A program made the translations under genes and the position numbers. From Roseburia hominis (GTDB lineage: Bacteria > Bacillota > Clostridia > Lachnospirales > Lachnospiraceae), in assembly GCA_040702975.1 (NCBI GenBank), contig CP159990.1:2170001-2234000 (forward strand): a stretch of DNA of 64,000 bases, in the 5' to 3' direction. Shown here in pieces: positions 1-64,000 of this stretch (position 1 is the stretch's first letter; each line of letters opens with the position of its first letter). The notes below the pieces were generated by a model that saw only the letters and a program-made list of their open reading frames with translations, was not told the origin of the DNA and made no database searches.

Positions 1-853
1 GTATAAAACGTGTCGTAGCCGGGATTCGATATTTGTCGCGGAGGTATCCCATATAGACCGTGTGCCTGGAGGTGACATCAGAAATGGGAAGAATCGCGAC
101 CTTATCCGGGTCGATGGCGTCTACGTGTGCAACAAAAGCAATTCCGAAATTCTCAGCCACCAGCGCAGCGATGGAGTTTTCGTCGGGGCACTCGCAGACA
201 AATTCCACCTTCAGGTGATTCTTTTGGTAGAATTGGTTGGTAAGCCCGCCAAGTCCTGAGAATTTGTCGTAACCGATGACCGGGTAATCGGCAAGATCCC
301 GGAAGCTGACGGTCTCCTTTGTGGTCAGAGGGTGGCCCTTTGGGGTGATGATGACCATTTCCTGATGAAGAATCGGAATGAACTCGATTTCCGGTTCATT
401 TTCCACGTAGGAGCAGAAGATAATGTCATGCTTGTCTGCCTTTAGGCCGGCCACCATATCCGCGGTGTGCGTCTGGTTAAAATTAAAGGTAACGTTCTGA
501 TTCTTATCCATGTCCAGAAAGGAGCGCACTGTGTGGGGAATATAATAGCTTGCAAGTGGAAATACGTAGGCGATATCAATGTGTCCGCCGCTTCCGGCAA
601 GCTGTTTCATCTTATACTGGGCGGTGTGCACTTCGTCCATGATCCGGTCTACATGCGCAAGGAACATGTGGCCGGGCCGGGTCAGTTCTACATTTCTTCC
701 CTTCTTTTCAAAAAGCACCAGATTTAGTTCTTCTTCCAGGGCAGCGATGGAACGGCTCAGGCTGGGCTGTGAGATCATGAGCTTTTCGGCTGCCTGACGG
801 TAATGCTGAAGGTGAGCGACCGTCTGAAAATATTCCAGCTGATTCAGAGTCAT
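1..853 (-). CDS. LysR-family transcriptional regulator (3' end outside window)
   Basis: Read on the minus strand from the ATG at 853-851, the protein starts MTLNQLEYFQTVAHLQHYRQ and continues with a classic LysR winged helix (residues 1-60, including QPSLSRSIAALE and LFEKKGR), then the effector-binding domain (from about residue 90). About 284 codons are visible and the frame is open to the window edge, so only the last few residues are missing (family length about 300). It diverges from the shikimate dehydrogenase/MFS/dehydroquinate dehydratase genes, which is the normal arrangement for a LysR activator of its neighbours. I infer that it responds to quinate, shikimate or a related ring acid; the ligand is not readable from sequence. 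Confidence 0.93.
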   Translation of the reverse strand, partial: MTLNQLEYFQTVAHLQHYRQAAEKLMISQPSLSRSIAALEEELNLVLFEKKGRNVELTRPGHMFLAHVDRIMDEVHTAQYKMKQLAGSGGHIDIAYVFPLASYYIPHTVRSFLDMDKNQNVTFNFNQTHTADMVAGLKADKHDIIFCSYVENEPEIEFIPILHQEMVIITPKGHPLTTKETVSFRDLADYPVIGYDKFSGLGGLTNQFYQKNHLKVEFVCECPDENSIAALVAENFGIAFVAHVDAIDPDKVAILPISDVTSRHTVYMGYLRDKYRIPATTRFI

Positions 854-886
854 AGAAGTTTCTTCCTTTCATAATAGAGGGGGTTA

Positions 887-1006
887 GTGCAGTGCGAAAC
901 GAAAGAGCGGAACGCTCTTTCGTTCACGGGCTTTCGCCCTATCAAAGTACAGGAAAAGCAATTCGTCTGCGAGCAGCCGATTGCTTTTTCTGTACTTTGG
1001 CACTGC
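887..1006. other. Multi-hairpin structured element between lysR and the aro cluster
   Basis: An outer stem (GCAGTGC at 889-895 with GCACTGC at 1000-1006) encloses three hairpins: a 12-bp stem 898-909/913-924 with a 3-nt loop, a GGGC-TTTC-GCCC hairpin at 928-939, and a long hairpin with arms 943-962 and 980-999 (one G:U), whose loop can pair further (CTGC/GCAG). Together this is a four-way-junction shape of about 118 nt. It lies in the presumed 5' leader of the LysR gene. No T-run follows, so it is not a simple terminator. It could be a leader RNA element or a small non-autonomous repeat; function unknown. Confidence 0.6.
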
Positions 1007-1034
1007 TCATTGCTTTCGTGGACATTATACCATA

Positions 1035-1057
1035 ATTGATACCTAAAAGCTATCAAT
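1035..1057. promoter_or_regulatory. Probable LysR-type operator dyad
   Basis: ATTGATA (1035-1041) and TATCAAT (1051-1057) form a perfect 7-bp dyad with a 9-bp centre, containing T-N11-A spacing typical of LysR boxes. It lies just upstream of the predicted -35 of the aro cluster, the place for an activator site of the divergent LysR protein. Confidence 0.55.
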
Positions 1058-1075
1058 AAATGACAAAACATGTAT

Positions 1076-1104
1076 TTGTAGTATCGAATGATATCGTTTA
1101 TAAT
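1076..1104 (+). promoter_or_regulatory. Predicted sigma-A promoter of the aroE-MFS-aroD cluster
   Basis: TTGTAG (1076-1081), a 17-bp spacer and TATAAT (1099-1104). The -35 is imperfect, fitting an activator-dependent promoter next to the LysR dyad. Confidence 0.5.
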
Positions 1105-1231
1105 TTAACTATCAAGAGGTTGTTTAAATTTTAACAAATTGGGCAGATTCGTAAAATTGAACGAACCAGACAGCGATTGTAAGGCAGAAGAAACAGTAAA
1201 AAAGATTTGGAAAGAGAAAAGGAGAAAAATC

Positions 1232-2110
1232 ATGGCAGAAAGAATTACAGGTCACACAGAACTTATCGGACTTATGGCGTATCCGATTCGCCATTCCAGC
1301 TCGCCGGCAATGCACAACGAGGCATTTGCTTACCTGGGACTGGACTATGCATATCTTGCATTTGAGGTAGACAACAGCACACTGGAAGATGCAGTAAAAG
1401 GCCTTCGTGCATTAAAACTGGTAGGCTCCAATGTTTCCATGCCGAACAAGACAGTCGTACATAAATATCTTGACGAGCTTTCACCGGCAGCGAAAATGTG
1501 CGGTGCGGTTAATACGATCGTCAATGACAACGGAAAGCTGATCGGACACATTACAGACGGTATCGGATATATGCAGTCTCTGAAAGACTACGATATTGAC
1601 GTGATTGGGAAGAAAATGACCATCGCCGGTGCGGGCGGAGCAGCAACTGCGATCGAGATTCAGGCAGCGCTGGACGGCGTAAAAGAAATGTCAATCTTCA
1701 ATATCAGAGATAAGTTCTGGGATAACGCAGTAGAGACCGTTGAAAAGATCAACAGCAACACGAACTGTAAGGCGACCCTCTACGATCTGGAGGATCTGGA
1801 GGTATTAAGAAGAGAGATCAATGATTCCTATCTGTTCGCGAATGCAACAGGCGTGGGAATGAAGCCGCTGGAAGGAAAGGCCGTGATTCCGGATAAATCC
1901 TTCTTAAGACCGGACCTTATCGTTACCGATACCGTATACTCTCCGGCGGAGACCGAGCTTCTTAGAATGGCAAAAGAAGTGGGCTGCAAGAACATGAACG
2001 GATTCGGCATGATGCTCTTCCAGGGCGCGGCAGCATTTAAACTCTGGACCGGAAAAGAGATGCCGATCGAGCACATGAAGGAAGTTCTCGGAATTAAATA
2101 CGGAGCGTAG
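1232..2110 (+). CDS. aroE: Shikimate/quinate dehydrogenase (YdiB/AroE family)
   Basis: Encodes 292 residues. It catalyses NAD(P)-dependent interconversion of shikimate and 3-dehydroshikimate, and in YdiB-type enzymes also quinate and 3-dehydroquinate. The N-terminal substrate domain shows GLMAYPIRHSSSPAMHN, the catalytic-lysine motif SMPNK and the TDG aspartate motif; the nucleotide-binding domain has AGAGGAATA; the C-terminal part has NGFGMMLFQGA. The sequence follows E. coli YdiB more closely than classical AroE (for example VGMKPLE and LWTGK), so dual shikimate/quinate use is likely. I chose the ATG at 1232 because AAAAGGAG lies 7 nt upstream; an in-frame start at 1139 lacks such a site. 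First gene of the cluster with the MFS carrier and aroD. Confidence 0.92.
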   Translation: MAERITGHTELIGLMAYPIRHSSSPAMHNEAFAYLGLDYAYLAFEVDNSTLEDAVKGLRALKLVGSNVSMPNKTVVHKYLDELSPAAKMCGAVNTIVNDNGKLIGHITDGIGYMQSLKDYDIDVIGKKMTIAGAGGAATAIEIQAALDGVKEMSIFNIRDKFWDNAVETVEKINSNTNCKATLYDLEDLEVLRREINDSYLFANATGVGMKPLEGKAVIPDKSFLRPDLIVTDTVYSPAETELLRMAKEVGCKNMNGFGMMLFQGAAAFKLWTGKEMPIEHMKEVLGIKYGA

Positions 2111-2148
2111 ACACTCAATGATGTAATTAAGGAAAGAGAGAGTATAAC

Positions 2149-3336
2149 ATGAATAAAAAATACATACCCAGCGCATTGATTCTATACATGAATTATTTTA
2201 TCCACGGTATTGGCTGTTCCATCTTGAGCCAGCAGGTCGTAAAAGAACTGTTGATCGAGCAGTGGGGCGTGGAAGATGTTATGACAGTAACCGCCATCGC
2301 GGCAGCACTTGGACTTGGACGTCTGATTTCCCTCCCGTTTGCAGGACCCCTGTCCGATAAACTGGGACGCCGTCTCTCCGTGCTGATCGGCGTGGCGTCT
2401 TATGTGATCTTCTTTGTGGGAATCGCATTTTCACCGAATATGCAGGTGGCTTATATCGCGGCAGTTCTTGGCGGAATTGCAAACTCCTTCCTGGATACGG
2501 CGACCTACCCGGCAGTTGCGGAAATCATGTACAAATATACCGGTATTGCGACCATGGGAATCAAATTCTTCATTTCTGTTGCACAGCTTCTGATGCCATT
2601 CTTCTTAGGTCTTGTGGTAGCAACAAAAATGTCGTATTTGACACTTCCTCTGGTAGCTGGTATTGTAATAGCAGTACTTGGGGTACTGGCAATCTTTGCA
2701 CCGCTGCCGGCGGAATCGCAGAGCGCAAAGGGAGAGTCCTTCCTGAACAATCTGAAAAATGCGCATTTCTCCGTAGAGAGTATCGCATTGATCCTGATTG
2801 GTTTTACCAGTACGGCAACGTTCCAGCTCTGGCTGAACTGCGCGCAGACATTTGGTAAGGAGATCGCAGGTATTGCGTCTGAGAAGGTTTCCATGATGCA
2901 GACCTATTACTCAGCAGGAACGATGGTCGCGCTGATCGTGACGAGTATTTTGATCACCAAGTTCAAACAGGTACGTTTTCTGGTGATTTATCCGGCGATT
3001 TCCACGATCATGCTGGTTCTGGTCTACCTCGTTAAGACACCGATGATCTGCTATGTAGGCGCCTTCGTTATCGGATATGCGGCGGCAGGCGGAGTACTTC
3101 AGATGGCGACCGCAACGGTAAATGACCTGTTCCCGAAGATTAAAGGAACAATCACAAGTCTTGTCATGATTGCTTCCAGCCTTTGCAACTATACGATTTT
3201 AAGTGCGGCGTCCAAGATGACCTCTACCGGCGTTATCGTAATGAATATCGTAATTACAGTGATCGGCGTCCTTCTTGCTGTTTTCGTAAATGCAAGATAT
3301 GGTACCCTTTTGAAAAATGCAGAGGCGTCTAAGTAG
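2149..3336 (+). CDS. MFS transporter (YdiN/YdiM-like), probable quinate/shikimate carrier
   Basis: A 395-residue protein with twelve hydrophobic segments and the MFS loop 2-3 signature GPLSDKLGRRLS near residue 65. It begins 38 nt after the dehydrogenase gene with a GGAAAGAGAG ribosome site. The combination of a YdiB-like dehydrogenase, an MFS protein and type I dehydroquinate dehydratase parallels E. coli ydiN-ydiB-aroD. Substrate is inferred from context only: quinate, shikimate or a related hydroaromatic acid. Confidence 0.85.
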   Translation: MNKKYIPSALILYMNYFIHGIGCSILSQQVVKELLIEQWGVEDVMTVTAIAAALGLGRLISLPFAGPLSDKLGRRLSVLIGVASYVIFFVGIAFSPNMQVAYIAAVLGGIANSFLDTATYPAVAEIMYKYTGIATMGIKFFISVAQLLMPFFLGLVVATKMSYLTLPLVAGIVIAVLGVLAIFAPLPAESQSAKGESFLNNLKNAHFSVESIALILIGFTSTATFQLWLNCAQTFGKEIAGIASEKVSMMQTYYSAGTMVALIVTSILITKFKQVRFLVIYPAISTIMLVLVYLVKTPMICYVGAFVIGYAAAGGVLQMATATVNDLFPKIKGTITSLVMIASSLCNYTILSAASKMTSTGVIVMNIVITVIGVLLAVFVNARYGTLLKNAEASK

Positions 3337-3421
3337 TCGTACAGTATCTGTGTAAAGGGGCGGTGGACCTTTGTCCTGATAGGATAGATTATAAATAGAG
3401 TATAGTAAAGAAAAAGAATCA

Positions 3422-3448
3422 GGCAGGGCGGTTTGAGGCGGCCCTGCC
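3422..3448 (+). other. GC-rich hairpin just upstream of aroD
   Basis: GGCAGGGC (3422-3429) pairs with GCCCTGCC (3441-3448) around an 11-nt loop and ends a few bases before the AAAAGGAGG ribosome site of aroD. No T-run follows. It may stabilise a processed mRNA or tune aroD translation. Confidence 0.5.
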
Positions 3449-3466
3449 ACAAAAGGAGGAATAGGC

Positions 3467-4228
3467 ATGAATCCAGTAGAAGTCAGAAATATTAAGATCG
3501 GAGAAGGAGTTCCGAAAATCTGCGTTCCGATCGTAGGCGTTACGAAAGAAGAAATCATAAATGAAGCAAAGACCTTCGACAGCATTCCGGTGGACGTTGT
3601 GGAGTGGCGTGTGGACTGGTTCGAGGGCGTATTCGATATCGAACAGGTAAAAGACGTTCTTAAGGAGCTCCGCGCAGTATTAAAAGAGACACCGATCCTG
3701 TTTACCTTCCGTACCTCCAAAGAAGGCGGCGAGAAAGCAATCGAGCCGAAACAGTACGCAGAGCTTAACAAGGCTGTCGCTGCGACCGGCAATGTGGATC
3801 TGGTAGACGTAGAAGTATTTACCGGTGATGAGATCGTAAAAGAGATCATTGAGGGAGCACATAGCTGCGGAGTGAAAGTAGTAGCCTCCAACCACGACTT
3901 TGACAAAACTCCGGAAAAAGAGGATATCATAGGAAGACTTCGCAAAATGCAGGAATTAGGCGCGGATATTCCGAAGATCGCGGTGATGCCGCAGAGCAAA
4001 GAGGACGTACTGACCCTTCTTAGCGCAACAGAAGAAATGACCCGTAAATATGCGGATCGTCCGATCATCACCATGTCCATGGCGGGCACTGGCGTGATCA
4101 GCCGACTTTGTGGAGAGGTGTTCGGTTCCGCCCTTACCTTCGGAGCAGCGAAAAAAGCATCTGCACCGGGACAGATGGGCGTGGAGGACCTAAGTACCGT
4201 TTTGAACCTGCTGCACAAGAGTCTGTAA
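3467..4228 (+). CDS. aroD: 3-dehydroquinate dehydratase, type I
   Basis: Encodes 253 residues, the usual length for the class I Schiff-base enzyme that dehydrates 3-dehydroquinate to 3-dehydroshikimate. The expected active-site positions are visible: the acidic and arginine residues in VEWRVDWF, the histidine in SNHDFDKTP (about residue 143), the Schiff-base lysine in IPKIAVMP (about 170) and the arginine in ITMSMAGTGVISRL. A strong AAAAGGAGG site precedes the ATG. With the neighbouring dehydrogenase it connects quinate and shikimate through the central intermediates, so this cluster may serve catabolism or uptake of exogenous hydroaromatics rather than only de novo synthesis. Confidence 0.95.
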   Translation: MNPVEVRNIKIGEGVPKICVPIVGVTKEEIINEAKTFDSIPVDVVEWRVDWFEGVFDIEQVKDVLKELRAVLKETPILFTFRTSKEGGEKAIEPKQYAELNKAVAATGNVDLVDVEVFTGDEIVKEIIEGAHSCGVKVVASNHDFDKTPEKEDIIGRLRKMQELGADIPKIAVMPQSKEDVLTLLSATEEMTRKYADRPIITMSMAGTGVISRLCGEVFGSALTFGAAKKASAPGQMGVEDLSTVLNLLHKSL

Positions 4229-4246
4229 TAGCAAGATAGTTCCCCA

Positions 4247-4280
4247 AAAACCTGACGCTTTCGTAAACGCCAGGTTTTTT
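4247..4280 (+). terminator. Rho-independent terminator after aroD
   Basis: AAAACCTG (4247-4254) pairs with CAGGTTTT (4271-4278), with two further pairs inside after one mismatch, followed by a T-run. It separates aroD from the TRAP genes, which may therefore be read-through or independently expressed. Confidence 0.75.
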
Positions 4281-4310
4281 AAAAACAAGCATTAAGGTGA
4301 AAGGAGACCT

Positions 4311-4808
4311 ATGAAAAAAATAGTGTCATGGCTTAATGACAGTTTAGAGGAATTCCTGATGGTCGTAAGTCTGATTTTAATGACGGTCATCATGGGGATT
4401 CAGGTGTTTTCCAGATATGTGCTCGGCGCGGCGCCTTCCTGGTCGGAAGAACTGACCCGATATCTGTTCGTGTGGGCGGGCTTTATCAGTGTCAGCTATT
4501 GCACGAAGCGATGTGTGTCCATTAAAATAGAGCAATTTGTATCCATGTTCCCCAGGCGCGGGAAAGCCATGTTCAAGCTGGTCAATCACACGATAGAATT
4601 GACGTTCTTTTTCTATCTGATTCCGTTTGCAGTGAAATACCTGATGTCTGCTGTGGAAAGCGGCCAGGTCAGCCCGGCGTGCCATATACCGATGTACTAT
4701 ATTCAGGCGGCGCCCCTTGTCAGTTTTATATTAGTGGCGATACGGATCGTGCAGAGGTGGTGGATTGAATTACAAACTGTTCGCAGTAAAGAGGAAAAGG
4801 AGGAATAG
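4311..4808 (+). CDS. dctQ: TRAP transporter small membrane subunit (DctQ family)
   Basis: A 165-residue protein with four hydrophobic segments and the DctQ motif PSWSEELTRYLFVWAGF around residues 40-60. It is the small permease component of a sodium-driven tripartite transporter for organic acids. It ends 3 nt before the DctM start, and a GGAGACCT site precedes its ATG. Position downstream of the aro cluster suggests import of quinate, shikimate or another carboxylate. Confidence 0.92.
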   Translation: MKKIVSWLNDSLEEFLMVVSLILMTVIMGIQVFSRYVLGAAPSWSEELTRYLFVWAGFISVSYCTKRCVSIKIEQFVSMFPRRGKAMFKLVNHTIELTFFFYLIPFAVKYLMSAVESGQVSPACHIPMYYIQAAPLVSFILVAIRIVQRWWIELQTVRSKEEKEE

Positions 4809-4811
4809 AAG

Positions 4812-6101
4812 ATGCCGGCAATCGTAGTTTTTTTGATTTTTATAGTATGCCTTGTCATTGCGATTCCGGTCTCAATTTCTCTGGGAATCGTAGCCGTTCT
4901 GCCGGGTGCATTTGATTCGTCCTTTACGGCCTCCGGCCAGTTCGTGATCCGTTCCATGTTAGGTGGGATCGACAGCTTTCCACTTCTTGCGGTCCCGATG
5001 TTCGTTCTGTCAGGGATCGTGATGGCAAAAGGAGGAATATCCCGGAAATTATTTGATGTGTTCGCCTATTTTCTGGGAAAGCTGACCGCGGGCATGCCCT
5101 GTGCGGTCATCGTGACCTGCCTGTTTTATGGGGCGATTTCCGGGTCGGCTCCGGCGACGGTGGCGGCCGTGGGGAGTATGACCATTCCAGTCCTTACGAA
5201 GCTGGGATACGATAAAGAGTTCTCGACTGCCGTGGTGGCGGTCGCCGGAGGGCTGGGAGTCATTATTCCGCCCAGCATTCCGTTTATTATGTATGGTATG
5301 GCCTCCGGGGAGTCGGTCAGTGATCTGTTTCTGTCCGGAATTATTCCGGGGCTTCTGATCGGAGGGCTTCTGATGTTCTATGCAGTCCTATATTGCAAAA
5401 AGAACGGGGAGGACAAGGAGAAAATCAGCGAGGTGGTAGATGCGCTTCACGCCAAAGGATTTCTCAAGGTACTAAGGGAGAGTTTCTTCGCTCTGTTGAG
5501 CCCGGTCATCATTCTTGGCTGCATTTACTCGGGAATCGCTTCTCCCACAGAAGCGGCGGTAATCTCGGTATTTTATGCACTGATCGTCAGTATGTTCATT
5601 TATAAGTCGATCAAGGTAAAAGATATCTGGGGAATCATGGTGGAGGCGGTGCGCACCTATGCTCCGATCATGTTCATACTGGCTTCCTCCGTGGCGTTTT
5701 CCAGGGTGCTGACCCTGATGCAGGTGCCGCAGAGTGTAAGCGCCTGGATCCTGACGCATTTTACCAACAAGATCATTCTCCTTCTGGTGATCAATGTGTT
5801 CCTGCTTATTGTGGGAATGGTCATGGACACCACCCCGGCGATCCTGATCCTGACGCCGATTCTTCTGCCTATCGTGACGGCAGTGGGAATGAATCCGGTG
5901 CATTTCGGTATTATGATGGTCGTGAACCTTGCGATTGGATTTGTAACTCCGCCGATCGGCGTGAATCTGTTCGTGGCAAGCTCGCTTACGGATATCCCGG
6001 TGATGAAAATTGCGAAAAAGGCGATGCCTATGATTCTTTATTTTTTGGTCGCGCTTCTCGTCATCACCTTCGTACCGGCGGTAAGCACCATGTTCTTATA
6101 G
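4812..6101 (+). CDS. dctM: TRAP transporter large permease (DctM family)
   Basis: A 429-residue, about 12-TM protein with typical DctM features: SFPLLAVPMFVLSGIVMAKG near residue 55, SGSAPATVAAVGSMTIP near 115, PPSIPFIMYG near 155 and a C-terminal FVTPPIGVNLFVAS. The length is standard for the family. It forms the translocation pore with DctQ and is supplied by the DctP lipoprotein encoded next. AAGGAGGAATAG precedes the ATG at 4812. Confidence 0.95.
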   Translation: MPAIVVFLIFIVCLVIAIPVSISLGIVAVLPGAFDSSFTASGQFVIRSMLGGIDSFPLLAVPMFVLSGIVMAKGGISRKLFDVFAYFLGKLTAGMPCAVIVTCLFYGAISGSAPATVAAVGSMTIPVLTKLGYDKEFSTAVVAVAGGLGVIIPPSIPFIMYGMASGESVSDLFLSGIIPGLLIGGLLMFYAVLYCKKNGEDKEKISEVVDALHAKGFLKVLRESFFALLSPVIILGCIYSGIASPTEAAVISVFYALIVSMFIYKSIKVKDIWGIMVEAVRTYAPIMFILASSVAFSRVLTLMQVPQSVSAWILTHFTNKIILLLVINVFLLIVGMVMDTTPAILILTPILLPIVTAVGMNPVHFGIMMVVNLAIGFVTPPIGVNLFVASSLTDIPVMKIAKKAMPMILYFLVALLVITFVPAVSTMFL

Positions 6102-6114
6102 GAGGCAGCAGAAA

Positions 6115-7194
6115 ATGATGAGAAGAAAGCGAACACAAAGCCGGGATGAACGTCCACTGGGCGTTCGCTTAGGCATGCTTGGCAAAATAAAGCCCCGACG
6201 TGTGGCAAATGCGGCAGTGGCAGTGCTTCTTGCGGCAGCTTTGCTGATGCTGACCGGCTGTCAGAGCAGAACATCTGAGGAAGAACAGCGCTACGCCTGG
6301 CCTCTCGGAACCGCCAGCCCCGAAGATACGGTAACGCAGATTTACGCGGAGGAGTTCGTAAAAGAGGTAGAGCGCTTAAGCGGGGGGAAAATGAAGATCC
6401 AGGTCTACCCCAACAGTACGCTCGGGGGAGACCGTGAGCTTCTTGAGACCTGCAAGGACGGTGACATTCCGTTTGTGATCCAGAATACGGCGCCTCAGGT
6501 CACGTTCATGCCGGATCTTGCGATTTTTGACATGCCCTGTATATTCAATAGTATCCAGGAAGCACGGGATAAGGTAGATGAACCTGGGTTCTATGGTTTG
6601 ATGGAGAAGGTCTATCAAAAGGGCGGATATAGGCTTCTCGGATATGCGGACCAGGGCTTCCGTGTCATGTCTACCAACAAAGAGATCACGGTATTTTCGG
6701 ATTTTAAAGGCCAGAAGATCCGTACCATGGAGAATTCCTATCACATGGATTTCTGGAAGGAGCTGGACGCGTCTCCGACTCCGATGACCTTCAGCGAGGT
6801 CTACATAGGGCTTCAGCAGGGAACCATTGACGCACAGGAGAATCCCTATGAGGTCATTGTTTCCAACCGCCTGTATGAGCAGCAGGATTACGTGGTGGAG
6901 ACCAATCATTTGCCACATTTGATCTCGCTGGTCGTCAGTGATGAATTTTTCCAGGAGCTTTCAAGGGAAGAGCAGGAGATTATTACCCAGGCTGCCGGGA
7001 CAGCAAAACAGGCGGCGCGGAAGGCATCAGATGATAGAATCGCTGCAAAAATAGAAGAAATCGAAGCAAGTGGAACGAAGATCATTAAGTTGGACGAGAG
7101 TGTGACCCGGGAAATGCGGGAGGCCTCCCGGCCGGTGTACGATGCCATTGAGGAGAGCGTGAGCAGGGAAATCGTGGAGGCATATTTAAAATAG
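6115..7194 (+). CDS. dctP: TRAP transporter solute-binding lipoprotein (DctP family) with an inserted N-terminal stretch
   Basis: A 359-residue product with a DctP domain from about residue 55 (TQIYAEEFVKEVERLSGGKM, GYADQGFRVMST, QQGTIDAQENP). The lipobox LTGC places the lipidated cysteine at residue 49. The segment before the hydrophobic core is unusually long: residues 9-24 are encoded by a copy of the dispersed palindromic repeat (6141-6185). The strong GGAGG site (6101-6105) fits the ATG at 6115. An in-frame ATG at 6175 inside the repeat would give a conventional 28-residue signal region but has a weak ribosome site. DctP encoded last, after DctQ and DctM, is a less common order. Confidence 0.9.
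   Translation: MMRRKRTQSRDERPLGVRLGMLGKIKPRRVANAAVAVLLAAALLMLTGCQSRTSEEEQRYAWPLGTASPEDTVTQIYAEEFVKEVERLSGGKMKIQVYPNSTLGGDRELLETCKDGDIPFVIQNTAPQVTFMPDLAIFDMPCIFNSIQEARDKVDEPGFYGLMEKVYQKGGYRLLGYADQGFRVMSTNKEITVFSDFKGQKIRTMENSYHMDFWKELDASPTPMTFSEVYIGLQQGTIDAQENPYEVIVSNRLYEQQDYVVETNHLPHLISLVVSDEFFQELSREEQEIITQAAGTAKQAARKASDDRIAAKIEEIEASGTKIIKLDESVTREMREASRPVYDAIEESVSREIVEAYLK
6141..6185 (-). repeat. Dispersed palindromic repeat, copy A, inside dctP
   Basis: In reverse orientation this matches the intergenic copies: TTGCCAAGCATGCCTAAG, then a palindromic core (6147-6167, arms resembling TGAACGTCCA and its inverse), then a short TCCCGG tail. It lies in frame within the signal-peptide region of dctP and contributes about sixteen codons. 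Confidence 0.75.
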
Positions 7195-7251
7195 AAATTG
7201 TTGCAGCCAGGATTATCTATCATGCTGGAAAAGGGAAGAGAAAAACGGTAT

Positions 7252-7295
7252 CCTGATAGTAAGACACAGAAAAAAAGCTGTGTTGAACTATCAGG
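7252..7295 (+). terminator. Hairpin terminator after dctP
   Basis: CCTGATAGT (7252-7260) pairs with ACTATCAGG (7287-7295), and ACACAG (7264-7269) with CTGTGT (7278-7283) across a small internal loop; TACTTTTGTT follows. It probably ends the TRAP transcript. Confidence 0.6.
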
Positions 7296-7481
7296 GTACT
7301 TTTGTTATATTAAAGGAAAGTTTTTCTGCCGGAGAACCCTTGTGTTTAAGGAAAAGCTATAAAAGAAGTTAAATATTTATGTTTTTACGAGTCAACCAGC
7401 GGTGGAATTGCCGAAAATCCACCAGGAGTTCCTTTTTTGAAGAGATTTTGCCGCGTATGATGGTTGCAAGGAGGTCAGGAA

Positions 7482-7949
7482 ATGAATCAGGAAGCAATCG
7501 GAAAATTTATTGCCGAGTGCCGTAAGGAAAAAAACCTTACGCAAATGCAGTTGGCGGAAAAACTTAACATTACCAATCGGGCGGTCTCTAAATGGGAAAC
7601 GGGAAAAAGCTGTCCAGATGTGTCTATTATGCTGGAATTATGTGATATTCTCGGAATTACCGTGAATGAGCTGCTCTCCGGAGAAAGGATTACTATGGAA
7701 AATTATCAGAAAAAGGCGGAAGAAAATCTTATTGAGTTACAGAGAAAGAAGGATAAGGCACAGAAAAGTTTAGCAAAAATAGAAATGATATGGCTGGTGA
7801 TAGCGTTGCTCCTAGTACCCGTTCATCTCGCTATCAACTACTATTATCCTGAAAACAACGGAACTGGAATCGGTCTCGTAATTGCAGTAGTTGGGCTGGT
7901 CATGTATGTCGTTTATTTTGTGAAATATTATGAAATTAGACTCAAGTAA
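7482..7949 (+). CDS. XRE-family regulator with C-terminal membrane segments
   Basis: A 155-residue protein. Residues 1-60 form an XRE helix-turn-helix (IGKFIAECRKEKNLTQMQLA, NRAVSKWETGKSCPDVS). A charged linker follows (about 75-95) and then two hydrophobic segments (about 105-125 and 132-150). Such membrane-tethered XRE proteins are common in Clostridia; their ligands are mostly unknown. The ATG at 7482 was chosen because AAGGAGG at 7468-7474 fits it; a TTG at 7464 overlaps the ribosome site. No partner gene is obvious; the next genes downstream are a decayed regulator and permease. Confidence 0.85.
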   Translation: MNQEAIGKFIAECRKEKNLTQMQLAEKLNITNRAVSKWETGKSCPDVSIMLELCDILGITVNELLSGERITMENYQKKAEENLIELQRKKDKAQKSLAKIEMIWLVIALLLVPVHLAINYYYPENNGTGIGLVIAVVGLVMYVVYFVKYYEIRLK

Positions 7950-8013
7950 AACTTCGCAGGCGTAAAAGGAGAGGCGCAGGCTGATAATAAGAGAATGGAA
8001 AGGACGAGTAAAG

Positions 8014-8480
8014 ATGACATATGATTGCTTGATCATAGACGATGAAAAGCTGCTTGCAGACAGTACTGCCGAATATTTCAATTTGTTTGGCGTTAAAACT
8101 GCGATCGCATATAGTGTTTCAGATTGCAGAGATTTTTTCAGGGAAAACACAGCGGAACTGCTTTTACTTGATATCAACCTCGGTGATGGCAGTGGTTTTT
8201 CGTTGTGCAAAGAACTTCGGGAGACCACCGAAATCCCCATTCTCTTCATTTCAGCGCGAACGAGCGATGACGATCAGATTATCGCGTTCAGTATAGGCGG
8301 TGATGATTATATACAAAAGCCTTATTCTCTCAGCGTCCTCTTGGCAAAAGTCAAGGCGGTACTGAAACGGTACGGAAGCAAGAGTAAAGAGAGGTACGCT
8401 GACGGGCGTTTGACTGAGGATTTTAATGCGAGGCAGGTTCTTGTAGACGGAACCTCTGTAAAACTGACATCGCTTGAATA
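8014..8480 (+). pseudogene. OmpR-type response regulator, truncated in the DNA-binding domain
   Basis: The receiver domain is intact (IIDDEKLLADST, phospho-acceptor in LLLDINLGDGSGF, conserved lysine in DDYIQKPYSL). The winged-helix domain starts (LTEDFNARQVLVDG, VKLTSLE) but stops after seven residues of its normal LT-x-x-E motif. At 8476-8480 the sequence switches directly into the C-terminal part of an FtsX-like permease in another frame. The product would be a 155-residue protein without DNA binding, so this is best read as a deletion remnant. Confidence 0.85.
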
Positions 8481-8840
8481 ATAGCTTTCGTTCTGTACCT
8501 GCTTGTGCGAACGATGCTGAATAATAAAAATCGTGATTATGGAATTATGAAGGCGCTTGGTTTTACGACAGGACAGCTGATTCTGCAAACAGCGTTGTCA
8601 TTCATGCCCACGACCATTTTAGCTATCGTGGTTGGGCTTATCGTATGCAGCCAGATCATTAATCCGCTGACCGCATTATTCTTAAGTGGTATCGGAATCG
8701 TAAAATGCACGTTTACCGTTCCAATCGGATTTACCATAGCTGCGGGTATCGGTCTCGTATTATTTACTTTTGTGGTGGCGTGCCTGTTATCTTTGAAAAT
8801 CAGGAAAATTGCTCCGAGAGCATTGCTTTCAGGAGAATAA
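8478..8840 (+). pseudogene. C-terminal fragment of an FtsX/MacB-type ABC permease
   Basis: The open frame from 8478 reads through a membrane segment, then the FtsX hallmark NRDYGIMKALGFTTGQLI, two more hydrophobic segments and a typical end, KIRKIAPRALLSGE. Only the last 120 or so residues of a permease of 400-800 residues remain. The missing 5' part, together with any sensor kinase and ATPase gene, would lie in the deletion between the response regulator and this fragment. This is the gene order expected of an antimicrobial-peptide-sensing two-component/ABC module. Confidence 0.85.
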
Positions 8841-9051
8841 AAAGTGAGTTCTCGTGTTTAAACTTTATTTGTCGTATTTTTAATGAACGCCCGGTTCCTC
8901 CTACGTTAACTAATCATTAATGAACTGCTATTTTTCATTGCCGGGTCCCCCTGATTTGTGTTATGGTAATAAGTAGAGAACAGGGGGGACGACAAGCGTA
9001 GCGTACCCTCTGAGCTACCATGAAAAGTGAGTCCAAGGAGACAGCCAAGCC

Positions 9052-10755
9052 ATGAAGCCGAGAAAGAAAATCTATCTGTATATAATCGCAGCCGTATTTC
9101 TGATATACATAGCCCTTTTGACTATTCTTTATTTTTCCGAGTCGTCCAGCGATCACGCCATAATCCGGACCTTTGGCGATGCAATCTGGTATTCTCTGGT
9201 CACGCTGACGACAGTGGGGTACGGCGATCTGATACCGGTAACCCCGCTGGGACATGTGGTGGGAATTATTTTTTTGATTTTGTCCGCCGGGATTATGGTG
9301 ACTTTGCTCGGGGCGGCGGTGTCTTTTCTTACCAGCGAGGGATTGCCATTTCTGCTGCTTCAGTTTCAGCGGCATAAGAATTGGTATTATTTTGCGGATT
9401 ACGGTGTGGAATCCAACACGCTGGCAGCTAATATTTGTAAGGAAGACACAGATGCAGTCATTATATTTGGTGAGAAGAGGAGCGGTCAGAGCGAAAGCCC
9501 CAATTATCCTTGTCTGTTTCTCAGTGCGTCCCCGGACAGAATTGTGGCGCAAAAGAAGAATGTTGGTACGAAGTGCAAGGTCTTTCTGATGAAGGAAAAT
9601 GACATCGGTATGAACAGCCGGGCGGTGAACCTTCACGAATTGCCGGTTGAGGTGTATGCGAGAACGACTAACGGGCAGGATAAGCTATCGGGAAATATTC
9701 ATTTTTTCCATAGCTATGAATGTTGTGCCAGACAGTATTGGAGGTCGAAACCTTTATGCAGGCATGAAAAAACAATCGTGCTCATCGGCTTTGGAAATTA
9801 TGGATACAGCATTCTGGAGCGGGCGATTTTGACCAATATCATCGCCACTGACCAACATGTAGCCTATCATATTTTGAGCGGTCAGTCATACTTAAGTGAG
9901 GGGACGGCAGAGCTTCAGCGCAGAGAGCAGGCAGCTCTAGGGGAGGAAACACCGGATTTGCGTTCCGACAGTGTAGATGAGTTTTTGACACTGCATTATC
10001 GATTGGGAGAATTGTTTTCCATTAATGAAGAATCTGATACAAGAGATTCCCTGATTTTCCATACCGGTTTTTGGGGAGAGAATCGAGAGATTCTTGAAAG
10101 GGCAGACCGGATCATTATCTGTGAAGATGATGAGCAGAATGGCTGGAGTATTTTCTGGAGACTGAATAAGTATTACAGAATCCATGGGCGGATTGATCTG
10201 CGCAGCAGCCGGAGGGCGCCGGGGGTATCGTATTTTGGAACCAATGAAGAAATCTACACCTCCTGGCAGATCATACGGACGGAGCTGAACCGGGCTGCAA
10301 TTACCATCAATGAGATTTTTCGAAGAGCGGTCTCTTATCCAACACTCAGCTGGGAAGAATTAGATGATTTTCACAGGCAGTCCAAGATCGTGGCGGCGGA
10401 CCACCTTCTGATGAAGGTGCGGATTCTGCTGGGTGATGAGACGATTACGGAGCTTACGGATTCGTCGATGGAGAAGGCATATGCCAGGTTTAGGCAGAAT
10501 GTTGTCTCAGAGGAGGCAAGAGAGGAGTATCGTAAGCTGGATCATATGCGGTGGCTTCGGTTCTATACCTTTTATAATTGGAGTTATGGCCCTGTCCGTG
10601 ACGATGCGAAGAGGCAGCACCCGATGTTGTGCAGGTATGAAGAACTGACGCCGGAGCAGAGGAAAGAGCGTGATGCAGCATGGGAACTGCTGGGGAGTAT
10701 GGTGCAGATGGACGAGGAACGTTCGCAAGGGAATTTACAGATCGATAAATCATAA
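9052..10755 (+). CDS. Two-TM potassium channel with Rossmann-like and RyR domains
   Basis: A 567-residue protein. TM1 covers about residues 7-28; a pore helix with the potassium selectivity filter TVGYGD is at 54-59; TM2 is at about 66-90. The cytoplasmic part has a TrkA/RCK-like start (KTIVLIGFGNYGYSILERA, about 239-257), a middle region of unclear fold (RIDLRSSRRAPG), and a C-terminal RyR-type domain at about 490-545 (LDHMRWLRFYTFYNWSYGP, then HPMLCRYEEL). RyR domains outside eukaryotic calcium channels are sparse and their ligands are mostly unknown; a nucleotide-like or metabolite ligand gating potassium flux is my inference. AAGGAG lies 11 nt before the ATG. It stands alone between a decayed ABC gene and a toxin-antitoxin locus, a typical accessory location. 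Confidence 0.85.
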   Translation: MKPRKKIYLYIIAAVFLIYIALLTILYFSESSSDHAIIRTFGDAIWYSLVTLTTVGYGDLIPVTPLGHVVGIIFLILSAGIMVTLLGAAVSFLTSEGLPFLLLQFQRHKNWYYFADYGVESNTLAANICKEDTDAVIIFGEKRSGQSESPNYPCLFLSASPDRIVAQKKNVGTKCKVFLMKENDIGMNSRAVNLHELPVEVYARTTNGQDKLSGNIHFFHSYECCARQYWRSKPLCRHEKTIVLIGFGNYGYSILERAILTNIIATDQHVAYHILSGQSYLSEGTAELQRREQAALGEETPDLRSDSVDEFLTLHYRLGELFSINEESDTRDSLIFHTGFWGENREILERADRIIICEDDEQNGWSIFWRLNKYYRIHGRIDLRSSRRAPGVSYFGTNEEIYTSWQIIRTELNRAAITINEIFRRAVSYPTLSWEELDDFHRQSKIVAADHLLMKVRILLGDETITELTDSSMEKAYARFRQNVVSEEAREEYRKLDHMRWLRFYTFYNWSYGPVRDDAKRQHPMLCRYEELTPEQRKERDAAWELLGSMVQMDEERSQGNLQIDKS

Positions 10756-10775
10756 GAGACATAAAGCCTCTGCTC

Positions 10776-11039
10776 TCATTGGTTATCCAAAATCTGCATC
10801 ATTTCTGTGGGTGTAACAATAAAATCTTGAATAGGATAATGTTTTTGATTGCCAGTTATAAGATACGCATTTTCATTACGTTTTTCCATGGCTACTTCGT
10901 AAAATATTAAATCATCCATATCTATCAGGATTTCACCCGTGGGCTGCGGGAAAACTTCAATACCAAACTGCTTAATAGCATGCAATACGAGAAGTGCTGA
11001 GATGATTACATTTGTGTCAATAACCGCACAACATTTCAT
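10776..11039 (-). pseudogene. PIN-domain toxin with an internal deletion
   Basis: The 87-residue product starts like a PIN toxin (AVIDTNVIISALL, first catalytic Asp at residue 8) and ends like one (IEVFPQPTGEILIDMDDL, AYLITGNQKHYP, FIVTPTEMMQIL). Relatives of this RelB-linked family are about 135-145 residues; the middle block of roughly 50 residues carrying the second conserved acid (normally an E in an E-x-x-x-E-Y helix) is missing, in frame, near VLHAIKQFG. It overlaps the antitoxin gene by 4 bp. I expect loss of RNase activity, but the antitoxin-contact region may remain. Confidence 0.8.
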
Positions 11040-11341
11040 TCTTGTACCGCCTTTCTTGCAGCACGCGCGTCAGCGATTTCTGCGTTGATTTCTTCTAATG
11101 TCATTTCTGGTACGTCAGATGCCTGTCTGCGCAGCATAGAAATGGCATTCAGCGCGTCAGTTCTGGTAATAGTAGTTTCTGGTAACGTTGCTTCAAAAGG
11201 TAATCCGCGCACCTGTTTTGAACGTGTCATAAACATGCGGAATGCCGTAGGTAAATCCATACCCAAAGCTTCATAGATTTCTGCCACTTCCTGTTTCAAA
11301 GCTTTATCTGCACGAAATTGAATTAGTGTTTGTTCCTTCAT
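11036..11341 (-). CDS. RelB/DinJ-family antitoxin
   Basis: A 101-residue protein with the ribbon-helix-helix start of the DinJ/RelB family (TLIQFRADKALKQEVAEIYE, then LPTAFRMFMTRSKQVRGLPF) and an acidic toxin-binding tail (EMTLEEINAEIADARAARKA). It precedes the PIN-type gene with an ATGA overlap, the usual antitoxin-toxin order, and probably autoregulates the operon. AAGGAGGGC lies just upstream of its ATG. Its first 22 codons and promoter are duplicated on the far side of the neighbouring insertion sequence. Confidence 0.9.
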   Translation of the reverse strand: MKEQTLIQFRADKALKQEVAEIYEALGMDLPTAFRMFMTRSKQVRGLPFEATLPETTITRTDALNAISMLRRQASDVPEMTLEEINAEIADARAARKAVQE

Positions 11342-11489
11342 AAAAAGCCCTCCTTAACATAGAAACATACATATGAATGTGTTATGCATGTGTTTATCTT
11401 AAGTTTATTATATGCAATAAATACAAAGATATCAAGAGATGAAAAAAATAAAACAAACACTTGATTTTTTGGGAGCAGAGTGCTATATT
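11276..11489. repeat. Left copy of the 214-bp direct repeat flanking the IS
   Basis: This stretch (start of the antitoxin gene plus its upstream region) is identical by eye to 13490-13703. Between the copies lies the 2.0-kb insertion sequence, so the pair is best explained as an unusually long target-site duplication. Confidence 0.9.
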
Positions 11490-11505
11490 CCCATCTTTGA
11501 CAGTA

Positions 11506-11551
11506 AAAATCCGTAGATTGCTGTAAAATCAAGCTTTCTACGGATTTTTTT
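11506..11551. terminator. Hairpin at the left end of the IS
   Basis: AAAATCCGTAGA (11506-11517) pairs with TCTACGGATTTT (11537-11548) and is followed by T on both strands (longer on the plus strand). It would stop transposase transcription and may also insulate the element from outside transcription. Confidence 0.7.
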
Positions 11552-11577
11552 GTTGTTCAAAATGTAGCTATATATTA

Positions 11578-13353
11578 TTACTTTTTCTTCTTTGAGGCTC
11601 GTATTATTTTCCTCATATTTACATCAGTTATGATTTGATAATCGGTACGGAATCCGGCTGTTTCGTGTAGTCTGTCCGTCAGATCCGTCCTTGTATAAAC
11701 GGGTGTGTACCCCAGTTTCTCACCGGGGCGGGCCATCATCATGTTCTTTAAAGTATCTATGATTTCCTCACATGTATAGGCTTCTTTGAGTTCCTTTTCC
11801 AGAATCCTGTAGATAACAAGTGCTATAAAACAAGTGATGAAATGGGCACGGATATGGTCTTCTGTCTGAAGGTATACGGGGCGGGCCCTGAATTCCGTTT
11901 TCATGACCCGGAAACATTCTTCAATCTCCCAGCGCTTCTTGTTGATTCTTACGATCTCTTCTACACTCATATCATCCAGGTTCGTGCATACAGCATAGAA
12001 ACCATCATAACGTTCTTCTTCCCGGATTGCATCTGTATTAAGATACACGATCTCTTCTGAGCAGACTTCTCCATCTTTGGTTGCTTTCTCTCTGGAGATA
12101 AATCTGTGCGGGTCATTCTGGTTCTTGGGACGCTGTTTATACTTCCCATCATTAATAAGCTGCTGTGCACGCTCGACCTGCCCGTTCCGGATCTTCCTCT
12201 GATAAGCTTTATATTTTGGAGAAAAAGAAACGACCAGATGTTGTTCTAATGGCTGGGCTCCTTTTTTGATCTTCCGTTGGGAGAGGTCCTCTTTGATCCA
12301 GCGATCCTTATAAAAAATGTTTTTATAATTCTTTGCTTCATCGATCTCGTTGAGATTAAAGGTTTCATCAGAACCTGGCAGGTGCCATCCGTCTGGATCA
12401 AGTGCAAAATCCTTGAGATAGTCAGGCAGCTGTTTTATGGATTGTATGGTAATAAAACTACGGAGCTGTACACCATTAATCTTTCTGTCATTGAACTTCC
12501 GGTTTGTCTTGGAAGAAAGCCCTGCATCTGTACAGACGATGATCTGGTCAAGTCCGTAATCGCGGAGTACTTTTTGCTCCAGTGGTTTCAAAGTGGGCTG
12601 TTCATTTTTGTTTCCGGGATAAATATCGAAGGCCAGCGGAATGCCGTCGTGATCCATGAACAGTCCCATACCAACGATAGGGAGGGGCTGGTGCTGTTTG
12701 GATTTTCCATAGCGGCGCAGATCATCTGCCTCTTCAATCTCAAAGAAGTAATTCGTACAGTCATAATAAAGGACATCTTTCCTGCGTTCGCAGACCTTCT
12801 GGCTGTTTTTATAAAGCTGTGCCTGTATAAGATCATTTTCTTCCGAAAGGACAGAAAGGGTCCTGTAGATGTCATGCAGTTCGAATGTGGGCTGCTCAAT
12901 AAATTTCGTGGCCTGTCTGTTGGAGGACAGTTTTGAAGATGGATAAAGAATTCTTGTATAAATAAGCTTCGAAAGGACATCATTCAAATCATAAGCAAAA
13001 GAATGACGGGAGGAAATATCCCTGCATATTTTGTCCAGCCCCAAACTATAATAAATGTTCTGCAGGAAGAGATAACCGCAGTTAAAAAGCTTCTGTTCAT
13101 TTTTCTTCAGGAGCTTTGAAGGAGAATAGCTGATAAGGATTTCTTTGTTCTCATCATACTCTTTGCGATTTAATTCATTGACATACTCCTGTGCCCATAC
13201 ATAGGGATCCTTACCACCGGCTTTTGCGGTGACTTCTGTCAGGTTGCCAAGTTTTTCAACTGTGACAGTGGTCACACGGCCATCTGGTTTTCGGATTGTT
13301 TTCTGTACATAAAAGGATGCAGAATTTTTCGATTTGCTTACTGTAAGTTTCAT
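11578..13353 (-). CDS. IS1634-family transposase
   Basis: A 591-residue protein beginning MKLTVSKSKNSASFYVQKT, with GGAGG 9 nt before the ATG; a longer version starting at 13362 has no better site. The DDE catalytic core is visible: the first Asp in VLYYDCTNYFFE (about 200), the second in IIVCTDAGLSSK (about 279), and the Glu in RWEIEECFRVMK (about 480). The IPLAFDIYPGNKNE segment is typical of this family. The reading frame is intact, so the element may be active. It sits upstream of the toxin-antitoxin operon in the same orientation. Confidence 0.93.
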   Translation of the reverse strand: MKLTVSKSKNSASFYVQKTIRKPDGRVTTVTVEKLGNLTEVTAKAGGKDPYVWAQEYVNELNRKEYDENKEILISYSPSKLLKKNEQKLFNCGYLFLQNIYYSLGLDKICRDISSRHSFAYDLNDVLSKLIYTRILYPSSKLSSNRQATKFIEQPTFELHDIYRTLSVLSEENDLIQAQLYKNSQKVCERRKDVLYYDCTNYFFEIEEADDLRRYGKSKQHQPLPIVGMGLFMDHDGIPLAFDIYPGNKNEQPTLKPLEQKVLRDYGLDQIIVCTDAGLSSKTNRKFNDRKINGVQLRSFITIQSIKQLPDYLKDFALDPDGWHLPGSDETFNLNEIDEAKNYKNIFYKDRWIKEDLSQRKIKKGAQPLEQHLVVSFSPKYKAYQRKIRNGQVERAQQLINDGKYKQRPKNQNDPHRFISREKATKDGEVCSEEIVYLNTDAIREEERYDGFYAVCTNLDDMSVEEIVRINKKRWEIEECFRVMKTEFRARPVYLQTEDHIRAHFITCFIALVIYRILEKELKEAYTCEEIIDTLKNMMMARPGEKLGYTPVYTRTDLTDRLHETAGFRTDYQIITDVNMRKIIRASKKKK

Positions 13354-13489
13354 GGCAAACACCTCCTAATCCTTATTATACCACATATAGCTACAAATAG
13401 CCACAACAAAACGAATAAGATTTGACAAAAAAATACAGGCTTTATGGGGCCTGCAAGTACTTTTTCCATTATTTAACTGTCAAACTCCC

Positions 13490-13555
13490 GATTTCTGCCA
13501 CTTCCTGTTTCAAAGCTTTATCTGCACGAAATTGAATTAGTGTTTGTTCCTTCAT
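13490..13555 (-). pseudogene. Duplicated 5' fragment of the RelB/DinJ antitoxin gene
   Basis: The first 22 codons of the antitoxin (start codon at 13553-13555) are repeated here and then run into the right end of the insertion sequence. Transcription from the duplicated promoter would enter the IS toward the transposase gene. Confidence 0.85.
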
Positions 13556-13703
13556 AAAAAGCCCTCCTTAACATAGAAACATACATATGAATGTGTTATG
13601 CATGTGTTTATCTTAAGTTTATTATATGCAATAAATACAAAGATATCAAGAGATGAAAAAAATAAAACAAACACTTGATTTTTTGGGAGCAGAGTGCTAT
13701 ATT
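13490..13703. repeat. Right copy of the 214-bp direct repeat flanking the IS
   Basis: Same sequence as 11276-11489. It ends 7 bp before the tRNA-Arg gene. It carries a second copy of the antitoxin promoter region. Confidence 0.9.
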
Positions 13704-13710
13704 AAATATT

Positions 13711-13782
13711 GTCTCTGTAGCTCAGTGGATAGAGCACCGCCCTCCGGAGGCGGGTGCGTCAGTTCGATTCTGATCAGAGACG
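13711..13782 (+). tRNA. tRNA-Arg (anticodon CCG)
   Basis: A full cloverleaf can be drawn: acceptor GTCTCTG/CAGAGAC, D-stem GCTC/GAGC, anticodon stem CCGCC/GGCGG with loop CTCCGGA giving anticodon CCG, T-arm with loop TTCGATT, discriminator G at 13782. The 3' CCA is not encoded. The 214-bp repeat ends 7 bp upstream. Confidence 0.93.
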
Positions 13783-13784
13783 TC

Positions 13785-13821
13785 AAAAGAGCACGTACAG
13801 TTCATTCTGCCGTGCTCTTTT
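13785..13821 (+). terminator. Terminator downstream of tRNA-Arg
   Basis: AAAAGAGCACG (13785-13795) pairs with CGTGCTCTTTT (13811-13821), 11 bp with a 15-nt loop. Confidence 0.75.
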
Positions 13822-13824
13822 GCG

Positions 13825-13940
13825 TTGCCATGCATCCCTGAGCGCCCAGTGGATGTTCATCCCGGTTGCCAAGTATACCTGAAATAAGGTCCGGCAGATC
13901 TTATGCCAGCTGCCTGGTATGCCTGAATGAAGGTTCATTA
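13825..13940 (+). repeat. Dispersed palindromic repeat, copies B1-B3 in tandem
   Basis: Three related units follow one another. B1 (13825-13866) begins TTGCCATGCATCCCTGAG and has the core at 13839-13859. B2 (from 13866) begins TGCCAAGTATACCTGAAA with a variant core ATAAGGTC...GATCTTAT. B3 (from about 13910) begins CTGCCTGGTATGCCTGAATG. They fill the gap between the tRNA terminator and the next gene. Confidence 0.7.
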
Positions 13941-13944
13941 GTCG

Positions 13945-14790
13945 CTAATCCAGCATTCGTTTTTCTTTCCCGCTGTAATAATATACATGTTCCGATAAAA
14001 CTTCTGACGGCTCCAGTTCATTCGCATTGACTTCCTTTACCATGACATCGAGCTGCGTGCGTCTGATGCCGTGGCTTTCGGGAATCAGAATCACTTCGTG
14101 GATACTGCTGGGCAGGATATAGAAATTCTCACCCAGCATCTCATATGCGTGTTCCAGGGCGTTGGGGTAGAGAATCGCGGCGGCTCCCAGGCTGCGAGCG
14201 TTGTTTGTGAGGATGTGCAGATGTCCGACCATCGGGTACATGGAGAGTGGAAGAAGGTGAGGAGTGTTCCTGCGCGCGGCTTCTGCTACCTCCTCCTGTG
14301 CCACATTCCAACGGTGCAGATGCTCGTTGCGGACGGTAAGCGTGGCATCACCAAAATCAGTGTTCTCGAGCAGAATGTAATATACCACCGCAAGATCCAG
14401 GTAGTCATCATGGGGAACCTGATCAAGAAGCTGACGGTTCGTCGTCTTCTGAATGAGCTGATAGCAGATCTTGTCCTTCACTTTTGGAAAAGACAGGATA
14501 TTCTCGAAGGGATAAGAGTTCTGTACCTTGACCTTCTCATAAATATTACGGACGACCTGCACCAGAGCGGGAATCTCCGTTCCGCCCAGATAACGGCTGT
14601 AGAATTCCTCCATATAAATCGTGGGTGACATATTGATTCCTTTCTGCATCAGAACGAGACCAATCTTGCGCGTGCTGTTGTTCTTCATCGTTGTATGCAG
14701 CTCCACCTGCACTTCCGGCTGCATCTGTTCCCGGACTTCCCGCTGCATTATCTCTACAAACTGAATATAAGTCATATCTCTTTTTTCCAT
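13945..14790 (-). CDS. DUF5688-type protein, function unknown
   Basis: A 281-residue soluble protein without signal peptide or membrane segment. It resembles the DUF5688 proteins found in many copies in Lachnospiraceae genomes: a Y-x-x-F start (MTYIQFVEIMQREV), the NNSTRKIGLVL segment, SPTIYMEEFY, a PHDDYLDLAVVYYILLE block and a late ILPSSIHEVILIPE block. Biochemical role is unknown. AGGAAGGAGATTAT precedes the ATG. It is a single gene between the repeat cluster and efp and reads in the efp direction, but the efp terminator separates them. Confidence 0.75.
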   Translation of the reverse strand: MEKRDMTYIQFVEIMQREVREQMQPEVQVELHTTMKNNSTRKIGLVLMQKGINMSPTIYMEEFYSRYLGGTEIPALVQVVRNIYEKVKVQNSYPFENILSFPKVKDKICYQLIQKTTNRQLLDQVPHDDYLDLAVVYYILLENTDFGDATLTVRNEHLHRWNVAQEEVAEAARRNTPHLLPLSMYPMVGHLHILTNNARSLGAAAILYPNALEHAYEMLGENFYILPSSIHEVILIPESHGIRRTQLDVMVKEVNANELEPSEVLSEHVYYYSGKEKRMLD

Positions 14791-14933
14791 ATAATCTCCT
14801 TCCTGTCACGCCCCAACAAAGGAAATATGATTTGAACAAACATATCTGTATATCAGGTATGTGAGTCGATTATAATGCCAGATGCCTCACTTTTTCAACT
14901 ACTTTTTTTATCAGTCAAAATGTTTTTGACACG

Positions 14934-14974
14934 CAAAAAAACCGGAATCACGGGGGTTATACGCAATTCCGGCT
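14934..14974 (-). terminator. Rho-independent terminator of efp
   Basis: Read on the minus strand, GCCGGAATT and GATTCCGGT form a stem followed by TTTTTTT, about 80 nt downstream of the efp stop codon. Confidence 0.8.
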
Positions 14975-15052
14975 CATTTGTCCGTATTATTTTTGTGAAA
15001 TATAGCTAAAAAATAGCCCGTTTTTCACTTTCAAAATAAGACCCGTATACGC

Positions 15053-15610
15053 TTATGCTCTGGAGAGATATTCTCCGGTACGGGTATCAATCTTGATCTT
15101 ATCGCCCTGGTTCACGAACAGCGGTACCAGAACAGTAGCGCCTGTCTCAACGGTCGCAGGTTTGGTAGCACCTGTTGCGGTGTCGCCCTTTACGCCCGGC
15201 TCAGTCTCAGTGATCTCAAGCTCTACGTTAAGAGGCGGCTCAACGGAAAATACGTTGCCCTGGTGGGAGCATACCTTTACCATCTCGTTCTCTCTTACGA
15301 ACTTCAGTGCATCACCGATAGTATCCTGATCAATCGCAATCTGGTCGTATGTCTCTACGTCCATGAAGTGGAACAGTTCGCCGTCAGAATATAAGTACTG
15401 CATGTCTTTTCTGTCGATATGAGCAGTATCAAATTTCTCGGTAGGACGGAAGGTCTTTTCTACAACTCCGCCGCTGATGATGTTTTTCAGTTTAGTTCTC
15501 ACGAAGGCAGCGCCTTTACCCGGTTTTACATGCTGGAACTCCAGAATCTGGTAAATGTTACCCTCGATCAGAACGGTAAGACCATTTCTAAAATCGCCTG
15601 CTGAAATCAT
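15053..15610 (-). CDS. efp: Elongation factor P
   Basis: A 185-residue protein of normal length. It binds stalled ribosomes between the P and E sites and rescues poly-proline synthesis. The KOW-like N-terminal domain carries the modification loop [10 protein letters not shown] with Lys32 at the tip; the two OB-type domains follow ([28 protein letters not shown] at the end). The loop type is like the Bacillus/Clostridia EF-P rather than the arginine type of beta-proteobacteria. AGGAGGATTAC precedes the ATG. Confidence 0.97.
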
Positions 15611-15719
15611 TGTAATCCTCCTCGTATATGCCCTATTTATGGGCAGAATTTTAATTGCTGAATATACCTGGCGAAAAGCTGTGACATTCCCGACCAGGCG
15701 TCAATTTCTCACTCATATA

Positions 15720-15748
15720 ATTTTATAATAAAATAGTGTTTTTTTCAA
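15720..15748 (-). promoter_or_regulatory. Predicted efp promoter
   Basis: On the minus strand TTGAAA (15748-15743), a 17-bp spacer and TAAAAT (15725-15720), about 110 nt upstream of the efp start. Confidence 0.5.
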
Positions 15749-15797
15749 CTGTTTGTTTTATTTTTTGGAATTTTCCAAAAGTAGTGTTTTTTCGCTA

Positions 15798-15827
15798 TTG
15801 ACGGGAATCGGAGGAAAAGGGTATCAT
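15798..15827 (+). promoter_or_regulatory. Predicted promoter of the membrane-protein gene at 15852
   Basis: TTGACG (15798-15803), an 18-bp spacer and TATCAT (15822-15827), shortly before an AAGGAGGAG ribosome site. Confidence 0.5.
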
Positions 15828-15851
15828 GGGAAGGAATAAGGAGGAGTTGTC

Positions 15852-16463
15852 ATGGCAGAAAGAGTCAGGGACATCTGCCGGGTCTACTGGGATCAGCAGC
15901 GTGCGAATATTATAATCGGTGCGTTTCTTGTAGTATTGTTCGGCATGATGGCAGTGTTTTTTCTGACCAATGATACAGAACTGCAAGTCGTATCCGTTCC
16001 TGTCGCAGAGGAAAATGCCGGTTGCGAGGAGATGGAGACGAACCCCCTGGGACTTAGTAAAAATGGCAGGATATGCGGTGCAGTTCAAAAATACTACGAG
16101 CGTCTGGGAGAGAACGCCAGGTTTGCGGAATCCTACGACGATCTGATTATTTACCAGAAGAACGGTAAGACAAAGGGCACGTATGTGGTGTTTGTTACAT
16201 ATCGGATGAAGATTCAGGATATTTATACTTATGTCCCGGGACTTGGGACATTCTATGCGAAGGAGGAGGAAGACGGGGGACTTAAGCTGGACAGCCAGGT
16301 CAGGGATATCAGACTCCAGCAGTATATTGCCCGCGTGACACAGCATGAAGATGCGAAAAGGCTTTTCCATATGGTGGAGCAGCAGTATGCCAGGGCGGTA
16401 AGATCTGACGCTATGCTGGCAGAAGCTCTTATGGATCTGCAGAATGCGGCGGAAAGTAAGTGA
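15852..16463 (+). CDS. Single-pass membrane protein of unknown function
   Basis: A 203-residue protein: a short cytoplasmic start (MAERVRDICRVYWDQQRANI), one membrane segment at about 21-40, and an extracytoplasmic domain with a KYYERLGENARFAESYDD start and an aromatic YRMKIQDIYTYVPGLGTFYA block. The shape recalls small extracytoplasmic proteins with NTF2-like folds found in Lachnospiraceae, but I cannot name a family. AAGGAGGAG precedes the ATG. It lies alone between efp and hcp. Confidence 0.7.
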   Translation: MAERVRDICRVYWDQQRANIIIGAFLVVLFGMMAVFFLTNDTELQVVSVPVAEENAGCEEMETNPLGLSKNGRICGAVQKYYERLGENARFAESYDDLIIYQKNGKTKGTYVVFVTYRMKIQDIYTYVPGLGTFYAKEEEDGGLKLDSQVRDIRLQQYIARVTQHEDAKRLFHMVEQQYARAVRSDAMLAEALMDLQNAAESK

Positions 16464-16471
16464 TAAAAAGG

Positions 16472-16559
16472 CTATTGCGGAATCTGATGAACAGATGCGT
16501 AATAGCCTTAAAATACTATTGCAAAATCTGGCGGACAGATGTGTAATAGCCTTAATAAA
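16472..16559 (+). repeat. Two 44-bp direct repeats forming hairpins
   Basis: Units 16472-16515 and 16516-16559 start CTATTGC and end GTAATAGCCTTAA with matching middles (AATCTG, GACAGATG-like). Each can fold on itself through an AATAGCC pairing; the first is stronger (AAGGCTATT at 16468-16476 with AATAGCCTT at 16501-16509). The position after the membrane-protein gene suggests terminator function, though T-runs are poor. Confidence 0.65.
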
Positions 16560-16642
16560 TGCTTTACTTCGATAGCCGGGTATATTTTTCAAAGGCTGGC
16601 CGATACTATACTGTAAAAATGAAGGATAAGGATGGTCAGCAT

Positions 16643-18316
16643 ATGGGTAATAATATGGATTTAGGCTATGAGATGTTCTGTTACCAGTGTGAACAGACGG
16701 CAAATGGAAAGGGCTGCACGAAGCTGGGCGTTTGCGGAAAGACACCGGAAATTGCCAACCTGCAGGATTTAATGATTTTTCAGATTAAAGGGATCAGCTG
16801 TTATGGAAAAGCCCTGGCAGAAGAAGGACAGGTCATAGATAAAAATGTGATAAGTTTTATCGAAAATGTTCTTTTTACAACACTTACAAATGTGAATTTT
16901 GACGCAAAAATACATGTAGAATTATTGAGAGAATCACAGAAAATCAAAGAGAATTTGAGGGATATGGCAGGGGAGATCAAAAATCATACGGCTCATGCCT
17001 CCTACAATCTTCCGGAGACAAAAACGGAGATGCTAAAAGACGCACCTCTGGCAGGAATCATGTATGATAAATCCCTGGATCCGGATATCCGTTCCCTGAG
17101 ACAGACAATTCTATATGGACTTAAAGGGATCAGTGCCTATGGGCATCAGGCAAGGGCGCTGGGGTATTACAGTGACCAGGTAGATGATTTTTATATTCAG
17201 GCATTGGAGGCTATCACGGACGATGATCTTACAGTAGAAGAATTGATCCGGATGACGATGCGCACCGGGGAAACGGCGATCGAAGTCATGAAAAAGCTGG
17301 ATGAGGCCAATACGGAGGTTTATGGAAATCCGACTCCTCACAAGGTCAATACCCATATGAGGAAGGGGCCTTTCATTATTGTTTCCGGTCATGATCTGAA
17401 GGATCTGGAAATGCTTCTGGAGCAGTCAAAGGGGACGGGAGTCAATGTCTATACACACGGCGAAATGCTACCCTGTCATGGGTATGAGGGATTAAAGAAA
17501 TATCCCCACCTTGTCGGAAATTTCGGAGGTGCATGGCAGGATCAGCAAAAACAGTTCGACAGTCTTCCGGGATGTATTTTAATGACGACAAATTGCCTGA
17601 TGCGGCCGAGAGAGAGCTATAAAGACCGAATCTACAGCACGAATGTGGTGGGCTGGGAAGGGGTAAAGCACATCGGCAGAAAAGAAAACGGGGACAAGGA
17701 TTTCAGCGAGATTATTCAACAGGCGCTTGAACTGGGAGGCTATCCGGAAGATCAGGAGCCACATGAGATCCTGGTAGGATTCGGGCATCATGCTACCTTA
17801 AGTTATGCTGAAAAAATCGTGGAGGCGGTAAAGACAGGAAAAATCAGACATTTTTTCCTGATCGGAGGATGTGACGGAGCGAGACCCGGGCGAAATTATT
17901 ATACGGAGTTTGCAAAGCTGGTTCCTGAAGACTGCATGATCTTAACGCTGGCGTGCGGAAAATACAGATTTAACAAGCTGGATTTCGGAGAGGTGGCAGG
18001 ACTGCCTAGGCTCCTGGACATTGGGCAGTGCAATGATGTGTATTCCGCCATACGGATTGCAACGGCTTTGGCGGACGCCTTTGATACCGATGTGAATGGT
18101 CTGCCTCTCTCACTGATCATATCCTGGTATGAGCAAAAGGCGGTCGCTGACTTGCTGGCATTACTGAGCCTGGGAATAAAAGGGATTTATCTGGGGCCGA
18201 CTCTGCCAGCGTTTTTGAGCCCGAATGTGCTGCAGTATCTGGCGGATACTTTTGATCTGCGACCCATCAGTAATGCAGAGGATGACATTAAGAATTGTTT
18301 GAAACAGAATATTTAA
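16643..18316 (+). CDS. hcp: Hybrid-cluster protein (hydroxylamine/NO reductase)
   Basis: 557 residues from the ATG at 16643. The N-terminal cysteine set is C-x2-C-x8-C-x5-C (MFCYQCEQTANGKGCTKLGVC), the class I pattern that binds a [4Fe-4S] cluster. The hybrid-cluster ligands sit in the expected blocks: THGEMLPCHGY, TTNCLMRPRESY, LIGGCDGARPGRNYY and TLACGKYRFNK. Hcp reduces NO or hydroxylamine in anaerobes and protects from nitrosative stress. An in-frame start at 16559 would add 28 residues that do not look conserved and would begin inside the upstream hairpin repeat. No hcr reductase gene is adjacent. Confidence 0.93.
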   Translation: MGNNMDLGYEMFCYQCEQTANGKGCTKLGVCGKTPEIANLQDLMIFQIKGISCYGKALAEEGQVIDKNVISFIENVLFTTLTNVNFDAKIHVELLRESQKIKENLRDMAGEIKNHTAHASYNLPETKTEMLKDAPLAGIMYDKSLDPDIRSLRQTILYGLKGISAYGHQARALGYYSDQVDDFYIQALEAITDDDLTVEELIRMTMRTGETAIEVMKKLDEANTEVYGNPTPHKVNTHMRKGPFIIVSGHDLKDLEMLLEQSKGTGVNVYTHGEMLPCHGYEGLKKYPHLVGNFGGAWQDQQKQFDSLPGCILMTTNCLMRPRESYKDRIYSTNVVGWEGVKHIGRKENGDKDFSEIIQQALELGGYPEDQEPHEILVGFGHHATLSYAEKIVEAVKTGKIRHFFLIGGCDGARPGRNYYTEFAKLVPEDCMILTLACGKYRFNKLDFGEVAGLPRLLDIGQCNDVYSAIRIATALADAFDTDVNGLPLSLIISWYEQKAVADLLALLSLGIKGIYLGPTLPAFLSPNVLQYLADTFDLRPISNAEDDIKNCLKQNI

Positions 18317-18399
18317 GAATGTTTACTGCAGGTGGTAAAGTGTTTAGTTTTCTGTATCAATAATTTAGTGCGCGTGTATTTGTATAGGAAGGGAAATTT

Positions 18400-18433
18400 G
18401 GCTTCTGGTGACTTAAGTTCGGAAGCCATTTTT
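18400..18433 (+). terminator. Terminator after hcp
   Basis: GGCTTC (18400-18405) pairs with GAAGCC (18422-18427), followed by ATTTTT. The rest of 18317-18590 shows nothing I can identify. Confidence 0.6.
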
Positions 18434-18591
18434 AATGTGGGGCATTTCTTGGATTGTTTGGTTGAGAAGGGGACCAATCTGTGATACACTATAGCTTGGA
18501 AAGATATAAAAGCCTGTAAACATCGTTCCTCTATTTTGTTATTAAAACAGGATGTATTATAGAAGAAAAATGTATCTAAAATATAACATGC

Positions 18592-18979
18592 TTTCACTAA
18601 ATGCGCATAAAATGCAAGGACCTCAGGGAATTGGAGCCCTTGTACTTAGAAAATCTGGATATAAGCTTCCTCCGGTAGGTTTAGAGTATCGTCTTAACGG
18701 AAATCAAGATTATTGTGTTAACAGCACAATCAATGTTTGCATTCCGGGAGTAATATCTGAAGCGCTGATGATTTCTTCAAAGCAGTATTGCAGTCTATCT
18801 AATGGATCTGCCTGTACATCAAAAGCTATGCTCCCAGTTACGTGCTTTCTGCAATGGGAATACCTGAGGAAGATATTGAATGCTCTGTCAGAATTAGTTG
18901 GGGTCCTGATACAGATGCAAATGAACTGAAAGAGAATTTTGGCAAGTTGATAGAAACGGCCAAACAGATAAAGGGTTGA
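18592..18979 (+). pseudogene. Cysteine desulfurase (NifS/IscS family) remnant
   Basis: The fragment begins near the PLP-lysine segment (SLNAHKMQGPQGIGALVLRK) and continues to the catalytic-cysteine loop (LSNGSACTS). The frame then shifts: the following residues APSYVLSAMGIPEEDIECSV and WGPDTDANELKENFG, in another frame, end at 18979. The N-terminal half with the PLP-binding aspartate is absent. It is therefore both 5'-truncated and frameshifted. The next gene starts 13 nt downstream. Confidence 0.85.
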
Positions 18980-18992
18980 AAAGAGGTGGAAT

Positions 18993-19514
18993 ATGAACCC
19001 AGAAGCACAGGAATACTATAATATAGCTGGATGGCTGAAGAATAAGGTCGATTATAACCGGATCTCAAAATTCAATACCAGTAAACGCAGACAGGTCCTA
19101 CATGGGCAGATTTGGTACTGCGATATGGGATATAACATCGGCACGGAAAAGAACAAGATCCGTCCGGTGCTTGTGATGTCCAATAATCGTATCAATAATT
19201 CGGAAAAGGTGGTTGTGGTCTGTATTACGGACGCAAAGGGTAAAGTGAATGCCAACAATCTTCCTGCACAGGATTCATGGCTCCTGCTTTATTCCAATAC
19301 GTCTGATGAAGGTAAAATGATATCTCCGGGAAGAAAGGTACCGGCTTCCATGCATGTTTATGATTTCCTTGATAAGGACAGCATGGTGCAGTGCGAAGAA
19401 ATCCGTGCGGTCAGCAAATCAAGGCTTGATGCAGACAGGGGGTGCATTGGAACACTTACGCCGGAGGACTTTGAAATGGTGAAGGGAAAGTTCAGAAGGG
19501 CATATGGTTTGTAA
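18993..19514 (+). CDS. PemK/MazF-family toxin-like protein
   Basis: A 173-residue protein. After a 35-residue N-terminal extension comes the MazF beta-barrel start HGQIWYCDMGYNIGTEKNKI and RPVLVMSN, followed by KVVVVCITDA and a late block VQCEEIRAVSKSRL and IGTLTPEDFEMVKGKFR. Proteins like this act as ribosome-independent mRNA endonucleases when not bound by an antitoxin. No antitoxin-like small gene lies directly upstream, only the broken cysteine desulfurase, so it is either an orphan or regulated elsewhere. AAGAGGTGG precedes the ATG. Confidence 0.8.
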   Translation: MNPEAQEYYNIAGWLKNKVDYNRISKFNTSKRRQVLHGQIWYCDMGYNIGTEKNKIRPVLVMSNNRINNSEKVVVVCITDAKGKVNANNLPAQDSWLLLYSNTSDEGKMISPGRKVPASMHVYDFLDKDSMVQCEEIRAVSKSRLDADRGCIGTLTPEDFEMVKGKFRRAYGL

Positions 19515-19790
19515 AAAACACTTGACTGGATGCAGTGATTTGTACTTGCACATGGGAAAGACAAATACCATGTATTTTGCCCTTGTAAAACAGAGACAGT
19601 TTTACTTTTTCTTTCCTGCAGTTACAAAACTCGTTAGCAAACACTCCTTTGCTGTGGTGCAACAACTTATGTTTTGCGGTCAGGCGAATTACATAATCCC
19701 ACCCTATGGAATCCAGCTTCAAAAGCATTTTGTTATCATCATATCTATGCTCTATGATGAAAGTAATCGCATTGGTAGTTGTGTATAAAT
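19492..19790 (-). pseudogene. IS4-type transposase fragment
   Basis: The minus-strand frame reads FIIEHRYDDNKMLLKLDSIG and WDYVIRLTAKHKLL, the characteristic segment around the second catalytic acid of IS4/IS1634-type DDE transposases (usually D-R-G-Y/F, here H-R-Y-D). About 100 residues remain, with no intact start or catalytic triad. It overlaps the end of the MazF-like gene by 23 bp. Confidence 0.65.
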
Positions 19791-19926
19791 AGGCTGATGG
19801 TTTAAAAGCAGTGAGGGTAGAACTGAACAGAACGGTGGAAACTGCGGAAAGATTAAATTCCACCCAAGGGTTGAATTTCGGATTACAAGTGACTAACTGC
19901 GGAAACTCAAGAAAAGAAAAATAGTA

Positions 19927-19955
19927 TTGACAGGGGGAAGCTGTTTGTATATAAT
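19927..19955 (+). promoter_or_regulatory. Consensus sigma-A promoter of the candidate small RNA
   Basis: TTGACA (19927-19932), a 17-bp spacer and TATAAT (19950-19955): a perfect match to the housekeeping consensus, in a region without a protein-coding gene. Confidence 0.75.
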
Positions 19956-19961
19956 GAAAAT

Positions 19962-20099
19962 AAGCGAGAGATACTATGATTAAGTCCCATACCTGGGAAA
20001 TCAGGGTACAGTGGGTACTATATAATGTTTAAAAGAAGCCGTAGGACCGAAAGGTATAGCTTCTGGAGGCTCCCCAGATTATCTGGGGAGTTTTTCTTT
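19962..20099 (+). ncRNA. Candidate small structured RNA (about 135 nt), family not recognised
   Basis: Bounded by a perfect promoter upstream and a strong terminator (CTCCCCAGA 20070-20078 / TCTGGGGAG 20082-20090, then TTTTTCTTT). Two further helices are visible: an interrupted hairpin AGT-CCCA (19983-19989) and CCTG (19992-19995) with CAGG (20002-20005), TGGG (20012-20015) and ACT (20017-20019); and GAAGC (20035-20039) with GCTTC (20059-20063) around an AGGACCGAAAGGT loop region. The only ORF inside is 18 codons without a good ribosome site. Nothing downstream is controlled by it directly. I do not recognise 6S, tmRNA, SRP RNA or a known riboswitch. Confidence 0.65.
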
Positions 20100-20322
20100 A
20101 TTTCATAGGAAAGAGCGTCCTATGAAACATAAAACGCTCTGCAGATTAGTTTTTCCTACTCGATTGCGGCATTATGAATGGAAAGAGAATTATTTCCAGA
20201 TTCTTATAAGATGTATCCTGAATGAATATTCTTGTGCGATGAAATGTAAATAGTAATAACCCGTATCTACAAGTATTCCTCCAGATTTGATACGATAAAA
20301 TTCAAATGATGGATGTGTTTGT

Positions 20323-20500
20323 ATGCATGAAAATCTAACTTCGAAGGCAGATCTTTGGGCAGGCTGGATCAGCTCTTTTCAGGAAAGCGGTCTGTCCCGT
20401 AACGAATGGTGCCAGCAGAATGAAATTCCACTATCTACAGTCAGTTACTTAATTTCTCCGGAAGCATTACCGTCTACCTGGCATGCGGATGCACTGATTT
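20323..20500 (+). pseudogene. IS66-family remnant (TnpA N-terminus, TnpB fragment)
   Basis: The frame from 20323 reads LWAGWISSFQESGLSRNEWC and IPLSTVSYL, the helix-turn-helix start of IS66 accessory protein TnpA. About 100 bp on, another frame reads VYLACGCTDF, the conserved VYLA-x-G-x-TD start of IS66 TnpB. The sequence between and after them is lost. Confidence 0.6.
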
Positions 20501-20604
20501 CTTGTTTTATTGTATAGTAAATAAGCAGATATGAAAAACACCTGCCATGTGGTACAATCATGGAGTACACTAGGTCGGATCATTTTGTGCGGTAGTTTAG
20601 ACCA

Positions 20605-20644
20605 CAGAGGAACCGGTGACTCATTCGAGTCACCGGTTCCTCTG
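20605..20644 (-). terminator. Strong 18-bp hairpin downstream of the hybrid kinase gene
   Basis: CAGAGGAACCGGTGACTC (20605-20622) pairs perfectly with GAGTCACCGGTTCCTCTG (20627-20644), loop ATTC. It lies 70 nt beyond the kinase stop codon. There is no long T-run on either strand, so it may be a processing or transposon-end structure rather than a canonical terminator. Confidence 0.55.
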
Positions 20645-20714
20645 TCTAGGGGAATCTATTTCCCGATAGCCCTGTATTTTTTCAGTTGCTCTTTTGAGAC
20701 AGCCCCAAAACGTT

Positions 20715-23700
20715 TTACAGATATTTTTTCAGAGCCGAGCCGAGCGTCTCAAAGTCGATGGGTTTGGCCAGATGCTCGTTCATACCGACGGCCTTGGCGG
20801 CTTGAATGTCCTCTACAAAGGCATTGGCAGTCATAGCAAGGATGGGGATTCGCAGTGCATCCGGGCGCTTCAGCGCGCGGATGGCCGCCGCCGCATCATA
20901 GCCATTCATGACGGGCATTTGAATGTCCATCAGAATCAGGCTGTAATAGCCGGCTTTGGAGGCGGAGAACAGATCCACGGCGATCTGACCGTTTTCAGCC
21001 TCTTCAACGGTAAGCCCGGCCATCTCCAGGACCTCTCGTGCGATTTCCCGGTTCAGGTCATTGTCCTCAACCAGAAGAACCCGGCGCCCGGAGAAGTCAT
21101 TTTGCAAAAGCGGTTCCAGCGGGGAGGTCTGACCGGAATCTTCCGGTGCCTCGTTTCTCAGGGCTTTAAACGTCCGGATCAGCCCGGATTTGAATACAGG
21201 CTTGCTGAGGAACGCATCTACGCCGGCGGCTCGTGCTTCCAGTTCAATATCGGACCAGTCATAGGCCGAGAGAATAATAATGGGAAGCGTGTCGCCGACC
21301 AGACGCTTAATAGCCCTGGCGGTGTCCAGGCCGTCCATGCCGGGCATTTTCCAGTCAAGAATGGCAGCATAGAACGGGAGCGCCGTATTCATCGCGCGCT
21401 GAACCGCTGCAACGGCATCCTGACCGGAAGTACAGCCTTCACTGCGCATTCCGATCTCATCAAGCATGGTGCAGAGGGACTCACAGGCACAGTCATCATC
21501 GTCCACCACCAGTACTGAAAGGTCCGTCAGTTCTGACGTATCAATGTCCTGCGCATCCTGAAGCCGCAGGTAAATGGTCACGGTGAATTTTGAGCCTTTG
21601 CCCAGCTGACTTTCCACGGTTATGTTGCCGTTCATCATATGTACGATGTTCTGGGTAATGGCCATACCCAGACCGGTGCCCTGTATCTTGCTGGTACGCA
21701 GATCCTCCGCCCGGCTGAACGGCTCAAAAATGTGCGTCAAATACTCCTCAGACATTCCAATGCCGTTGTCCTCGATGATGAATTCATAGCAGCCCGTGGA
21801 GCTTATGGGCACCGCCTGCTCCCGTACAGTGAAGCTGATTTCACCGCCATCGGGGGTGTATTTTACAGCGTTGCTCATGAGGTTCAGAAATACCTGTTGG
21901 ATGCGCAGGCTGTCGCCGATTACATTCTCATGCTGAATATCCTGAATGTGGACCTGGAGGCGGTGTTTGTGGGCCTGAATCTGGGGCTGGATCATCAGGA
22001 GCATACTGTTAAGCAGATCGGACAGGCTGAATTCCTCCGCAGCCAGGCTGATGGTGCCGGATTCGACCTTGCTCATATCCAGGACTTCATTGATGAGGCC
22101 CAGCAGATGCCGGCTGGAGGAGGAGATCTTGCTGAGGGCGTCCCGCACACGGTCAGGTTTTTCGGCATGGGCGGCCGCAATGGCGGTCATACCGATGATG
22201 GCGTTCATGGGAGTGCGAATGTCATGGGACATTTTTGACATAAAGTCGGACTTGGCGGCGCTGGCCCGGTTGGCGGTCTCCAAAGCGTCCTGCAGAAGCT
22301 GCTTCTGCGTCTGCTCCTCGTGGACGGCTTCATCCACGCAGCGGATGCCCAGAACCATTGCGTGTTCCTGCTCGCTCTCGCTTACGTCCACAAAGTGCAT
22401 CTCAAAGAACTCCTGATTCCGGTGGTTCGGAAGGATGCGATAGCGGACAGTAAAGCCCTTTTCTTCCCGGAACCGGCGGATGACCGCCTGGGGATCACAC
22501 AGTTCCAGCAGAGGATCCCTGGTATCCGGCTGCACATAGGTGCTGAGAAAGCTTTGCATTGCCTCAGAATACTGATGGAAGAGCGGAACGTCTGCATCCG
22601 GGGTATCCCGCAGCCCTTTCTCCTGCCGGACTGCCTTGCTTTGATTCCGATCCAGATCCACATAATAGATCACGGAGTAATCCTGGCTGAGGGCTGCCAG
22701 GATTTGCAGCTGATACTTTTCGCGCTTTTGAATTGCCTCCTCCGCAGCCCGCTGCCGCCGGCGGGCGAGCCATATCACCACAAGGATAATGACAATGGCC
22801 AGAATGGAGATGGCTACGGTGCTGAGCACCAGCCGTGAGGCGTACAGTTGATCTGCCAGGGTGTAAGAATCATACGGCATATTGAGGTAGCTGCTGGTGA
22901 TAGAGCTGGTTAGATCGGGGGAAAGCTGTTTAATTGCCTTGCTGACGATGGAGAACATGGGGCTGTCCGGATCTGTCGTCGTGACCAGGCCCACTTCGGA
23001 GGGGGCTTGGAAATTCTGCCACTGGATCAGATTGGCAAAACGGTCATTTTTGGAGTGATAGTTAAACTCCAGATTGTTGATCAGCGTTGCGTCAGCGTCA
23101 CCGTGGGCCACGGCCAGCAGGCACTCACGTGCGTTGGTGTAATATTGAATCTCAATATCCTTGTGCAAAAGCTCCGGCAGATATTTCGCCCAGTAGGAGC
23201 GGCCCCTGGTCAATGCGATCACAGGGGTGTCCAGGGAGTCAAATACACAGTTTCGCTGCATGATGAGGATATTCTCATATTCCAGGATCGCGTTGGTGGC
23301 GTATAGCTCATCGTCCTGACGGACAAAATTTTCTGAAGCGCCGATGTAGAAATCAAGCTCACCGCTTTTCAGCAGTTCCTTCCAGTTCTGGGAGCGGCTG
23401 ATGGGGCGCAGGGTCAGATTCAGACCGGCGGTGTCCCCAAGACACTCCAGAAGCTTCACATAGATGCCGCTGTAGGTCCCGTCATCTTGTATATAGGCAA
23501 GCGGTTCGGTTTCTTCATAAAAGCCTACCACAATCTCAGGATCCGAAGCCACAAAGGCACGTTCCCCGTCAGTCAGTGCCAGCGCGTTGGTATTGTATCC
23601 CACAAGGCATTTCTGGGCAGTTTCAGCCACCAGCTCAGGCTCGGTGGTAATCAGCAGCTGCATCCCACGGTTTAGTTCATCGAGCAGTGCTGCATTGCCC

Positions 23701-24365
23701 TCTTTGACGGTGAAATAGAAGGGGGAAGCATCCAATACGGATAGCAGCACCGTATCGGGGATGTCATTGGAGGCAGAGGCCAGAATCATATCAACCTGAC
23801 CTGCTTCAAGCGCCTGGATCTTTTCGTCCATAGAATTCAGATAGACGGGGGTATAGGTAAAGCCGTGGGCCTCGGCAAAATCAACCAGGGCCTGATCGTT
23901 GGAAGAACCGGGGGTCACTGCTATGCGGGCGCCATTGTAGGCGCTGAAATTCTCATAGCCATAGCTGGTGTCAGACCGGGCAAACAGACCGCCGGAGGTA
24001 TAACCGCCCGCCTGTGTGGAGAAATCCATGGTGTCCTCCCGTTCCGGCATATAATTGGTGGGAAAGAGGATATCCAATTCGCCGCGCTCCAGCATGGCTA
24101 CCGCATCGTTCCAGGTGCAGTTGACGTACTCATAGGTCCAGTTGTTGAGCTGGGCCAGTTCATTGAGATAGTCTACACAATAGCCTGTAGGTTTGCCATT
24201 TTCATCCAGGCGAAGCAGATCATTGATCCCGTAGGGAATCCGGATGGTCCGTGGCTCTGTCTGCGCCGCCCTGGCATTCAGGCCAGGGACAACACAGAAC
24301 CAAAGAATTGCTGCCGTCAGCCAAATGGCCGTGCGCCATATGTATGATTTTATTGCCTGTTTCAT
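20715..24365 (-). CDS. BvgS-like hybrid sensor histidine kinase
   Basis: A 1216-residue protein. A signal/TM segment (about 10-32) is followed by two periplasmic-binding-protein type 3 domains outside the membrane (about 38-265, beginning TIRIPYGINDLLRLDENGKP, and 275-500, beginning PEIVVGFYEETEPLAYIQDD). TM2 is at about 512-535, then a PAS-like region. The kinase has the H-box KMSHDIRTPMNAI with His714 and an ATPase domain with DNGIGMSEEYL and GTGLGMAI. Two receiver domains follow with phospho-Asp at 1004 (LDWKMPGMDG) and 1147 (LMDIQMPVMNG). No HPt domain or DNA-binding regulator is adjacent, so the output partner is unknown. The binding domains suggest amino-acid-like ligands. Confidence 0.93.
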   Translation of the reverse strand: MKQAIKSYIWRTAIWLTAAILWFCVVPGLNARAAQTEPRTIRIPYGINDLLRLDENGKPTGYCVDYLNELAQLNNWTYEYVNCTWNDAVAMLERGELDILFPTNYMPEREDTMDFSTQAGGYTSGGLFARSDTSYGYENFSAYNGARIAVTPGSSNDQALVDFAEAHGFTYTPVYLNSMDEKIQALEAGQVDMILASASNDIPDTVLLSVLDASPFYFTVKEGNAALLDELNRGMQLLITTEPELVAETAQKCLVGYNTNALALTDGERAFVASDPEIVVGFYEETEPLAYIQDDGTYSGIYVKLLECLGDTAGLNLTLRPISRSQNWKELLKSGELDFYIGASENFVRQDDELYATNAILEYENILIMQRNCVFDSLDTPVIALTRGRSYWAKYLPELLHKDIEIQYYTNARECLLAVAHGDADATLINNLEFNYHSKNDRFANLIQWQNFQAPSEVGLVTTTDPDSPMFSIVSKAIKQLSPDLTSSITSSYLNMPYDSYTLADQLYASRLVLSTVAISILAIVIILVVIWLARRRQRAAEEAIQKREKYQLQILAALSQDYSVIYYVDLDRNQSKAVRQEKGLRDTPDADVPLFHQYSEAMQSFLSTYVQPDTRDPLLELCDPQAVIRRFREEKGFTVRYRILPNHRNQEFFEMHFVDVSESEQEHAMVLGIRCVDEAVHEEQTQKQLLQDALETANRASAAKSDFMSKMSHDIRTPMNAIIGMTAIAAAHAEKPDRVRDALSKISSSSRHLLGLINEVLDMSKVESGTISLAAEEFSLSDLLNSMLLMIQPQIQAHKHRLQVHIQDIQHENVIGDSLRIQQVFLNLMSNAVKYTPDGGEISFTVREQAVPISSTGCYEFIIEDNGIGMSEEYLTHIFEPFSRAEDLRTSKIQGTGLGMAITQNIVHMMNGNITVESQLGKGSKFTVTIYLRLQDAQDIDTSELTDLSVLVVDDDDCACESLCTMLDEIGMRSEGCTSGQDAVAAVQRAMNTALPFYAAILDWKMPGMDGLDTARAIKRLVGDTLPIIILSAYDWSDIELEARAAGVDAFLSKPVFKSGLIRTFKALRNEAPEDSGQTSPLEPLLQNDFSGRRVLLVEDNDLNREIAREVLEMAGLTVEEAENGQIAVDLFSASKAGYYSLILMDIQMPVMNGYDAAAAIRALKRPDALRIPILAMTANAFVEDIQAAKAVGMNEHLAKPIDFETLGSALKKYL

Positions 24366-24404
24366 GTTTCATTCCCCTTACGTTTGAAGTATATATACCT
24401 TAAT

Positions 24405-24431
24405 ATTATATCTGCTAAAAAAACTTGTCAA
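24405..24431 (-). promoter_or_regulatory. Possible promoter of the hybrid kinase gene
   Basis: On the minus strand TTGACA (24431-24426) and TATAAT (24410-24405), both perfect but only 15 bp apart, a suboptimal spacing. It lies about 40 nt upstream of the start codon. Confidence 0.4.
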
Positions 24432-24526
24432 TCTTTGTTTGAATATCAGATGAGGTAGTTGAGATCCGGTTGTAACAGTTCAGACACCCCATTAATAATG
24501 GAAGACAAATAGACCAGTTAATATAC

Positions 24527-24555
24527 TTGATAAAAGAACTGATGTTCGATATAAT
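24527..24555 (+). promoter_or_regulatory. Predicted promoter of the truncated LytTR-type regulator
   Basis: TTGATA (24527-24532), 17-bp spacer, TATAAT (24550-24555), directly upstream of an AAGGAGGGG ribosome site. Confidence 0.5.
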
Positions 24556-24583
24556 GTGACCTATGAAGAAGGAGGGGCGAAGT

Positions 24584-24772
24584 ATGGACAATAGAATCCA
24601 TATTGCAATCTGCGAGGATGATCAGAATCAAATTGAACACATCTCATCTATAGTATCAGCGTGGGGCAGGCAGAATAGTTACACTTGCGACATAAAGATA
24701 TTTTATTCTGCTGAAGAGTTTCTGTTTGAATACGAGGGTGTTAAAATATATGGTTTTTGGTGGCTTCGATAA
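24584..24772 (+). pseudogene. AgrA/LytTR-type response regulator, N-terminal fragment
   Basis: The ATG at 24584 follows a strong GAAGGAGGGG site. The product reads HIAICEDDQNQIEHISSIVS and then IKIFYSAEEFLFEYEG, the first half of a receiver domain of the LytTR class, ending before the phospho-aspartate strand. After about 55 residues the sequence no longer matches and a stop follows. The rest of the receiver and the LytTR DNA-binding domain are absent. Confidence 0.75.
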
Positions 24773-24895
24773 GCTGCTGAAAACCGTTTTTTGTTGTAGC
24801 GAAAAATATACTAACTTTTCCGACTGCTGAGTTGTTATATATATCAGATGGCGAACAGCTTTATAGAAAATTCTGAGATGCTGGAGGAAAAACTA

Positions 24896-25306
24896 ATGAG
24901 AAGACGTGGGAGGAAAAGCATATATATACAAAAAAATATAAGAAGAATTGTGCTTATTGCGCTTGTAGTTATTTTGGGAAGTGTGGTCCTGCGGACAGGC
25001 GGTAGTTTTTTAAGACAAAGCAGAAGCCTTCTATCAGGGATGAACCAGGCAGATACTTCCCTTGGATGGAATTTGATTCTTGTTAACGCAGACACATCCG
25101 GTTCGTCCTCTGATGCAGTTTATACCTGGCTTGATGAAAACGCATATAAATATGGATTTATCAAAAGGTACCCTCCGGATAAAACGGAGATTACAGGGAT
25201 AAATAATGAACCCTGGCATTATCGGTATGTAGGAGAGGAAGCGGCAAAAGAAATGAAAGATAAGAATCTCTGTCTGGAAGAATATATAGGACAGTTGAAA
25301 CCGTAA
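24896..25306 (+). pseudogene. VanY-type D-alanyl-D-alanine carboxypeptidase with internal deletion
   Basis: The N-terminus has one membrane segment (RIVLIALVVILGSVVL) and the VanY entry motif LGWNLILVN. The next residues ADTSGSSSDAVYTWLDENAY and KYGFIKRYPPDKTEITGI, then EPWHYRYVG, come from the C-terminal half. The roughly 100 residues between, which carry the zinc-ligand motif S-x-H-x-x-G-x-A-x-D, are missing, in frame. Only the EPWHYRYVG zinc site remains. ATG 24896 has GGAGG 8 nt upstream. Enzyme activity is very unlikely. Confidence 0.85.
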
Positions 25307-25418
25307 TGCCTGGGCATCCCTGAATGGTTTAACAATATTCAGAAAAAAATATGAATTATGACTGACTTTTTATAAGAGTCAGTTGTTATATTATATAGAG
25401 CTGGGAAGGAGGGGATAA

Positions 25419-25931
25419 ATGGACATGGATTTTTTGCTGATAAAGAAAGCAAAAAATGGAAATGGACAGGCTGGAGAACAATTTATAAAGAAGCATTATT
25501 CTTCCATATATCAATACTGCTTTTTGCATATTCACGACCGTGAGCTTGCTGAGGATATGACACAGGAAACATATACCCGTTTTTTTGAATCCCTGCAGAC
25601 ATATACGGATTATGGAAAAACCAGGAATTATTTATACTGTATTGCCGGAAATATCATTAAGAACTATTACAAAAAGAAAAAAGAGATACCAATGGAGAAA
25701 ATTCCTGAAATGCCGGGAAATGATATGGGGGATGCAGAAGTCAGGATGGATATCGAGCTGGCAGTGGATCATTTACCGGAGGAGCTGAAGGAAGCCGCCA
25801 TTTTGTTTTTCTTTCAGGAACTAAAACAGAAAGACATTGCAGAATTGCTGAATATTAAGCTGTCCCTTGTTAAGTACCGTATCAGCAGGGCCAGGAAACT
25901 ATTATCGGAATATCTGGAGGTGAGGGAATGA
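25419..25931 (+). CDS. ECF-type RNA polymerase sigma factor
   Basis: A 170-residue protein with sigma region 2 (QYCFLHIHDRELAEDMTQET, RFFESLQTY, GKTRNYLYCIAGNIIKNYYK) and region 4 (VDHLPEELKEAAILFFFQEL, KDIAELLNIKLSLVKYRISR). A GGAAGGAGGGG site precedes the start. It overlaps the next gene by 4 bp and heads an operon with a membrane protein and an ABC transporter. Its target promoter is likely its own operon. Upstream, ACTGACT and AGTCAGT form a dyad near 25360-25385. Confidence 0.92.
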   Translation: MDMDFLLIKKAKNGNGQAGEQFIKKHYSSIYQYCFLHIHDRELAEDMTQETYTRFFESLQTYTDYGKTRNYLYCIAGNIIKNYYKKKKEIPMEKIPEMPGNDMGDAEVRMDIELAVDHLPEELKEAAILFFFQELKQKDIAELLNIKLSLVKYRISRARKLLSEYLEVRE

Positions 25932-26692
25932 AAGCATACCGGAAAAAAATCAAGGATTATAAAGTACTGATACAGAAAGAATATGTCAGGGACGCCGCAG
26001 TCCAAAACGTGATTGACCGCTGCCGTGATCTGATGACAGGGGAGGAGAATAGCAGGATATCTTATTTTGAATTTTTATATGAGCAGTCCCGGTTTATCAA
26101 AAAGAGATGGTGGGGGCTGCAGGCGCTGGTATTGCTTCTGCTCTGGCTTCTGTTAAAGGATTCTGATAATGCGGGCGATATGGGACGGATGATGGGAATT
26201 CTGGCAACGGTGTTTGTTGTCCTGATCATACCGGAAATATGGAAAAACCAGAAATATTCGGCTATGGAAATTGAGGGGGCAGCATTTTATTCTCTGCGGC
26301 AGATATGTGCAGCAAGGATTTTACTGTTTGCAGTTGCTGATATCGTGATGGTCACGGTGTTCTTTGCGGTTTCTTTTTATACGATACAGATTTCAGCTTA
26401 CAGGCTGATAACCGATTTCCTGGTTCCATTTAATGTTTCGGGATGTATCTGTTTCAGGCTGCTATATAGCAGGAGAGATGAAATGGAATATGTGGCACTG
26501 CTGGTAAGCGGTGTATGGATGGGGATATGGACCGTCATTGTCATGCATGATGAAATTTATCAGAGTATTGTGGAACCGGTCTGGCTCGGCCTTTTGCTTC
26601 TGTCTTTTGGATATTTTGTTTTTTGCGTAAAAAAATCACAGAGGAACTGCGAAAATAGTTGGGAGGAATTTATTGATGGAATTAGAACTTAA
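25928..26692 (+). CDS. Polytopic membrane protein, possible anti-sigma partner
   Basis: A 254-residue protein. About 60 charged cytoplasmic residues (MKAYRKKIKDYKVLIQKEYV) come first, followed by about six membrane segments from residue 65. It overlaps the sigma gene (ATGA) and the ABC ATPase gene (17 bp), so translation is coupled. The place in the operon is the one anti-sigma factors occupy, but there is no zinc-finger anti-sigma motif. A transporter-associated role is equally possible. Confidence 0.75.
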   Translation: MKAYRKKIKDYKVLIQKEYVRDAAVQNVIDRCRDLMTGEENSRISYFEFLYEQSRFIKKRWWGLQALVLLLLWLLLKDSDNAGDMGRMMGILATVFVVLIIPEIWKNQKYSAMEIEGAAFYSLRQICAARILLFAVADIVMVTVFFAVSFYTIQISAYRLITDFLVPFNVSGCICFRLLYSRRDEMEYVALLVSGVWMGIWTVIVMHDEIYQSIVEPVWLGLLLLSFGYFVFCVKKSQRNCENSWEEFIDGIRT

Positions 26693-27566
26693 AGATGTAT
26701 CAAAAGAATTTTCCGGTGTACATGCCGTAAACCATGTTTCTTTTTTGATGAAAAAGGGAGTGTACGGGCTTTTGGGAGTAAACGGAGCCGGAAAAACCAC
26801 ATTGATGAGGATGCTGTGCACGCTGATTCGGCCGACAGGGGGAGAGATTTTGTGGAATGGAAAAAATATTCTTGAATTAGGGGCAGATTACCGTAATGTA
26901 CTGGGATATCTGCCGCAGGATTTTGGGTATTATCCGGATCTGTCCATTTATGATTACATGATGTACATTGCCTCTATCAAAGGAATCCGGCAGGGGGCAG
27001 CGAGAAAAAGGACAAAGCAGTTATTGCACCAGGTTGGTCTGGCAAAATATGAGAAAAGGAAAATGAAAACCTTATCCGGCGGAATGGCAAGGCGTGTAGG
27101 GATTGCCCAGGCAATGCTGAATAATCCTAAAATACTGGTATTAGATGAGCCAACAGCCGGACTTGACCCAAATGAAAGAATCCGTTTCCGGAATCTGATC
27201 AGTGAATTATCGGAAGACCGTCTGGTATTGCTTTCCACACATATTGTGTCAGACGTGGAGTTTATTGCAAACCAGATCATGCTGATGAAAAATGGCAGAT
27301 TTTTCTATGCGGGAACTACGGAAGACCTGATTTCTTCTATGGAGGAATCTGTCTGGCATTGTACGGTCCCGAAACAAAGAATGAATGATTTTGTAGGGAA
27401 ATATATGGTGGATAATGTGAAGACCGTACCAGGTGGCGCAGAGCTTCGGATTCTTTCCAAGGTTCCGCCGACAAAGCAGGCGGTGCGGGAGGAAGCGACA
27501 CTTGAAGATGCCTTTTTACTGTATTTTGGAGAGAAAGCAGGTGATAAAGATGATACTGAAATATGA
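26676..27566 (+). CDS. ABC transporter ATP-binding protein
   Basis: 296 residues from the ATG at 26676; GGGAGG lies 9 nt upstream, and a TTG one codon earlier is less likely. All ABC motifs are present: Walker A GVNGAGKTT (about residue 40), Q-loop YLPQDFGYYP, signature LSGGMARRVGIAQ, Walker B ILVLDEPTAGLDP and switch histidine in STHIVSDV. The N-terminal MELELKDVSKEFSGVHAVNH and the size fit multidrug or peptide exporters of the ABC-2 class. Pairs with the permease encoded next. Confidence 0.95.
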   Translation: MELELKDVSKEFSGVHAVNHVSFLMKKGVYGLLGVNGAGKTTLMRMLCTLIRPTGGEILWNGKNILELGADYRNVLGYLPQDFGYYPDLSIYDYMMYIASIKGIRQGAARKRTKQLLHQVGLAKYEKRKMKTLSGGMARRVGIAQAMLNNPKILVLDEPTAGLDPNERIRFRNLISELSEDRLVLLSTHIVSDVEFIANQIMLMKNGRFFYAGTTEDLISSMEESVWHCTVPKQRMNDFVGKYMVDNVKTVPGGAELRILSKVPPTKQAVREEATLEDAFLLYFGEKAGDKDDTEI

Positions 27567-28854
27567 ATTGAAAAAAGTGTTTTCTAAGAAAATGAACCGG
27601 ATCGTACTTATCGCTGCTCTGTTAGCAGCAGTGGTGCTTAGTGTGTTTGCTATTGGGAGTGTGCGCTATGTCGGTGAGGATGGAGCGGAGCATACAGGGC
27701 TTACAGCGTCCAGGCATCTTGCGGCTGACAGGAACAGATGGGCAGGAGAACTGACCGGAGATAAAATTGCCCAGGTGGTAAGCAGCAGGAAAGAAATCAG
27801 GCTTAAATATCCAGATGACGTGCCGAATGAGATATATGGAAAGACGATTCAATCCTATAATGATATTGAGAATTTTGTGATAGGAGTCTTAACGCTGGAT
27901 GCGGTTTGGGATACCAGTGTTTTGTACCAGCTGGAAGATGAGCAGGTAAAGAATTTATACGGTATTTATGAAAATAATTTACAGGAGATGGCGAAAAAAT
28001 ATGGTGAAACACCAGAGCAACAGCGATTTCTCACAGAACAGTATGAAACAACAGACCTGCCGCTTGCCTATGAGGCAAAGGATTCGTGGGATACAATCGT
28101 GATGTATGTGGAAACATACGGAATGATCCTGGCAATCGTGATTGGATTTCTGGCTGCCGGCATATTTGCCGAAGAATTCCGCAGCCGGGTGGATGCGGTG
28201 TTCTTTTCTTCGAGGTACGGGCGCACGAAGGCAGTGAAAAATAAGGTGATGGCAGGACTTCTGATGACAACCATCGTCTATTGGGTTGGAATGGGAATCA
28301 TGTCGCTAATCTCTCTTGGGGTAATGGGAATCAGTGGTTTTTTTACACCATATCAGATTGACGAGCCTTATAGCATCTATGCCATGACTTACGGGCAGTA
28401 TTATTTGCTTGCAGTTTTGTGCGGTTATATAGCAAGCCTTCTTGCAGCATCTGTAACCATGCTGGTCGCGGCGAAAATGAGGAGTGCGAATGTGGCGGTG
28501 TGTGTTCCTTTTTTCCTGTTTTGTGTCATGCCGTTTATTGGGAGAGCGTTTTCCACATTTCTTACATTTTTCAAGCTTACACCGGACATGCTGTTAAATG
28601 TGATCGAGTGTGCCAAAAATCCAAATATTTTCCAGATAGGGAATTATGTATTCCGGCAGATTCCGTGTATTATGTTGCTCTATTTTATTATTTCTATTAT
28701 ATTGCTGCCTTTTGCGTATAGAAGCTATCACCGCTATGGTCTTAAAAATAAAGGTATATTATCCTGTCATCGCTTTTGCGCTGGCTTGAAAAAGAGTCTG
28801 AGACATGGTAAACGAGGAATATGGAAATTATTGGACAGCAACAGAAACCATTAA
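27550..28854 (+). CDS. ABC-2-type membrane permease
   Basis: 434 residues from the ATG at 27550, overlapping the ATPase gene by 17 bp; the longer frame back to 27433 lies inside the ATPase gene. A first TM (MNRIVLIAALLAAVVLSVFA) is followed by a large extracytoplasmic loop (about 45-205) and five further TM segments. This resembles ABC-2 permeases with a big extracellular domain that export lipids, peptides or antibiotics. It ends 4 bp inside the convergent HxlR gene. The end (GIWKLLDSNRNH) looks unlike a typical tail and may have been altered. Confidence 0.88.
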   Translation: MILKYELKKVFSKKMNRIVLIAALLAAVVLSVFAIGSVRYVGEDGAEHTGLTASRHLAADRNRWAGELTGDKIAQVVSSRKEIRLKYPDDVPNEIYGKTIQSYNDIENFVIGVLTLDAVWDTSVLYQLEDEQVKNLYGIYENNLQEMAKKYGETPEQQRFLTEQYETTDLPLAYEAKDSWDTIVMYVETYGMILAIVIGFLAAGIFAEEFRSRVDAVFFSSRYGRTKAVKNKVMAGLLMTTIVYWVGMGIMSLISLGVMGISGFFTPYQIDEPYSIYAMTYGQYYLLAVLCGYIASLLAASVTMLVAAKMRSANVAVCVPFFLFCVMPFIGRAFSTFLTFFKLTPDMLLNVIECAKNPNIFQIGNYVFRQIPCIMLLYFIISIILLPFAYRSYHRYGLKNKGILSCHRFCAGLKKSLRHGKRGIWKLLDSNRNH

Positions 28855-29177
28855 TCCAGACTCTCCAGAAAATCGTTCCCCCATTGACACATGGCCTCCA
28901 AAACGGGAATAATGCTGCTGCCAAAAGAAGTCAGGGAATAAATAGTCTTGGGCGGTTTTTCAGGGATGACTTCACGGTGTATCATACCGCAATCTTCCAG
29001 GGCGTGAAGCTGCTGTGAGAGCATCTTGGGTGTTGCCTTTGGAATGAGGCGCTGCAGCTCCATATAGTGTAATGGATGGTCTGTCAGATGCCAGAGGATT
29101 AGGGGCTTATATTTACCGCCAATTAAAAAGAGGGTGGCTTCTACCGGACAGTTGAATTGATTTTTTTCGTATTGCAT
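28851..29177 (-). CDS. HxlR-family transcriptional regulator
   Basis: A 108-residue winged-helix protein with the HxlR signature: N-terminal Cys in FNCPVEATLFLIGGKYKPLI, the recognition region LQRLIPKATPKMLSQQLHAL and the wing REVIPEKPPKTIYSLTSFG. It is transcribed divergently from a nitroreductase-family gene. Many HxlR regulators sense electrophiles or quinones through the cysteine and control such reductases; this is the likely role here. Confidence 0.93.
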   Translation of the reverse strand: MQYEKNQFNCPVEATLFLIGGKYKPLILWHLTDHPLHYMELQRLIPKATPKMLSQQLHALEDCGMIHREVIPEKPPKTIYSLTSFGSSIIPVLEAMCQWGNDFLESLD

Positions 29178-29239
29178 AGTGGACTCCTTTCACGCGGGGT
29201 GCTATCTTTTTGGAAAGTATCTTCCGTAAAAGTGCATTC

Positions 29240-29267
29240 TTGCGGATACATTCATTCGTGCTACAAT
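29240..29267 (+). promoter_or_regulatory. Predicted promoter of the nitroreductase gene
   Basis: TTGCGG (29240-29245), 16-bp spacer, TACAAT (29262-29267), in the divergent HxlR/nitroreductase gap. Downstream of it TTGGT and ACCAA form a small dyad near 29279-29295 that could be the HxlR operator. Confidence 0.5.
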
Positions 29268-29324
29268 AAGCTCATGGTTGGTTTGGCCTACCAAATATAG
29301 GATACATAGAAAGGATCATTTATT

Positions 29325-29843
29325 ATGGATTTTATCAGTATTGCAAAACAGCGCAGGTCGGTACGCAGTTACAAAGATCAGAAAGTGGAGCCGGAAAAGC
29401 TGGAACAGATTCTGGAAGCTGCCCATGTAGCCCCGACAGCGGCAAATCTCCAGCCAGTTCATTTAATCACCGTCCAGAGTGAGGAAGGACTTGCAAAGGT
29501 CAGCAAGGCCGCCGGCATTTATGGCGCACCTCTGGCAATCATTGTATGCGCCGATCACAATAAGGCGTGGGTTCGTCCGTTCGACCAGAAGCAGACGGGT
29601 GATATTGACGCATCGATCCTGACGGATCACATGATGCTGCAGGCTACAGAGCTTGGTCTTGGCACGGTGTGGGTATGTTACTTCAAGCCGGATGTGCTGC
29701 GGGCAGAGTTCAATCTTCCGGAGAATCTGGAGCCGGTTAACATTCTGGCAGTCGGTTATTCGGATGATGAGCCTGCGGATACCAGCCGTTTTGACACACA
29801 GCGTATCCCGATGAGCCAGTTGGTTTCCTACGAAAAATTGTAG
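29325..29843 (+). CDS. Nitroreductase-family FMN-dependent oxidoreductase
   Basis: A 172-residue protein with the nitroreductase start (IAKQRRSVRSYKDQKVEPEK), FMN-phosphate contact region RRSVR, the VAPTAANLQPVH motif and the central GTVWVCYF and AVGYSDDEP segments. It reduces nitroaromatics, quinones or flavins with NAD(P)H; physiological substrate unknown. It is controlled most likely by the adjacent HxlR protein. Confidence 0.92.
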   Translation: MDFISIAKQRRSVRSYKDQKVEPEKLEQILEAAHVAPTAANLQPVHLITVQSEEGLAKVSKAAGIYGAPLAIIVCADHNKAWVRPFDQKQTGDIDASILTDHMMLQATELGLGTVWVCYFKPDVLRAEFNLPENLEPVNILAVGYSDDEPADTSRFDTQRIPMSQLVSYEKL

Positions 29844-29859
29844 AACGTTGATTGAATTA

Positions 29860-29894
29860 GTGCAGCCCTTGTCAGAAAGCAGGGGCTGCACTTT
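29860..29894 (+). terminator. Terminator after the nitroreductase gene
   Basis: GTGCAGCCC (29860-29868) pairs with GGGCTGCAC (29883-29891) and is followed by TTT. Confidence 0.7.
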
Positions 29895-29950
29895 GCTGCC
29901 AGCCATACCTCAAATAAGGTCTGGTGGCCCCTATTTTGGTTTGCAAGCCA
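29895..29950 (+). repeat. Dispersed palindromic repeat, copy E (variant core)
   Basis: Starts CTGCCAGCCATACCTCAAAT and has the palindromic core CAAATAAGG...CCTATTTTG, like copy B2. The remaining gap to 30300 shows no gene that I can identify. Confidence 0.6.
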
Positions 29951-30307
29951 GGGGCGCGCTCTAATAATCGGAAATGTCCTTCCCGGCAAATCTTAAAATA
30001 TTCTTACCTGTATCATCATTAGTATAGGTACAAAATGAAGAATCGTCAATGTTTCTGAAAGTGGCTTTTCTCTTTGGAGCGGAAAACCTACTGATTGGAT
30101 CTGCCCTCCAAAATCAACTCCTTTTGGATCAAAAATGCTTCTGTATGGAGCGTACAAATCAGCCTATATTTTATATACTTTATATGGTTAGACATGGCTA
30201 CCCTATAGGCATCGGTATATGAGCTGCAGGCAGTTGCTCAAGATAAGTAAACCTGGCTTTAGCTTATTGCCTTTGCGAGAAAATAAATCAAACAGGAGGA
30301 ATCAGTG

Positions 30308-31675
30308 ATGAAACAGTCACTTGATACAAGAACAAAACTTATAACAAAAAGCCCCTGGCCGCTTATGATAGAACTCAGCGTTCCTGCAGTTCTCGGCATG
30401 GTGGTTGTCGGACTATACAATATGATGGATTCCATTTTTGTAGGGCAGATGGTAGGGGCAGCACAGATGGGAGCTGTATCGGTATCTTATCCTTTTACCC
30501 TGATCAATGCAGGTTCGGCGGCAATGCTGGGCGTAGGTTCTGCTTCCGTATTGTCCCGTGCTATAGGTAAAAAAGATGCGGGTACAATTAAGAAGATTAT
30601 GGGGAACCTGGTTGCAATGGTGCTTCTGCTGTCTGTAATCTACACTGCTGTAGGTATGGTATTTACAAGGCAGCTTCTGACGCTTGCCGGGGCCGGTGAC
30701 AATATTTTGAACTATGCGGAAAAATATCTTCGAATTGTATTTGCAGGTTCGCTGTTTGTAAATTTCTTCCAGAGTGCCAACATGGTCATTCGTGGAGAAG
30801 GCCAGCTTAAAAAAGCAATGACGATCATTGCAAGCGGTGCTATTTTGAATATTATTCTTGATCCGATTTTTATTACGGTGTTGAAGCCTTACGGTATGGG
30901 AATCGAGGCGGCGGCCTATGCAACGATTCTTTCGCAGTTCCTTCAGGCAGCCGTCACGTTGTGGTATTTCAAAAAGAAAAGTCCGAATGTAAAGATTGGA
31001 CGCATCCGGATTGACGGGACTTTGCTTCCCCGGGTACTTGCAGTGGGCGTATCTGCTTTGTTAATGCAGATACTGACCTTGGCACAGCAGACCGTGATCT
31101 ATCGTGTAGCATCAAACTACGGCGGCGAAACTTCCCAGATTCTTCTGGGCGCGGCACTTAGGTTCTGGAATTTCTCTTTTGTGCCTCTGTGGGGCATCAG
31201 CCAGGGCTTCCAGCCTGCGGCGGGAACAAATTATGGGGCAAAGGATTATGACCGGGTGAAGAAGCTGACAAAAGTATTTGTGATTGCCGCGACAGTGTTA
31301 TCCCTTGTATTTTATGTTCCGGTGGAGCTGTTTCCGGACAAAGTATTGTCGATGTTTATCACAACGCCAGGTGTGGCTGAGCAAGGAGCAGCAAATTTCC
31401 GTATCATGTTCAGTACATACATTCTGCAGGGCAGTTTTCTGATTGCAGTAACGCTGTTCCAGTCACTGGGAAAAGCGAATAAGGCTACATGGCTGGTGCT
31501 GTTTCGGCAGATTATTCTGTTTATTCCGCTTTGCGTTCTTCTCCCAATGGTGGGAGACATGGGAATTCGCGGTGTGTGGCTGGCGATAGCTCTGACCGAT
31601 GCAATTCTGGTTGTAATCACGGTTTCCATGATGATCTCTGAGTTTCGCAGAATGCCGGAGAACACAAGAAAGTAA
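30308..31675 (+). CDS. MATE-family multidrug/cation efflux transporter
   Basis: A 455-residue, 12-TM protein with two MATE halves: MIELSVPAVLGMVVVGLYNM and MMDSIFVGQMVGAAQMGAVS near the start, and the second half beginning near VLAVGVSALLMQILTLAQQT. It exports organic cations or drugs with a sodium or proton gradient. GGAGGA lies 7 nt before the ATG at 30308; a GTG one codon earlier is less likely. An AraC regulator gene follows. Confidence 0.94.
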   Translation: MKQSLDTRTKLITKSPWPLMIELSVPAVLGMVVVGLYNMMDSIFVGQMVGAAQMGAVSVSYPFTLINAGSAAMLGVGSASVLSRAIGKKDAGTIKKIMGNLVAMVLLLSVIYTAVGMVFTRQLLTLAGAGDNILNYAEKYLRIVFAGSLFVNFFQSANMVIRGEGQLKKAMTIIASGAILNIILDPIFITVLKPYGMGIEAAAYATILSQFLQAAVTLWYFKKKSPNVKIGRIRIDGTLLPRVLAVGVSALLMQILTLAQQTVIYRVASNYGGETSQILLGAALRFWNFSFVPLWGISQGFQPAAGTNYGAKDYDRVKKLTKVFVIAATVLSLVFYVPVELFPDKVLSMFITTPGVAEQGAANFRIMFSTYILQGSFLIAVTLFQSLGKANKATWLVLFRQIILFIPLCVLLPMVGDMGIRGVWLAIALTDAILVVITVSMMISEFRRMPENTRK

Positions 31676-31702
31676 AACACTGTGGCAAATAAAATTTATC
31701 GG

Positions 31703-31737
31703 AAGCTGGTGTCTTTTCAACAGGGCACCGGCTTTTT
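31703..31737 (+). terminator. Terminator after the MATE gene
   Basis: AAGCTGGTG (31703-31711) pairs with CACCGGCTT (31726-31734) with one G:U, followed by TTTCT. Confidence 0.75.
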
Positions 31738-31813
31738 CTCCGTTTGCACAGTCGGCAGGGATGTAATATAATTCTGATTGGATTGTAAATCCTGCTGATC
31801 GGAGCTGAGAAAA

Positions 31814-32860
31814 ATGAGAAAAATCCATATAATAAAAGATGCCAGAAGGCTTCTGGCAGAACAAATCAAACACGATGGAATGCCAGAAAGGAGCATTATG
31901 AGTAAAGACCCTGCTACAAATACAAAAGGGTTGTCTGCGGTGATTCCAAAAGATAATGACGGTTACTGTACCGTCTATAAGATGGACTGTACGGATGGTT
32001 TGGGACTTATGACTGTTTATCAGGTTTATCCCGGAATACAGCTTATTTACAATGACTTTGAAGCTACAGGCTGTGAATGGGAGGGGAATCTGGATAAGGA
32101 TATCTTAGAAATCAACCACTGCCGGGAGGGGCGGGAAGGAAGCAGCCTGCCAAGCGGCTCCTGCCTGTATCTTGGAGAAGGCGATCTGTCTATCCATACG
32201 ATGGATAACTGTTCTCCCAGGATGAGTTTTCCATTGAAGCATTATCGTGGAATTTCTGTGGTGATCAATCTGAAAACGGTAACGGAGAATCCACCGGAAA
32301 TTCTCTCAGAAAGCGGTATTGACATACTGAAATTTAAGGAAAAATTCTGCCCGGACGGAGGCTGCTTTGTGATGCGGGCAAAGGATGAGATTGAGCATAT
32401 TTTCTCGGAACTTTACTTTGTACCGGACTGCCTGCAGAAACCTTATTTTAAGATAAAAGTCCAGGAACTTTTGTTATTCCTGTGTATGGTAGATGTATCG
32501 GAAGAGAAGCAGCGGGAGCATTACACTTCACCACATGTAGAAATCGTAAAGGAAATCCATAAAAAGCTGGTCGGGAATCTGCAGGCACGCCCTACGATTG
32601 AGGAGCTTTCCAAAGAATACCTGATCAACACAGCGGCTTTAAAAGATACGTTTAAAGGAATTTACGGACAGCCGATAGGTGCATATATGAAAGAATACCG
32701 GATCAAACAGGCAGCCATCCTGCTCCGGCAGACGCAGTCAACCATAGCTGAGATTGCAAACAAAGTAGGTTATGAGAACCAGAGTAAGTTTGCCACTGCT
32801 TTTCGTGATATTCTGAAAATAGCACCGGTTGAGTATCGAAAGCAGAACAGTAGTGAATGA
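31814..32860 (+). CDS. AraC-family transcriptional regulator (PchR-like)
   Basis: Up to 348 residues: an N-terminal sensor part (about 40-200), then a two-HTH AraC domain at about 240-345 (RPTIEELSKEYLINTAALKD, AAILLRQTQSTIAEIANKVG, YENQSKFATAFRDILKIAPV). The ILEINHCREGR segment is typical of PchR-type regulators. The start at 31814 has a modest GGAG site; an ATG at 31898 has AAAGGAG with 4-nt spacing, so the start is uncertain. Position after the MATE gene suggests it may regulate that exporter. Confidence 0.9.
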   Translation: MRKIHIIKDARRLLAEQIKHDGMPERSIMSKDPATNTKGLSAVIPKDNDGYCTVYKMDCTDGLGLMTVYQVYPGIQLIYNDFEATGCEWEGNLDKDILEINHCREGREGSSLPSGSCLYLGEGDLSIHTMDNCSPRMSFPLKHYRGISVVINLKTVTENPPEILSESGIDILKFKEKFCPDGGCFVMRAKDEIEHIFSELYFVPDCLQKPYFKIKVQELLLFLCMVDVSEEKQREHYTSPHVEIVKEIHKKLVGNLQARPTIEELSKEYLINTAALKDTFKGIYGQPIGAYMKEYRIKQAAILLRQTQSTIAEIANKVGYENQSKFATAFRDILKIAPVEYRKQNSSE

Positions 32861-32873
32861 ATTGTTTTAAAAG

Positions 32874-33190
32874 ATGAACCTCGAAGAATTTCTTGCATTA
32901 TCGATAAGGTCAAGCATTACTGGTTTGAAAGGTCAGAAGGTTTATGCTAATATGGGAATACGAAAACAAAAGGAAAAGCAGGTGGGGATATTGAAAGTGA
33001 CAGAACAGCAGCACCAGGAAGATTTACAACGCCTGCACGATCTGCGACCGATTGATGATGATTGCATGTGTTGTCTCTTTAAAGATAATATTCCACTGGC
33101 TGAATTTATGTTATATCTGTAAGAGAACTCGAAAGTGAGATGTGTCGGATTATGGAAGATTTGAGAACAGAATCTTTGAAGGAGGTTGCA
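32874..33190 (+). pseudogene. Rpn/PDDEXK-family nuclease remnant with internal deletion
   Basis: The frame from 32874 ends (82 codons) in QHQEDLQRLHDLRPIDDD and CLFKDNIPLAEFML, the conserved start of clostridial Rpn-like (recombination-promoting nuclease) proteins. Directly after, in another frame, comes RELESEMCRIMEDLRTESLK, which resembles the C-terminal end of the same family (M-C-x-x-M-E-x-x-x-x-E). Roughly 200 middle residues, including the nuclease motif, are missing. Confidence 0.7.
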
Positions 33191-33240
33191 CTTATTTGCT
33201 GTCAGCATTCTTTTTTACGTTGATTGCCCTTTGCCTCTTA

Positions 33241-33288
33241 GCTGCCGAACATACCTGAGTGAACGCCCAGTGGACATCCATCTTGGTT
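33241..33288 (+). repeat. Dispersed palindromic repeat, copy C
   Basis: Begins GCTGCCGAACATACCTGAG, core 33260-33280 (TGAACGCCCA...TGGACATCCA, slightly degenerate), tail TCTTGGTT as in copies B1 and D. The gap continues to 33430 without a recognisable gene. Confidence 0.75.
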
Positions 33289-33433
33289 GAGAAAATTACA
33301 AAGTTACGGTATAATGTTATCTGGAAATTTATGCTTTGTGGTGACAACAATGCTTCATATAGCAATATGTGATGGATTTGTGGGAGCAGGACAGCAGCCC
33401 GTGTATATAGATACTGGAAATAATGGAGATGGC

Positions 33434-33468
33434 AAATGGTGCCGGAGAATCGAATCCAGCACCATTTT
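33434..33468 (-). terminator. Terminator downstream of the LacI gene
   Basis: AAATGGTGC (33434-33442) pairs with GCACCATTT (33459-33467), with GGA/TCC pairing inside after one mismatch. It could work on both strands; it lies just beyond the LacI stop codon. Confidence 0.6.
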
Positions 33469-33491
33469 AACATTCTAAAAAGCATATGCAA

Positions 33492-34484
33492 TTATGTGGT
33501 TTCCCGTTCTTTGAGTATAGCATTAACAGTGAGATGCTGTATGCCAGATTTTTGATTATCAGGTGCAGCGATATCTTCGATTATCATCTGGGCAGCTTTT
33601 GTGCCCATCTCATAGGCGGGCATCTCCATAGAGGTCATAGAGGTCTGCAGCATAGCGCCAATCTGATGACCGGTAAGGCTGAGTACCCTGACAGTCTGAT
33701 AATCTTTTTCGGCTTCTTTAATTGCTCTTAGTGCGCCTAATCCCTGAATATCTACACACGCTATAATTGCATCGAGGTCAGGAACATTATCCAGCAGCTG
33801 ATTTGCACATTCCAATCCATATTCAAAACTATTTACATCATAGGAACATTCACTGACATATTCTGATAATTCATACTGGCGAATGGCTTTTTTATAACCG
33901 TCATAGCGTCCTTTATACGGGTAAAGATGCTGTGCGCCTGCAATTAATCCTATGTTACGGCACCCCTTGTGGTAAAGATATTCTACAGCATCGTATCCGC
34001 AGGCTTCAAAATCTGCATCCACACAGCTGATATGATATTCTTGTCTACGGACAACCTGTACAACAGATATTCCGCTGGCTTTGATATCGCGTATTAATCT
34101 TCCATTCCTTCCGGTAGCAGCAATAATAATCCCGTCAACGAATCCATTCCTTAATCTATTTAAGCAGTCACGTTCATTCTTGGCCTTGTCATCCGTAACA
34201 CAGATAAGAGTGCCGTAACCGTGGTCTCGGGCATAAGTTTCAATGCCTTGCAATATTTCTGCGAAAATAGTAGTCTGCAGCCTTGGAACAACGACACCGA
34301 TAGTATGCCGCTTTCCCTGGCGGAGTGCTTTTGCCATAATATTTGGATGGTATCCTAATTCTTTAGCGGCTGCATATATGCGTTTTTTTGTGTCTGGATG
34401 GACGTAAGAAGTGTTATTTAATGCCCTTGATACCGTACTGACATCGACGCATGCCAGTGCTGCGACATCCTTTAGAGTAGCCAT
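33492..34484 (-). CDS. LacI-family transcriptional regulator
   Basis: 330 residues from the ATG at 34484, preceded by AAGGAGGGATT; upstream in-frame codons to 34541 lack a ribosome site. The N-terminal HTH is canonical (ATLKDVAALACVDVSTVSRA, hinge YHPNIMAKALRQGKRHTIGV), followed by a periplasmic-binding-like sensor domain. Divergent from the aldolase and Nramp-related genes, which it most probably represses or activates. Four similar palindromes in the intervening region are its likely binding sites. Confidence 0.95.
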   Translation of the reverse strand: MATLKDVAALACVDVSTVSRALNNTSYVHPDTKKRIYAAAKELGYHPNIMAKALRQGKRHTIGVVVPRLQTTIFAEILQGIETYARDHGYGTLICVTDDKAKNERDCLNRLRNGFVDGIIIAATGRNGRLIRDIKASGISVVQVVRRQEYHISCVDADFEACGYDAVEYLYHKGCRNIGLIAGAQHLYPYKGRYDGYKKAIRQYELSEYVSECSYDVNSFEYGLECANQLLDNVPDLDAIIACVDIQGLGALRAIKEAEKDYQTVRVLSLTGHQIGAMLQTSMTSMEMPAYEMGTKAAQMIIEDIAAPDNQKSGIQHLTVNAILKERETT

Positions 34485-34503
34485 ATAATCCCTCCTTTTG
34501 ATA

Positions 34504-34517
34504 TGCAAACGATTGCT
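34504..34517. promoter_or_regulatory. LacI-type operator 1 (TGCAA-N4-TTGCT)
   Basis: TGCAA-ACGA-TTGCT, 20 bp upstream of the LacI start codon, so probably autoregulatory. Confidence 0.6.
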
Positions 34518-34659
34518 TGAAAATACAAATGCTTGAATCAAATTCTATTATAACTGAATATGTTTAAAATGAAAATATTTTTTTGAAAAAATAAGAAGGT
34601 AATTAATATAGTAATATTGCACAAAAAATAGATGTAAAATTGTGGGAAAAAGAAAAATA

Positions 34660-34694
34660 TGCAAAAAGTTGCAATTGATATGCAAGAAATTGCA
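34660..34694. promoter_or_regulatory. Two LacI-type operators, 21 bp apart
   Basis: TGCAA-AAAG-TTGCA (34660-34673) and TGCAA-GAAA-TTGCA (34681-34694) have the same half-sites and centres two helical turns apart, favouring cooperative binding on one DNA face. Confidence 0.65.
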
Positions 34695-34750
34695 GAGAGG
34701 GTTCGAATGATTGACCGAGGTCATTTTATGTGATATAAATGAATCATAAG

Positions 34751-34764
34751 TACAAACGATTGCA
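34751..34764. promoter_or_regulatory. LacI-type operator 4 (TACAA-N4-TTGCA)
   Basis: TACAA-ACGA-TTGCA, with the same centre ACGA as operator 1; about 87 bp upstream of the aldolase start codon. Confidence 0.6.
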
Positions 34765-34850
34765 GAAAAACTAGCAGGCGCGCGATGCTGGGAGGAAGTG
34801 CACATTTGTAGGCAATATAAGTTAAACAAAGTAAGAAGGAGATAATAATT

Positions 34851-35822
34851 ATGGCAAAAGTTAAAAATTTTAAAACAATTTTCCCGGCAGTATCTGTACC
34901 GCTTAATGAGGATATGTCTATTAATGAAGAAGAATTCAGAGTTTATCTTCGCTGGATAAAGAGTTTCTACGGAAAAGGAATTGAAGGACTTGTATGTAAC
35001 GGACATACAGGTGAAATTACAGGTCTGACTCGTGCGGAAAGAAAGAGAGTTGTTGAAATCTGTGCAGAGGAATGCGGAGATGTTATGACAATTATCTCTG
35101 GTGTTAACTGTGAGAATACACAGGAGTCCATTGAGATGGCAGCAGAAGCAAAAGAAGCAGGTGCAGATGGAATCTTGCTGATGCCTCCCCATATGTGGCT
35201 GAGATTCGGTATGAATCCAGATGCTCCGTTCCAGTACATTAAGGACGTGGCGGAGGGTGCAGATATTGATATTATCATCCACCTTTATCCTGCAACATCA
35301 AAAGCGTTCTATCCTGTAGAAACTCTGATTAAGATGTGCAAAGAGATTGACCATGTAAAATGCATTAAGATGGGTACTCGTGTAACTTCAATCTATGAGC
35401 ATGATGTACGCCTTCTTCGTCAGGAATGCCCGGATATTTCCTTGATTACCTGCCATGATGAGACGTTATGTGTATCTTGGTTCCCGGGTATGGATGGAGC
35501 GTTGATTGGTTTTGCGGGCTGTGTTCCGGAACTGATCTGCCCGGCAAGAGAAGTATTTGCAAACCCTGACAAGCATACACTGAAAGAGGCTCAGGACTGG
35601 TCTGACCGTATCTACCACATTTCTCAGGCAATCTACGGCGGCGGACAGCCATCTGGCGAGGCTCATGCCCGCTTGAAAGAGGCTCTTTATCAGAGGGGAA
35701 TCTTCAGCAATGCTCTTATGAGAAAGCCAGTGCTTCCATTGAATCGGGAAGAAAAAGACTGGGTAGCACTTGGCCTTGAGCGCAGTCAGTTGCCGAAGGT
35801 TGATATGGATCAATATAAATAG
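34851..35822 (+). CDS. DapA/NanA-family aldolase or dehydratase
   Basis: A 323-residue (beta/alpha)8 enzyme. It shows the family motifs GIEGLVCNGHTGEITGL (T-G-E of the active site), the catalytic tyrosine in IIHLYPATS and the Schiff-base lysine in VKCIKMGTR. Family members cleave or form 2-oxo acids (N-acetylneuraminate, 2-keto-3-deoxy sugar acids, dihydrodipicolinate). It is longer than DapA and not in a lysine operon; LacI control suggests a catabolic sugar-acid-type substrate. AGAAGGAG precedes the ATG. The Nramp-related carrier gene follows after a terminator-like hairpin. Confidence 0.88.
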   Translation: MAKVKNFKTIFPAVSVPLNEDMSINEEEFRVYLRWIKSFYGKGIEGLVCNGHTGEITGLTRAERKRVVEICAEECGDVMTIISGVNCENTQESIEMAAEAKEAGADGILLMPPHMWLRFGMNPDAPFQYIKDVAEGADIDIIIHLYPATSKAFYPVETLIKMCKEIDHVKCIKMGTRVTSIYEHDVRLLRQECPDISLITCHDETLCVSWFPGMDGALIGFAGCVPELICPAREVFANPDKHTLKEAQDWSDRIYHISQAIYGGGQPSGEAHARLKEALYQRGIFSNALMRKPVLPLNREEKDWVALGLERSQLPKVDMDQYK

Positions 35823-35833
35823 TAGAATGCAAT

Positions 35834-35870
35834 AAAGGGGTTCTGCGTCTGCCATGGCAGAACTCCTTTT
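35834..35870 (+). terminator. Terminator or attenuator between aldolase and carrier genes
   Basis: AAAGG-G-GTTCTGC (35834-35846) pairs with GCAGAAC-T-CCTTT (35857-35869), then T. It ends only 18 nt before the next start codon, so partial read-through probably sets the ratio of the two products. Confidence 0.7.
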
Positions 35871-35887
35871 GTATAGGGTGATATATT

Positions 35888-37159
35888 ATGGGTGAAAAAA
35901 AAGAAGTTTATGGAGAAGATATCAAGCGCCTTCCTCTTAAGGATCTTGTGAAAAGGATTGGCCCGGGATTAATTGCAACTGGAATTGTTATTGGTCCAGG
36001 AGCAGTTACTACATCGGCTATGCTTGGAGCGAACTATGGATATCAGTTAATTTGGCTGATCATTCCGATTATTTTCATGGGGATTACTTTTATGATGACT
36101 ACGAATCGACTTGCCATCGTGACGGGACTTCCGACGATTCATGCCATTCGCAAGTATTATGGCCCTGTTGCGGCAGGTGTTGTAGGCGTCGCGGTCTTTC
36201 TTGCCTGCTTGTTTTTTACTATGGGGAATATCTCCGGTACTGGCGCAGGAATGAACCTGATATTTGGTATTAACTGGAAGATCGGTTCTGCAATTATGAT
36301 TGCGATTGTGCTATATTGCTATTTCGCGAATAATGTATATTCCAAGGTAGAGAAGATTATAACATTGTGTATTGTTGTAATGATTCTTGCGTTTTATATT
36401 ACTTTAATTGGTGTCGGCGGACCGGATGCCGGAGAACTTGGCAAAGGACTTGTTGGATTCAAGATTCCGGAAGGATCATTGACCACAGCATTGGCGTTTA
36501 TCTCTACAAATGCGGCTGTTACGGCGGGAATCTATGCGACATATCTTGGGAAAGAGAAGAAATGGAACAAAGCAGATTTGTTTAACGGCGTTATGTTTAC
36601 CGATGCATTGGTGCATGTAATCAGCGTTGTAATGATCTCAGGAGCAATTATTCTTGTGGGAGCGATTGTGCTTCATCAGCAGGGACTGGTAATTACTGCA
36701 CCGGCCCAGTTAGCAGAGATGCTTGTGCCAATTATGGGAACGGGCGCAAAATATATAATGGGCTGTGCCCTTGTTGGTGCTGGATTTTCTTCTTTGCTTG
36801 CGAACACGCAACGAGGAATGGTATTGCTGGGAGCGGGATTTGACAAGGAAGTAGGTCTTGAAACGAAGTTTATCAGGATAGGCTGCCTGATATGTCTAAT
36901 ATTCGCAATGATTGTATGTTATTGCTATGGTGGTTCGCCAACACAGCTAATTCTTATGGCGAATGTAGCCACATCTATTGCAACACCGGTTGGGGGATTG
37001 TTCATGCTTCTTCTAATCTGGAGAAAGGATTTGAATGAAGGGTATAAAGCACCGACGGCGCTTCGAATATGCATGACTATTAGTTACGTGTTTGTTCTGA
37101 TTATGACGGTATCGGCGATTCGGTCTTATATTCCGAAGATAGCAGCATTGTTTGCATGA
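35888..37159 (+). CDS. Nramp-related membrane transporter lacking the canonical metal-binding motifs
   Basis: A 423-residue protein with about 11 membrane segments and the Nramp/APC fold signature near the N-terminus (RIGPGLIATGIVIGPGAVTT). In true manganese/iron carriers TM1 carries D-P-G-N and TM6 M-P-H; here the corresponding segments read GPGA and TNAAVTAG, without the metal-liganding Asp, Asn, Met and His. It is thus an Nramp homologue that is unlikely to move Mn2+ or Fe2+ in the usual way. Co-location with a DapA-type aldolase under LacI control suggests an organic substrate of that pathway. The evidence is motif reading by eye. Confidence 0.8.
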   Translation: MGEKKEVYGEDIKRLPLKDLVKRIGPGLIATGIVIGPGAVTTSAMLGANYGYQLIWLIIPIIFMGITFMMTTNRLAIVTGLPTIHAIRKYYGPVAAGVVGVAVFLACLFFTMGNISGTGAGMNLIFGINWKIGSAIMIAIVLYCYFANNVYSKVEKIITLCIVVMILAFYITLIGVGGPDAGELGKGLVGFKIPEGSLTTALAFISTNAAVTAGIYATYLGKEKKWNKADLFNGVMFTDALVHVISVVMISGAIILVGAIVLHQQGLVITAPAQLAEMLVPIMGTGAKYIMGCALVGAGFSSLLANTQRGMVLLGAGFDKEVGLETKFIRIGCLICLIFAMIVCYCYGGSPTQLILMANVATSIATPVGGLFMLLLIWRKDLNEGYKAPTALRICMTISYVFVLIMTVSAIRSYIPKIAALFA

Positions 37160-37324
37160 TATGTGATATGAATCTGTGAAAATATAAAAGGGTCAACTTA
37201 AGCTTTAGGTTCTCACATCAGATAATATATTTATCAAGACTGAAAAGTATAGATTGGATTCTTTAAGGTAAGTTGTCGAATGACTGTATTCATTGGGTAT
37301 TTTACGGAGGTGTATAAAGATAAG

Positions 37325-37359
37325 AGCATCTGTCAGTGTGACTGGCGGATGCTTTTTTT
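37325..37359 (+). terminator. Terminator
   Basis: AGCATCTGTCAG (37325-37336) pairs over 12 bp (two G:U) with CTGGCGGATGCT (37342-37353), then TTTTTT. It probably ends the carrier transcript, 166 nt after its stop codon. Confidence 0.8.
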
Positions 37360-37379
37360 CACAGGTATGTGGAACGTGG

Positions 37380-37795
37380 GCTGATCCGATGACTACGAAC
37401 CTTGTTGTGGCGGATAAAAGCCGTACAGAGAAGACAATCTGCCTTGCAGTCTCCCCCTCTCTGAAAGCTTATGGCATTCCGGGCCGGGCCAGGCTTTGAA
37501 GTAGTGCAAAAAGTGAAAAAAGTTAATGCTGAAAGAAGAAGGAATGCTCCAGACCGTCAGTTCACAGGCTCCGCCTATATTGACACAGAACTGAAATCTT
37601 CTCCAGGCCTGGCGCTTGATTATATTGTTGCACCGTCCAGAATGGCGCATTATCATGGTCAGGCGGCTCAATATTACTGCCAATCATGTAATTGAGGAGG
37701 CATCTGTACCAAAGAAGCCGATATTTGAACAGATGGATCTCTTTACGGACTATGCGGCATTGGAGCAGAAACAGGCTGAAGAAAATGATGTATGA
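37380..37795 (+). pseudogene. Y-family DNA polymerase (DinB/UmuC type) remnant
   Basis: Three pieces in order: LVVADKSRTEKTICLAVSP and LKAYGIPGRARL in one frame; then, after a frameshift at about 37498, EVVQKVKKVNAERRRNAPDR and LALDYIVAPSRMAHYH in the next; then, after an internal deletion, RLNITANHVIEEASVPKKPI and FEQMDLFTDYAALEQKQAEE up to the stop at 37795. This is a UmuC/DinB-like polymerase without its catalytic N-terminus and most of its little-finger region. Confidence 0.8.
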
Positions 37796-37804
37796 TGATG
37801 ACCG

Positions 37805-37915
37805 ATGGAACCATTCAAGGACTTAGAGAAAAATATTTATGCATGGATCTGCGAAATAGGCAGGAAGTTTACAAAGGAGTTCCTGGAACGATATGACCGG
37901 ATGCTGATGATTTGA
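37805..37915 (+). pseudogene. ISLre2-type (UPF0236) transposase 5' fragment
   Basis: A 36-codon frame reads MEPFKDLEKNIYAWICEIGR and FTKEFLERYDRML, the typical N-terminus of ISLre2-family transposases, then stops. Nothing further of the element is recognisable. Confidence 0.6.
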
Positions 37916-37970
37916 AAAAAGGCCATTAAAATGCCTATAAAAAATAGTAAAACAGTAAGAGTTACTCATA

Positions 37971-38240
37971 GTGTTGATTACAGAAGTGATGTTGTATGAA
38001 GTAGATTTGGTACACAGTTTGCTAGGAGTTATACTCAATTCTGTTTGGGTTTTATGCATTGTGCATCGTTTGTTCCATCAGGGGGCGGTGTATAAATGGA
38101 ATCCTGTAATCTTGGTAACCATTTCTGTATTTACGATACCATTATTGGCAGGGTATTTCGTTGTTTTGGCAAATTGTACAGTTTTATTTCTTCTGATAGC
38201 GGTAACGGCAGTTATTCTTTTGCTTCAGTCATTTTGGTGA
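37971..38240 (+). CDS. Small hydrophobic ORF, doubtful
   Basis: An 89-codon frame with two long hydrophobic stretches (VHSLLGVILNSVWVLCIVH and a second near its end). No convincing ribosome site and no recognised family. It may be a decayed membrane-protein gene in the 37.9-38.4 kb gap. Listed only because nothing better explains this stretch. Confidence 0.2.
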   Translation: MLITEVMLYEVDLVHSLLGVILNSVWVLCIVHRLFHQGAVYKWNPVILVTISVFTIPLLAGYFVVLANCTVLFLLIAVTAVILLLQSFW

Positions 38241-38350
38241 ATGTGATTCAACCAACCAATTACTTGATCGAGGTAGGCGTAACTGGCTATTTCCAATGGC
38301 TCAGTTATATCATGCCAGTATTGGATATAATATTCAGAAAATATAATAAA

Positions 38351-38362
38351 GTACACGTGAAC
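38351..38362. promoter_or_regulatory. Upstream operator-like dyad of the arabinan operon
   Basis: GTACACGTGAAC differs in one position from the perfect palindrome at 38515-38526, 164 bp downstream. Two such sites flanking a promoter are usual for LacI-family looping. Confidence 0.5.
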
Positions 38363-38468
38363 ATAAAGATTAATAAGAAATAAGTATAGGACAAGAGAGA
38401 TATTCGTATACATAATGCACAAATAATTGATATACAATATAACATAATGACGATTTAATAAAAAATTA

Positions 38469-38497
38469 TTGACTTTTAAATGTACAAGGACTATGCT
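38469..38497 (+). promoter_or_regulatory. Predicted promoter of the arabinan-utilisation operon
   Basis: TTGACT (38469-38474), 17-bp spacer, TATGCT (38492-38497); the start site would fall just before the palindrome at 38515. Confidence 0.55.
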
Positions 38498-38514
38498 GTA
38501 TATAAGAAATAGAT

Positions 38515-38526
38515 GTACACGTGTAC
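38515..38526. promoter_or_regulatory. Perfect operator palindrome GTACACGTGTAC
   Basis: A 12-bp perfect palindrome at about +10 relative to the predicted start site, ideally placed to block transcription. The LacI protein encoded in the operon (43390-44382) is the likely binder. Confidence 0.6.
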
Positions 38527-38606
38527 GTAACCATGAGGCTGGTAAATATATAGGCTTGACGAAGAAAATGTATTTGCCGTGTTTTCAGAAAGCGAGGGCA
38601 ACAAAT

Positions 38607-39908
38607 ATGAAAAAGTGGAAAAGAGTAGCTGCATTTGGATTAGCTGTACTGATGGTAATGTCAGCAGTGGCATGTGGTTCAAAAGAGGAAAAAAATAAGA
38701 AGGAGGGAGGTAGTAAATCTAACGGTACAACCATAACGTTCTGGAATAGTTTTACTGGGGCAGACGGTGATATGCTCGTAAAAATGGTTGATAAATTTAA
38801 TAAAGAGAATAAGGATGGTATTACTGTTGATATGGATATTTCAGCTGATTTTGACAGCCAGTTGTCAACGGCATTTGCAGCTGGAGAAGGGCCGACAATG
38901 ATGCTAAGTTCAAGCGCATATCGTTTTACATATGGCGATTATCTTCAGGATGTGAGTGATGTGTTTGATAAGACGGATCTGAACAAGGATGATTTTATTC
39001 AGTCATATTTGGATTACTGTTCAGATGAAGACTCTTTATATTTTGTACCATTCCAGGTAGTTGGGTATTATATGTATTGGAATAAGGATCTGTTTGAAGC
39101 AGCCGGACTTGATCCGGATACGCCGCCAGCTACATGGGATGAGTGGCAGGAGTATGCGGAAAAAATAACGGATGAGAGCAAGAATATTTACGGTTCAGGA
39201 ATTTCTTATGATTATGCATATCAGATCGCTCATATTATGCAAAGGTTTGGTGGACTTGCAGTTACGGAAAATAACGGAGACTGGAAAGCGAATTTTACGG
39301 GCAATGAGGGATATAAAAAGTTCCTGAACATGTATAAAACCATGGTAAATAATAATGACAATCCAGTTGAAGCAGATACTGATTCTATGATAAGTGCCGG
39401 TCAGATCGGTATGTCTGTTGGAGGACCATGGGTTACGGCAGGTCTTGATACCGCGGACGTGAATTATGGTATTGGGCTTATACCTGAAGGAGATGCTGGC
39501 GACATGAACTCAGTTGAAGTGATTGGTTTTGCAATCACAACGGCGGCCAGTGAGGAAGAGAAGGAAGCAGCTTATAAGTTCATTGAGTGGTGGAACACAG
39601 AGAACGAGGAGGGAAGCAGCCCGGCATTAGAATGGTCTCTTACTAACGGATTCCCGGCGTATACTTATTCAGTGCAGGAAAAAGACGAATATAAAGACAA
39701 TAAAAAATTAAGTGTTATGTCTTCTGCAAATCCGGAAGCACCGACAGATTTTATTGTTGATTCGAATTTTCCTGGAATTAATGCAGTGCTTACAGATGTG
39801 ATTCCGGAAATGATAAATTCAATTGCATTTGGTAATGCATCTATTGATGAAGTACTGGAGAAGGCACAAACTTCGGCGGATAAGATCGTGGAAACTTATA
39901 ATAAATAG
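38607..39908 (+). CDS. Sugar ABC transporter solute-binding lipoprotein
   Basis: 433 residues from the ATG at 38607, which begins a proper lipoprotein signal (MKKWKRVAAFGLAVLMVMSA, lipobox cysteine 23 followed by GSKEE); the longer frame back to 38469 is promoter and leader. The mature part is a family 1 extracellular binding protein (TITFWNSFTGADGDMLVKMV, YYMYWNKDLFEAAGLDPDTP). It delivers an oligosaccharide to the two permeases encoded next. In this operon arabino-oligosaccharides are the likely ligand. Confidence 0.94.
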   Translation: MKKWKRVAAFGLAVLMVMSAVACGSKEEKNKKEGGSKSNGTTITFWNSFTGADGDMLVKMVDKFNKENKDGITVDMDISADFDSQLSTAFAAGEGPTMMLSSSAYRFTYGDYLQDVSDVFDKTDLNKDDFIQSYLDYCSDEDSLYFVPFQVVGYYMYWNKDLFEAAGLDPDTPPATWDEWQEYAEKITDESKNIYGSGISYDYAYQIAHIMQRFGGLAVTENNGDWKANFTGNEGYKKFLNMYKTMVNNNDNPVEADTDSMISAGQIGMSVGGPWVTAGLDTADVNYGIGLIPEGDAGDMNSVEVIGFAITTAASEEEKEAAYKFIEWWNTENEEGSSPALEWSLTNGFPAYTYSVQEKDEYKDNKKLSVMSSANPEAPTDFIVDSNFPGINAVLTDVIPEMINSIAFGNASIDEVLEKAQTSADKIVETYNK

Positions 39909-39931
39909 TCGATGACTATGCTGTCTGATTA

Positions 39932-39979
39932 TCTAAGATGAAGGTCTACTGGACCTTCACTTAGGTATGACGGGCAACT
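39932..39979 (-). repeat. Dispersed palindromic repeat, copy H
   Basis: In reverse orientation: GTTGCCCGTCATACCTAAG, then a core at 39939-39959 with arms TGAAGGTCCA and its near-inverse. It sits between the binding-protein and permease genes of one operon, where such hairpins often cause differential mRNA stability. Confidence 0.75.
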
Positions 39980-40033
39980 GAAAAGACGGTCAGAGCAGCC
40001 GCCTTTTTAAAAAACGAATCGGAGGATATAAAA

Positions 40034-40918
40034 ATGGAAAAAATGATAAAGTATTGGAACAAACCCTCCAGATGTGCATATGTTTTTGTTGCTCCCTCTA
40101 TTATTTTATTGGTGTTATTTAATGTGATTCCGCTTGCTATGGCTTTTGGGCTAAGCTTTTTTGATGTACCGATTACAATGAATACGGCAGAGTTTATAGG
40201 GTGGGGAAATTTTGTAGAAGCATTTCACGATGCCCGGTTTCTCAATAGCTTGAAAATAACTGCAATATTTACGGGACTGGAAGTGCCTGTTCAGGTTTTG
40301 GGAGCATTGATCATTGCTGCGCTGATTAGTAAAAATAATAAAAGAAATAAGCTTTTCCGGGCAGTGTATTTCTTACCAGTTATATGCTCCGCAACTGTCA
40401 TTGGTATTATGTGGAGAATGATTTTACATTCAAATATTGGTTTTATTACGGCAATATTGCAGTCTATGGGTCTGGGTAAGATCAATTTTATGAATACACC
40501 TGGATTGACATTGTTTGTTGTTTCATTCATATCAATTTGGCGCAGCTTCGGGATTTCTGCAATCATTTATGTGACTGCAATTCAACAAGTATCACCTTCG
40601 TTATATGAGGCGGCCGAGATGGACGGTGCAGGAAAGGTCAGACAGTTTATGCATATCACAGTGCCGTCAATACGCCCTACATTTTGGTACATTTTGATGA
40701 CAAGGTTTGCTGGGGCTTTGCAGATTTTTGATATTATTTATGTAACAACCAATGGTGGACCGAATTATACGACGGAGTCGACAGTCAGTTATATTTACTC
40801 AAGGGCATTTTCTTCTAATTCAAGCATGGGATACGCATCATCAATGTCAGTGATTTTGTTTGTGATTATCATGGTAATCACTGTGATAATGTACCGTAAA
40901 ATGAATAAGGAGGAATAA
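40034..40918 (+). CDS. Sugar ABC transporter permease (MalF-type)
   Basis: A 294-residue, six-TM protein of the binding-protein-dependent permease family. The ATPase-contact EAA loop reads EAAEMDGAGKVRQFMHITVP near residue 195. It ends 1 nt before the MalG-type gene. No ATPase gene is present in the operon, so a shared MsmK/UgpC-like ATPase is presumably used, as is common in Firmicutes. Confidence 0.95.
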   Translation: MEKMIKYWNKPSRCAYVFVAPSIILLVLFNVIPLAMAFGLSFFDVPITMNTAEFIGWGNFVEAFHDARFLNSLKITAIFTGLEVPVQVLGALIIAALISKNNKRNKLFRAVYFLPVICSATVIGIMWRMILHSNIGFITAILQSMGLGKINFMNTPGLTLFVVSFISIWRSFGISAIIYVTAIQQVSPSLYEAAEMDGAGKVRQFMHITVPSIRPTFWYILMTRFAGALQIFDIIYVTTNGGPNYTTESTVSYIYSRAFSSNSSMGYASSMSVILFVIIMVITVIMYRKMNKEE

Positions 40919-40919
40919 T

Positions 40920-41765
40920 ATGAAAAGGAAGAAGACCATAAAAATAAAAAATATAATGATTAAAATACCGGTTTTTCTTGTGCTGGTTATTCTGGCACTA
41001 TTAGTTTTAGTACCAGTATTATGGATGACATTAAGTGCCTTCAAGCCTGAAAAGGAAATTATTTCCTGGCCGCCGACATTTATTCCGAATTTATTTACAT
41101 TCCAAAATTTTTCAGATGTGCAGGCCAGAATTAATATATTGCAGTATGTCTTGAATTCAGTCATATATGCAGGGGGAACAACTGCTCTTGCCATCATTGT
41201 AAATTGTATGGCTGGCTATGCGTATGCATTTTACGATTTCAAGGGAAAAACAGGAATGTTTCTGATGACGCTGGCGACAATGATGGTTCCATTCCAAGTC
41301 ATTATGGTACCGTTATTTTTAGTCGTTTATAAGATGGGAATGTATGATTCATACTGGGGCCTGATTATACCACGCGTAGCTGTTGCGGGATCTATCTTCA
41401 TGATGCGGGCTGCATTTACGGGAATTCCGAAAGAAATGGCAGAAGCTGCCCGGATTGATGGACTTTCCGAGTATGGGATTTTCTGGAAAATTATGATGCC
41501 TCAGGTTAAGCCGGCAGTCATTACATTGATTATTCTAAGTGTTAATGGCTCATGGAACGATTTGCTATGGCCGATGATTGTGACAAGTAGTACGAAAATG
41601 CGTACACTGGCAAACGGGTTGGCTTTATTCATCGGACAGAATACGATTGAGTATGGCGCAGCATTTGCTGGGGCACTGATTTCATTACTTCCTATGTTTA
41701 TCTTATACATATTTGGACAAAAATATTTTGTCGAAGGTATGAGCAGCGGCGGACTAAAAGGCTAA
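40920..41765 (+). CDS. Sugar ABC transporter permease (MalG-type)
   Basis: A 281-residue, six-TM protein with EAA loop EAARIDGLSEYGIFWKIMMP near residue 180 and the MalG-type end (EGMSSGGLKG). Translationally linked to the preceding permease (AAGGAGGAATAATATG). Together they form the channel of the arabino-oligosaccharide importer. Confidence 0.95.
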   Translation: MKRKKTIKIKNIMIKIPVFLVLVILALLVLVPVLWMTLSAFKPEKEIISWPPTFIPNLFTFQNFSDVQARINILQYVLNSVIYAGGTTALAIIVNCMAGYAYAFYDFKGKTGMFLMTLATMMVPFQVIMVPLFLVVYKMGMYDSYWGLIIPRVAVAGSIFMMRAAFTGIPKEMAEAARIDGLSEYGIFWKIMMPQVKPAVITLIILSVNGSWNDLLWPMIVTSSTKMRTLANGLALFIGQNTIEYGAAFAGALISLLPMFILYIFGQKYFVEGMSSGGLKG

Positions 41766-41780
41766 GGAGACATATCATAT

Positions 41781-43289
41781 ATGGAAAAAGCAAAAATTGT
41801 ATGCAGCAAAAGTTTTATAATTGGTGAAATAGATCCACGTCTTTATGGTTCATTTCTGGAACATATGGGAAGAGTTATTTATACGGGTATATATGAGCCT
41901 GGAAATGAGAACTCAGATGAAGAAGGATTCCGCAAAGATGTGCTTCAAAAAGTAAAAGAGATGCAGGTGACAAGTGTCCGGTATCCGGGAGGTAATTTTG
42001 TCTCTACATATCATTGGGAAGACGGAGTTGGACCAAAAGAAGGCCGGCCTCACAAATTAGAGCTTGCCTGGAAATCGATTGAAACAAATGAATTTGGCAC
42101 CAATGAATTTATGAGTTGGGCAAAGAAGGCAGGCGTACAGCCGATATTTACCGTAAACCTTGGAACCCGTGGAATTGAAGAGGCGGCACATTACATAGAG
42201 TATTGCAATTTTCCTGCCGGTACAAAATACAGTGAAATGCGAAGGAGTCATGGCGTAGAGGAACCGTATGGAATTAAAATGTGGTGTCTGGGAAATGAAA
42301 TGGATGGAAAGTGGCAGATCGGTCATAAAACTGCAGAGGAATATGGAAAACTGGCGGCAGAGGCAGGAAAAGTCATGAAGCTTATAGATCCAGAAATAGA
42401 ACTGATTATCTGCGGAAGTTCGTTATCCAGTATGCCTACATACCCTCAATGGGACATGGAGGTGCTGGACCATGTGTATGAAGTTGCAGATTATCTCGCT
42501 CTTCACCAGTATTATGCCGGCCAGGAAAAAGGAACGAAAACATTTCTTGCGCAGACATTAGATATGGAAGAATATATAAAAACAATACGTTCTGCGGCTC
42601 AGATTGTAAAACAGAAAAAACATTCTAAAAAAGACATGAAATTCAGTGTAGATGAATGGGGAGTCTGGGCTGTTCCAAGTGATGCTGTAAATGAGGAAAT
42701 AGCCCAGGAGCCATGGAAGGTTGCGCCGGCAATCAGTGAACAGGTTTATACAATGGAAGATGCACTACTTTTTGCCGGAATGCAGATGGTAATTCTGAGA
42801 AATGCAGATGTCATTAAGATAGCATGCCAATCCTTGTTAACAAATGTGAGTGCCTGTATCATGACAGAAGCAAATGGAGGGCTATGGCTTCAGACGATAT
42901 ATTATCCATTCTATTATTTCGCAAATTATGCCCGGGGCGTTGTGCTGGATAGTGCATTGTATGGACCTGTATATGATTGCGACGAGTATTCGAAGGTTCC
43001 ATATCTTGATAGTATTACAGTATGGAACGAAGAAATGAATGAGCTTGCAATCTTTATGATAAATCGAAGCGAGGATGAGGGTTTGGATGTAGAAATCCAA
43101 ATGCCTGACTTTAAGATAAAAGGAGTCAGGGAATGTATATGCTTAACAGCCGAAGACAGAAAAATGACGAATCGGATCGGGCATAATGATGTGATTCCAC
43201 AAAACAATGATGATGTAGTCTTGAAAACGGACCTGTGCATTACACGATTGAAACCACTATCTTTTAATGTATTGCGACTAGAAGTATAA
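41781..43289 (+). CDS. Alpha-L-arabinofuranosidase, GH51
   Basis: A 502-residue intracellular enzyme (no signal peptide) of the usual length. It removes L-arabinofuranose from imported oligosaccharides. GH51 hallmarks: EIDPRLYGSFLEHMGRVIYT at the start, RYPGGNFVSTYHWEDGVGP, acid/base Glu in WCLGNEMDG (about residue 173), ALHQYYAG, and nucleophile Glu in SVDEWGVW (about 292). It follows the permease gene by 15 nt. Confidence 0.97.
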   Translation: MEKAKIVCSKSFIIGEIDPRLYGSFLEHMGRVIYTGIYEPGNENSDEEGFRKDVLQKVKEMQVTSVRYPGGNFVSTYHWEDGVGPKEGRPHKLELAWKSIETNEFGTNEFMSWAKKAGVQPIFTVNLGTRGIEEAAHYIEYCNFPAGTKYSEMRRSHGVEEPYGIKMWCLGNEMDGKWQIGHKTAEEYGKLAAEAGKVMKLIDPEIELIICGSSLSSMPTYPQWDMEVLDHVYEVADYLALHQYYAGQEKGTKTFLAQTLDMEEYIKTIRSAAQIVKQKKHSKKDMKFSVDEWGVWAVPSDAVNEEIAQEPWKVAPAISEQVYTMEDALLFAGMQMVILRNADVIKIACQSLLTNVSACIMTEANGGLWLQTIYYPFYYFANYARGVVLDSALYGPVYDCDEYSKVPYLDSITVWNEEMNELAIFMINRSEDEGLDVEIQMPDFKIKGVRECICLTAEDRKMTNRIGHNDVIPQNNDDVVLKTDLCITRLKPLSFNVLRLEV

Positions 43290-43325
43290 CACAAATACGC
43301 CGACAATTTCTCAAATTTGCCTTCA

Positions 43326-43354
43326 TTGCCTAAGGGTCTGTTTTATGATATACT
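43326..43354 (+). promoter_or_regulatory. Predicted internal promoter before the second LacI gene
   Basis: TTGCCT (43326-43331), 17-bp spacer, TATACT (43349-43354), then a GGAGGAGG ribosome site. Confidence 0.5.
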
Positions 43355-43389
43355 CATATTAGTTTTTGGGCATTGGAGGAGGAGAGCGT

Positions 43390-44382
43390 ATGTCAATAAC
43401 AGTAAACCAAATTGCTGAAAAATGTGGTGTTTCAAGGACTACTGTGCTGCGGGCTCTAAATGGGAAAGGCAGCGTGAGCAAAGAAACGAAAGAGAAGATT
43501 TTAGCGGTTGCTAAAGAAAATAATTACCATCCAAATTTGCTGGCGAGAAGCTTAAATCATGGCCGAACAATGTCTTTAGGAGTTGTAACCATTAATATTG
43601 AAAATATGTATTTTGTACAGAGTTTAAATATTATCAATAAAGAAGCTGATAAACGAGGATATTTTACCAATATTGTAGTCTGTGATGAAAGTCTTGAATG
43701 GGAAAGAAAATTGATTCAGGGGTTGGCAGAGCGTCAGATGGAAGGAATTATGATAAATCCTCTCAATAAGGGGAAAGAATTTGAGGAATTTCTCTTATCG
43801 CTACATATTCCGATCGTGTGTATAGGGAGTCAGGTTTCTGACAAAATCACCACAGTGCAGGTGAATGAAATGGCGGCGGCGATGGATGCGGTGGAACTGA
43901 TAGTTTCAAAAGGATATGAACAGATTGTATTTGTATGTCCACCGTTAGAAGTTCAAGAACAACAGAATATTTATGTCCATAATCAAAGATTGAAAGGATT
44001 TTATGCAGCAGTAAGCGGGCATCCCGAATTGCATTCAGAAATAATAGGAAAAAAAGATTTTCTGCCTGATGTAAAGCATATTATTCACAGGTCTCATGGG
44101 AAAAGAACGGCATTTTTGTGCTCTGGAGACAGCTATGCGTTGACTATTATGCAGTGGGGAGAGCAGGGAAATATGAAGATACCGGAAGACTTCGGCTTGA
44201 TGGGATTTGATGATATCAGTGTTTTGCAATATATAACACCAAAGCTTACGACTGTGTCCACCAATCTTGAGGGGGTAGCGGCAACTGCTGTTGTAGAGTT
44301 GATTCAACAAATTGATTCCGAGAAATATTCGCCCAAATCAATTTATTTGAATTATAAGATTCTGGACAGGGACACTTTGTAG
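43390..44382 (+). CDS. LacI-family regulator of the arabinan operon
   Basis: 330 residues from the ATG at 43390 (GGAGGAGG upstream; the frame extends to 43366 without a better start). HTH: SITVNQIAEKCGVSRTTVLR, with hinge YHPNLLARSLNHGRTMSLGV; sensor domain with GLMGFDDISVLQYITPKLTT near the end. Encoded within the operon between GH51 and the broken GH43 gene, it is the likely binder of the GTACACGTGTAC-type sites upstream of the operon. Confidence 0.93.
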   Translation: MSITVNQIAEKCGVSRTTVLRALNGKGSVSKETKEKILAVAKENNYHPNLLARSLNHGRTMSLGVVTINIENMYFVQSLNIINKEADKRGYFTNIVVCDESLEWERKLIQGLAERQMEGIMINPLNKGKEFEEFLLSLHIPIVCIGSQVSDKITTVQVNEMAAAMDAVELIVSKGYEQIVFVCPPLEVQEQQNIYVHNQRLKGFYAAVSGHPELHSEIIGKKDFLPDVKHIIHRSHGKRTAFLCSGDSYALTIMQWGEQGNMKIPEDFGLMGFDDISVLQYITPKLTTVSTNLEGVAATAVVELIQQIDSEKYSPKSIYLNYKILDRDTL

Positions 44383-44452
44383 ATTTAATGTTTCATAATA
44401 TTCTGTTATTCACTATGATGTTTTAGAAAAGAGGGAATATTGTGAATGCTGA

Positions 44453-44943
44453 AAATTTAAACAAACAGAATATAATAAACCATTTATCGCGCAACGTGCG
44501 GACCCATACATTTATCGGCATGAAGACGGGATGTATATATTTACAGCTTCTGTACCGGCTTATGATCGAATTGTGCTGCGAAGGAGTGATACTCTGGAAG
44601 GGCTTGCCGATGCAGAAGAAACTGTGATATGGATAAAGCACGATAGTGGAATTATGAGTACACATATATGGGCACCTGAGATTCACTATATAAACGGTAG
44701 ATGGTTTATTTATTTTGCGGCAGGCGATAAAGACGATATCTGGGCAATTCGGCCTTACGTTCTCGGTTGTAAGGGGGAAGACCCAATAAATGATGCCTGG
44801 GCAGATGCATTGGGATGCTCAGTATTGATGAAAATGACAACCTTTTGGATTCGCGCGCATGGGAAAAAGAAAGGCTGCCTGTTCTCAAAACGGATTGGGA
44901 TAAAAAAGGGAAACCAATATTTGATTATATTAATAACTTTTAG
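44453..44943 (+). pseudogene. GH43-family glycosidase, frameshifted and internally deleted
   Basis: One frame reads NKPFIAQRADPYIYRHEDGM, TASVPAYDRIVLRRSDTLEG and STHIWAPEIHYINGRWFIYF, the beta-propeller start of GH43 arabinanases/xylosidases with the catalytic base Asp in RADPYI. Near 44810 the matching sequence continues in another frame (IDENDNLLDSRAWEKERLPV) up to a stop at 44941-44943; the central part with the general acid is missing. No start codon is in phase with the first frame: a GTG at 44442 is out of frame. It has probably lost activity. Its stop overlaps the ribosome site of the next gene. Confidence 0.8.
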
Positions 44944-44954
44944 GAGGAAAAGAG

Positions 44955-47051
44955 ATGAAGAAATGGTATAAAAGTGTAATATCTTTCGTTTTGATACTTG
45001 CACTGACCTTAGCATTTTCAAGTTCGGTATCAGCAAAAACGGAGGAAAATGGTGCTTTAGTTTATAAGGCAGATAATGAAGCGACATTTGATCCAGGCGG
45101 TGCAACTTATTCACGCATCATTTGTCTGAAAAACAGCGGGGCATCAAACGGAACGTTGCTTTGTACATATGATCAGCTGAAAAATGTTTCTGTGGATGTA
45201 GGTAATGGGAAAAAGGTATCCAAGCAGGTATATCCGATATACAGAAGTACGGATAACGGCGATAGCTGGCAGTTGATTTCAAATGTCTATGACAAGGAAT
45301 ATGGTTTGTTAAGAACGTCACAGCCGTGCTTATATGAATTACCACAACAGGTTGGTGATATGCCGGCAGGAACAATTCTGTTAGCAGGTAATATTTTTGA
45401 TGATTCACCATATACACAATCACGAATCGTGATTTATAAGAGTCTGGATAAGGGAAATACATGGTCGTTTTTAAGTGAAGTTGACAATGGAGGACCGTGT
45501 GTGTATGATCCGAGTACAACCTCCACTACAACAACCGTATGGGAACCTTTCCTGGGATTGAGTAAAAACGGAGATTTGGTTTGCTACTATTCAGATGAGA
45601 GACAAAAAGAGGACGGAGTGTTGCAGGCGGTTTCATTTAAAACTTCTTCAGATGGTGTTAATTGGAGTGCGCTGTCAAATGTAGCAGCAATTCCTAATAG
45701 GAGCGACCGTCCGGGTATGATTACAGTTACCAAGCTTCCGAACGGTAAATATATGGCAACATACGAAATGGTGAACAAGCCGAGCATCAGCAATAATAAT
45801 GCGGTTGTTTATTGTAAATTTTCTGAAGACGGGGTAACCTGGGATGCAGAAAGTTTAGGAACAAGAGTTGCCTTGGCGGACGGACGCGGAATAGGTTCTT
45901 CTCCATATGTAAAATGGGTAGATGCAGGCGGCCCGAACGGAATGGTAATTATTTCCGCAAAATGGGGAACTGACAGCAACGACAATATTAGTGGCGGACA
46001 AAATTTTTATGTGAACTACAATTTAGGACAGGGATCCTGGGAAAGATTACCTATGGCGGTTACTTATGATTATAATGATCTGGCAGGTGGCTATTTTTCA
46101 GGGTTCAGTCAGAGCTTTGATGTCAGTCCCGACAATACAACTTTATATCAGGCAACCAATGTTGAAAACTTCACTAATAAAAAGACGATTGATGGTGTAA
46201 GCTACAACTTAAACGATGTACGTGTCGGGACCTTACCGTTAAAGGGTACCATATATGAAGCAGAAAAAGCAACAGTTACAAATGCAAAATCAGAAAATGC
46301 GGTTGATGCATCAAATGGGCAGGAAGTGCGGTATATTAATGAGGAGGATAGTTCTGTTAATTTTGGAAATATCAATGTTTCTAAAGCGGGGAACTATCAG
46401 ATTCTGGTAAGATATTCAAACGGAGAGACTAGTGAAGCATCACATATGGTGACTGTCAACGGAAATGAGATCGGTACGGTAAATTATCCGGTTACAGTGA
46501 ATTGGGACCGTTATTTATGGAGCAGCTTTACTTGCTATTTGAATGAAGGGATCAATTCAGTTAAGTTTACAAAGAATGTTGGATTTGCCGAACTTGATTG
46601 TATTCAGATAAGCGAAACGGAAGAAGATTTTTCGATTATTAATAAAAATAGCGAGAAATATTTAGAAGTCAAGAGTGCTTTAACTTCCGCAGGTGCCGAA
46701 ATTGGGCAATGGGGAGTTACTGATCACTGGTGCCAGAAGTGGACTTTTGAGGATGAAGGAGATGGTTACTATAGAATTAAGAACCAAAATTCAGGATTAT
46801 ATCTGGACATTCAGAATCAAAGCGCCGTAGATGGAGCAAAAGCGATCCAGAGTAACTTTGCCGATAGCGATTCACAATTATGGTCATTGGAAGAAACTGG
46901 CGACGGATATTTTCATATTGTAAATAAAAACAGTGGAAAGTATCTGGAAGTTGTGGATAATTCGAAAGAAGACGGTGCAGCGGTCGGCCAATGGGGACCA
47001 ACAGGATATGGTTGCCAGGAATGGACGATAGTAAAAGAAGGCATCCATTAA
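44955..47051 (+). CDS. Secreted sialidase-fold glycosidase (GH93-like exo-arabinanase) with CBM6-like and ricin-type modules
   Basis: A 698-residue protein. Signal peptide at about 1-28 (MKKWYKSVISFVLILALTLA, ending SVSA). A six-bladed propeller (about 30-430) carries Asp-box-like repeats (STDNGDSW, SLDKGNTW, SSDGVNW, SEDGVTW) and the segments WEPFLGLSKNGDLVCYYSDE and RPGMITVTKLPNGKYMATYE, which resemble GH93 exo-1,5-arabinanases more than sialidases. Then a CBM6/35-like domain (about 432-553, IYEAEKA...LDCIQI) and a ricin-type beta-trefoil (about 557-698, repeated Q-W motifs). No LPXTG or surface anchor, so it is freely secreted. The operon with GH51 supports arabinan degradation. GH93 versus another sialidase-fold family is my inference. 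Confidence 0.8.
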   Translation: MKKWYKSVISFVLILALTLAFSSSVSAKTEENGALVYKADNEATFDPGGATYSRIICLKNSGASNGTLLCTYDQLKNVSVDVGNGKKVSKQVYPIYRSTDNGDSWQLISNVYDKEYGLLRTSQPCLYELPQQVGDMPAGTILLAGNIFDDSPYTQSRIVIYKSLDKGNTWSFLSEVDNGGPCVYDPSTTSTTTTVWEPFLGLSKNGDLVCYYSDERQKEDGVLQAVSFKTSSDGVNWSALSNVAAIPNRSDRPGMITVTKLPNGKYMATYEMVNKPSISNNNAVVYCKFSEDGVTWDAESLGTRVALADGRGIGSSPYVKWVDAGGPNGMVIISAKWGTDSNDNISGGQNFYVNYNLGQGSWERLPMAVTYDYNDLAGGYFSGFSQSFDVSPDNTTLYQATNVENFTNKKTIDGVSYNLNDVRVGTLPLKGTIYEAEKATVTNAKSENAVDASNGQEVRYINEEDSSVNFGNINVSKAGNYQILVRYSNGETSEASHMVTVNGNEIGTVNYPVTVNWDRYLWSSFTCYLNEGINSVKFTKNVGFAELDCIQISETEEDFSIINKNSEKYLEVKSALTSAGAEIGQWGVTDHWCQKWTFEDEGDGYYRIKNQNSGLYLDIQNQSAVDGAKAIQSNFADSDSQLWSLEETGDGYFHIVNKNSGKYLEVVDNSKEDGAAVGQWGPTGYGCQEWTIVKEGIH

Positions 47052-47327
47052 TTAAAAGTCTGACATAAACAAAACCATGCGCGTGAATAACAATGGATAT
47101 TGAAGGATAAAGTAGAAATCCAGTGATTGGGGCTTTGTGTTTTACGGAGTAGTAAGATGCAAAGCTCCAATATTATGGAGTCATAATCTTATTGAACTCT
47201 CAATGCATGCGAAAGGGAAATGTCCAAGAAGCGATACCAGCCAAATTATACTGATAATCTCCAATCTGCCTTGCAACAAAAAGCTGAAAAACTATATGCA
47301 AAATATCTGCAACCACCGCCCCCTGAG

Positions 47328-47371
47328 AACGCCGGCCGCAGCGTTCATGTCTGACCGCCGCGGCCGGCGTT
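47328..47371. terminator. Very GC-rich hairpin
   Basis: AACGCCGGCCGC (47328-47339) pairs with GCGGCCGGCGTT (47360-47371), 12 bp, flanked by CCCC/GGGG that extend the stem. TTTT overlaps its end on the plus strand. It probably ends the arabinan operon transcript, about 280 nt after its last gene; 47052-47327 has no recognisable gene. Confidence 0.6.
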
Positions 47372-47377
47372 TTGGGG

Positions 47378-47425
47378 TTGCCAAGCATACCTGAGTGAAC
47401 GTCCAGTGGACGTTCAGCGCGGTTT
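47378..47425 (+). repeat. Dispersed palindromic repeat, copy D (best-preserved core)
   Basis: TTGCCAAGCATACCTGAG followed by a perfect palindrome at 47396-47416 (arm TGAACGTCCA, central G, inverse arm) and AGCGCGGTTT. It directly follows the GC-rich hairpin. Confidence 0.8.
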
Positions 47426-47487
47426 ATTTCTATGCGATGTTTTCTCTGATGTCTGTGCTCCCCTTACTGTATGGAACCTCTGTCCCT

Positions 47488-48285
47488 TTAGTCCAGATTC
47501 AACCGTCTCTTCATGACGTAGCAGCTAAAAAGATAGCATGTGATACCGAGAACGATGGAAGTTACCAGGGTAACATACAGTAGTGGCCGGTACAAAGCTA
47601 AAAAGTCGCTTGCCGAGAGTGTATCCTCGTAAAAACGGGGATTGCCGAAAGTCGTGAACGCCTGCACTCCGAAGGTTATGATTTGAATCAGCATACTAAT
47701 GCCGGCGTAGCCCACAATGGCGAGCAGTACACGATGCTTGCGGAAACAGTGTCCGAAGGAGAGGCATCCCAGTGCGATGGCCATGTTCGAGAAACAGCTT
47801 ACGATACTGCCGACAAACAGGATAGCGACAAAGGAAATATAGTCCTGAAGAAAATGCGGGCCAAATTCATTGGCGAACACAGTCCGAATATCCTGTAATA
47901 GCTGCGGAGTGCGTATGATATAGAACGCCGCGCCAAACAGGATGAGCATATTGAGCAGAATCCAGAAGGAGCCACTCAGGAACTTGGCAAGCACCTGTGT
48001 GGAGGCTTTAACTGGCAGTGTCAGTGTCAGATAGCCTTCGCGTGAAAATAATTTGCGGTAGGAGTAAACAGCCGTGTAAAGCTGGGTAAAGAAGCTGGTG
48101 ACGGACAGATAGACTACCGCGATACATATGGTCAAAATAGCAATCGGCTCCGGTTTTTCGAGCGCATAGAGTCTTAACACCCCTGCGTATTTTACTGCAA
48201 CTGTAAGGAGCAGGGCTGGAATATGCATCAGAATGAGAAGCTTTGACATGGAGCGCATATCATGTTTTATCAGTTTTGCTAACAT
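47488..48285 (-). CDS. ABC transporter membrane protein (ABC-2 type)
   Basis: A 265-residue protein with about six membrane segments starting MLAKLIKHDMRSMSKLLILM. Gene order GntR - ATPase - permease matches the YtrA-type cell-envelope-stress ABC operons of Firmicutes. It overlaps the ATPase gene by 7 bp. Substrate unknown. Confidence 0.88.
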   Translation of the reverse strand: MLAKLIKHDMRSMSKLLILMHIPALLLTVAVKYAGVLRLYALEKPEPIAILTICIAVVYLSVTSFFTQLYTAVYSYRKLFSREGYLTLTLPVKASTQVLAKFLSGSFWILLNMLILFGAAFYIIRTPQLLQDIRTVFANEFGPHFLQDYISFVAILFVGSIVSCFSNMAIALGCLSFGHCFRKHRVLLAIVGYAGISMLIQIITFGVQAFTTFGNPRFYEDTLSASDFLALYRPLLYVTLVTSIVLGITCYLFSCYVMKRRLNLD

Positions 48286-48977
48286 CTGAACACCTCCCTG
48301 AAAAATGCGTCGACGGACTTCCCATGTGTCTGCCGGATCTCATCTACCGTGCTGTTAAGGGTCAGATGCCCGTTCTGAAGGAAGATCACACGGTCCAGCA
48401 CCTGCTCGATATCGGAGATCAGGTGGGTGGAGAGAAGGACGGTCGCATTTTCATCGTAATTACTGATAATCGTTTTTAAAATGTAATCTCTCGCCGCAGG
48501 GTCAACGCCGGCAATTGGCTCATCAAGTATGTAAAGCTGCGCCTTCCGGCTCATGACGAGGATAAGCTGTACTTTTTCCCGCGTCCCTTTTGAGAGGGAG
48601 GAAAGCCGCCTGTTCGGGTCGATGTCAAGCGAGCGGAGCATATCGTAAGTGCGCTCCGGCATGTAATCCTCGTAAAAATCTGTAAAAATCCGGATTACAT
48701 CCTTGACCTGCATTCCGTTTTTCAGATAACTCTCATCCGGAAGATAGGAGACAATCTGCTTGGTGGAGACGCCCGGAGTATTTCCGGCAATCAGGACCTC
48801 GCCGGCGGTGGGGGTCAAAAGGCCGTTCAGCAGCTTGATCAGCGTAGTTTTTCCGCTTCCATTGGGGCCAAGAAGCCCTACAATCTGTCCGCGGTCCAGC
48901 GTCAGATTCACGTCGGAGAGTGCGCAGAAGTTCCCGTATGTTTTGGTAAGTGATCGGCATTCCAGTATTGGGGTCAT
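48279..48977 (-). CDS. ABC transporter ATP-binding protein (YtrB-like)
   Basis: A 232-residue ATPase with Walker A GPNGSGKTT (about residue 37), signature LSKGTREKVQL (a common variant of LSGGQ in this group), Walker B LYILDEPIAGVDP and STHLISDIE. The LSKGT signature and short size fit the YtrB/BcrA-like group controlled by GntR proteins. Overlaps both neighbours by a few bases. Confidence 0.93.
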   Translation of the reverse strand: MTPILECRSLTKTYGNFCALSDVNLTLDRGQIVGLLGPNGSGKTTLIKLLNGLLTPTAGEVLIAGNTPGVSTKQIVSYLPDESYLKNGMQVKDVIRIFTDFYEDYMPERTYDMLRSLDIDPNRRLSSLSKGTREKVQLILVMSRKAQLYILDEPIAGVDPAARDYILKTIISNYDENATVLLSTHLISDIEQVLDRVIFLQNGHLTLNSTVDEIRQTHGKSVDAFFREVFRC

Positions 48978-49345
48978 AGTTCCTCCTCCTTTAAGATCTC
49001 TTCGAGAAGTTCCAGTGCTTCTTTTTTGTCAAATCCAAGCCGGAGCATGGCCTCAAGAAAGGTCTTTATATTCTCCCGGGCAAGGTCTTTTTTCATCTTT
49101 TTCAGCATCGTATCGTCCTCCGTGATAAAACGTCCACTGGTGCGCCGGGCAAATACAAGTCCGTCACGTTCCAGCTCTGACAATGCTTTCTGCATGGTAT
49201 TGGGGTTGACTGCCGCGTCCATGGCCAGTTCCCGGACGGAGGGAAGTCTGTCGCCGGGCTGGTAGCGGCCGGAGATAATGTCGGCCTTCAGGCGGTCCAT
49301 TAATTGCAGATATATGGGTCTGTCGTTATCAAGTTCCCATGGCAT
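48974..49345 (-). CDS. GntR-family regulator (YtrA subfamily)
   Basis: A 123-residue protein with a GntR winged helix (IYLQLMDRLKADIISGRYQP, GDRLPSVRELAMDAAVNPNT, MQKALSELERDGLVFARRTS) and a short C-terminal helix region, the size of the YtrA subfamily, which lacks a large effector domain. First gene of the operon; the dyad at 49452-49473 is its probable autoregulatory operator. GAAAGAGGTG precedes the ATG. Confidence 0.93.
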   Translation of the reverse strand: MPWELDNDRPIYLQLMDRLKADIISGRYQPGDRLPSVRELAMDAAVNPNTMQKALSELERDGLVFARRTSGRFITEDDTMLKKMKKDLARENIKTFLEAMLRLGFDKKEALELLEEILKEEEL

Positions 49346-49451
49346 CCGTTTACACCTCTTTCTTAATTAGAATAATATGAGTGTCAGGTGCCTGTTAGGG
49401 CACCACACCTCCCTCCTGGAAAATAAGCAAAAATTCTCCGGGGGGGGGTGA

Positions 49452-49473
49452 TTGTATTAGTGTTATAATACAA
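49452..49473. promoter_or_regulatory. Probable GntR (YtrA-type) operator
   Basis: TTGTATT and AATACAA in inverted orientation around an 8-bp centre. It begins next to the -10 region of the predicted promoter, so binding would block initiation. Confidence 0.55.
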
Positions 49474-49501
49474 TATTACGACGCCGGGAGGAAATTGTCA
49501 A
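49473..49501 (-). promoter_or_regulatory. Predicted promoter of the GntR-ABC operon
   Basis: On the minus strand TTGACA (49501-49496), 17-bp spacer, TAATAT (49478-49473). The leader that follows contains a run of nine G (plus strand, 49440-49448) and a GGTGCC/GGCACC hairpin (49387-49404). Confidence 0.6.
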
Positions 49502-49792
49502 TAGCAAAGAAGGATGATATTTTAAGATGTGCCTAGTATCTGAATCTTGACGATATTATCGAATCTTGAATTGTAATTTACCTTGATGGTATTATGCTGC
49601 CATGCCGGTATCACATAGATGCCATACCGTTATACCGATATCATGCAGATATCTGCGATTACTTGTTGCACTGGGAAACAGTTTTGGATATAATTAGGAA
49701 GTATAGGACTGCGGCGGCAGAATATGGGAGTGTAGGCCGTATCCTTAAAAATCGCAAAAAGAAAAGATGAAAAGATAAAGAGGGAACTGACT

Positions 49793-51559
49793 ATGAAAAA
49801 GATTATGGACTTGATCTCAGAAGAACTGGCGCAGGCTTTTGAGGAGGCGGGGTACGACAGGGAGCTGGCAAAGGTGAATTTGTCCAACCGGCCGGATCTG
49901 TGTGAATACCAGTGCAACGGTGCCATGGCCGGCGCGAAGAAATATCATAAAGCGCCGATCATAATCGCGGAGGAAGTGGTGGCACGGCTCGCGGGGGAAG
50001 GAAGCATCCGCGAGGCACAGGCAGTAAAGCCCGGATTTATTAATTTGAAAACGAACCCTGCTTTTGTGGCTGAGTATCTGAATCAGATGGCATCTGAGGA
50101 GAAGCTGGGAGTCGAGATGGTATCCGAGCCGAAGACGATCATCATTGACTACGGCGGGCCGAATGTGGCGAAGCCCCTGCATGTTGGGCATCTGCGTTCT
50201 GCCATCATCGGAGAGAGTGTGAAACGGATCACCCGTTTTATGGGGAATCAGGTGACAGGCGATATCCACCTGGGCGACTGGGGATATCAGATGGGACTGA
50301 TCATTACGGAGCTGAGGAAGAGACAGCCGGATCTGCCGTATTTTGACGAGGCGTTTATCGGAGAATATCCCGAGGAAGCGCCGTTTACCATCGGTGATCT
50401 GGAGGAGATCTATCCGGCAGCGTCCGCTTATGCGAAGGAACACGAAGAATACCGGGAGGAAGCGCTTGAGGCGACCTTCCAGCTCCAGAACGGGAAACCG
50501 GGATATCGGGCGATCTGGAATCACATCATGCGTGTTTCTGTTGCAGATTTAAAGAAGAATTATCAGAATCTGAATGTGGAGTTCGATCTCTGGAAGGGAG
50601 AGGCGGACGCGCAGAAATATATTCCGGACATGGTGCAGAGATTAAAGGACGAAGGCTACGCGCATCTGGACGAGGGCGCTCTGGTAGTAGATGTGAAGGA
50701 ACCGGACGACACGAAGGAGATTCCGCCCTGTATGATCCTCAAATCTGACGGCGCAGCTCTCTATGACACGACGGATCTGGCGACGCTTGTGGAGCGCCAG
50801 AAGCTGTATCAGCCGGACGAGGTGATCTATGTGGTGGACAAGAGGCAGGAGCTGCATTTTGTTCAGGTATTCCGTTGCGCGAAGAAGACGGGAATCGTTC
50901 CCAATGATATGAAACTGACCTTTTTAGGGTTTGGCACCATGAACGGAAAGGACGGCAAGCCCTTCAAGACCAGGGAAGGCGGCGTGATGCGTCTGGAGCA
51001 TCTGATCGCGGATATTACCGGGAAGATGTATGAGAAGATCGCGGACAACCGTACCGTGGCAGAAGAAGAGGCGGCAAATACAGCGAAGATGGTTGGAATG
51101 GCGGCGATCAAATACGGAGATCTGTCGAATCAGGCATCGAAGGATTACATTTTCGACGTGGATCGTTTCACCTCTTTTGAGGGAAATACAGGACCGTATA
51201 TTTTGTATACGATCGTGCGTATCAAGTCCATTTTGAAGAAATACGCGGAGACGGGAAAGAGTCTTGATGATACCCTGATCACGGAGGCGAAGGCGGAAAG
51301 CGAGAAGGAGCTGATGCTGGAGGTTGCGAGATTTGGCACTATGATGCAGGCGGCCTATGAGGAGCTGGCGCCGCACAAGATCTGTGCGTATATTTATGAC
51401 CTGGCAAATGCATTTAATCATTTTTATCATGAGACGAAGATTTTGTCAGAGGAGGACGAGACGAAACAGAAGAGTTATATTGCGCTTTTGAAGCTGGTGA
51501 GAGATATTTTGAATGTCTGCATTGATCTTTTGGGCTTTGAGGCGCCGGAACGTATGTAG
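49793..51559 (+). CDS. argS: Arginyl-tRNA synthetase
   Basis: A 588-residue class I synthetase. The N-terminal additional domain includes VKPGFINLKTNP. The HIGH motif appears as HVGH in KPLHVGHLRSAIIGE (about residue 133), with GDWGYQMGLI and, in the C-terminal half, the KMSKS-region equivalent GKPFKTREGGVMRLEHLI. The alpha-helical anticodon-binding domain ends the protein. Length is normal. The gene is followed by an alaX-type editing gene 25 nt on. Start at 49793 lies after a modest AAAGAGGGAA site. Confidence 0.97.
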   Translation: MKKIMDLISEELAQAFEEAGYDRELAKVNLSNRPDLCEYQCNGAMAGAKKYHKAPIIIAEEVVARLAGEGSIREAQAVKPGFINLKTNPAFVAEYLNQMASEEKLGVEMVSEPKTIIIDYGGPNVAKPLHVGHLRSAIIGESVKRITRFMGNQVTGDIHLGDWGYQMGLIITELRKRQPDLPYFDEAFIGEYPEEAPFTIGDLEEIYPAASAYAKEHEEYREEALEATFQLQNGKPGYRAIWNHIMRVSVADLKKNYQNLNVEFDLWKGEADAQKYIPDMVQRLKDEGYAHLDEGALVVDVKEPDDTKEIPPCMILKSDGAALYDTTDLATLVERQKLYQPDEVIYVVDKRQELHFVQVFRCAKKTGIVPNDMKLTFLGFGTMNGKDGKPFKTREGGVMRLEHLIADITGKMYEKIADNRTVAEEEAANTAKMVGMAAIKYGDLSNQASKDYIFDVDRFTSFEGNTGPYILYTIVRIKSILKKYAETGKSLDDTLITEAKAESEKELMLEVARFGTMMQAAYEELAPHKICAYIYDLANAFNHFYHETKILSEEDETKQKSYIALLKLVRDILNVCIDLLGFEAPERM

Positions 51560-51584
51560 CGGGAAGGTACGGAAAGGAGCGGCT

Positions 51585-52730
51585 ATGACGAAGCGATTAT
51601 TCTATGACGACAGTCATATGCGGGAATTTGAGGCGCACGTTCTTTCCTGTCAGCCGGTCGGGGAGAAGTATGAGGTAGTTCTTGACAGAACTGCCTTTTT
51701 TCCTGAGGGCGGCGGGCAGGCGGCAGATACAGGAAGCCTGGGAAATGTGCGTGTGCTGGATGTGAGAGAAGAGGGAGAGCAGATCATCCATTTGACGGAT
51801 GGGGAGCTTTGGGCAGGTGCGCAGGTGTCCGGCAGGATTGACTGGGAAACACGGTTTTCCAGAATGCAGCAGCATACCGGAGAGCACATTGTATCCGGCC
51901 TGATCCATGGAAGATTCGGGTATGACAATGTGGGCTTTCACTTAGGCGAGGAGGTCTGTACGCTGGATTTGAGCGGTCCCATTACGAAAGAGGAGCTGGC
52001 AGAGATCGAGCTGGCTGCCAATCAGGTGGTATTTGCAAATCTTCCGGTGGAGGTGACCTATCCTTCCCGAGAAGAACTGGAAGCCTTGGATTATCGAAGC
52101 AAGATCGAGATTGAGGGACAGGTGCGGATCGTGACGATTCCGGGCGTGGATGTGTGCGCCTGCTGTGCTCCCCATGTCAGCCATACCGGGGAGATCGGGC
52201 TTGTCAAGTTTATTCATATGCAGAATTATAAGGGCGGCGTGCGGATTACGATGGTCTGCGGTCTGCGTGCGCTCATGGATTACCGTGCGAAAGAGGAGAG
52301 CGTAAAAGCCATCATGCAGAGTCTGTCCTCGAAGGAGGAGAAGATTGCCGAAGCGGTAGAGCATCTGAAGGAAGAGGTTGCGGAGCAAAAGCGACGAGGG
52401 GTCAGCCTGCTTCATGAGGTGTTCCTGTGCAAAGTGAAGGAGATTCCGGAGAATACGAGGAAGGTATGCCTGTTCGAGGACGATTTAGATGGCGGCGCCC
52501 TGCGGGAACTGATGAATCTGGCGCTTAGTAGGGGCGTCGGAATCTGTGGCGTGTTTACGGGAAATGATGCAGAAGGGTACCGCTATGTGCTCGGCAGTAA
52601 AACAGAGGACGTGCGGCCCTTTGGCAAAGCTCTGAATGAGGCTTTTGCGGGACGTGGAGGCGGAAAGCCGGAGATGGTGCAGGGATCGCTGAAAGGAAAA
52701 GAGGCGGAAATCCGTAGCCATTTTTCGTAG
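51585..52730 (+). CDS. Alanyl-tRNA editing protein (AlaX family, long form)
   Basis: 381 residues from the ATG at 51585, preceded by GGAAAGGAG; the longer frame back to 51513 lies inside argS. It hydrolyses mischarged Ser- or Gly-tRNA(Ala). Zinc ligands: HTGEH in QQHTGEHIVSGLIHG (about residue 97) and the C-x3-H type site in CACCAPHVSHTG (about 190). The C-terminal part (about 250-381) is DHHA1-like, ending GRGGGKPEMVQGS. Likely co-transcribed with argS. Confidence 0.93.
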   Translation: MTKRLFYDDSHMREFEAHVLSCQPVGEKYEVVLDRTAFFPEGGGQAADTGSLGNVRVLDVREEGEQIIHLTDGELWAGAQVSGRIDWETRFSRMQQHTGEHIVSGLIHGRFGYDNVGFHLGEEVCTLDLSGPITKEELAEIELAANQVVFANLPVEVTYPSREELEALDYRSKIEIEGQVRIVTIPGVDVCACCAPHVSHTGEIGLVKFIHMQNYKGGVRITMVCGLRALMDYRAKEESVKAIMQSLSSKEEKIAEAVEHLKEEVAEQKRRGVSLLHEVFLCKVKEIPENTRKVCLFEDDLDGGALRELMNLALSRGVGICGVFTGNDAEGYRYVLGSKTEDVRPFGKALNEAFAGRGGGKPEMVQGSLKGKEAEIRSHFS

Positions 52731-52783
52731 AAAACTGAGCGAATTTGAGGAGAATAGAAATGCAGGAATAATTCGTATGTTAT

Positions 52784-52807
52784 GGGGTCAAAAGGCATTT
52801 TGACCCC
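52784..52807 (+). terminator. Terminator after the alaX-type gene
   Basis: GGGGTCAAAA (52784-52793) pairs with TTTTGACCCC (52798-52807), 10 bp with a 4-nt loop. Confidence 0.7.
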
Positions 52808-52982
52808 TACATTATTTTACAAAAAGAAAAATAAGGAGTCTTTCGGGAAGTGAACACTATAAATTGCAGAATAGTGTGGAAACAAAAGATATATATTTGG
52901 TGTAGAAATCCGAAAATGTCTGACAATACAAAACAAACAATTAAAAACGAAAACAATCAGACAATTTAGGCGAAATTTCCTA

Positions 52983-53011
52983 TTTACAATAACAGAAAAA
53001 TGTTGTATAGT
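52983..53011 (+). promoter_or_regulatory. Predicted gltB promoter
   Basis: TTTACA (52983-52988), 17-bp spacer, TATAGT (53006-53011). Upstream GTCTGA (about 52918) and TCAGAC (about 52956) form an inverted repeat that could be a regulator site. Confidence 0.5.
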
Positions 53012-53108
53012 GAAAAATCATAAAGTGCAGGTGAGAAATCGATGCGCAGGTATAATGTCTGGCGACATATATTATACTATGATGAGATTATCAGAAAGGG
53101 CAGAGTCT

Positions 53109-56100
53109 ATGGGTAGTGAAAAAAAGAATAGGGTAAGCAGTTTGTACAGCCCGCTTTTCGAGCATGACAACTGCGGAATCGGCGCGGTGGTGAACATCAA
53201 AGGCCAGAAAAGCCATGAGACAGTGGTGAGCGCGCTTAAGATTGTAGAAAACTTAGAACATAGAGCCGGCAAGGATGCCGAAGGGAAGACAGGAGACGGT
53301 GTTGGAATTCTGTTACAGATTTCACACAGGTTTTTCACCAAAGTCTGTCAACCCCTCGGCATCTTTTTAGGTTCTGAGAGAGATTATGGTGTGGGCATGT
53401 TTTTCTTCCCGCAGGATGAGTTAAAGCGGAACCAGGCGAAGAAGATTTTTGAGGTGATCGCCAAAAGAGAGGGACTTAAGTTCCTCGGCTGGAGAGAGGT
53501 CCCGATTCATCAGGAGATCTTGGGAAAGAAAGCGGTAGAGTGTATGCCGTGCATCATGCAGGGATTTATTGAGCGTCCCGGGAAGGTGGAGAAGGGACTG
53601 GATTTTGACCGCCGCCTCTACGTGGTGCGAAGAATCTTTGAGCAGAGCAGCGACGACACGTATGTGGCATCTCTTTCCAGCCGGACCATTGTGTATAAAG
53701 GAATGTTTCTGGTAAAGCAGCTTCGGAAGTTCTTCGATGATCTGCAAAGCCCGGAGTATGAGTCCGCTATTGCGGTGGTACATTCCAGATTCAGCACGAA
53801 TACGAATCCGAGCTGGGAGAGAGCGCATCCGAACCGTTATATCGTACATAACGGAGAGATCAATACGATTCGCGGAAATGCGGATAAGATGCAGGCCCGA
53901 GAGGAAAATATGGAGTCGGAGCATTTAAAGGGCGAGTTGTATAAAGTCCTTCCGGCCATCAATAGTTCCGGTTCCGATTCCGCCATGCTGGATAACGCGC
54001 TGGAATTCATGGTGATGAGCGGAATGCCGCTGCCTCTGGCGGTGATGATCTCCATACCGGAGCCATGGGCGAACAACCAGACCATGTCCCAGAAAATCAA
54101 GGATTTCTACCAGTATTATGCAACCATGATGGAGCCATGGGACGGCCCGGCGTCGATCCTGTTCTCCGACGGGGATTATATGGGAGCGGTGCTTGACCGG
54201 AACGGCCTGAGACCTTCCCGTTATTATATCACGGACGATGACACATTGATTTTGTCATCCGAGGTGGGAGTTCTGGATATTCCGGCAGATAAGATCTTGG
54301 TCAAGGAACGTCTGCACCCCGGCAAAATGCTGCTGGTGGACACGATAAAGGGCAAGGTCATCGACGATGACGAGCTAAAGGAATCCTATGCCTCGGCGCA
54401 GCCTTACGGAGAGTGGCTTGACAGCAACCTTGTGAACCTGTACGATCTGAAGATCCCGAATCAGAAGGTGCCATCCTACACGAAGGAGGAGTGCCAGAAA
54501 CTGCAGAAGGCCTTCGGGTATTCCTATGAAGAGGTGAATAATTCCATTTTGAAAATGGCGATGAATGGCAGCGAAAGCATTGACGCCATGGGCATCGACG
54601 CCCCGCTCGCCGTGCTTTCCGAGAAGCATCAGCCGCTTTTCGGGTATTTTAAACAGCTCTTTGCCCAGGTGACCAATCCGCCGATCGACGCGATCCGTGA
54701 GAAGGTCGTGACCTCCACCAGCGTTTACGTGGGAAGAGACGGAAATCTCCTGGAAGAAAAGGAGGAGAACTGCCATGTACTTAAGATTAACAATCCTATC
54801 CTGACGAACACGGATCTGATGAAGATCAGGAATATGAAGGTAGATGGTTTCAAATGTACAGAGATTTCTACGACCTACTTTAAGAATTCCAGCCTGGAAA
54901 AGGCGATTGAATACCTGTTCATTCAGGTGGACCGCGCAATTCGGGAGCAGGCAAATATCCTGATCTTAAGTGACCGGGGCGTCGATGAATATCATATTGC
55001 CATGCCGTCGCTCCTTGCTACCTCCGCTGTGCATCAGCATTTGGTGCGCACAAAGAAACGGACGGCAGTCGCTATGATCCTGGAGACCGGGGAACCACGG
55101 GAGGTACATCATTTTGCGACCCTTCTGGGATATGGCGCTTCTGCGATCAATCCATATCTTGCCCATGAGTCGATCAAACAGCTCATTGACGCCGGTATGC
55201 TGCAAAAGGATTACTATGCGGCGGTTGAGGATTACAATCAGGCGGTGCTTGGCGGCATCGTGAAGATCGCCTCCAAGATGGGGATTTCAACGATTCAGTC
55301 TTATCAGGGCTCTATGATCTTTGAGGCCATCGGACTAAAAGAGAGCTTTATAGAAAAATATTTTACCGGAACGGTAAGCCGGGTGGGCGGTATCGGTATT
55401 GAGGAGATCGCCGGCGATTATATGGCGCGCCACATGGAGGCGTTTGACCTGCTGGGGCTGGCGGCAGATATGACACTGAACAGTGTAGGACAGCACAAAT
55501 CCAAGAGCGGAGGGGAGAAACATCTCTACAATCCGCGTACCATTCATATGCTGCAGCAGTCCACAAGGCGCGGCGATTACGGTATGTTCAAACAGTATAC
55601 AAAGATGGTAGATGAGGAGTCCCAGGGCATCACCCTGCGCGGACAGATGGATTTCAATTTCCCGAAAAAAGGGATTCCGATTTCCCAGGTGGAAAGTGTG
55701 GACTCCATTGTGACCCGGTTTAAGACGGGAGCCATGTCTTACGGTTCCATTTCCAAGGAGGCGCATGAGACGCTGGCCCTTGCCATGAACGCCCTGCACG
55801 GGAAATCCAACAGCGGGGAGGGCGGAGAGGATATCGAACGTCTGGACAGCGACCGCTGTTCTGCCATCAAACAGGTGGCAAGCGGAAGATTCGGCGTGAC
55901 AAGCCGGTACCTGGTGAGTGCCAAAGAGATTCAGATCAAGATGGCGCAGGGAGCAAAACCAGGCGAGGGCGGGCACCTGCCGGGCGGGAAGGTATATCCC
56001 TGGATCGCAAAGACACGGCATTCCACTCCCGGCGTGGGCCTGATTTCGCCGCCACCGCACCACGATATCTATTCGATCGAAGATCTGGCGCAGCTCATTT

Positions 56101-57644
56101 ACGACTGCAAGAATGCAAATAAAGATGCGAGGATTTCCGTGAAGCTGGTATCTGAGGCCGGCGTGGGAACCGTCGCTGCCGGCGTGGCAAAGGCAGGAGC
56201 AGGTCTGGTGCTGATCTCCGGTTATGACGGCGGTACGGGCGCGGCTCCAAGAAGCTCCATCCATAATGCAGGACTTCCCTGGGAGCTGGGACTTGCGGAG
56301 ACCCACCAGACTCTGATCCAGAACGGCCTTAGAGAAAGAGTCCGCATCGAGACAGACGGTAAATTGATGAGCGGAAGAGATGTGGCGATCGCCGCCCTTT
56401 TGGGAGCGGAGGAGTTTGGATTTGCCACGGCACCGCTTGTGACCATGGGCTGCGTCATGATGCGCGTCTGCAACCTGGATACCTGTCCGGTGGGTGTGGC
56501 TACCCAGAATCCGGAGCTCAGGAAGCGTTTCAGCGGCAAGCCGGAATACGTGATCAACTTTATGCGTTTTATCGCAGAGGAGCTCCGGGAATATATGGCA
56601 AGGCTGGGCGTGCGCACGGTCGATGAGATGGTAGGCCGCACGGATTTCCTGAAGGTAAAGGAGGTGCCGACCTCGAAACGTGCCGCTACGCTGGATCTTA
56701 GCCGGATTCTGGATAATCCTTTTGCGAAGGACACGAAGGGAAGGACCTTTAATCCGAAGAAGGTATTTGACTTTGAACTGGAGAAAACGTTAGATGAGCG
56801 GGTGCTGGTCAAGGAACTTCTGCCTTCGCTGGAAAAGGGACTAAAGAGAAGTATGGAGATTGATGTGTCCAATGTGGACCGTACCTTTGGAACGATTTTC
56901 GGCTCCGAGATCACCCGCAGATATCCGGAGGGTCTTCCGGAGGACAGCTATGTGCTGAAATGCAAGGGGGCGGGCGGCCAGTCCTTCGGCGCTTTTATCC
57001 CGGGCGGCCTTACGCTGGAACTGACTGGTGACAGCAATGACTACTTCGGCAAGGGACTTTCGGGTGGAAAACTAATCGTGTACCCACCGACCGGTATCAA
57101 GTATAAACCGAACGAAAACATTATTATAGGAAACGTTGCTCTATACGGGGCGACCAGCGGGAAAGCATTTATCAGCGGCGTGGCAGGTGAAAGATTCTGC
57201 GTGCGGAATTCCGGGGCCACCGCGGTAGTGGAAGGAGTGGGAGACCACGGCTGTGAGTATATGACAGGCGGACGTGTGGCCATTCTCGGAAAGACCGGCA
57301 AGAATTTCGCGGCAGGTATGAGCGGCGGCGTGGCCTATGTACTGGATCTGGACAGCAATCTTTATACGAAGGTCAATAAACAGATGGTAAATATTGAGCA
57401 TGTCACCTCCAAATATGATGTTCTGGAACTGAAGGAAATGATTGAGGAGCATGTGAAGAATACCAATTCTGCCATAGGAAAAGAAGTGCTGAACCATTTT
57501 ACAGAGTATCTTCCGAAATTTAAGAAGATCATTCCCCATGACTACGAGAAGATGCTGACCAGGATCCTGCAGATGGAAGAACAGGGCATGGGAAGCGAGC
57601 AGGCAAAAATCGAAGCGTTCTACGCGATCAAAAATGAAAGATAG
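53109..57644 (+). CDS. gltB: Glutamate synthase large subunit
   Basis: 1511 residues from the ATG at 53109. The nucleophile cysteine is Cys22 in FEHDNCGIGAVV, so the short leader is presumably cleaved. Domains in order: class II glutaminase (about 22-430), central domain, FMN-binding TIM barrel (SGEGGEDIERL, AKPGEGGHLPGGKVYPWIAK, GYDGGTGAAP), [3Fe-4S] cysteines in MGCVMMRVCNLDTCPVGVAT, and the C-terminal beta-helix GXGXG domain (ATSGKAFISGVAGERFCVRN). It makes glutamate from glutamine and 2-oxoglutarate with GltD. GAAAGGG precedes the start; in-frame codons back to 53010 would place the cysteine too far inside. Confidence 0.97.
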   Translation: MGSEKKNRVSSLYSPLFEHDNCGIGAVVNIKGQKSHETVVSALKIVENLEHRAGKDAEGKTGDGVGILLQISHRFFTKVCQPLGIFLGSERDYGVGMFFFPQDELKRNQAKKIFEVIAKREGLKFLGWREVPIHQEILGKKAVECMPCIMQGFIERPGKVEKGLDFDRRLYVVRRIFEQSSDDTYVASLSSRTIVYKGMFLVKQLRKFFDDLQSPEYESAIAVVHSRFSTNTNPSWERAHPNRYIVHNGEINTIRGNADKMQAREENMESEHLKGELYKVLPAINSSGSDSAMLDNALEFMVMSGMPLPLAVMISIPEPWANNQTMSQKIKDFYQYYATMMEPWDGPASILFSDGDYMGAVLDRNGLRPSRYYITDDDTLILSSEVGVLDIPADKILVKERLHPGKMLLVDTIKGKVIDDDELKESYASAQPYGEWLDSNLVNLYDLKIPNQKVPSYTKEECQKLQKAFGYSYEEVNNSILKMAMNGSESIDAMGIDAPLAVLSEKHQPLFGYFKQLFAQVTNPPIDAIREKVVTSTSVYVGRDGNLLEEKEENCHVLKINNPILTNTDLMKIRNMKVDGFKCTEISTTYFKNSSLEKAIEYLFIQVDRAIREQANILILSDRGVDEYHIAMPSLLATSAVHQHLVRTKKRTAVAMILETGEPREVHHFATLLGYGASAINPYLAHESIKQLIDAGMLQKDYYAAVEDYNQAVLGGIVKIASKMGISTIQSYQGSMIFEAIGLKESFIEKYFTGTVSRVGGIGIEEIAGDYMARHMEAFDLLGLAADMTLNSVGQHKSKSGGEKHLYNPRTIHMLQQSTRRGDYGMFKQYTKMVDEESQGITLRGQMDFNFPKKGIPISQVESVDSIVTRFKTGAMSYGSISKEAHETLALAMNALHGKSNSGEGGEDIERLDSDRCSAIKQVASGRFGVTSRYLVSAKEIQIKMAQGAKPGEGGHLPGGKVYPWIAKTRHSTPGVGLISPPPHHDIYSIEDLAQLIYDCKNANKDARISVKLVSEAGVGTVAAGVAKAGAGLVLISGYDGGTGAAPRSSIHNAGLPWELGLAETHQTLIQNGLRERVRIETDGKLMSGRDVAIAALLGAEEFGFATAPLVTMGCVMMRVCNLDTCPVGVATQNPELRKRFSGKPEYVINFMRFIAEELREYMARLGVRTVDEMVGRTDFLKVKEVPTSKRAATLDLSRILDNPFAKDTKGRTFNPKKVFDFELEKTLDERVLVKELLPSLEKGLKRSMEIDVSNVDRTFGTIFGSEITRRYPEGLPEDSYVLKCKGAGGQSFGAFIPGGLTLELTGDSNDYFGKGLSGGKLIVYPPTGIKYKPNENIIIGNVALYGATSGKAFISGVAGERFCVRNSGATAVVEGVGDHGCEYMTGGRVAILGKTGKNFAAGMSGGVAYVLDLDSNLYTKVNKQMVNIEHVTSKYDVLELKEMIEEHVKNTNSAIGKEVLNHFTEYLPKFKKIIPHDYEKMLTRILQMEEQGMGSEQAKIEAFYAIKNER

Positions 57645-57655
57645 GAGGCGGAAAA

Positions 57656-59155
57656 ATGGGAAAAGCGACTGGATTTATGGATTATAACAGGAAGGATCAG
57701 GCTGCGGAAGACGCCATGAAAAGGATCAGGCATTTCCGGGAATTCCATACGCCTTTATCGAAGGAAGAGCAGGAAATACAGGGGGCGCGCTGCATGTCCT
57801 GCGGCGTTCCGTTCTGCCAGGCCGGACAGATGATCGCCGGTATGGCAAGCGGCTGCCCGCTTCACAATCTGGTGCCGGAATGGAACGACCTGATTTATCA
57901 CGGAAACTGGGAAGAGGCATATTATCGGCTGGTGAAGACCAACAATTTCCCGGAATTTACCTCCCGGGTATGCCCGGCGCTCTGCGAGGCGGCGTGTACC
58001 TGCAACCTGCACGATGAACCGGTGTCTACGAAGGCAAATGAATATGGGATTATTGAAAATGCGTATGAGAAGGGGTATGCGAAAGCGAACCCTCCGAAGG
58101 TGCGCACCGGAAAGAAGGTGGCGGTAATAGGCTCCGGCCCCGCAGGACTTGCGGCGGCTGACCAGCTGAATAAAAGAGGACATCTGGTGACCGTGTTTGA
58201 GCGGGAGGACCGGCCGGGAGGCTTGCTCCGCTACGGGATCCCGAATATGAAGCTGGAAAAGCAGATCGTTGACCGGAAAATCGCCGTGATGGAGGAGGAA
58301 GGAATCGTATTTCGCACGGGCTGCGATGTGGGAAAAGATGTGAAGGTTTCTTCTATATTAAAAGAATTTGACCGGATCATTCTTGCCTGCGGTGCAGCGA
58401 ATCCAAGGGATATCAAGGTGCCGGGACGAGACGCAAAGGGAATCTATTTTGCGGTGGACTTTCTGAAGTCAACGACAAAATGTCTCTGGAATCACGAGAT
58501 GAACCTGGAGGATGGGGAATATATTTCCGCAAAGGGGAAGAAGGTCATGGTGATCGGAGGCGGCGATACTGGGAACGACTGTGTGGGAACGTCCATTCGT
58601 CACGGGGCAAAGTCGGTCCTGCAGCTTGAGATGATGCCAAAACTTCCGGAGCAGAGAGCGGAGACGAATCCCTGGCCCGAGTGGCCCAGAGTCTGTAAGA
58701 CGGACTATGGTCAGCAGGAGGCAATCGCACTTTGGGGGCATGATCCGAGAGTGTACCAGACTACGGTCAAGGAATTTGTCAAAGATAAAGATGGAAACCT
58801 GGTAAAGGCTGTTCTTGTGAAGCTGGAGAGCCGAAAAGATGAGAAGACCGGGCGTATGAAAATGGCAGAGATTCCGGGCAGCGAGTATACGGTAGAAGTG
58901 GATCTTGTACTGATTGCAGCGGGATTTCTCGGAAGCCAGGAGTATGTGACGAAGGCCTTTGGGGTGGAAGTAAATGAGCGGATCAATGTGAAAACACTGC
59001 CGGGAGCCTATAAGACGAATCAGCCCAATATTTTTACTGCCGGTGATATGCACAGGGGCCAGTCCCTGGTCGTGTGGGCAATCCGGGAAGGAAGAGAGGC
59101 AGCCTGCCAGGTGGATATGGATCTGATGGGATATACGAATCTGTCTGTGCAGTAG
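57656..59155 (+). CDS. gltD: Glutamate synthase small subunit
   Basis: A 499-residue FAD/NADPH-dependent electron-input subunit. N-terminal [4Fe-4S] cysteines: CMSCGVPFCQ, GCPLHNLVPEWNDLIY and CPALCEAACTCNLHDEPVS. FAD site VAVIGSGPAGLAAADQL (about residue 155); NADPH site MVIGGGDTGNDCVG (about 300); C-terminal GDMHRGQSLVVWAI. It begins 11 nt after gltB with an AGGAGG site and passes electrons to GltB. Confidence 0.97.
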   Translation: MGKATGFMDYNRKDQAAEDAMKRIRHFREFHTPLSKEEQEIQGARCMSCGVPFCQAGQMIAGMASGCPLHNLVPEWNDLIYHGNWEEAYYRLVKTNNFPEFTSRVCPALCEAACTCNLHDEPVSTKANEYGIIENAYEKGYAKANPPKVRTGKKVAVIGSGPAGLAAADQLNKRGHLVTVFEREDRPGGLLRYGIPNMKLEKQIVDRKIAVMEEEGIVFRTGCDVGKDVKVSSILKEFDRIILACGAANPRDIKVPGRDAKGIYFAVDFLKSTTKCLWNHEMNLEDGEYISAKGKKVMVIGGGDTGNDCVGTSIRHGAKSVLQLEMMPKLPEQRAETNPWPEWPRVCKTDYGQQEAIALWGHDPRVYQTTVKEFVKDKDGNLVKAVLVKLESRKDEKTGRMKMAEIPGSEYTVEVDLVLIAAGFLGSQEYVTKAFGVEVNERINVKTLPGAYKTNQPNIFTAGDMHRGQSLVVWAIREGREAACQVDMDLMGYTNLSVQ

Positions 59156-59165
59156 CCTGGCGTTC

Positions 59166-59194
59166 AGCCAGATAAGGTATAGACTTATCTGGCT
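59166..59194. terminator. Bidirectional terminator between gltD and the VOC gene
   Basis: AGCCAGATAAG (59166-59176) pairs with CTTATCTGGCT (59184-59194), 11 bp with a 7-nt loop; the stop codon of the convergent VOC gene lies in one arm. T-runs are short. Confidence 0.6.
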
Positions 59195-59553
59195 GGCACG
59201 ATTTCTATCCAGTAACCGTCGGGATCTTCGATGAAGTAAATTCCCATAGAGGGATTCTCGAAGCAGACACAATTCATTTCTTTATGATGGGCGAGAGCCG
59301 CCTCCATATCATCTACGGTGAAGGCAAGGTGAAATTCGTTGTCACCAAGGTCGTATGGCCGGTCCATTTCCTTAAGCCAGGTCAGCTCGAGTTGATGCAG
59401 TGTAGTCCCGTCGCCTAAAAACACGAGCTTGAAGCTGCCGTCCGCAGCCTCCTTTTCGCGGAGCACCTTAAGTCCAAGAGCTTCCTGATAAAAACGGATG
59501 GATTTGTCCAGATCCAGCACGTTCAGATTGTTGTGGTTAAATGTAAAATTCAT
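59185..59553 (-). CDS. VOC-family protein (glyoxalase I-like)
   Basis: A 122-residue protein with two beta-alpha-beta-beta-beta units. Candidate metal ligands are His in FNHNNLNVLDLDKS, Glu in HQLELTW, His in NEFHLAFTVDD and Glu in DPDGYWIEIV, the glyoxalase I pattern (H/E/H/E). It could be a lactoylglutathione lyase-type methylglyoxal enzyme, but the family is broad. GGAGATCAC precedes the ATG at 59553. Monocistronic. Confidence 0.88.
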   Translation of the reverse strand: MNFTFNHNNLNVLDLDKSIRFYQEALGLKVLREKEAADGSFKLVFLGDGTTLHQLELTWLKEMDRPYDLGDNEFHLAFTVDDMEAALAHHKEMNCVCFENPSMGIYFIEDPDGYWIEIVPAR

Positions 59554-59730
59554 AAAAGTGATCTCCTTTCTTCCTATTAAAAAATGTCAGCCGGAGAAAA
59601 TGGCTGCTGTAGTTCTTCCCTATGAGAATAGTTTATCATAAATATTGAGGTGAGAAAAGTAAGAATAATAGATATAGTGGTATTTGAAGAAAAAAGATTA
59701 TGTAAAATGTTACGAAAATATTAAAAAACA

Positions 59731-59759
59731 TTGCAATTTGTTGAGATATGTTTTATAAT
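59731..59759 (+). promoter_or_regulatory. Promoter of the first NlpC/P60 gene
   Basis: TTGCAA (59731-59736), 17-bp spacer, TATAAT (59754-59759), 50 nt before the start codon. Confidence 0.65.
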
Positions 59760-59807
59760 CAAGAAAGGTAAACACTTAGTAAATTTTTACATTGGGACAG
59801 GTGGAAT

Positions 59808-60920
59808 ATGAAAAAATTTGGAAGAACAGTGCTGGTATCATTACTTACAAGTGCGATGATCGTTACACCCGTTTGCGCGGAACCAAGCGTTGACGACTTA
59901 AAGGAGAGCAAACAGGAAGCGCAGAGCGAGGTGAACGCACTTCAGCAGGAGTTACAGGCACTTTTAGAAAAGATGAGTAAGCTGGAAAAGGATCTGGTTC
60001 AAAAAGGACAGGACATCAGCAAAGCCGAGGAGGATCTTGCGGCAGCCGAAGCCAAAGAAAAACAGCAGTATGAAGATATGAAGCTGCGAATCAAATATAT
60101 GTATGAAGAAGGCAACGGCAGTATGGTGGAGGCTCTGATGTCGTCGAGCGATTTTACAGAGCTTTTGAACAAGGCCGAATATGTGAGGGATATACATAGC
60201 TATGACCGTCAGATGCTTCAGGAATACGTAGAGACGAAGAAACAGATTGCGGACCTGAAGGCATCTCTGGAAAAAGAGATGGCTGATATGGAGCAGATGC
60301 AGGAAGAGTATAAGAAGGAAGAGACAAGCCTTAACAGCACGCTGACTGCTAAGCAGGCGGAAGTGGCGGATTTGGAAGTACAGCTTCAGAAGGCGGCTGA
60401 GGCAGCTGCCAAGAAGGCAAGAGAGGAAGCAGAGGCCAAGAAGAGGCAGGAAGAAGAAGCGAAAAAGAAGAATGAGAATACAATCAACCAGAATAATGAC
60501 AGTTCTGGCGACAGCAGTGATCAAGGCTCATACGATGTTGGCGGAAGCAATGATAACAGTGGAGATGACTATACACCGCCTTCAAGCAGTGGCAGTGGAA
60601 GTGCAGTGGTGAGCGCGGCACAGGCATATCTGGGTACGCCTTATGTGTATGGAGGCAGCAGCCATTCCGGTATTGATTGTTCGGGACTTGTTATGAGAGC
60701 CTTACAGGCAATCGGTGTCTATGTGGATCATTCATCTGCTTCAATCGGAGGTGGTGGACGCGCTGTATCAGATCCACAGCCGGGAGATATTGTATGTTAT
60801 GTCGGACATGTGGGAATTTATGTGGGCGGCGGTCAGATGATTCATGCACCGCAGCCGGGGCAGTCGGTTTGCTATACGAATATAAATTATGCACCGCACT
60901 GGTTCAGAAGATATTGGTAA
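59808..60920 (+). CDS. Secreted peptidoglycan hydrolase, coiled coil plus NlpC/P60 domain (paralogue 1)
   Basis: A 370-residue protein: signal peptide (MKKFGRTVLVSLLTSAMIVT, cleavage near CAEP), a long coiled coil (about 28-215, rich in E, K and A), a Ser/Asn/Gly linker (about 220-265) and a C-terminal NlpC/P60 cysteine peptidase with catalytic Cys in GIDCSGLVM (about 290), His in YVGHVGIYVGGG and polar residue in QMIHAPQPG. It probably cleaves the peptide stem of murein during growth or division; the coiled coil is reminiscent of FtsEX-regulated hydrolases such as PcsB. Followed by a closely related gene. Confidence 0.93.
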   Translation: MKKFGRTVLVSLLTSAMIVTPVCAEPSVDDLKESKQEAQSEVNALQQELQALLEKMSKLEKDLVQKGQDISKAEEDLAAAEAKEKQQYEDMKLRIKYMYEEGNGSMVEALMSSSDFTELLNKAEYVRDIHSYDRQMLQEYVETKKQIADLKASLEKEMADMEQMQEEYKKEETSLNSTLTAKQAEVADLEVQLQKAAEAAAKKAREEAEAKKRQEEEAKKKNENTINQNNDSSGDSSDQGSYDVGGSNDNSGDDYTPPSSSGSGSAVVSAAQAYLGTPYVYGGSSHSGIDCSGLVMRALQAIGVYVDHSSASIGGGGRAVSDPQPGDIVCYVGHVGIYVGGGQMIHAPQPGQSVCYTNINYAPHWFRRYW

Positions 60921-60938
60921 ACTAGAGTTTGTGTAATG

Positions 60939-60973
60939 AGACGAAGGCTATTTGTAGTGGCCTTCGTCTTTCT
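60939..60973 (+). terminator. Terminator between the two NlpC/P60 genes
   Basis: AGACGAAGGC (60939-60948) pairs with GCCTTCGTCT (60960-60969), then TTCTT. The paralogues are thus probably transcribed separately. Confidence 0.75.
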
Positions 60974-61116
60974 TACACTATATATAGAAGATGCATGGCA
61001 AGATAGAACGGAAATTGTTGGAAATAGGAAAAAGGGGTTGAAATAAAGCGAAATGTGGTGTATGCTTAAAGCAAATATGTGGGGGCATATAAATATTGAA
61101 TAAGGCAGGTAAAGTT

Positions 61117-62367
61117 ATGAAGAATAGGTATTTCCGTACGCTCATAGCATCACTTGTTATGAGTTCTTTTTTCGCAACTACGGTAGCGGCGGCACCGGAT
61201 GCAGATGCGATCAAGAAACAACGTGATGCGGCGCAGAGTCAGGTGAATTCCCTGCAGTCAGAATTGACGGCAGTGCTGACCAAGATCAATGACCTGGAAG
61301 AAAAGTTGATTGAAAAAGGTGAGGAGATCAGCAAAGCGACCGAAGATCTTGCGGCAGCGGAGGAAAAAGAAAAGCAGCAGTATGAGGATATGAAGCTGCG
61401 AATTAAATATATGTATGAGGAAGGCAACAATACTGCGTTGGAGAGGATTACTAAGTCCGGCAGTATCAGCGAACTTTTAAGTCAGGCTGAATATGTTCAG
61501 AGCGTACATAATTATGATAGAAAACAGCTGGAAGAATATGTAAAGACGAAAGAGGAAATCGCGTCCCTGAAGGACAAGCTGGAGAAGGAAGAAAAAGAAC
61601 TGGAAAAGACACAGAAAGAATTTACGGCACAGCAGACTTCCCTGAACGCTACCCTTTCTGCGAAACAGGCAGAGGTTGCAGACCTTGACCAGCAGTTCCA
61701 GGCAGCAGTGGAAGCGGCTGCGAGGGAAGCTGAGGAGAAGGCCAGAAGAGAGCGTGAACAGGCAGAAAAAGAGGCGCGCGAGAAGGAAGAGCGTGAGAAA
61801 GCCAGCCAGAGTCAGACGAATACGGGAAATAATCAAAACTCAAATTCCAATACGAATGGAGATTCTTCCAATAATACGACTACGAACAATCAGACAGGTA
61901 ATAGTACAAGCCCGACGAATAATAACAACACCAATAATAATAACAATAGCAGTAATAATAACAATAGTACATCGACCGAGAAGCCATCCAATACGCCGAC
62001 TAATAACACTTCCAATTCATCAAACACTGGGAATACTTCTGTAGCGTCTGCAATTGTGAGTGCAGCGTGGGGGCAGATTGGTACGCCGTATGTATGGGGC
62101 GGGACATCTCCTGGAAAAGGACTTGATTGTTCCGGACTTACCCAGTATTGTCACCGTGTTGCAGGAATTTCAATTCCCAGAACCTCCGGACCGCAGGGCG
62201 CCGGTGGAAAAGCAGTATCGAATCCGCAGCCGGGAGATATTGTATGTTATGTAGGACATGTTGGTATTTACATAGGCAATGGCCAGATGATTCATGCACC
62301 CCAGCCGGGAGATGTGGTAAAGGTGCAGAAGGTCTACGGTAATCCCTGGTACAGAAGATACTGGTAG
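61117..62367 (+). CDS. Secreted peptidoglycan hydrolase, coiled coil plus NlpC/P60 domain (paralogue 2)
   Basis: 416 residues from the ATG at 61117; a TTG at 61096 in frame is less likely. Signal peptide (KNRYFRTLIASLVMSSFFAT), coiled coil (about 30-235) with the block AAAEEKEKQQYEDMKLRIKY almost identical to paralogue 1, an unusually Asn/Thr/Ser-rich linker (about 238-310) and NlpC/P60 domain with Cys in GLDCSGLTQY and His in YVGHVGIYIGNG. The linker is built from AAT/AAC codons and looks like an expanded simple repeat. Function as for paralogue 1, possibly with a different partner. Confidence 0.93.
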   Translation: MKNRYFRTLIASLVMSSFFATTVAAAPDADAIKKQRDAAQSQVNSLQSELTAVLTKINDLEEKLIEKGEEISKATEDLAAAEEKEKQQYEDMKLRIKYMYEEGNNTALERITKSGSISELLSQAEYVQSVHNYDRKQLEEYVKTKEEIASLKDKLEKEEKELEKTQKEFTAQQTSLNATLSAKQAEVADLDQQFQAAVEAAAREAEEKARREREQAEKEAREKEEREKASQSQTNTGNNQNSNSNTNGDSSNNTTTNNQTGNSTSPTNNNNTNNNNNSSNNNNSTSTEKPSNTPTNNTSNSSNTGNTSVASAIVSAAWGQIGTPYVWGGTSPGKGLDCSGLTQYCHRVAGISIPRTSGPQGAGGKAVSNPQPGDIVCYVGHVGIYIGNGQMIHAPQPGDVVKVQKVYGNPWYRRYW

Positions 62368-62385
62368 AACAATTGTATATTGAAT

Positions 62386-62446
62386 AGAATAGGGAAGGCT
62401 GTGTCCGGAGCATGTTCCAGACAAGGCCTCCCCTTTTTGGATTACC
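62386..62446 (+). terminator. Terminator after the second NlpC/P60 gene
   Basis: AAGGGAAGGC near 62390 pairs imperfectly with GCCTCCCCTT (about 62427-62437), followed by TTTT. Confidence 0.6.
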
Positions 62447-62498
62447 AGGGATAATCAAGTGTTCGAATATATTATGAGAGAAAAGGAGAGTAAAAAGG

Positions 62499-63389
62499 AT
62501 GGAAGTGATCCGCGCAAAAAGCGCCGGCTTTTGTTTTGGGGTAAAGCGCGCAGTGGAAACCGTGTATGAGCAGGTGGAAGAAGGTGGCAGCAAACAAATC
62601 TACACCTATGGACCGATCATTCACAATGAAGAGGTAGTGAAGGATCTGGAAAAGCATGGAGTCCGGGTATTGCGAAGTGAGGAAGAGTTGGAAAATCTGA
62701 AGGATGGAAAAGTAATCATCCGTTCTCATGGAGTTCCCAGAAGAATCTGCGCCAGGCTGAAAGAAAAAGGAATTGAATATGTGGATGCGACCTGCCCCTT
62801 TGTAAAACGGATCCACCGTATCGTGGAGGAAGAAGGAAGGAAGGGAAGCCATGTTCTGATCATCGGGAATCCGGAGCATCCGGAAGTGCAGGGGATCAGA
62901 GGCTGGGCTGGAGAGGCGGTTACCGTACTGAATTCCCTGGAGGAGGCAGAGGCTTTTGTTCTGCCGCAGGACGCCGGAACAGAGGGCGAGAGGGAGAAAT
63001 CAGTGGCGACGCATCTTTGTATCGTGGCGCAAACGACATTTAATTACAATAAATTCAAAGATTTAGTTGAAATTATTTCTAAAAAGGGTTATGATATAAG
63101 TGTTTTAAATACGATTTGCAATGCAACGAAGGAACGTCAGGAAGAGGCGGGAAGGATTGCAGGAGTGGTGGATGCTATGATTGTGATTGGTGACAAGCAT
63201 AGTTCCAATACCCAAAAGCTATTTGAAATATGCAAGAACGCATGTAACAATACGTACTATATACAGACACTTGGCGATTTGGATACGAATCAATTAAGGT
63301 CCGTGGAAACAGTAGGTATTACAGCAGGGGCATCCACGCCCAATATTATAATTGAGGAGGTTCAAAATTATGTCAGAATTAACTTTTGA
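62499..63389 (+). CDS. ispH: 4-hydroxy-3-methylbut-2-enyl diphosphate reductase
   Basis: A 296-residue [4Fe-4S] enzyme, the last step of the MEP isoprenoid pathway. Cluster cysteines: Cys12 in SAGFCFGVKRAV, one in VDATCPFVKRIH (about 100) and one in NTICNATKERQ (about 207). The catalytic region TFNYNKFKDL and GASTPNIIIEEV are normal. GAAAAGGAGAG precedes the ATG. Its 3' end overlaps the S1-domain gene by 20 bp, an arrangement that in some Clostridia has become a true IspH-S1 fusion. Confidence 0.97.
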   Translation: MEVIRAKSAGFCFGVKRAVETVYEQVEEGGSKQIYTYGPIIHNEEVVKDLEKHGVRVLRSEEELENLKDGKVIIRSHGVPRRICARLKEKGIEYVDATCPFVKRIHRIVEEEGRKGSHVLIIGNPEHPEVQGIRGWAGEAVTVLNSLEEAEAFVLPQDAGTEGEREKSVATHLCIVAQTTFNYNKFKDLVEIISKKGYDISVLNTICNATKERQEEAGRIAGVVDAMIVIGDKHSSNTQKLFEICKNACNNTYYIQTLGDLDTNQLRSVETVGITAGASTPNIIIEEVQNYVRINF

Positions 63390-64000
63390 GCAAATGTTAG
63401 AAGAATCTTTTAAAACAATCCATAACGGAGAGGTTGTAGATGGTACTGTAATCGATGTAAAACCAGATGAAATCATCTTGAATATAGGGTACAAGGCAGA
63501 CGGTATCATTACAAGAAGCGAGTATACGAATGAATCCGGTGTAGATTTGACGAAGGTTGTTTCCGTAGGTGATGCTATGACCGTGAAAGTTCTGAAGGTG
63601 AATGACGGAGAGGGACAGGTTCTTCTTACATACAGAAGGCTGGCTGCTGAGAAAGGCAACGAAAGACTTCGCGAGGCATTCGAGAACAAAGAAGTTCTGA
63701 AAGCACCGGTAACCCAGATTCTTGGCGGGGGCTTAAGCGTAGTTGTCGAGGAGGCCAGAGTATTTATTCCGGCAAGCCTGGTATCTGATACTTATGAGAA
63801 GGATTTATCCAAGTATAAAGATCAGGAGATTGAGTTCGTGATCAGTGAATTCAATCCGAGAAGAAACCGCATCATCGGTGACAGAAGACAACTTCTGGTC
63901 GCAGCGAGAGTAGAGAAACAGAAAGAACTTTTTGCGAAGCTGCAGATTGGCGATACGGTAGAAGGAACTGTTAAGAATATAACAGATTTTGGCGCATTTA
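63370..64000 (+). CDS. rpsA: S1 RNA-binding domain protein (ribosomal protein S1-like), 3' end outside window
   Basis: The ATG at 63370 begins MSELTFEQMLEESFKTIHNG, followed by a first S1 domain (GEVVDGTVIDVKPDEIILNI), a second (VLKAPVTQILGGGLSVVVEE, VFIPASLVSD) and the start of a third (QIGDTVEGTVKNITDFGAF) at the window edge. AATTGAGGAGGTT, inside the end of ispH, is its ribosome site, so the two genes are translationally coupled. It likely aids mRNA binding to ribosomes or RNA turnover. Confidence 0.93.
   Translation, partial: MSELTFEQMLEESFKTIHNGEVVDGTVIDVKPDEIILNIGYKADGIITRSEYTNESGVDLTKVVSVGDAMTVKVLKVNDGEGQVLLTYRRLAAEKGNERLREAFENKEVLKAPVTQILGGGLSVVVEEARVFIPASLVSDTYEKDLSKYKDQEIEFVISEFNPRRNRIIGDRRQLLVAARVEKQKELFAKLQIGDTVEGTVKNITDFGAF

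Follow-up and report, generated by a model that had tools for sequence, protein, structure and literature searches.

We report here that a gene of Roseburia hominis, probably a gut bacterium, located at positions 9052..10755 (+ strand) of the window (i.e., the whole stretch of 64,000 nucleotides that was analysed), encodes a 567-aa protein in which a K+ channel pore is followed by two RCK domains and a C-terminal RyR module. We consider it probable that an adenine nucleotide belonging to the ADP-ribose/NAD family, sensed by the RyR clamshell, gates this K+ channel, and that the channel is related to others linked to TIR genes.

Anatomy and conservation of the channel protein

The open reading frame is intact and is preceded by AAGGAG (9035..9040), a likely ribosome-binding site read off the sequence, with the ATG 11 nt downstream; this and all features described below lie on the + strand. 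Pfam analysis identified the ion channel domain PF07885 at residues 15-94, above cut-off, and in a sequence search residues 8-89 matched K+ channel pores in the PDB. The first membrane helix, at residues 3-31 (9058..9144), was recognised from the structure model and PF07885, and the second, at residues 65-104 (9244..9363), from the structure model. The selectivity filter TVGYGD lies at residues 54-59 (9211..9228). Conservation was assessed in 120 listed proteins, i.e., that of the window and 119 relatives, among 708 found; VGYGD was present in all 120, and T54 in 117. The filter and the two membrane segments described in an earlier note on this DNA were thereby confirmed.

The structure model contains two RCK Rossmann domains per chain, recognised by fold, at approximately residues 110-235 (9379..9756) and 239-400 (9766..10251). 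The second carries the glycine motif IGFGNYG, in which G246 and G251 are present in 120/120 listed proteins and G248 in 116/120, such that the Rossmann-like nucleotide-type motif of the earlier note was found to sit in this domain. The same note had proposed a search for TrkA_N/RCK, of which the RCK part was borne out by fold, whereas Pfam returned no TrkA_N sequence match to the channel protein. For the body of the channel, the first ten Foldseek rows were occupied by GsuK (PDB 4gx0-4gx5), a dual-RCK K+ channel of Geobacter sulfurreducens. GsuK has two membrane helices, a K+ filter and two RCK domains per chain in common with the window channel, but identity is 11-13% and TM-scores are low in these ten rows, and the window channel, unlike GsuK, bears a RyR module after its second RCK. 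GsuK is reported to be activated by ADP and NAD+ (PMC3510474). The gating rings of the plant proteins CASTOR/DMI1 showed 8-12% identity to the window channel in the Foldseek rows, CASTOR being described as a Ca2+ channel (PMC6697748).

Within the second RCK lies an insertion of ~30 residues (~277-308; 9880..9975), evident from alignment gaps and from the low confidence of the model, with pLDDT below 50 at residues 279-285 and 297-305. The insertion keeps the frame, stands opposite a gap in all 23 other rows of alignment A1 and is missing from all 119 other listed homologues. Comparison with six relatives indicated purifying selection on the channel gene (pN 0.16-0.21, pS 0.70-0.82, with synonymous sites near saturation), and in the same comparison the pore, RCK and RyR parts were similarly constrained. 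Because of this selection, we regard the channel gene as a working gene amid decay. Its surroundings are decayed at 8014-8840 and 10776-13362 of the window, with a receiver domain lacking an output domain and an FtsX fragment upstream, and RelB and PIN remnants and an IS1634-type transposase downstream.

The RyR module and its putative ligand pocket

By fold, the Repeat12-like RyR module spans residues 402-558 (10255..10725). Its PF02026 core, at residues 488-553 (10513..10710), scored 30.5 bits, the cut-off being 27.4; residues 487-563 matched RyR Repeat12 chains in the PDB by sequence, and the C-terminal model matched RyR Repeat12 structures along nearly its entire length, i.e., it adopts the helical clamshell fold. 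The earlier claim of a K+ channel with a C-terminal RyR domain was hence upheld by PF07885 and PF02026 matches above their cut-offs and by the matched RyR fold, both the significance of the PF02026 match and the predicted fold having been named beforehand as checks on the C-terminal part. Fold similarity of a modelled module would by itself prove no function. No other RyR domain was found in the 4.26 Mb genome, and the same search gave matches in 0/14 control genomes.

Animal RyRs have in common with the window protein the fold of the C-terminal module, PF02026 and the position of an adenine-stacking Trp. They are, however, Ca2+ release channels with chains of ~5,000 residues, whereas the window protein is a 567-aa K+ channel, and the first half of the window module escapes PF02026. 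W501 (10552..10554) aligns with the adenine-stacking Trp of RyR1, residue 882 of the PDB chain, which we take to be human W881. Structural work reports RyR3 Repeat12 solved with ADP and AMP-PCP, closure of the RyR Repeat12 clamshell upon ligand, and stacking of the RyR1 Trp on adenine (PMC12627627).

A further comparison is offered by RyDEP, a phage RyR-domain protein reported to cleave 2'/3'cADPR, with H75, W78, H100 and D117 as its ligand contacts (PMC13232231, a 2026 preprint). According to the same preprint, 6/8 phage homologues tested bind 2'/3'cADPR. We aligned the window protein via gp81 of the Mycobacterium phage Baudelaire (L266:2875-3285), which is annotated as hypothetical and carries Q54, H75, W78, H100 and D117, numbered as in published RyDEP. 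The gp81 gene is flanked by phosphoribosyl pyrophosphate transferase and nicotinate ribosyltransferase genes, an NAD-salvage-like operon that fits the NARP1 operon of RyDEP, and gp81 was taken as a very likely RyDEP orthologue. RyDEP-type H75, W78 and H100 fell opposite H498 (10543..10545), W501 and H523 (10618..10620) with a constant offset of 423. D541 (10672..10674) is a possible counterpart of D117, the two standing opposite each other only if the preceding loop is one residue longer; MAFFT pairs D117 with R540. Both H523 and D541 are invariant in the 120 listed proteins, while position 498 is His in 111 and Tyr in nine, and position 501 is Trp in 110 and Gly, Ser or Ala in ten; these substitutions and the loop shift at D541 count against the reading that we favour. 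RyDEP and the phage RyR-domain proteins therefore share three, possibly four, pocket positions with the window protein, but they are small and without a channel part, whereas the window module is channel-borne.

The nucleotide-derived ligand that the earlier note had guessed at appears well supported by the conserved pocket and, by analogy, by the binding of cADPR isomers by phage RyR proteins and the RyR3 nucleotide structures. The sensor role could nevertheless rest on the RCK domains alone. It seems to us highly improbable that the RyR module serves to clear a nucleotide, whether by enzymatic action or as a sponge, in the manner of phage RyDEP proteins, with the channel as no more than its membrane anchor. 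Although the catalytic H75 of RyDEP is matched by H498, and D117 perhaps by D541, the Tyr replacements at position 498 argue against this, as do a pore and RCK domains under constraint equal to that of the RyR module and the report that other phage homologues tested do not cleave despite high conservation (PMC13232231).

Related clades, partner proteins and TIR genes

In a tree of 37 rows, rooted at midpoint, the window protein fell within a solo clade of 18 rows (support 100/100). Next to it came ten pore-bearing channels, whose grouping was loosely resolved, while nine pore-less proteins were set apart (100/100). At 9/10 loci of the pore-bearing sister group, five of the ten being among the matches listed by a genome contig scan, the channel gene adjoins that of a partner, a membrane protein of ~600-720 aa with an EHxRW-type RyR motif (e.g., L042:7335-9251, L045:10909-12939, L041:6759-8582, L083:2659-4530). 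TrkA_N matches to the partner were weak and below cut-off, in 2/4 scanned. In alignment A3, the partners and the pore-less RyR-RCK proteins (L046-L048) display membrane helices and a P-helix-like stretch with no TVGYGD, this stretch containing M[YF]LGRN in 4/7 aligned partners. Judged from these sequences, both look like former K+ channels.

TIR genes were found within 3 kb at 4/10 pore-bearing sister-group loci (L041, L084, L085, L086), 4/14 pore-less loci (L046, L047, L275, L276) and 2/4 loci of another RyR type (L255, L256). Six, later eight, of the TIRs found went into the TIR profile; those of L275 and L276 were weak with this profile and were confirmed by Pfam. At L085 the order is TIR-LRR, channel and partner, each junction being a 4-nt overlap; at L041 it is partner, channel and TIR, with the TIR ORF beginning 2 nt past the channel stop; at L086 it is channel, partner and TIR; and at L084 the TIR gene runs on the opposite strand. 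The TIRs are fused to LRR, Sel1, TPR or MORN repeats, others having propeller matches below cut-off, and at L047 an nSTAND1 NTPase sits between the TIR and RyR genes. The W(V/C)xxE motif holds the catalytic Glu of TIR NADases; it was present in 5/8 TIRs checked and lacking in those of L046, L255 and L256.

Several further observations were made at these loci. A STAND-like NTPase, scoring just under cut-off, lies ~5 kb from the pore-less RyR-RCK gene of L048, and L047 and L048 also hold TIR-Sel1 or Sel1 proteins. At L255:6828-9534 and L256:6163-8841, the gene of a RyR protein of 575-578 aa without a channel match ends 4-14 nt ahead of a TIR-LRR gene, which we label a second kind of TIR-RyR pair. 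The 871-aa PQQ-propeller neighbour at L083, where a TIR was perhaps lost at the contig end, was not counted as a TIR locus, as its blastp comparison with the TIR proteins of L041, L084, L085 and L086 gave no match.

Using 283 TIR_2 matches in 299 genomes, with 3 Mb assumed for each, the chance of at least four TIRs in ten loci over a 5.5 kb span was estimated at ~2e-9, or 2e-5 if TIRs are tenfold clustered, figures that are a guide only because the loci were non-randomly drawn. TIR_2 was also present in 12/13 non-solo carrier genomes versus 139/299 genomes of the family (hypergeometric 6e-4), a result that overlaps the locus count because 5/12 of these carriers have TIR_2 adjoining the RyR gene. 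Carriers were found by searches of differing thresholds, and one genome, G058, carries both solo and non-solo types.

No TIR or partner was found near any of the 19 solo loci. For TIR, the comparison is 0/19 solo versus 10/28 other loci (p 0.003), or 10/33 (p 0.0086) or 10/36 (p 0.010) when left-out loci are added, p values that are optimistic because the loci are related (L243-L246, for instance, share one genus code) and non-randomly drawn. Of the loci left out, five are those of partner-like proteins (L250, L251, L252, L260, L261), with no TIR by profile and, at L261, a DUF4062 neighbour; the remaining three (L257-L259) hold other RyR proteins. The contigs of L038, L082, L083, L268 and others end near the gene, so that an absence recorded there gives a lower bound on what the locus holds. 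Within the 64 kb window the profile detected no TIR, and the window genome had no match to PF13676, PF08937, PF01582 or PF18144 (three TIR families and SMODS), each of which matched at least one of the 14 control genomes. A search of this genome that had no positive control did not find the partner. A TIR acting in trans for the solo clade was considered and rejected, TIR_2 being present in 4/10 solo hosts, two of them weak, which is close to the background of 139/299.

A channel lying beside a partner, and sometimes a TIR, fits an immune effector in the sister group. The arrangement resembles Thoeris in that related clades have a TIR gene adjoining a possible nucleotide-sensing effector; a TIR gene beside the effector, as in Thoeris, is found at 4/10 sister-group loci and is missing at the window. 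The Thoeris effector ThsA is, however, described as a SIR2-SLOG NADase (PMC10022894), whereas the window protein is a K+ channel without a TIR. Since no TIR or partner was found near the solo loci or, with the families tried, in the window genome, the TIR link is not transferable as fact to the window gene. Our tentative proposal, which we would not yet favour, is that RyR-gated K+ channels form a class of bacterial immune effectors, in which a cADPR-type signal from a sensor-TIR would be read via Repeat12 by a heteromer of the TVGYGD subunit and the filter-less RyR-RCK partner; the window channel would then be a detached solo form, and animal RyRs would share the module.

Distribution, possible functions and significance

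Full-length loci numbered at least 20 (at least 15 of them solo) in at least 19/397 genomes judged from named relatives to be Lachnospiraceae, these counts being lower bounds as the scan scored up to three candidates per genome. The single sampled congener, G232, is without the channel gene. The channel gene is accessory, with flanking genes that vary between loci. Among 57 neighbours at 14 solo-clade loci, no Pfam family occurred more than twice (among 25 of 91 families listed). PADLOC matched 27 families in the same neighbours, none more than twice (among 25 of 27 listed), with strong single matches to PDC-S01 (1.9e-66) and mad3 (6.2e-43), and the channel protein itself had no PADLOC match. 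A defence island around the window gene was rejected on these grounds, the protein being unmatched and the neighbour matches scattered. The earlier note had inferred a defence role from location: the decayed flanks are real, but location is weak evidence for the window gene with no recurrent neighbour families at solo loci, and a defence link draws its support instead from the related clades in which RyR proteins adjoin TIR genes.

Mobile carriage was likewise rejected. Of 211 viral-contig matches, the best 80 span the pore or little more, and among 72,556 plasmid records nine matched, none spanning 80% of the query. Separately, an AAA-ATPase-like family was observed near three solo channels (L032:9221-10933; L039:10559-12433 and 13359-14981; L079:4510-6243), with PF09820 in 2/57 solo-clade neighbours; it may be merely a common mobile gene.

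Two other functions were weighed for the window channel. The first is that of a metabolic, GsuK-like K+ channel without a part in immunity, to which NAD+, ADP or ATP at the RCK domains, and also at the RyR module, would signal the energy or redox state of the cell. GsuK, which occupies the first ten rows in Foldseek, is activated by ADP and NAD+ (PMC3510474), structures of RyR3 Repeat12 contain ADP and AMP-PCP (PMC12627627), solo-clade neighbours are mostly ordinary genes (among 25 of 91 families listed) and no solo locus has a TIR nearby; we nonetheless think this reading rather unlikely, given the patchy spread of the gene, its absence from the congener and the TIR genes adjoined by related clades. 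The second is that of a solo anti-phage effector, with NAD breakdown by host or phage raising an ADP-ribose-type signal that opens the channel, such that K+ loss arrests the infected cell. Consistent with this are the accessory character of the gene with its locus-specific flanks, the repeat-bearing TIRs and nSTAND1 NTPase beside relatives, and the reported ability of phage RyR proteins to eliminate or sequester signals of this kind (PMC13232231). The PADLOC results for the protein and its neighbours speak against it, as does the window genome, in which a signal-making enzyme was not found among the four families tried, and we regard this function too as doubtful.

For the nucleotide-gated channel that we favour, we infer the oligomer, ligand class, coupling, gating direction and outcome as follows. 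The protein would conduct K+ selectively and, to judge from the rest of its family, as a tetramer, in which the two RCK domains may build a GsuK-like gating ring. The ligand of the Repeat12-like clamshell would be ADPR, an isomer of cADPR, or ADP/NAD+. Closure of the clamshell would move the ring and open the pore, whereupon K+ would leave the cell and growth would be checked. In clades linked to TIR genes, the TIR enzyme would supply the signal. As the solo clade has no neighbouring TIR, its signal must come from elsewhere, perhaps from a non-neighbour source such as an NAD-breakdown product of infection or stress.

The channel, RCK and RyR parts and TIR signals are each already known. As judged by titles and abstract starts, the literature searched showed no bacterial RyR K+ channel or TIR-RyR channel system, but a 2025 preprint by Yirmiya on TIR systems (reference 8 of PMC13232231; doi 10.64898/2025.12.03.692087) may contain one, so that novelty in print is not established. 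The window copy itself stands alone, but some of its distant relatives are TIR-linked and so suggest a testable trigger. If the TIR link is true, a K+ channel would join the outputs of TIR immunity, and there would be a further reason for phages to carry RyR proteins. The 2026 preprint states that its result supports studying the action of cADPR on RyRs through Repeat12 (PMC13232231); a small bacterial channel with a Repeat12-type module on a simple K+ pore offers a tractable one-protein model for ligand binding and gating.
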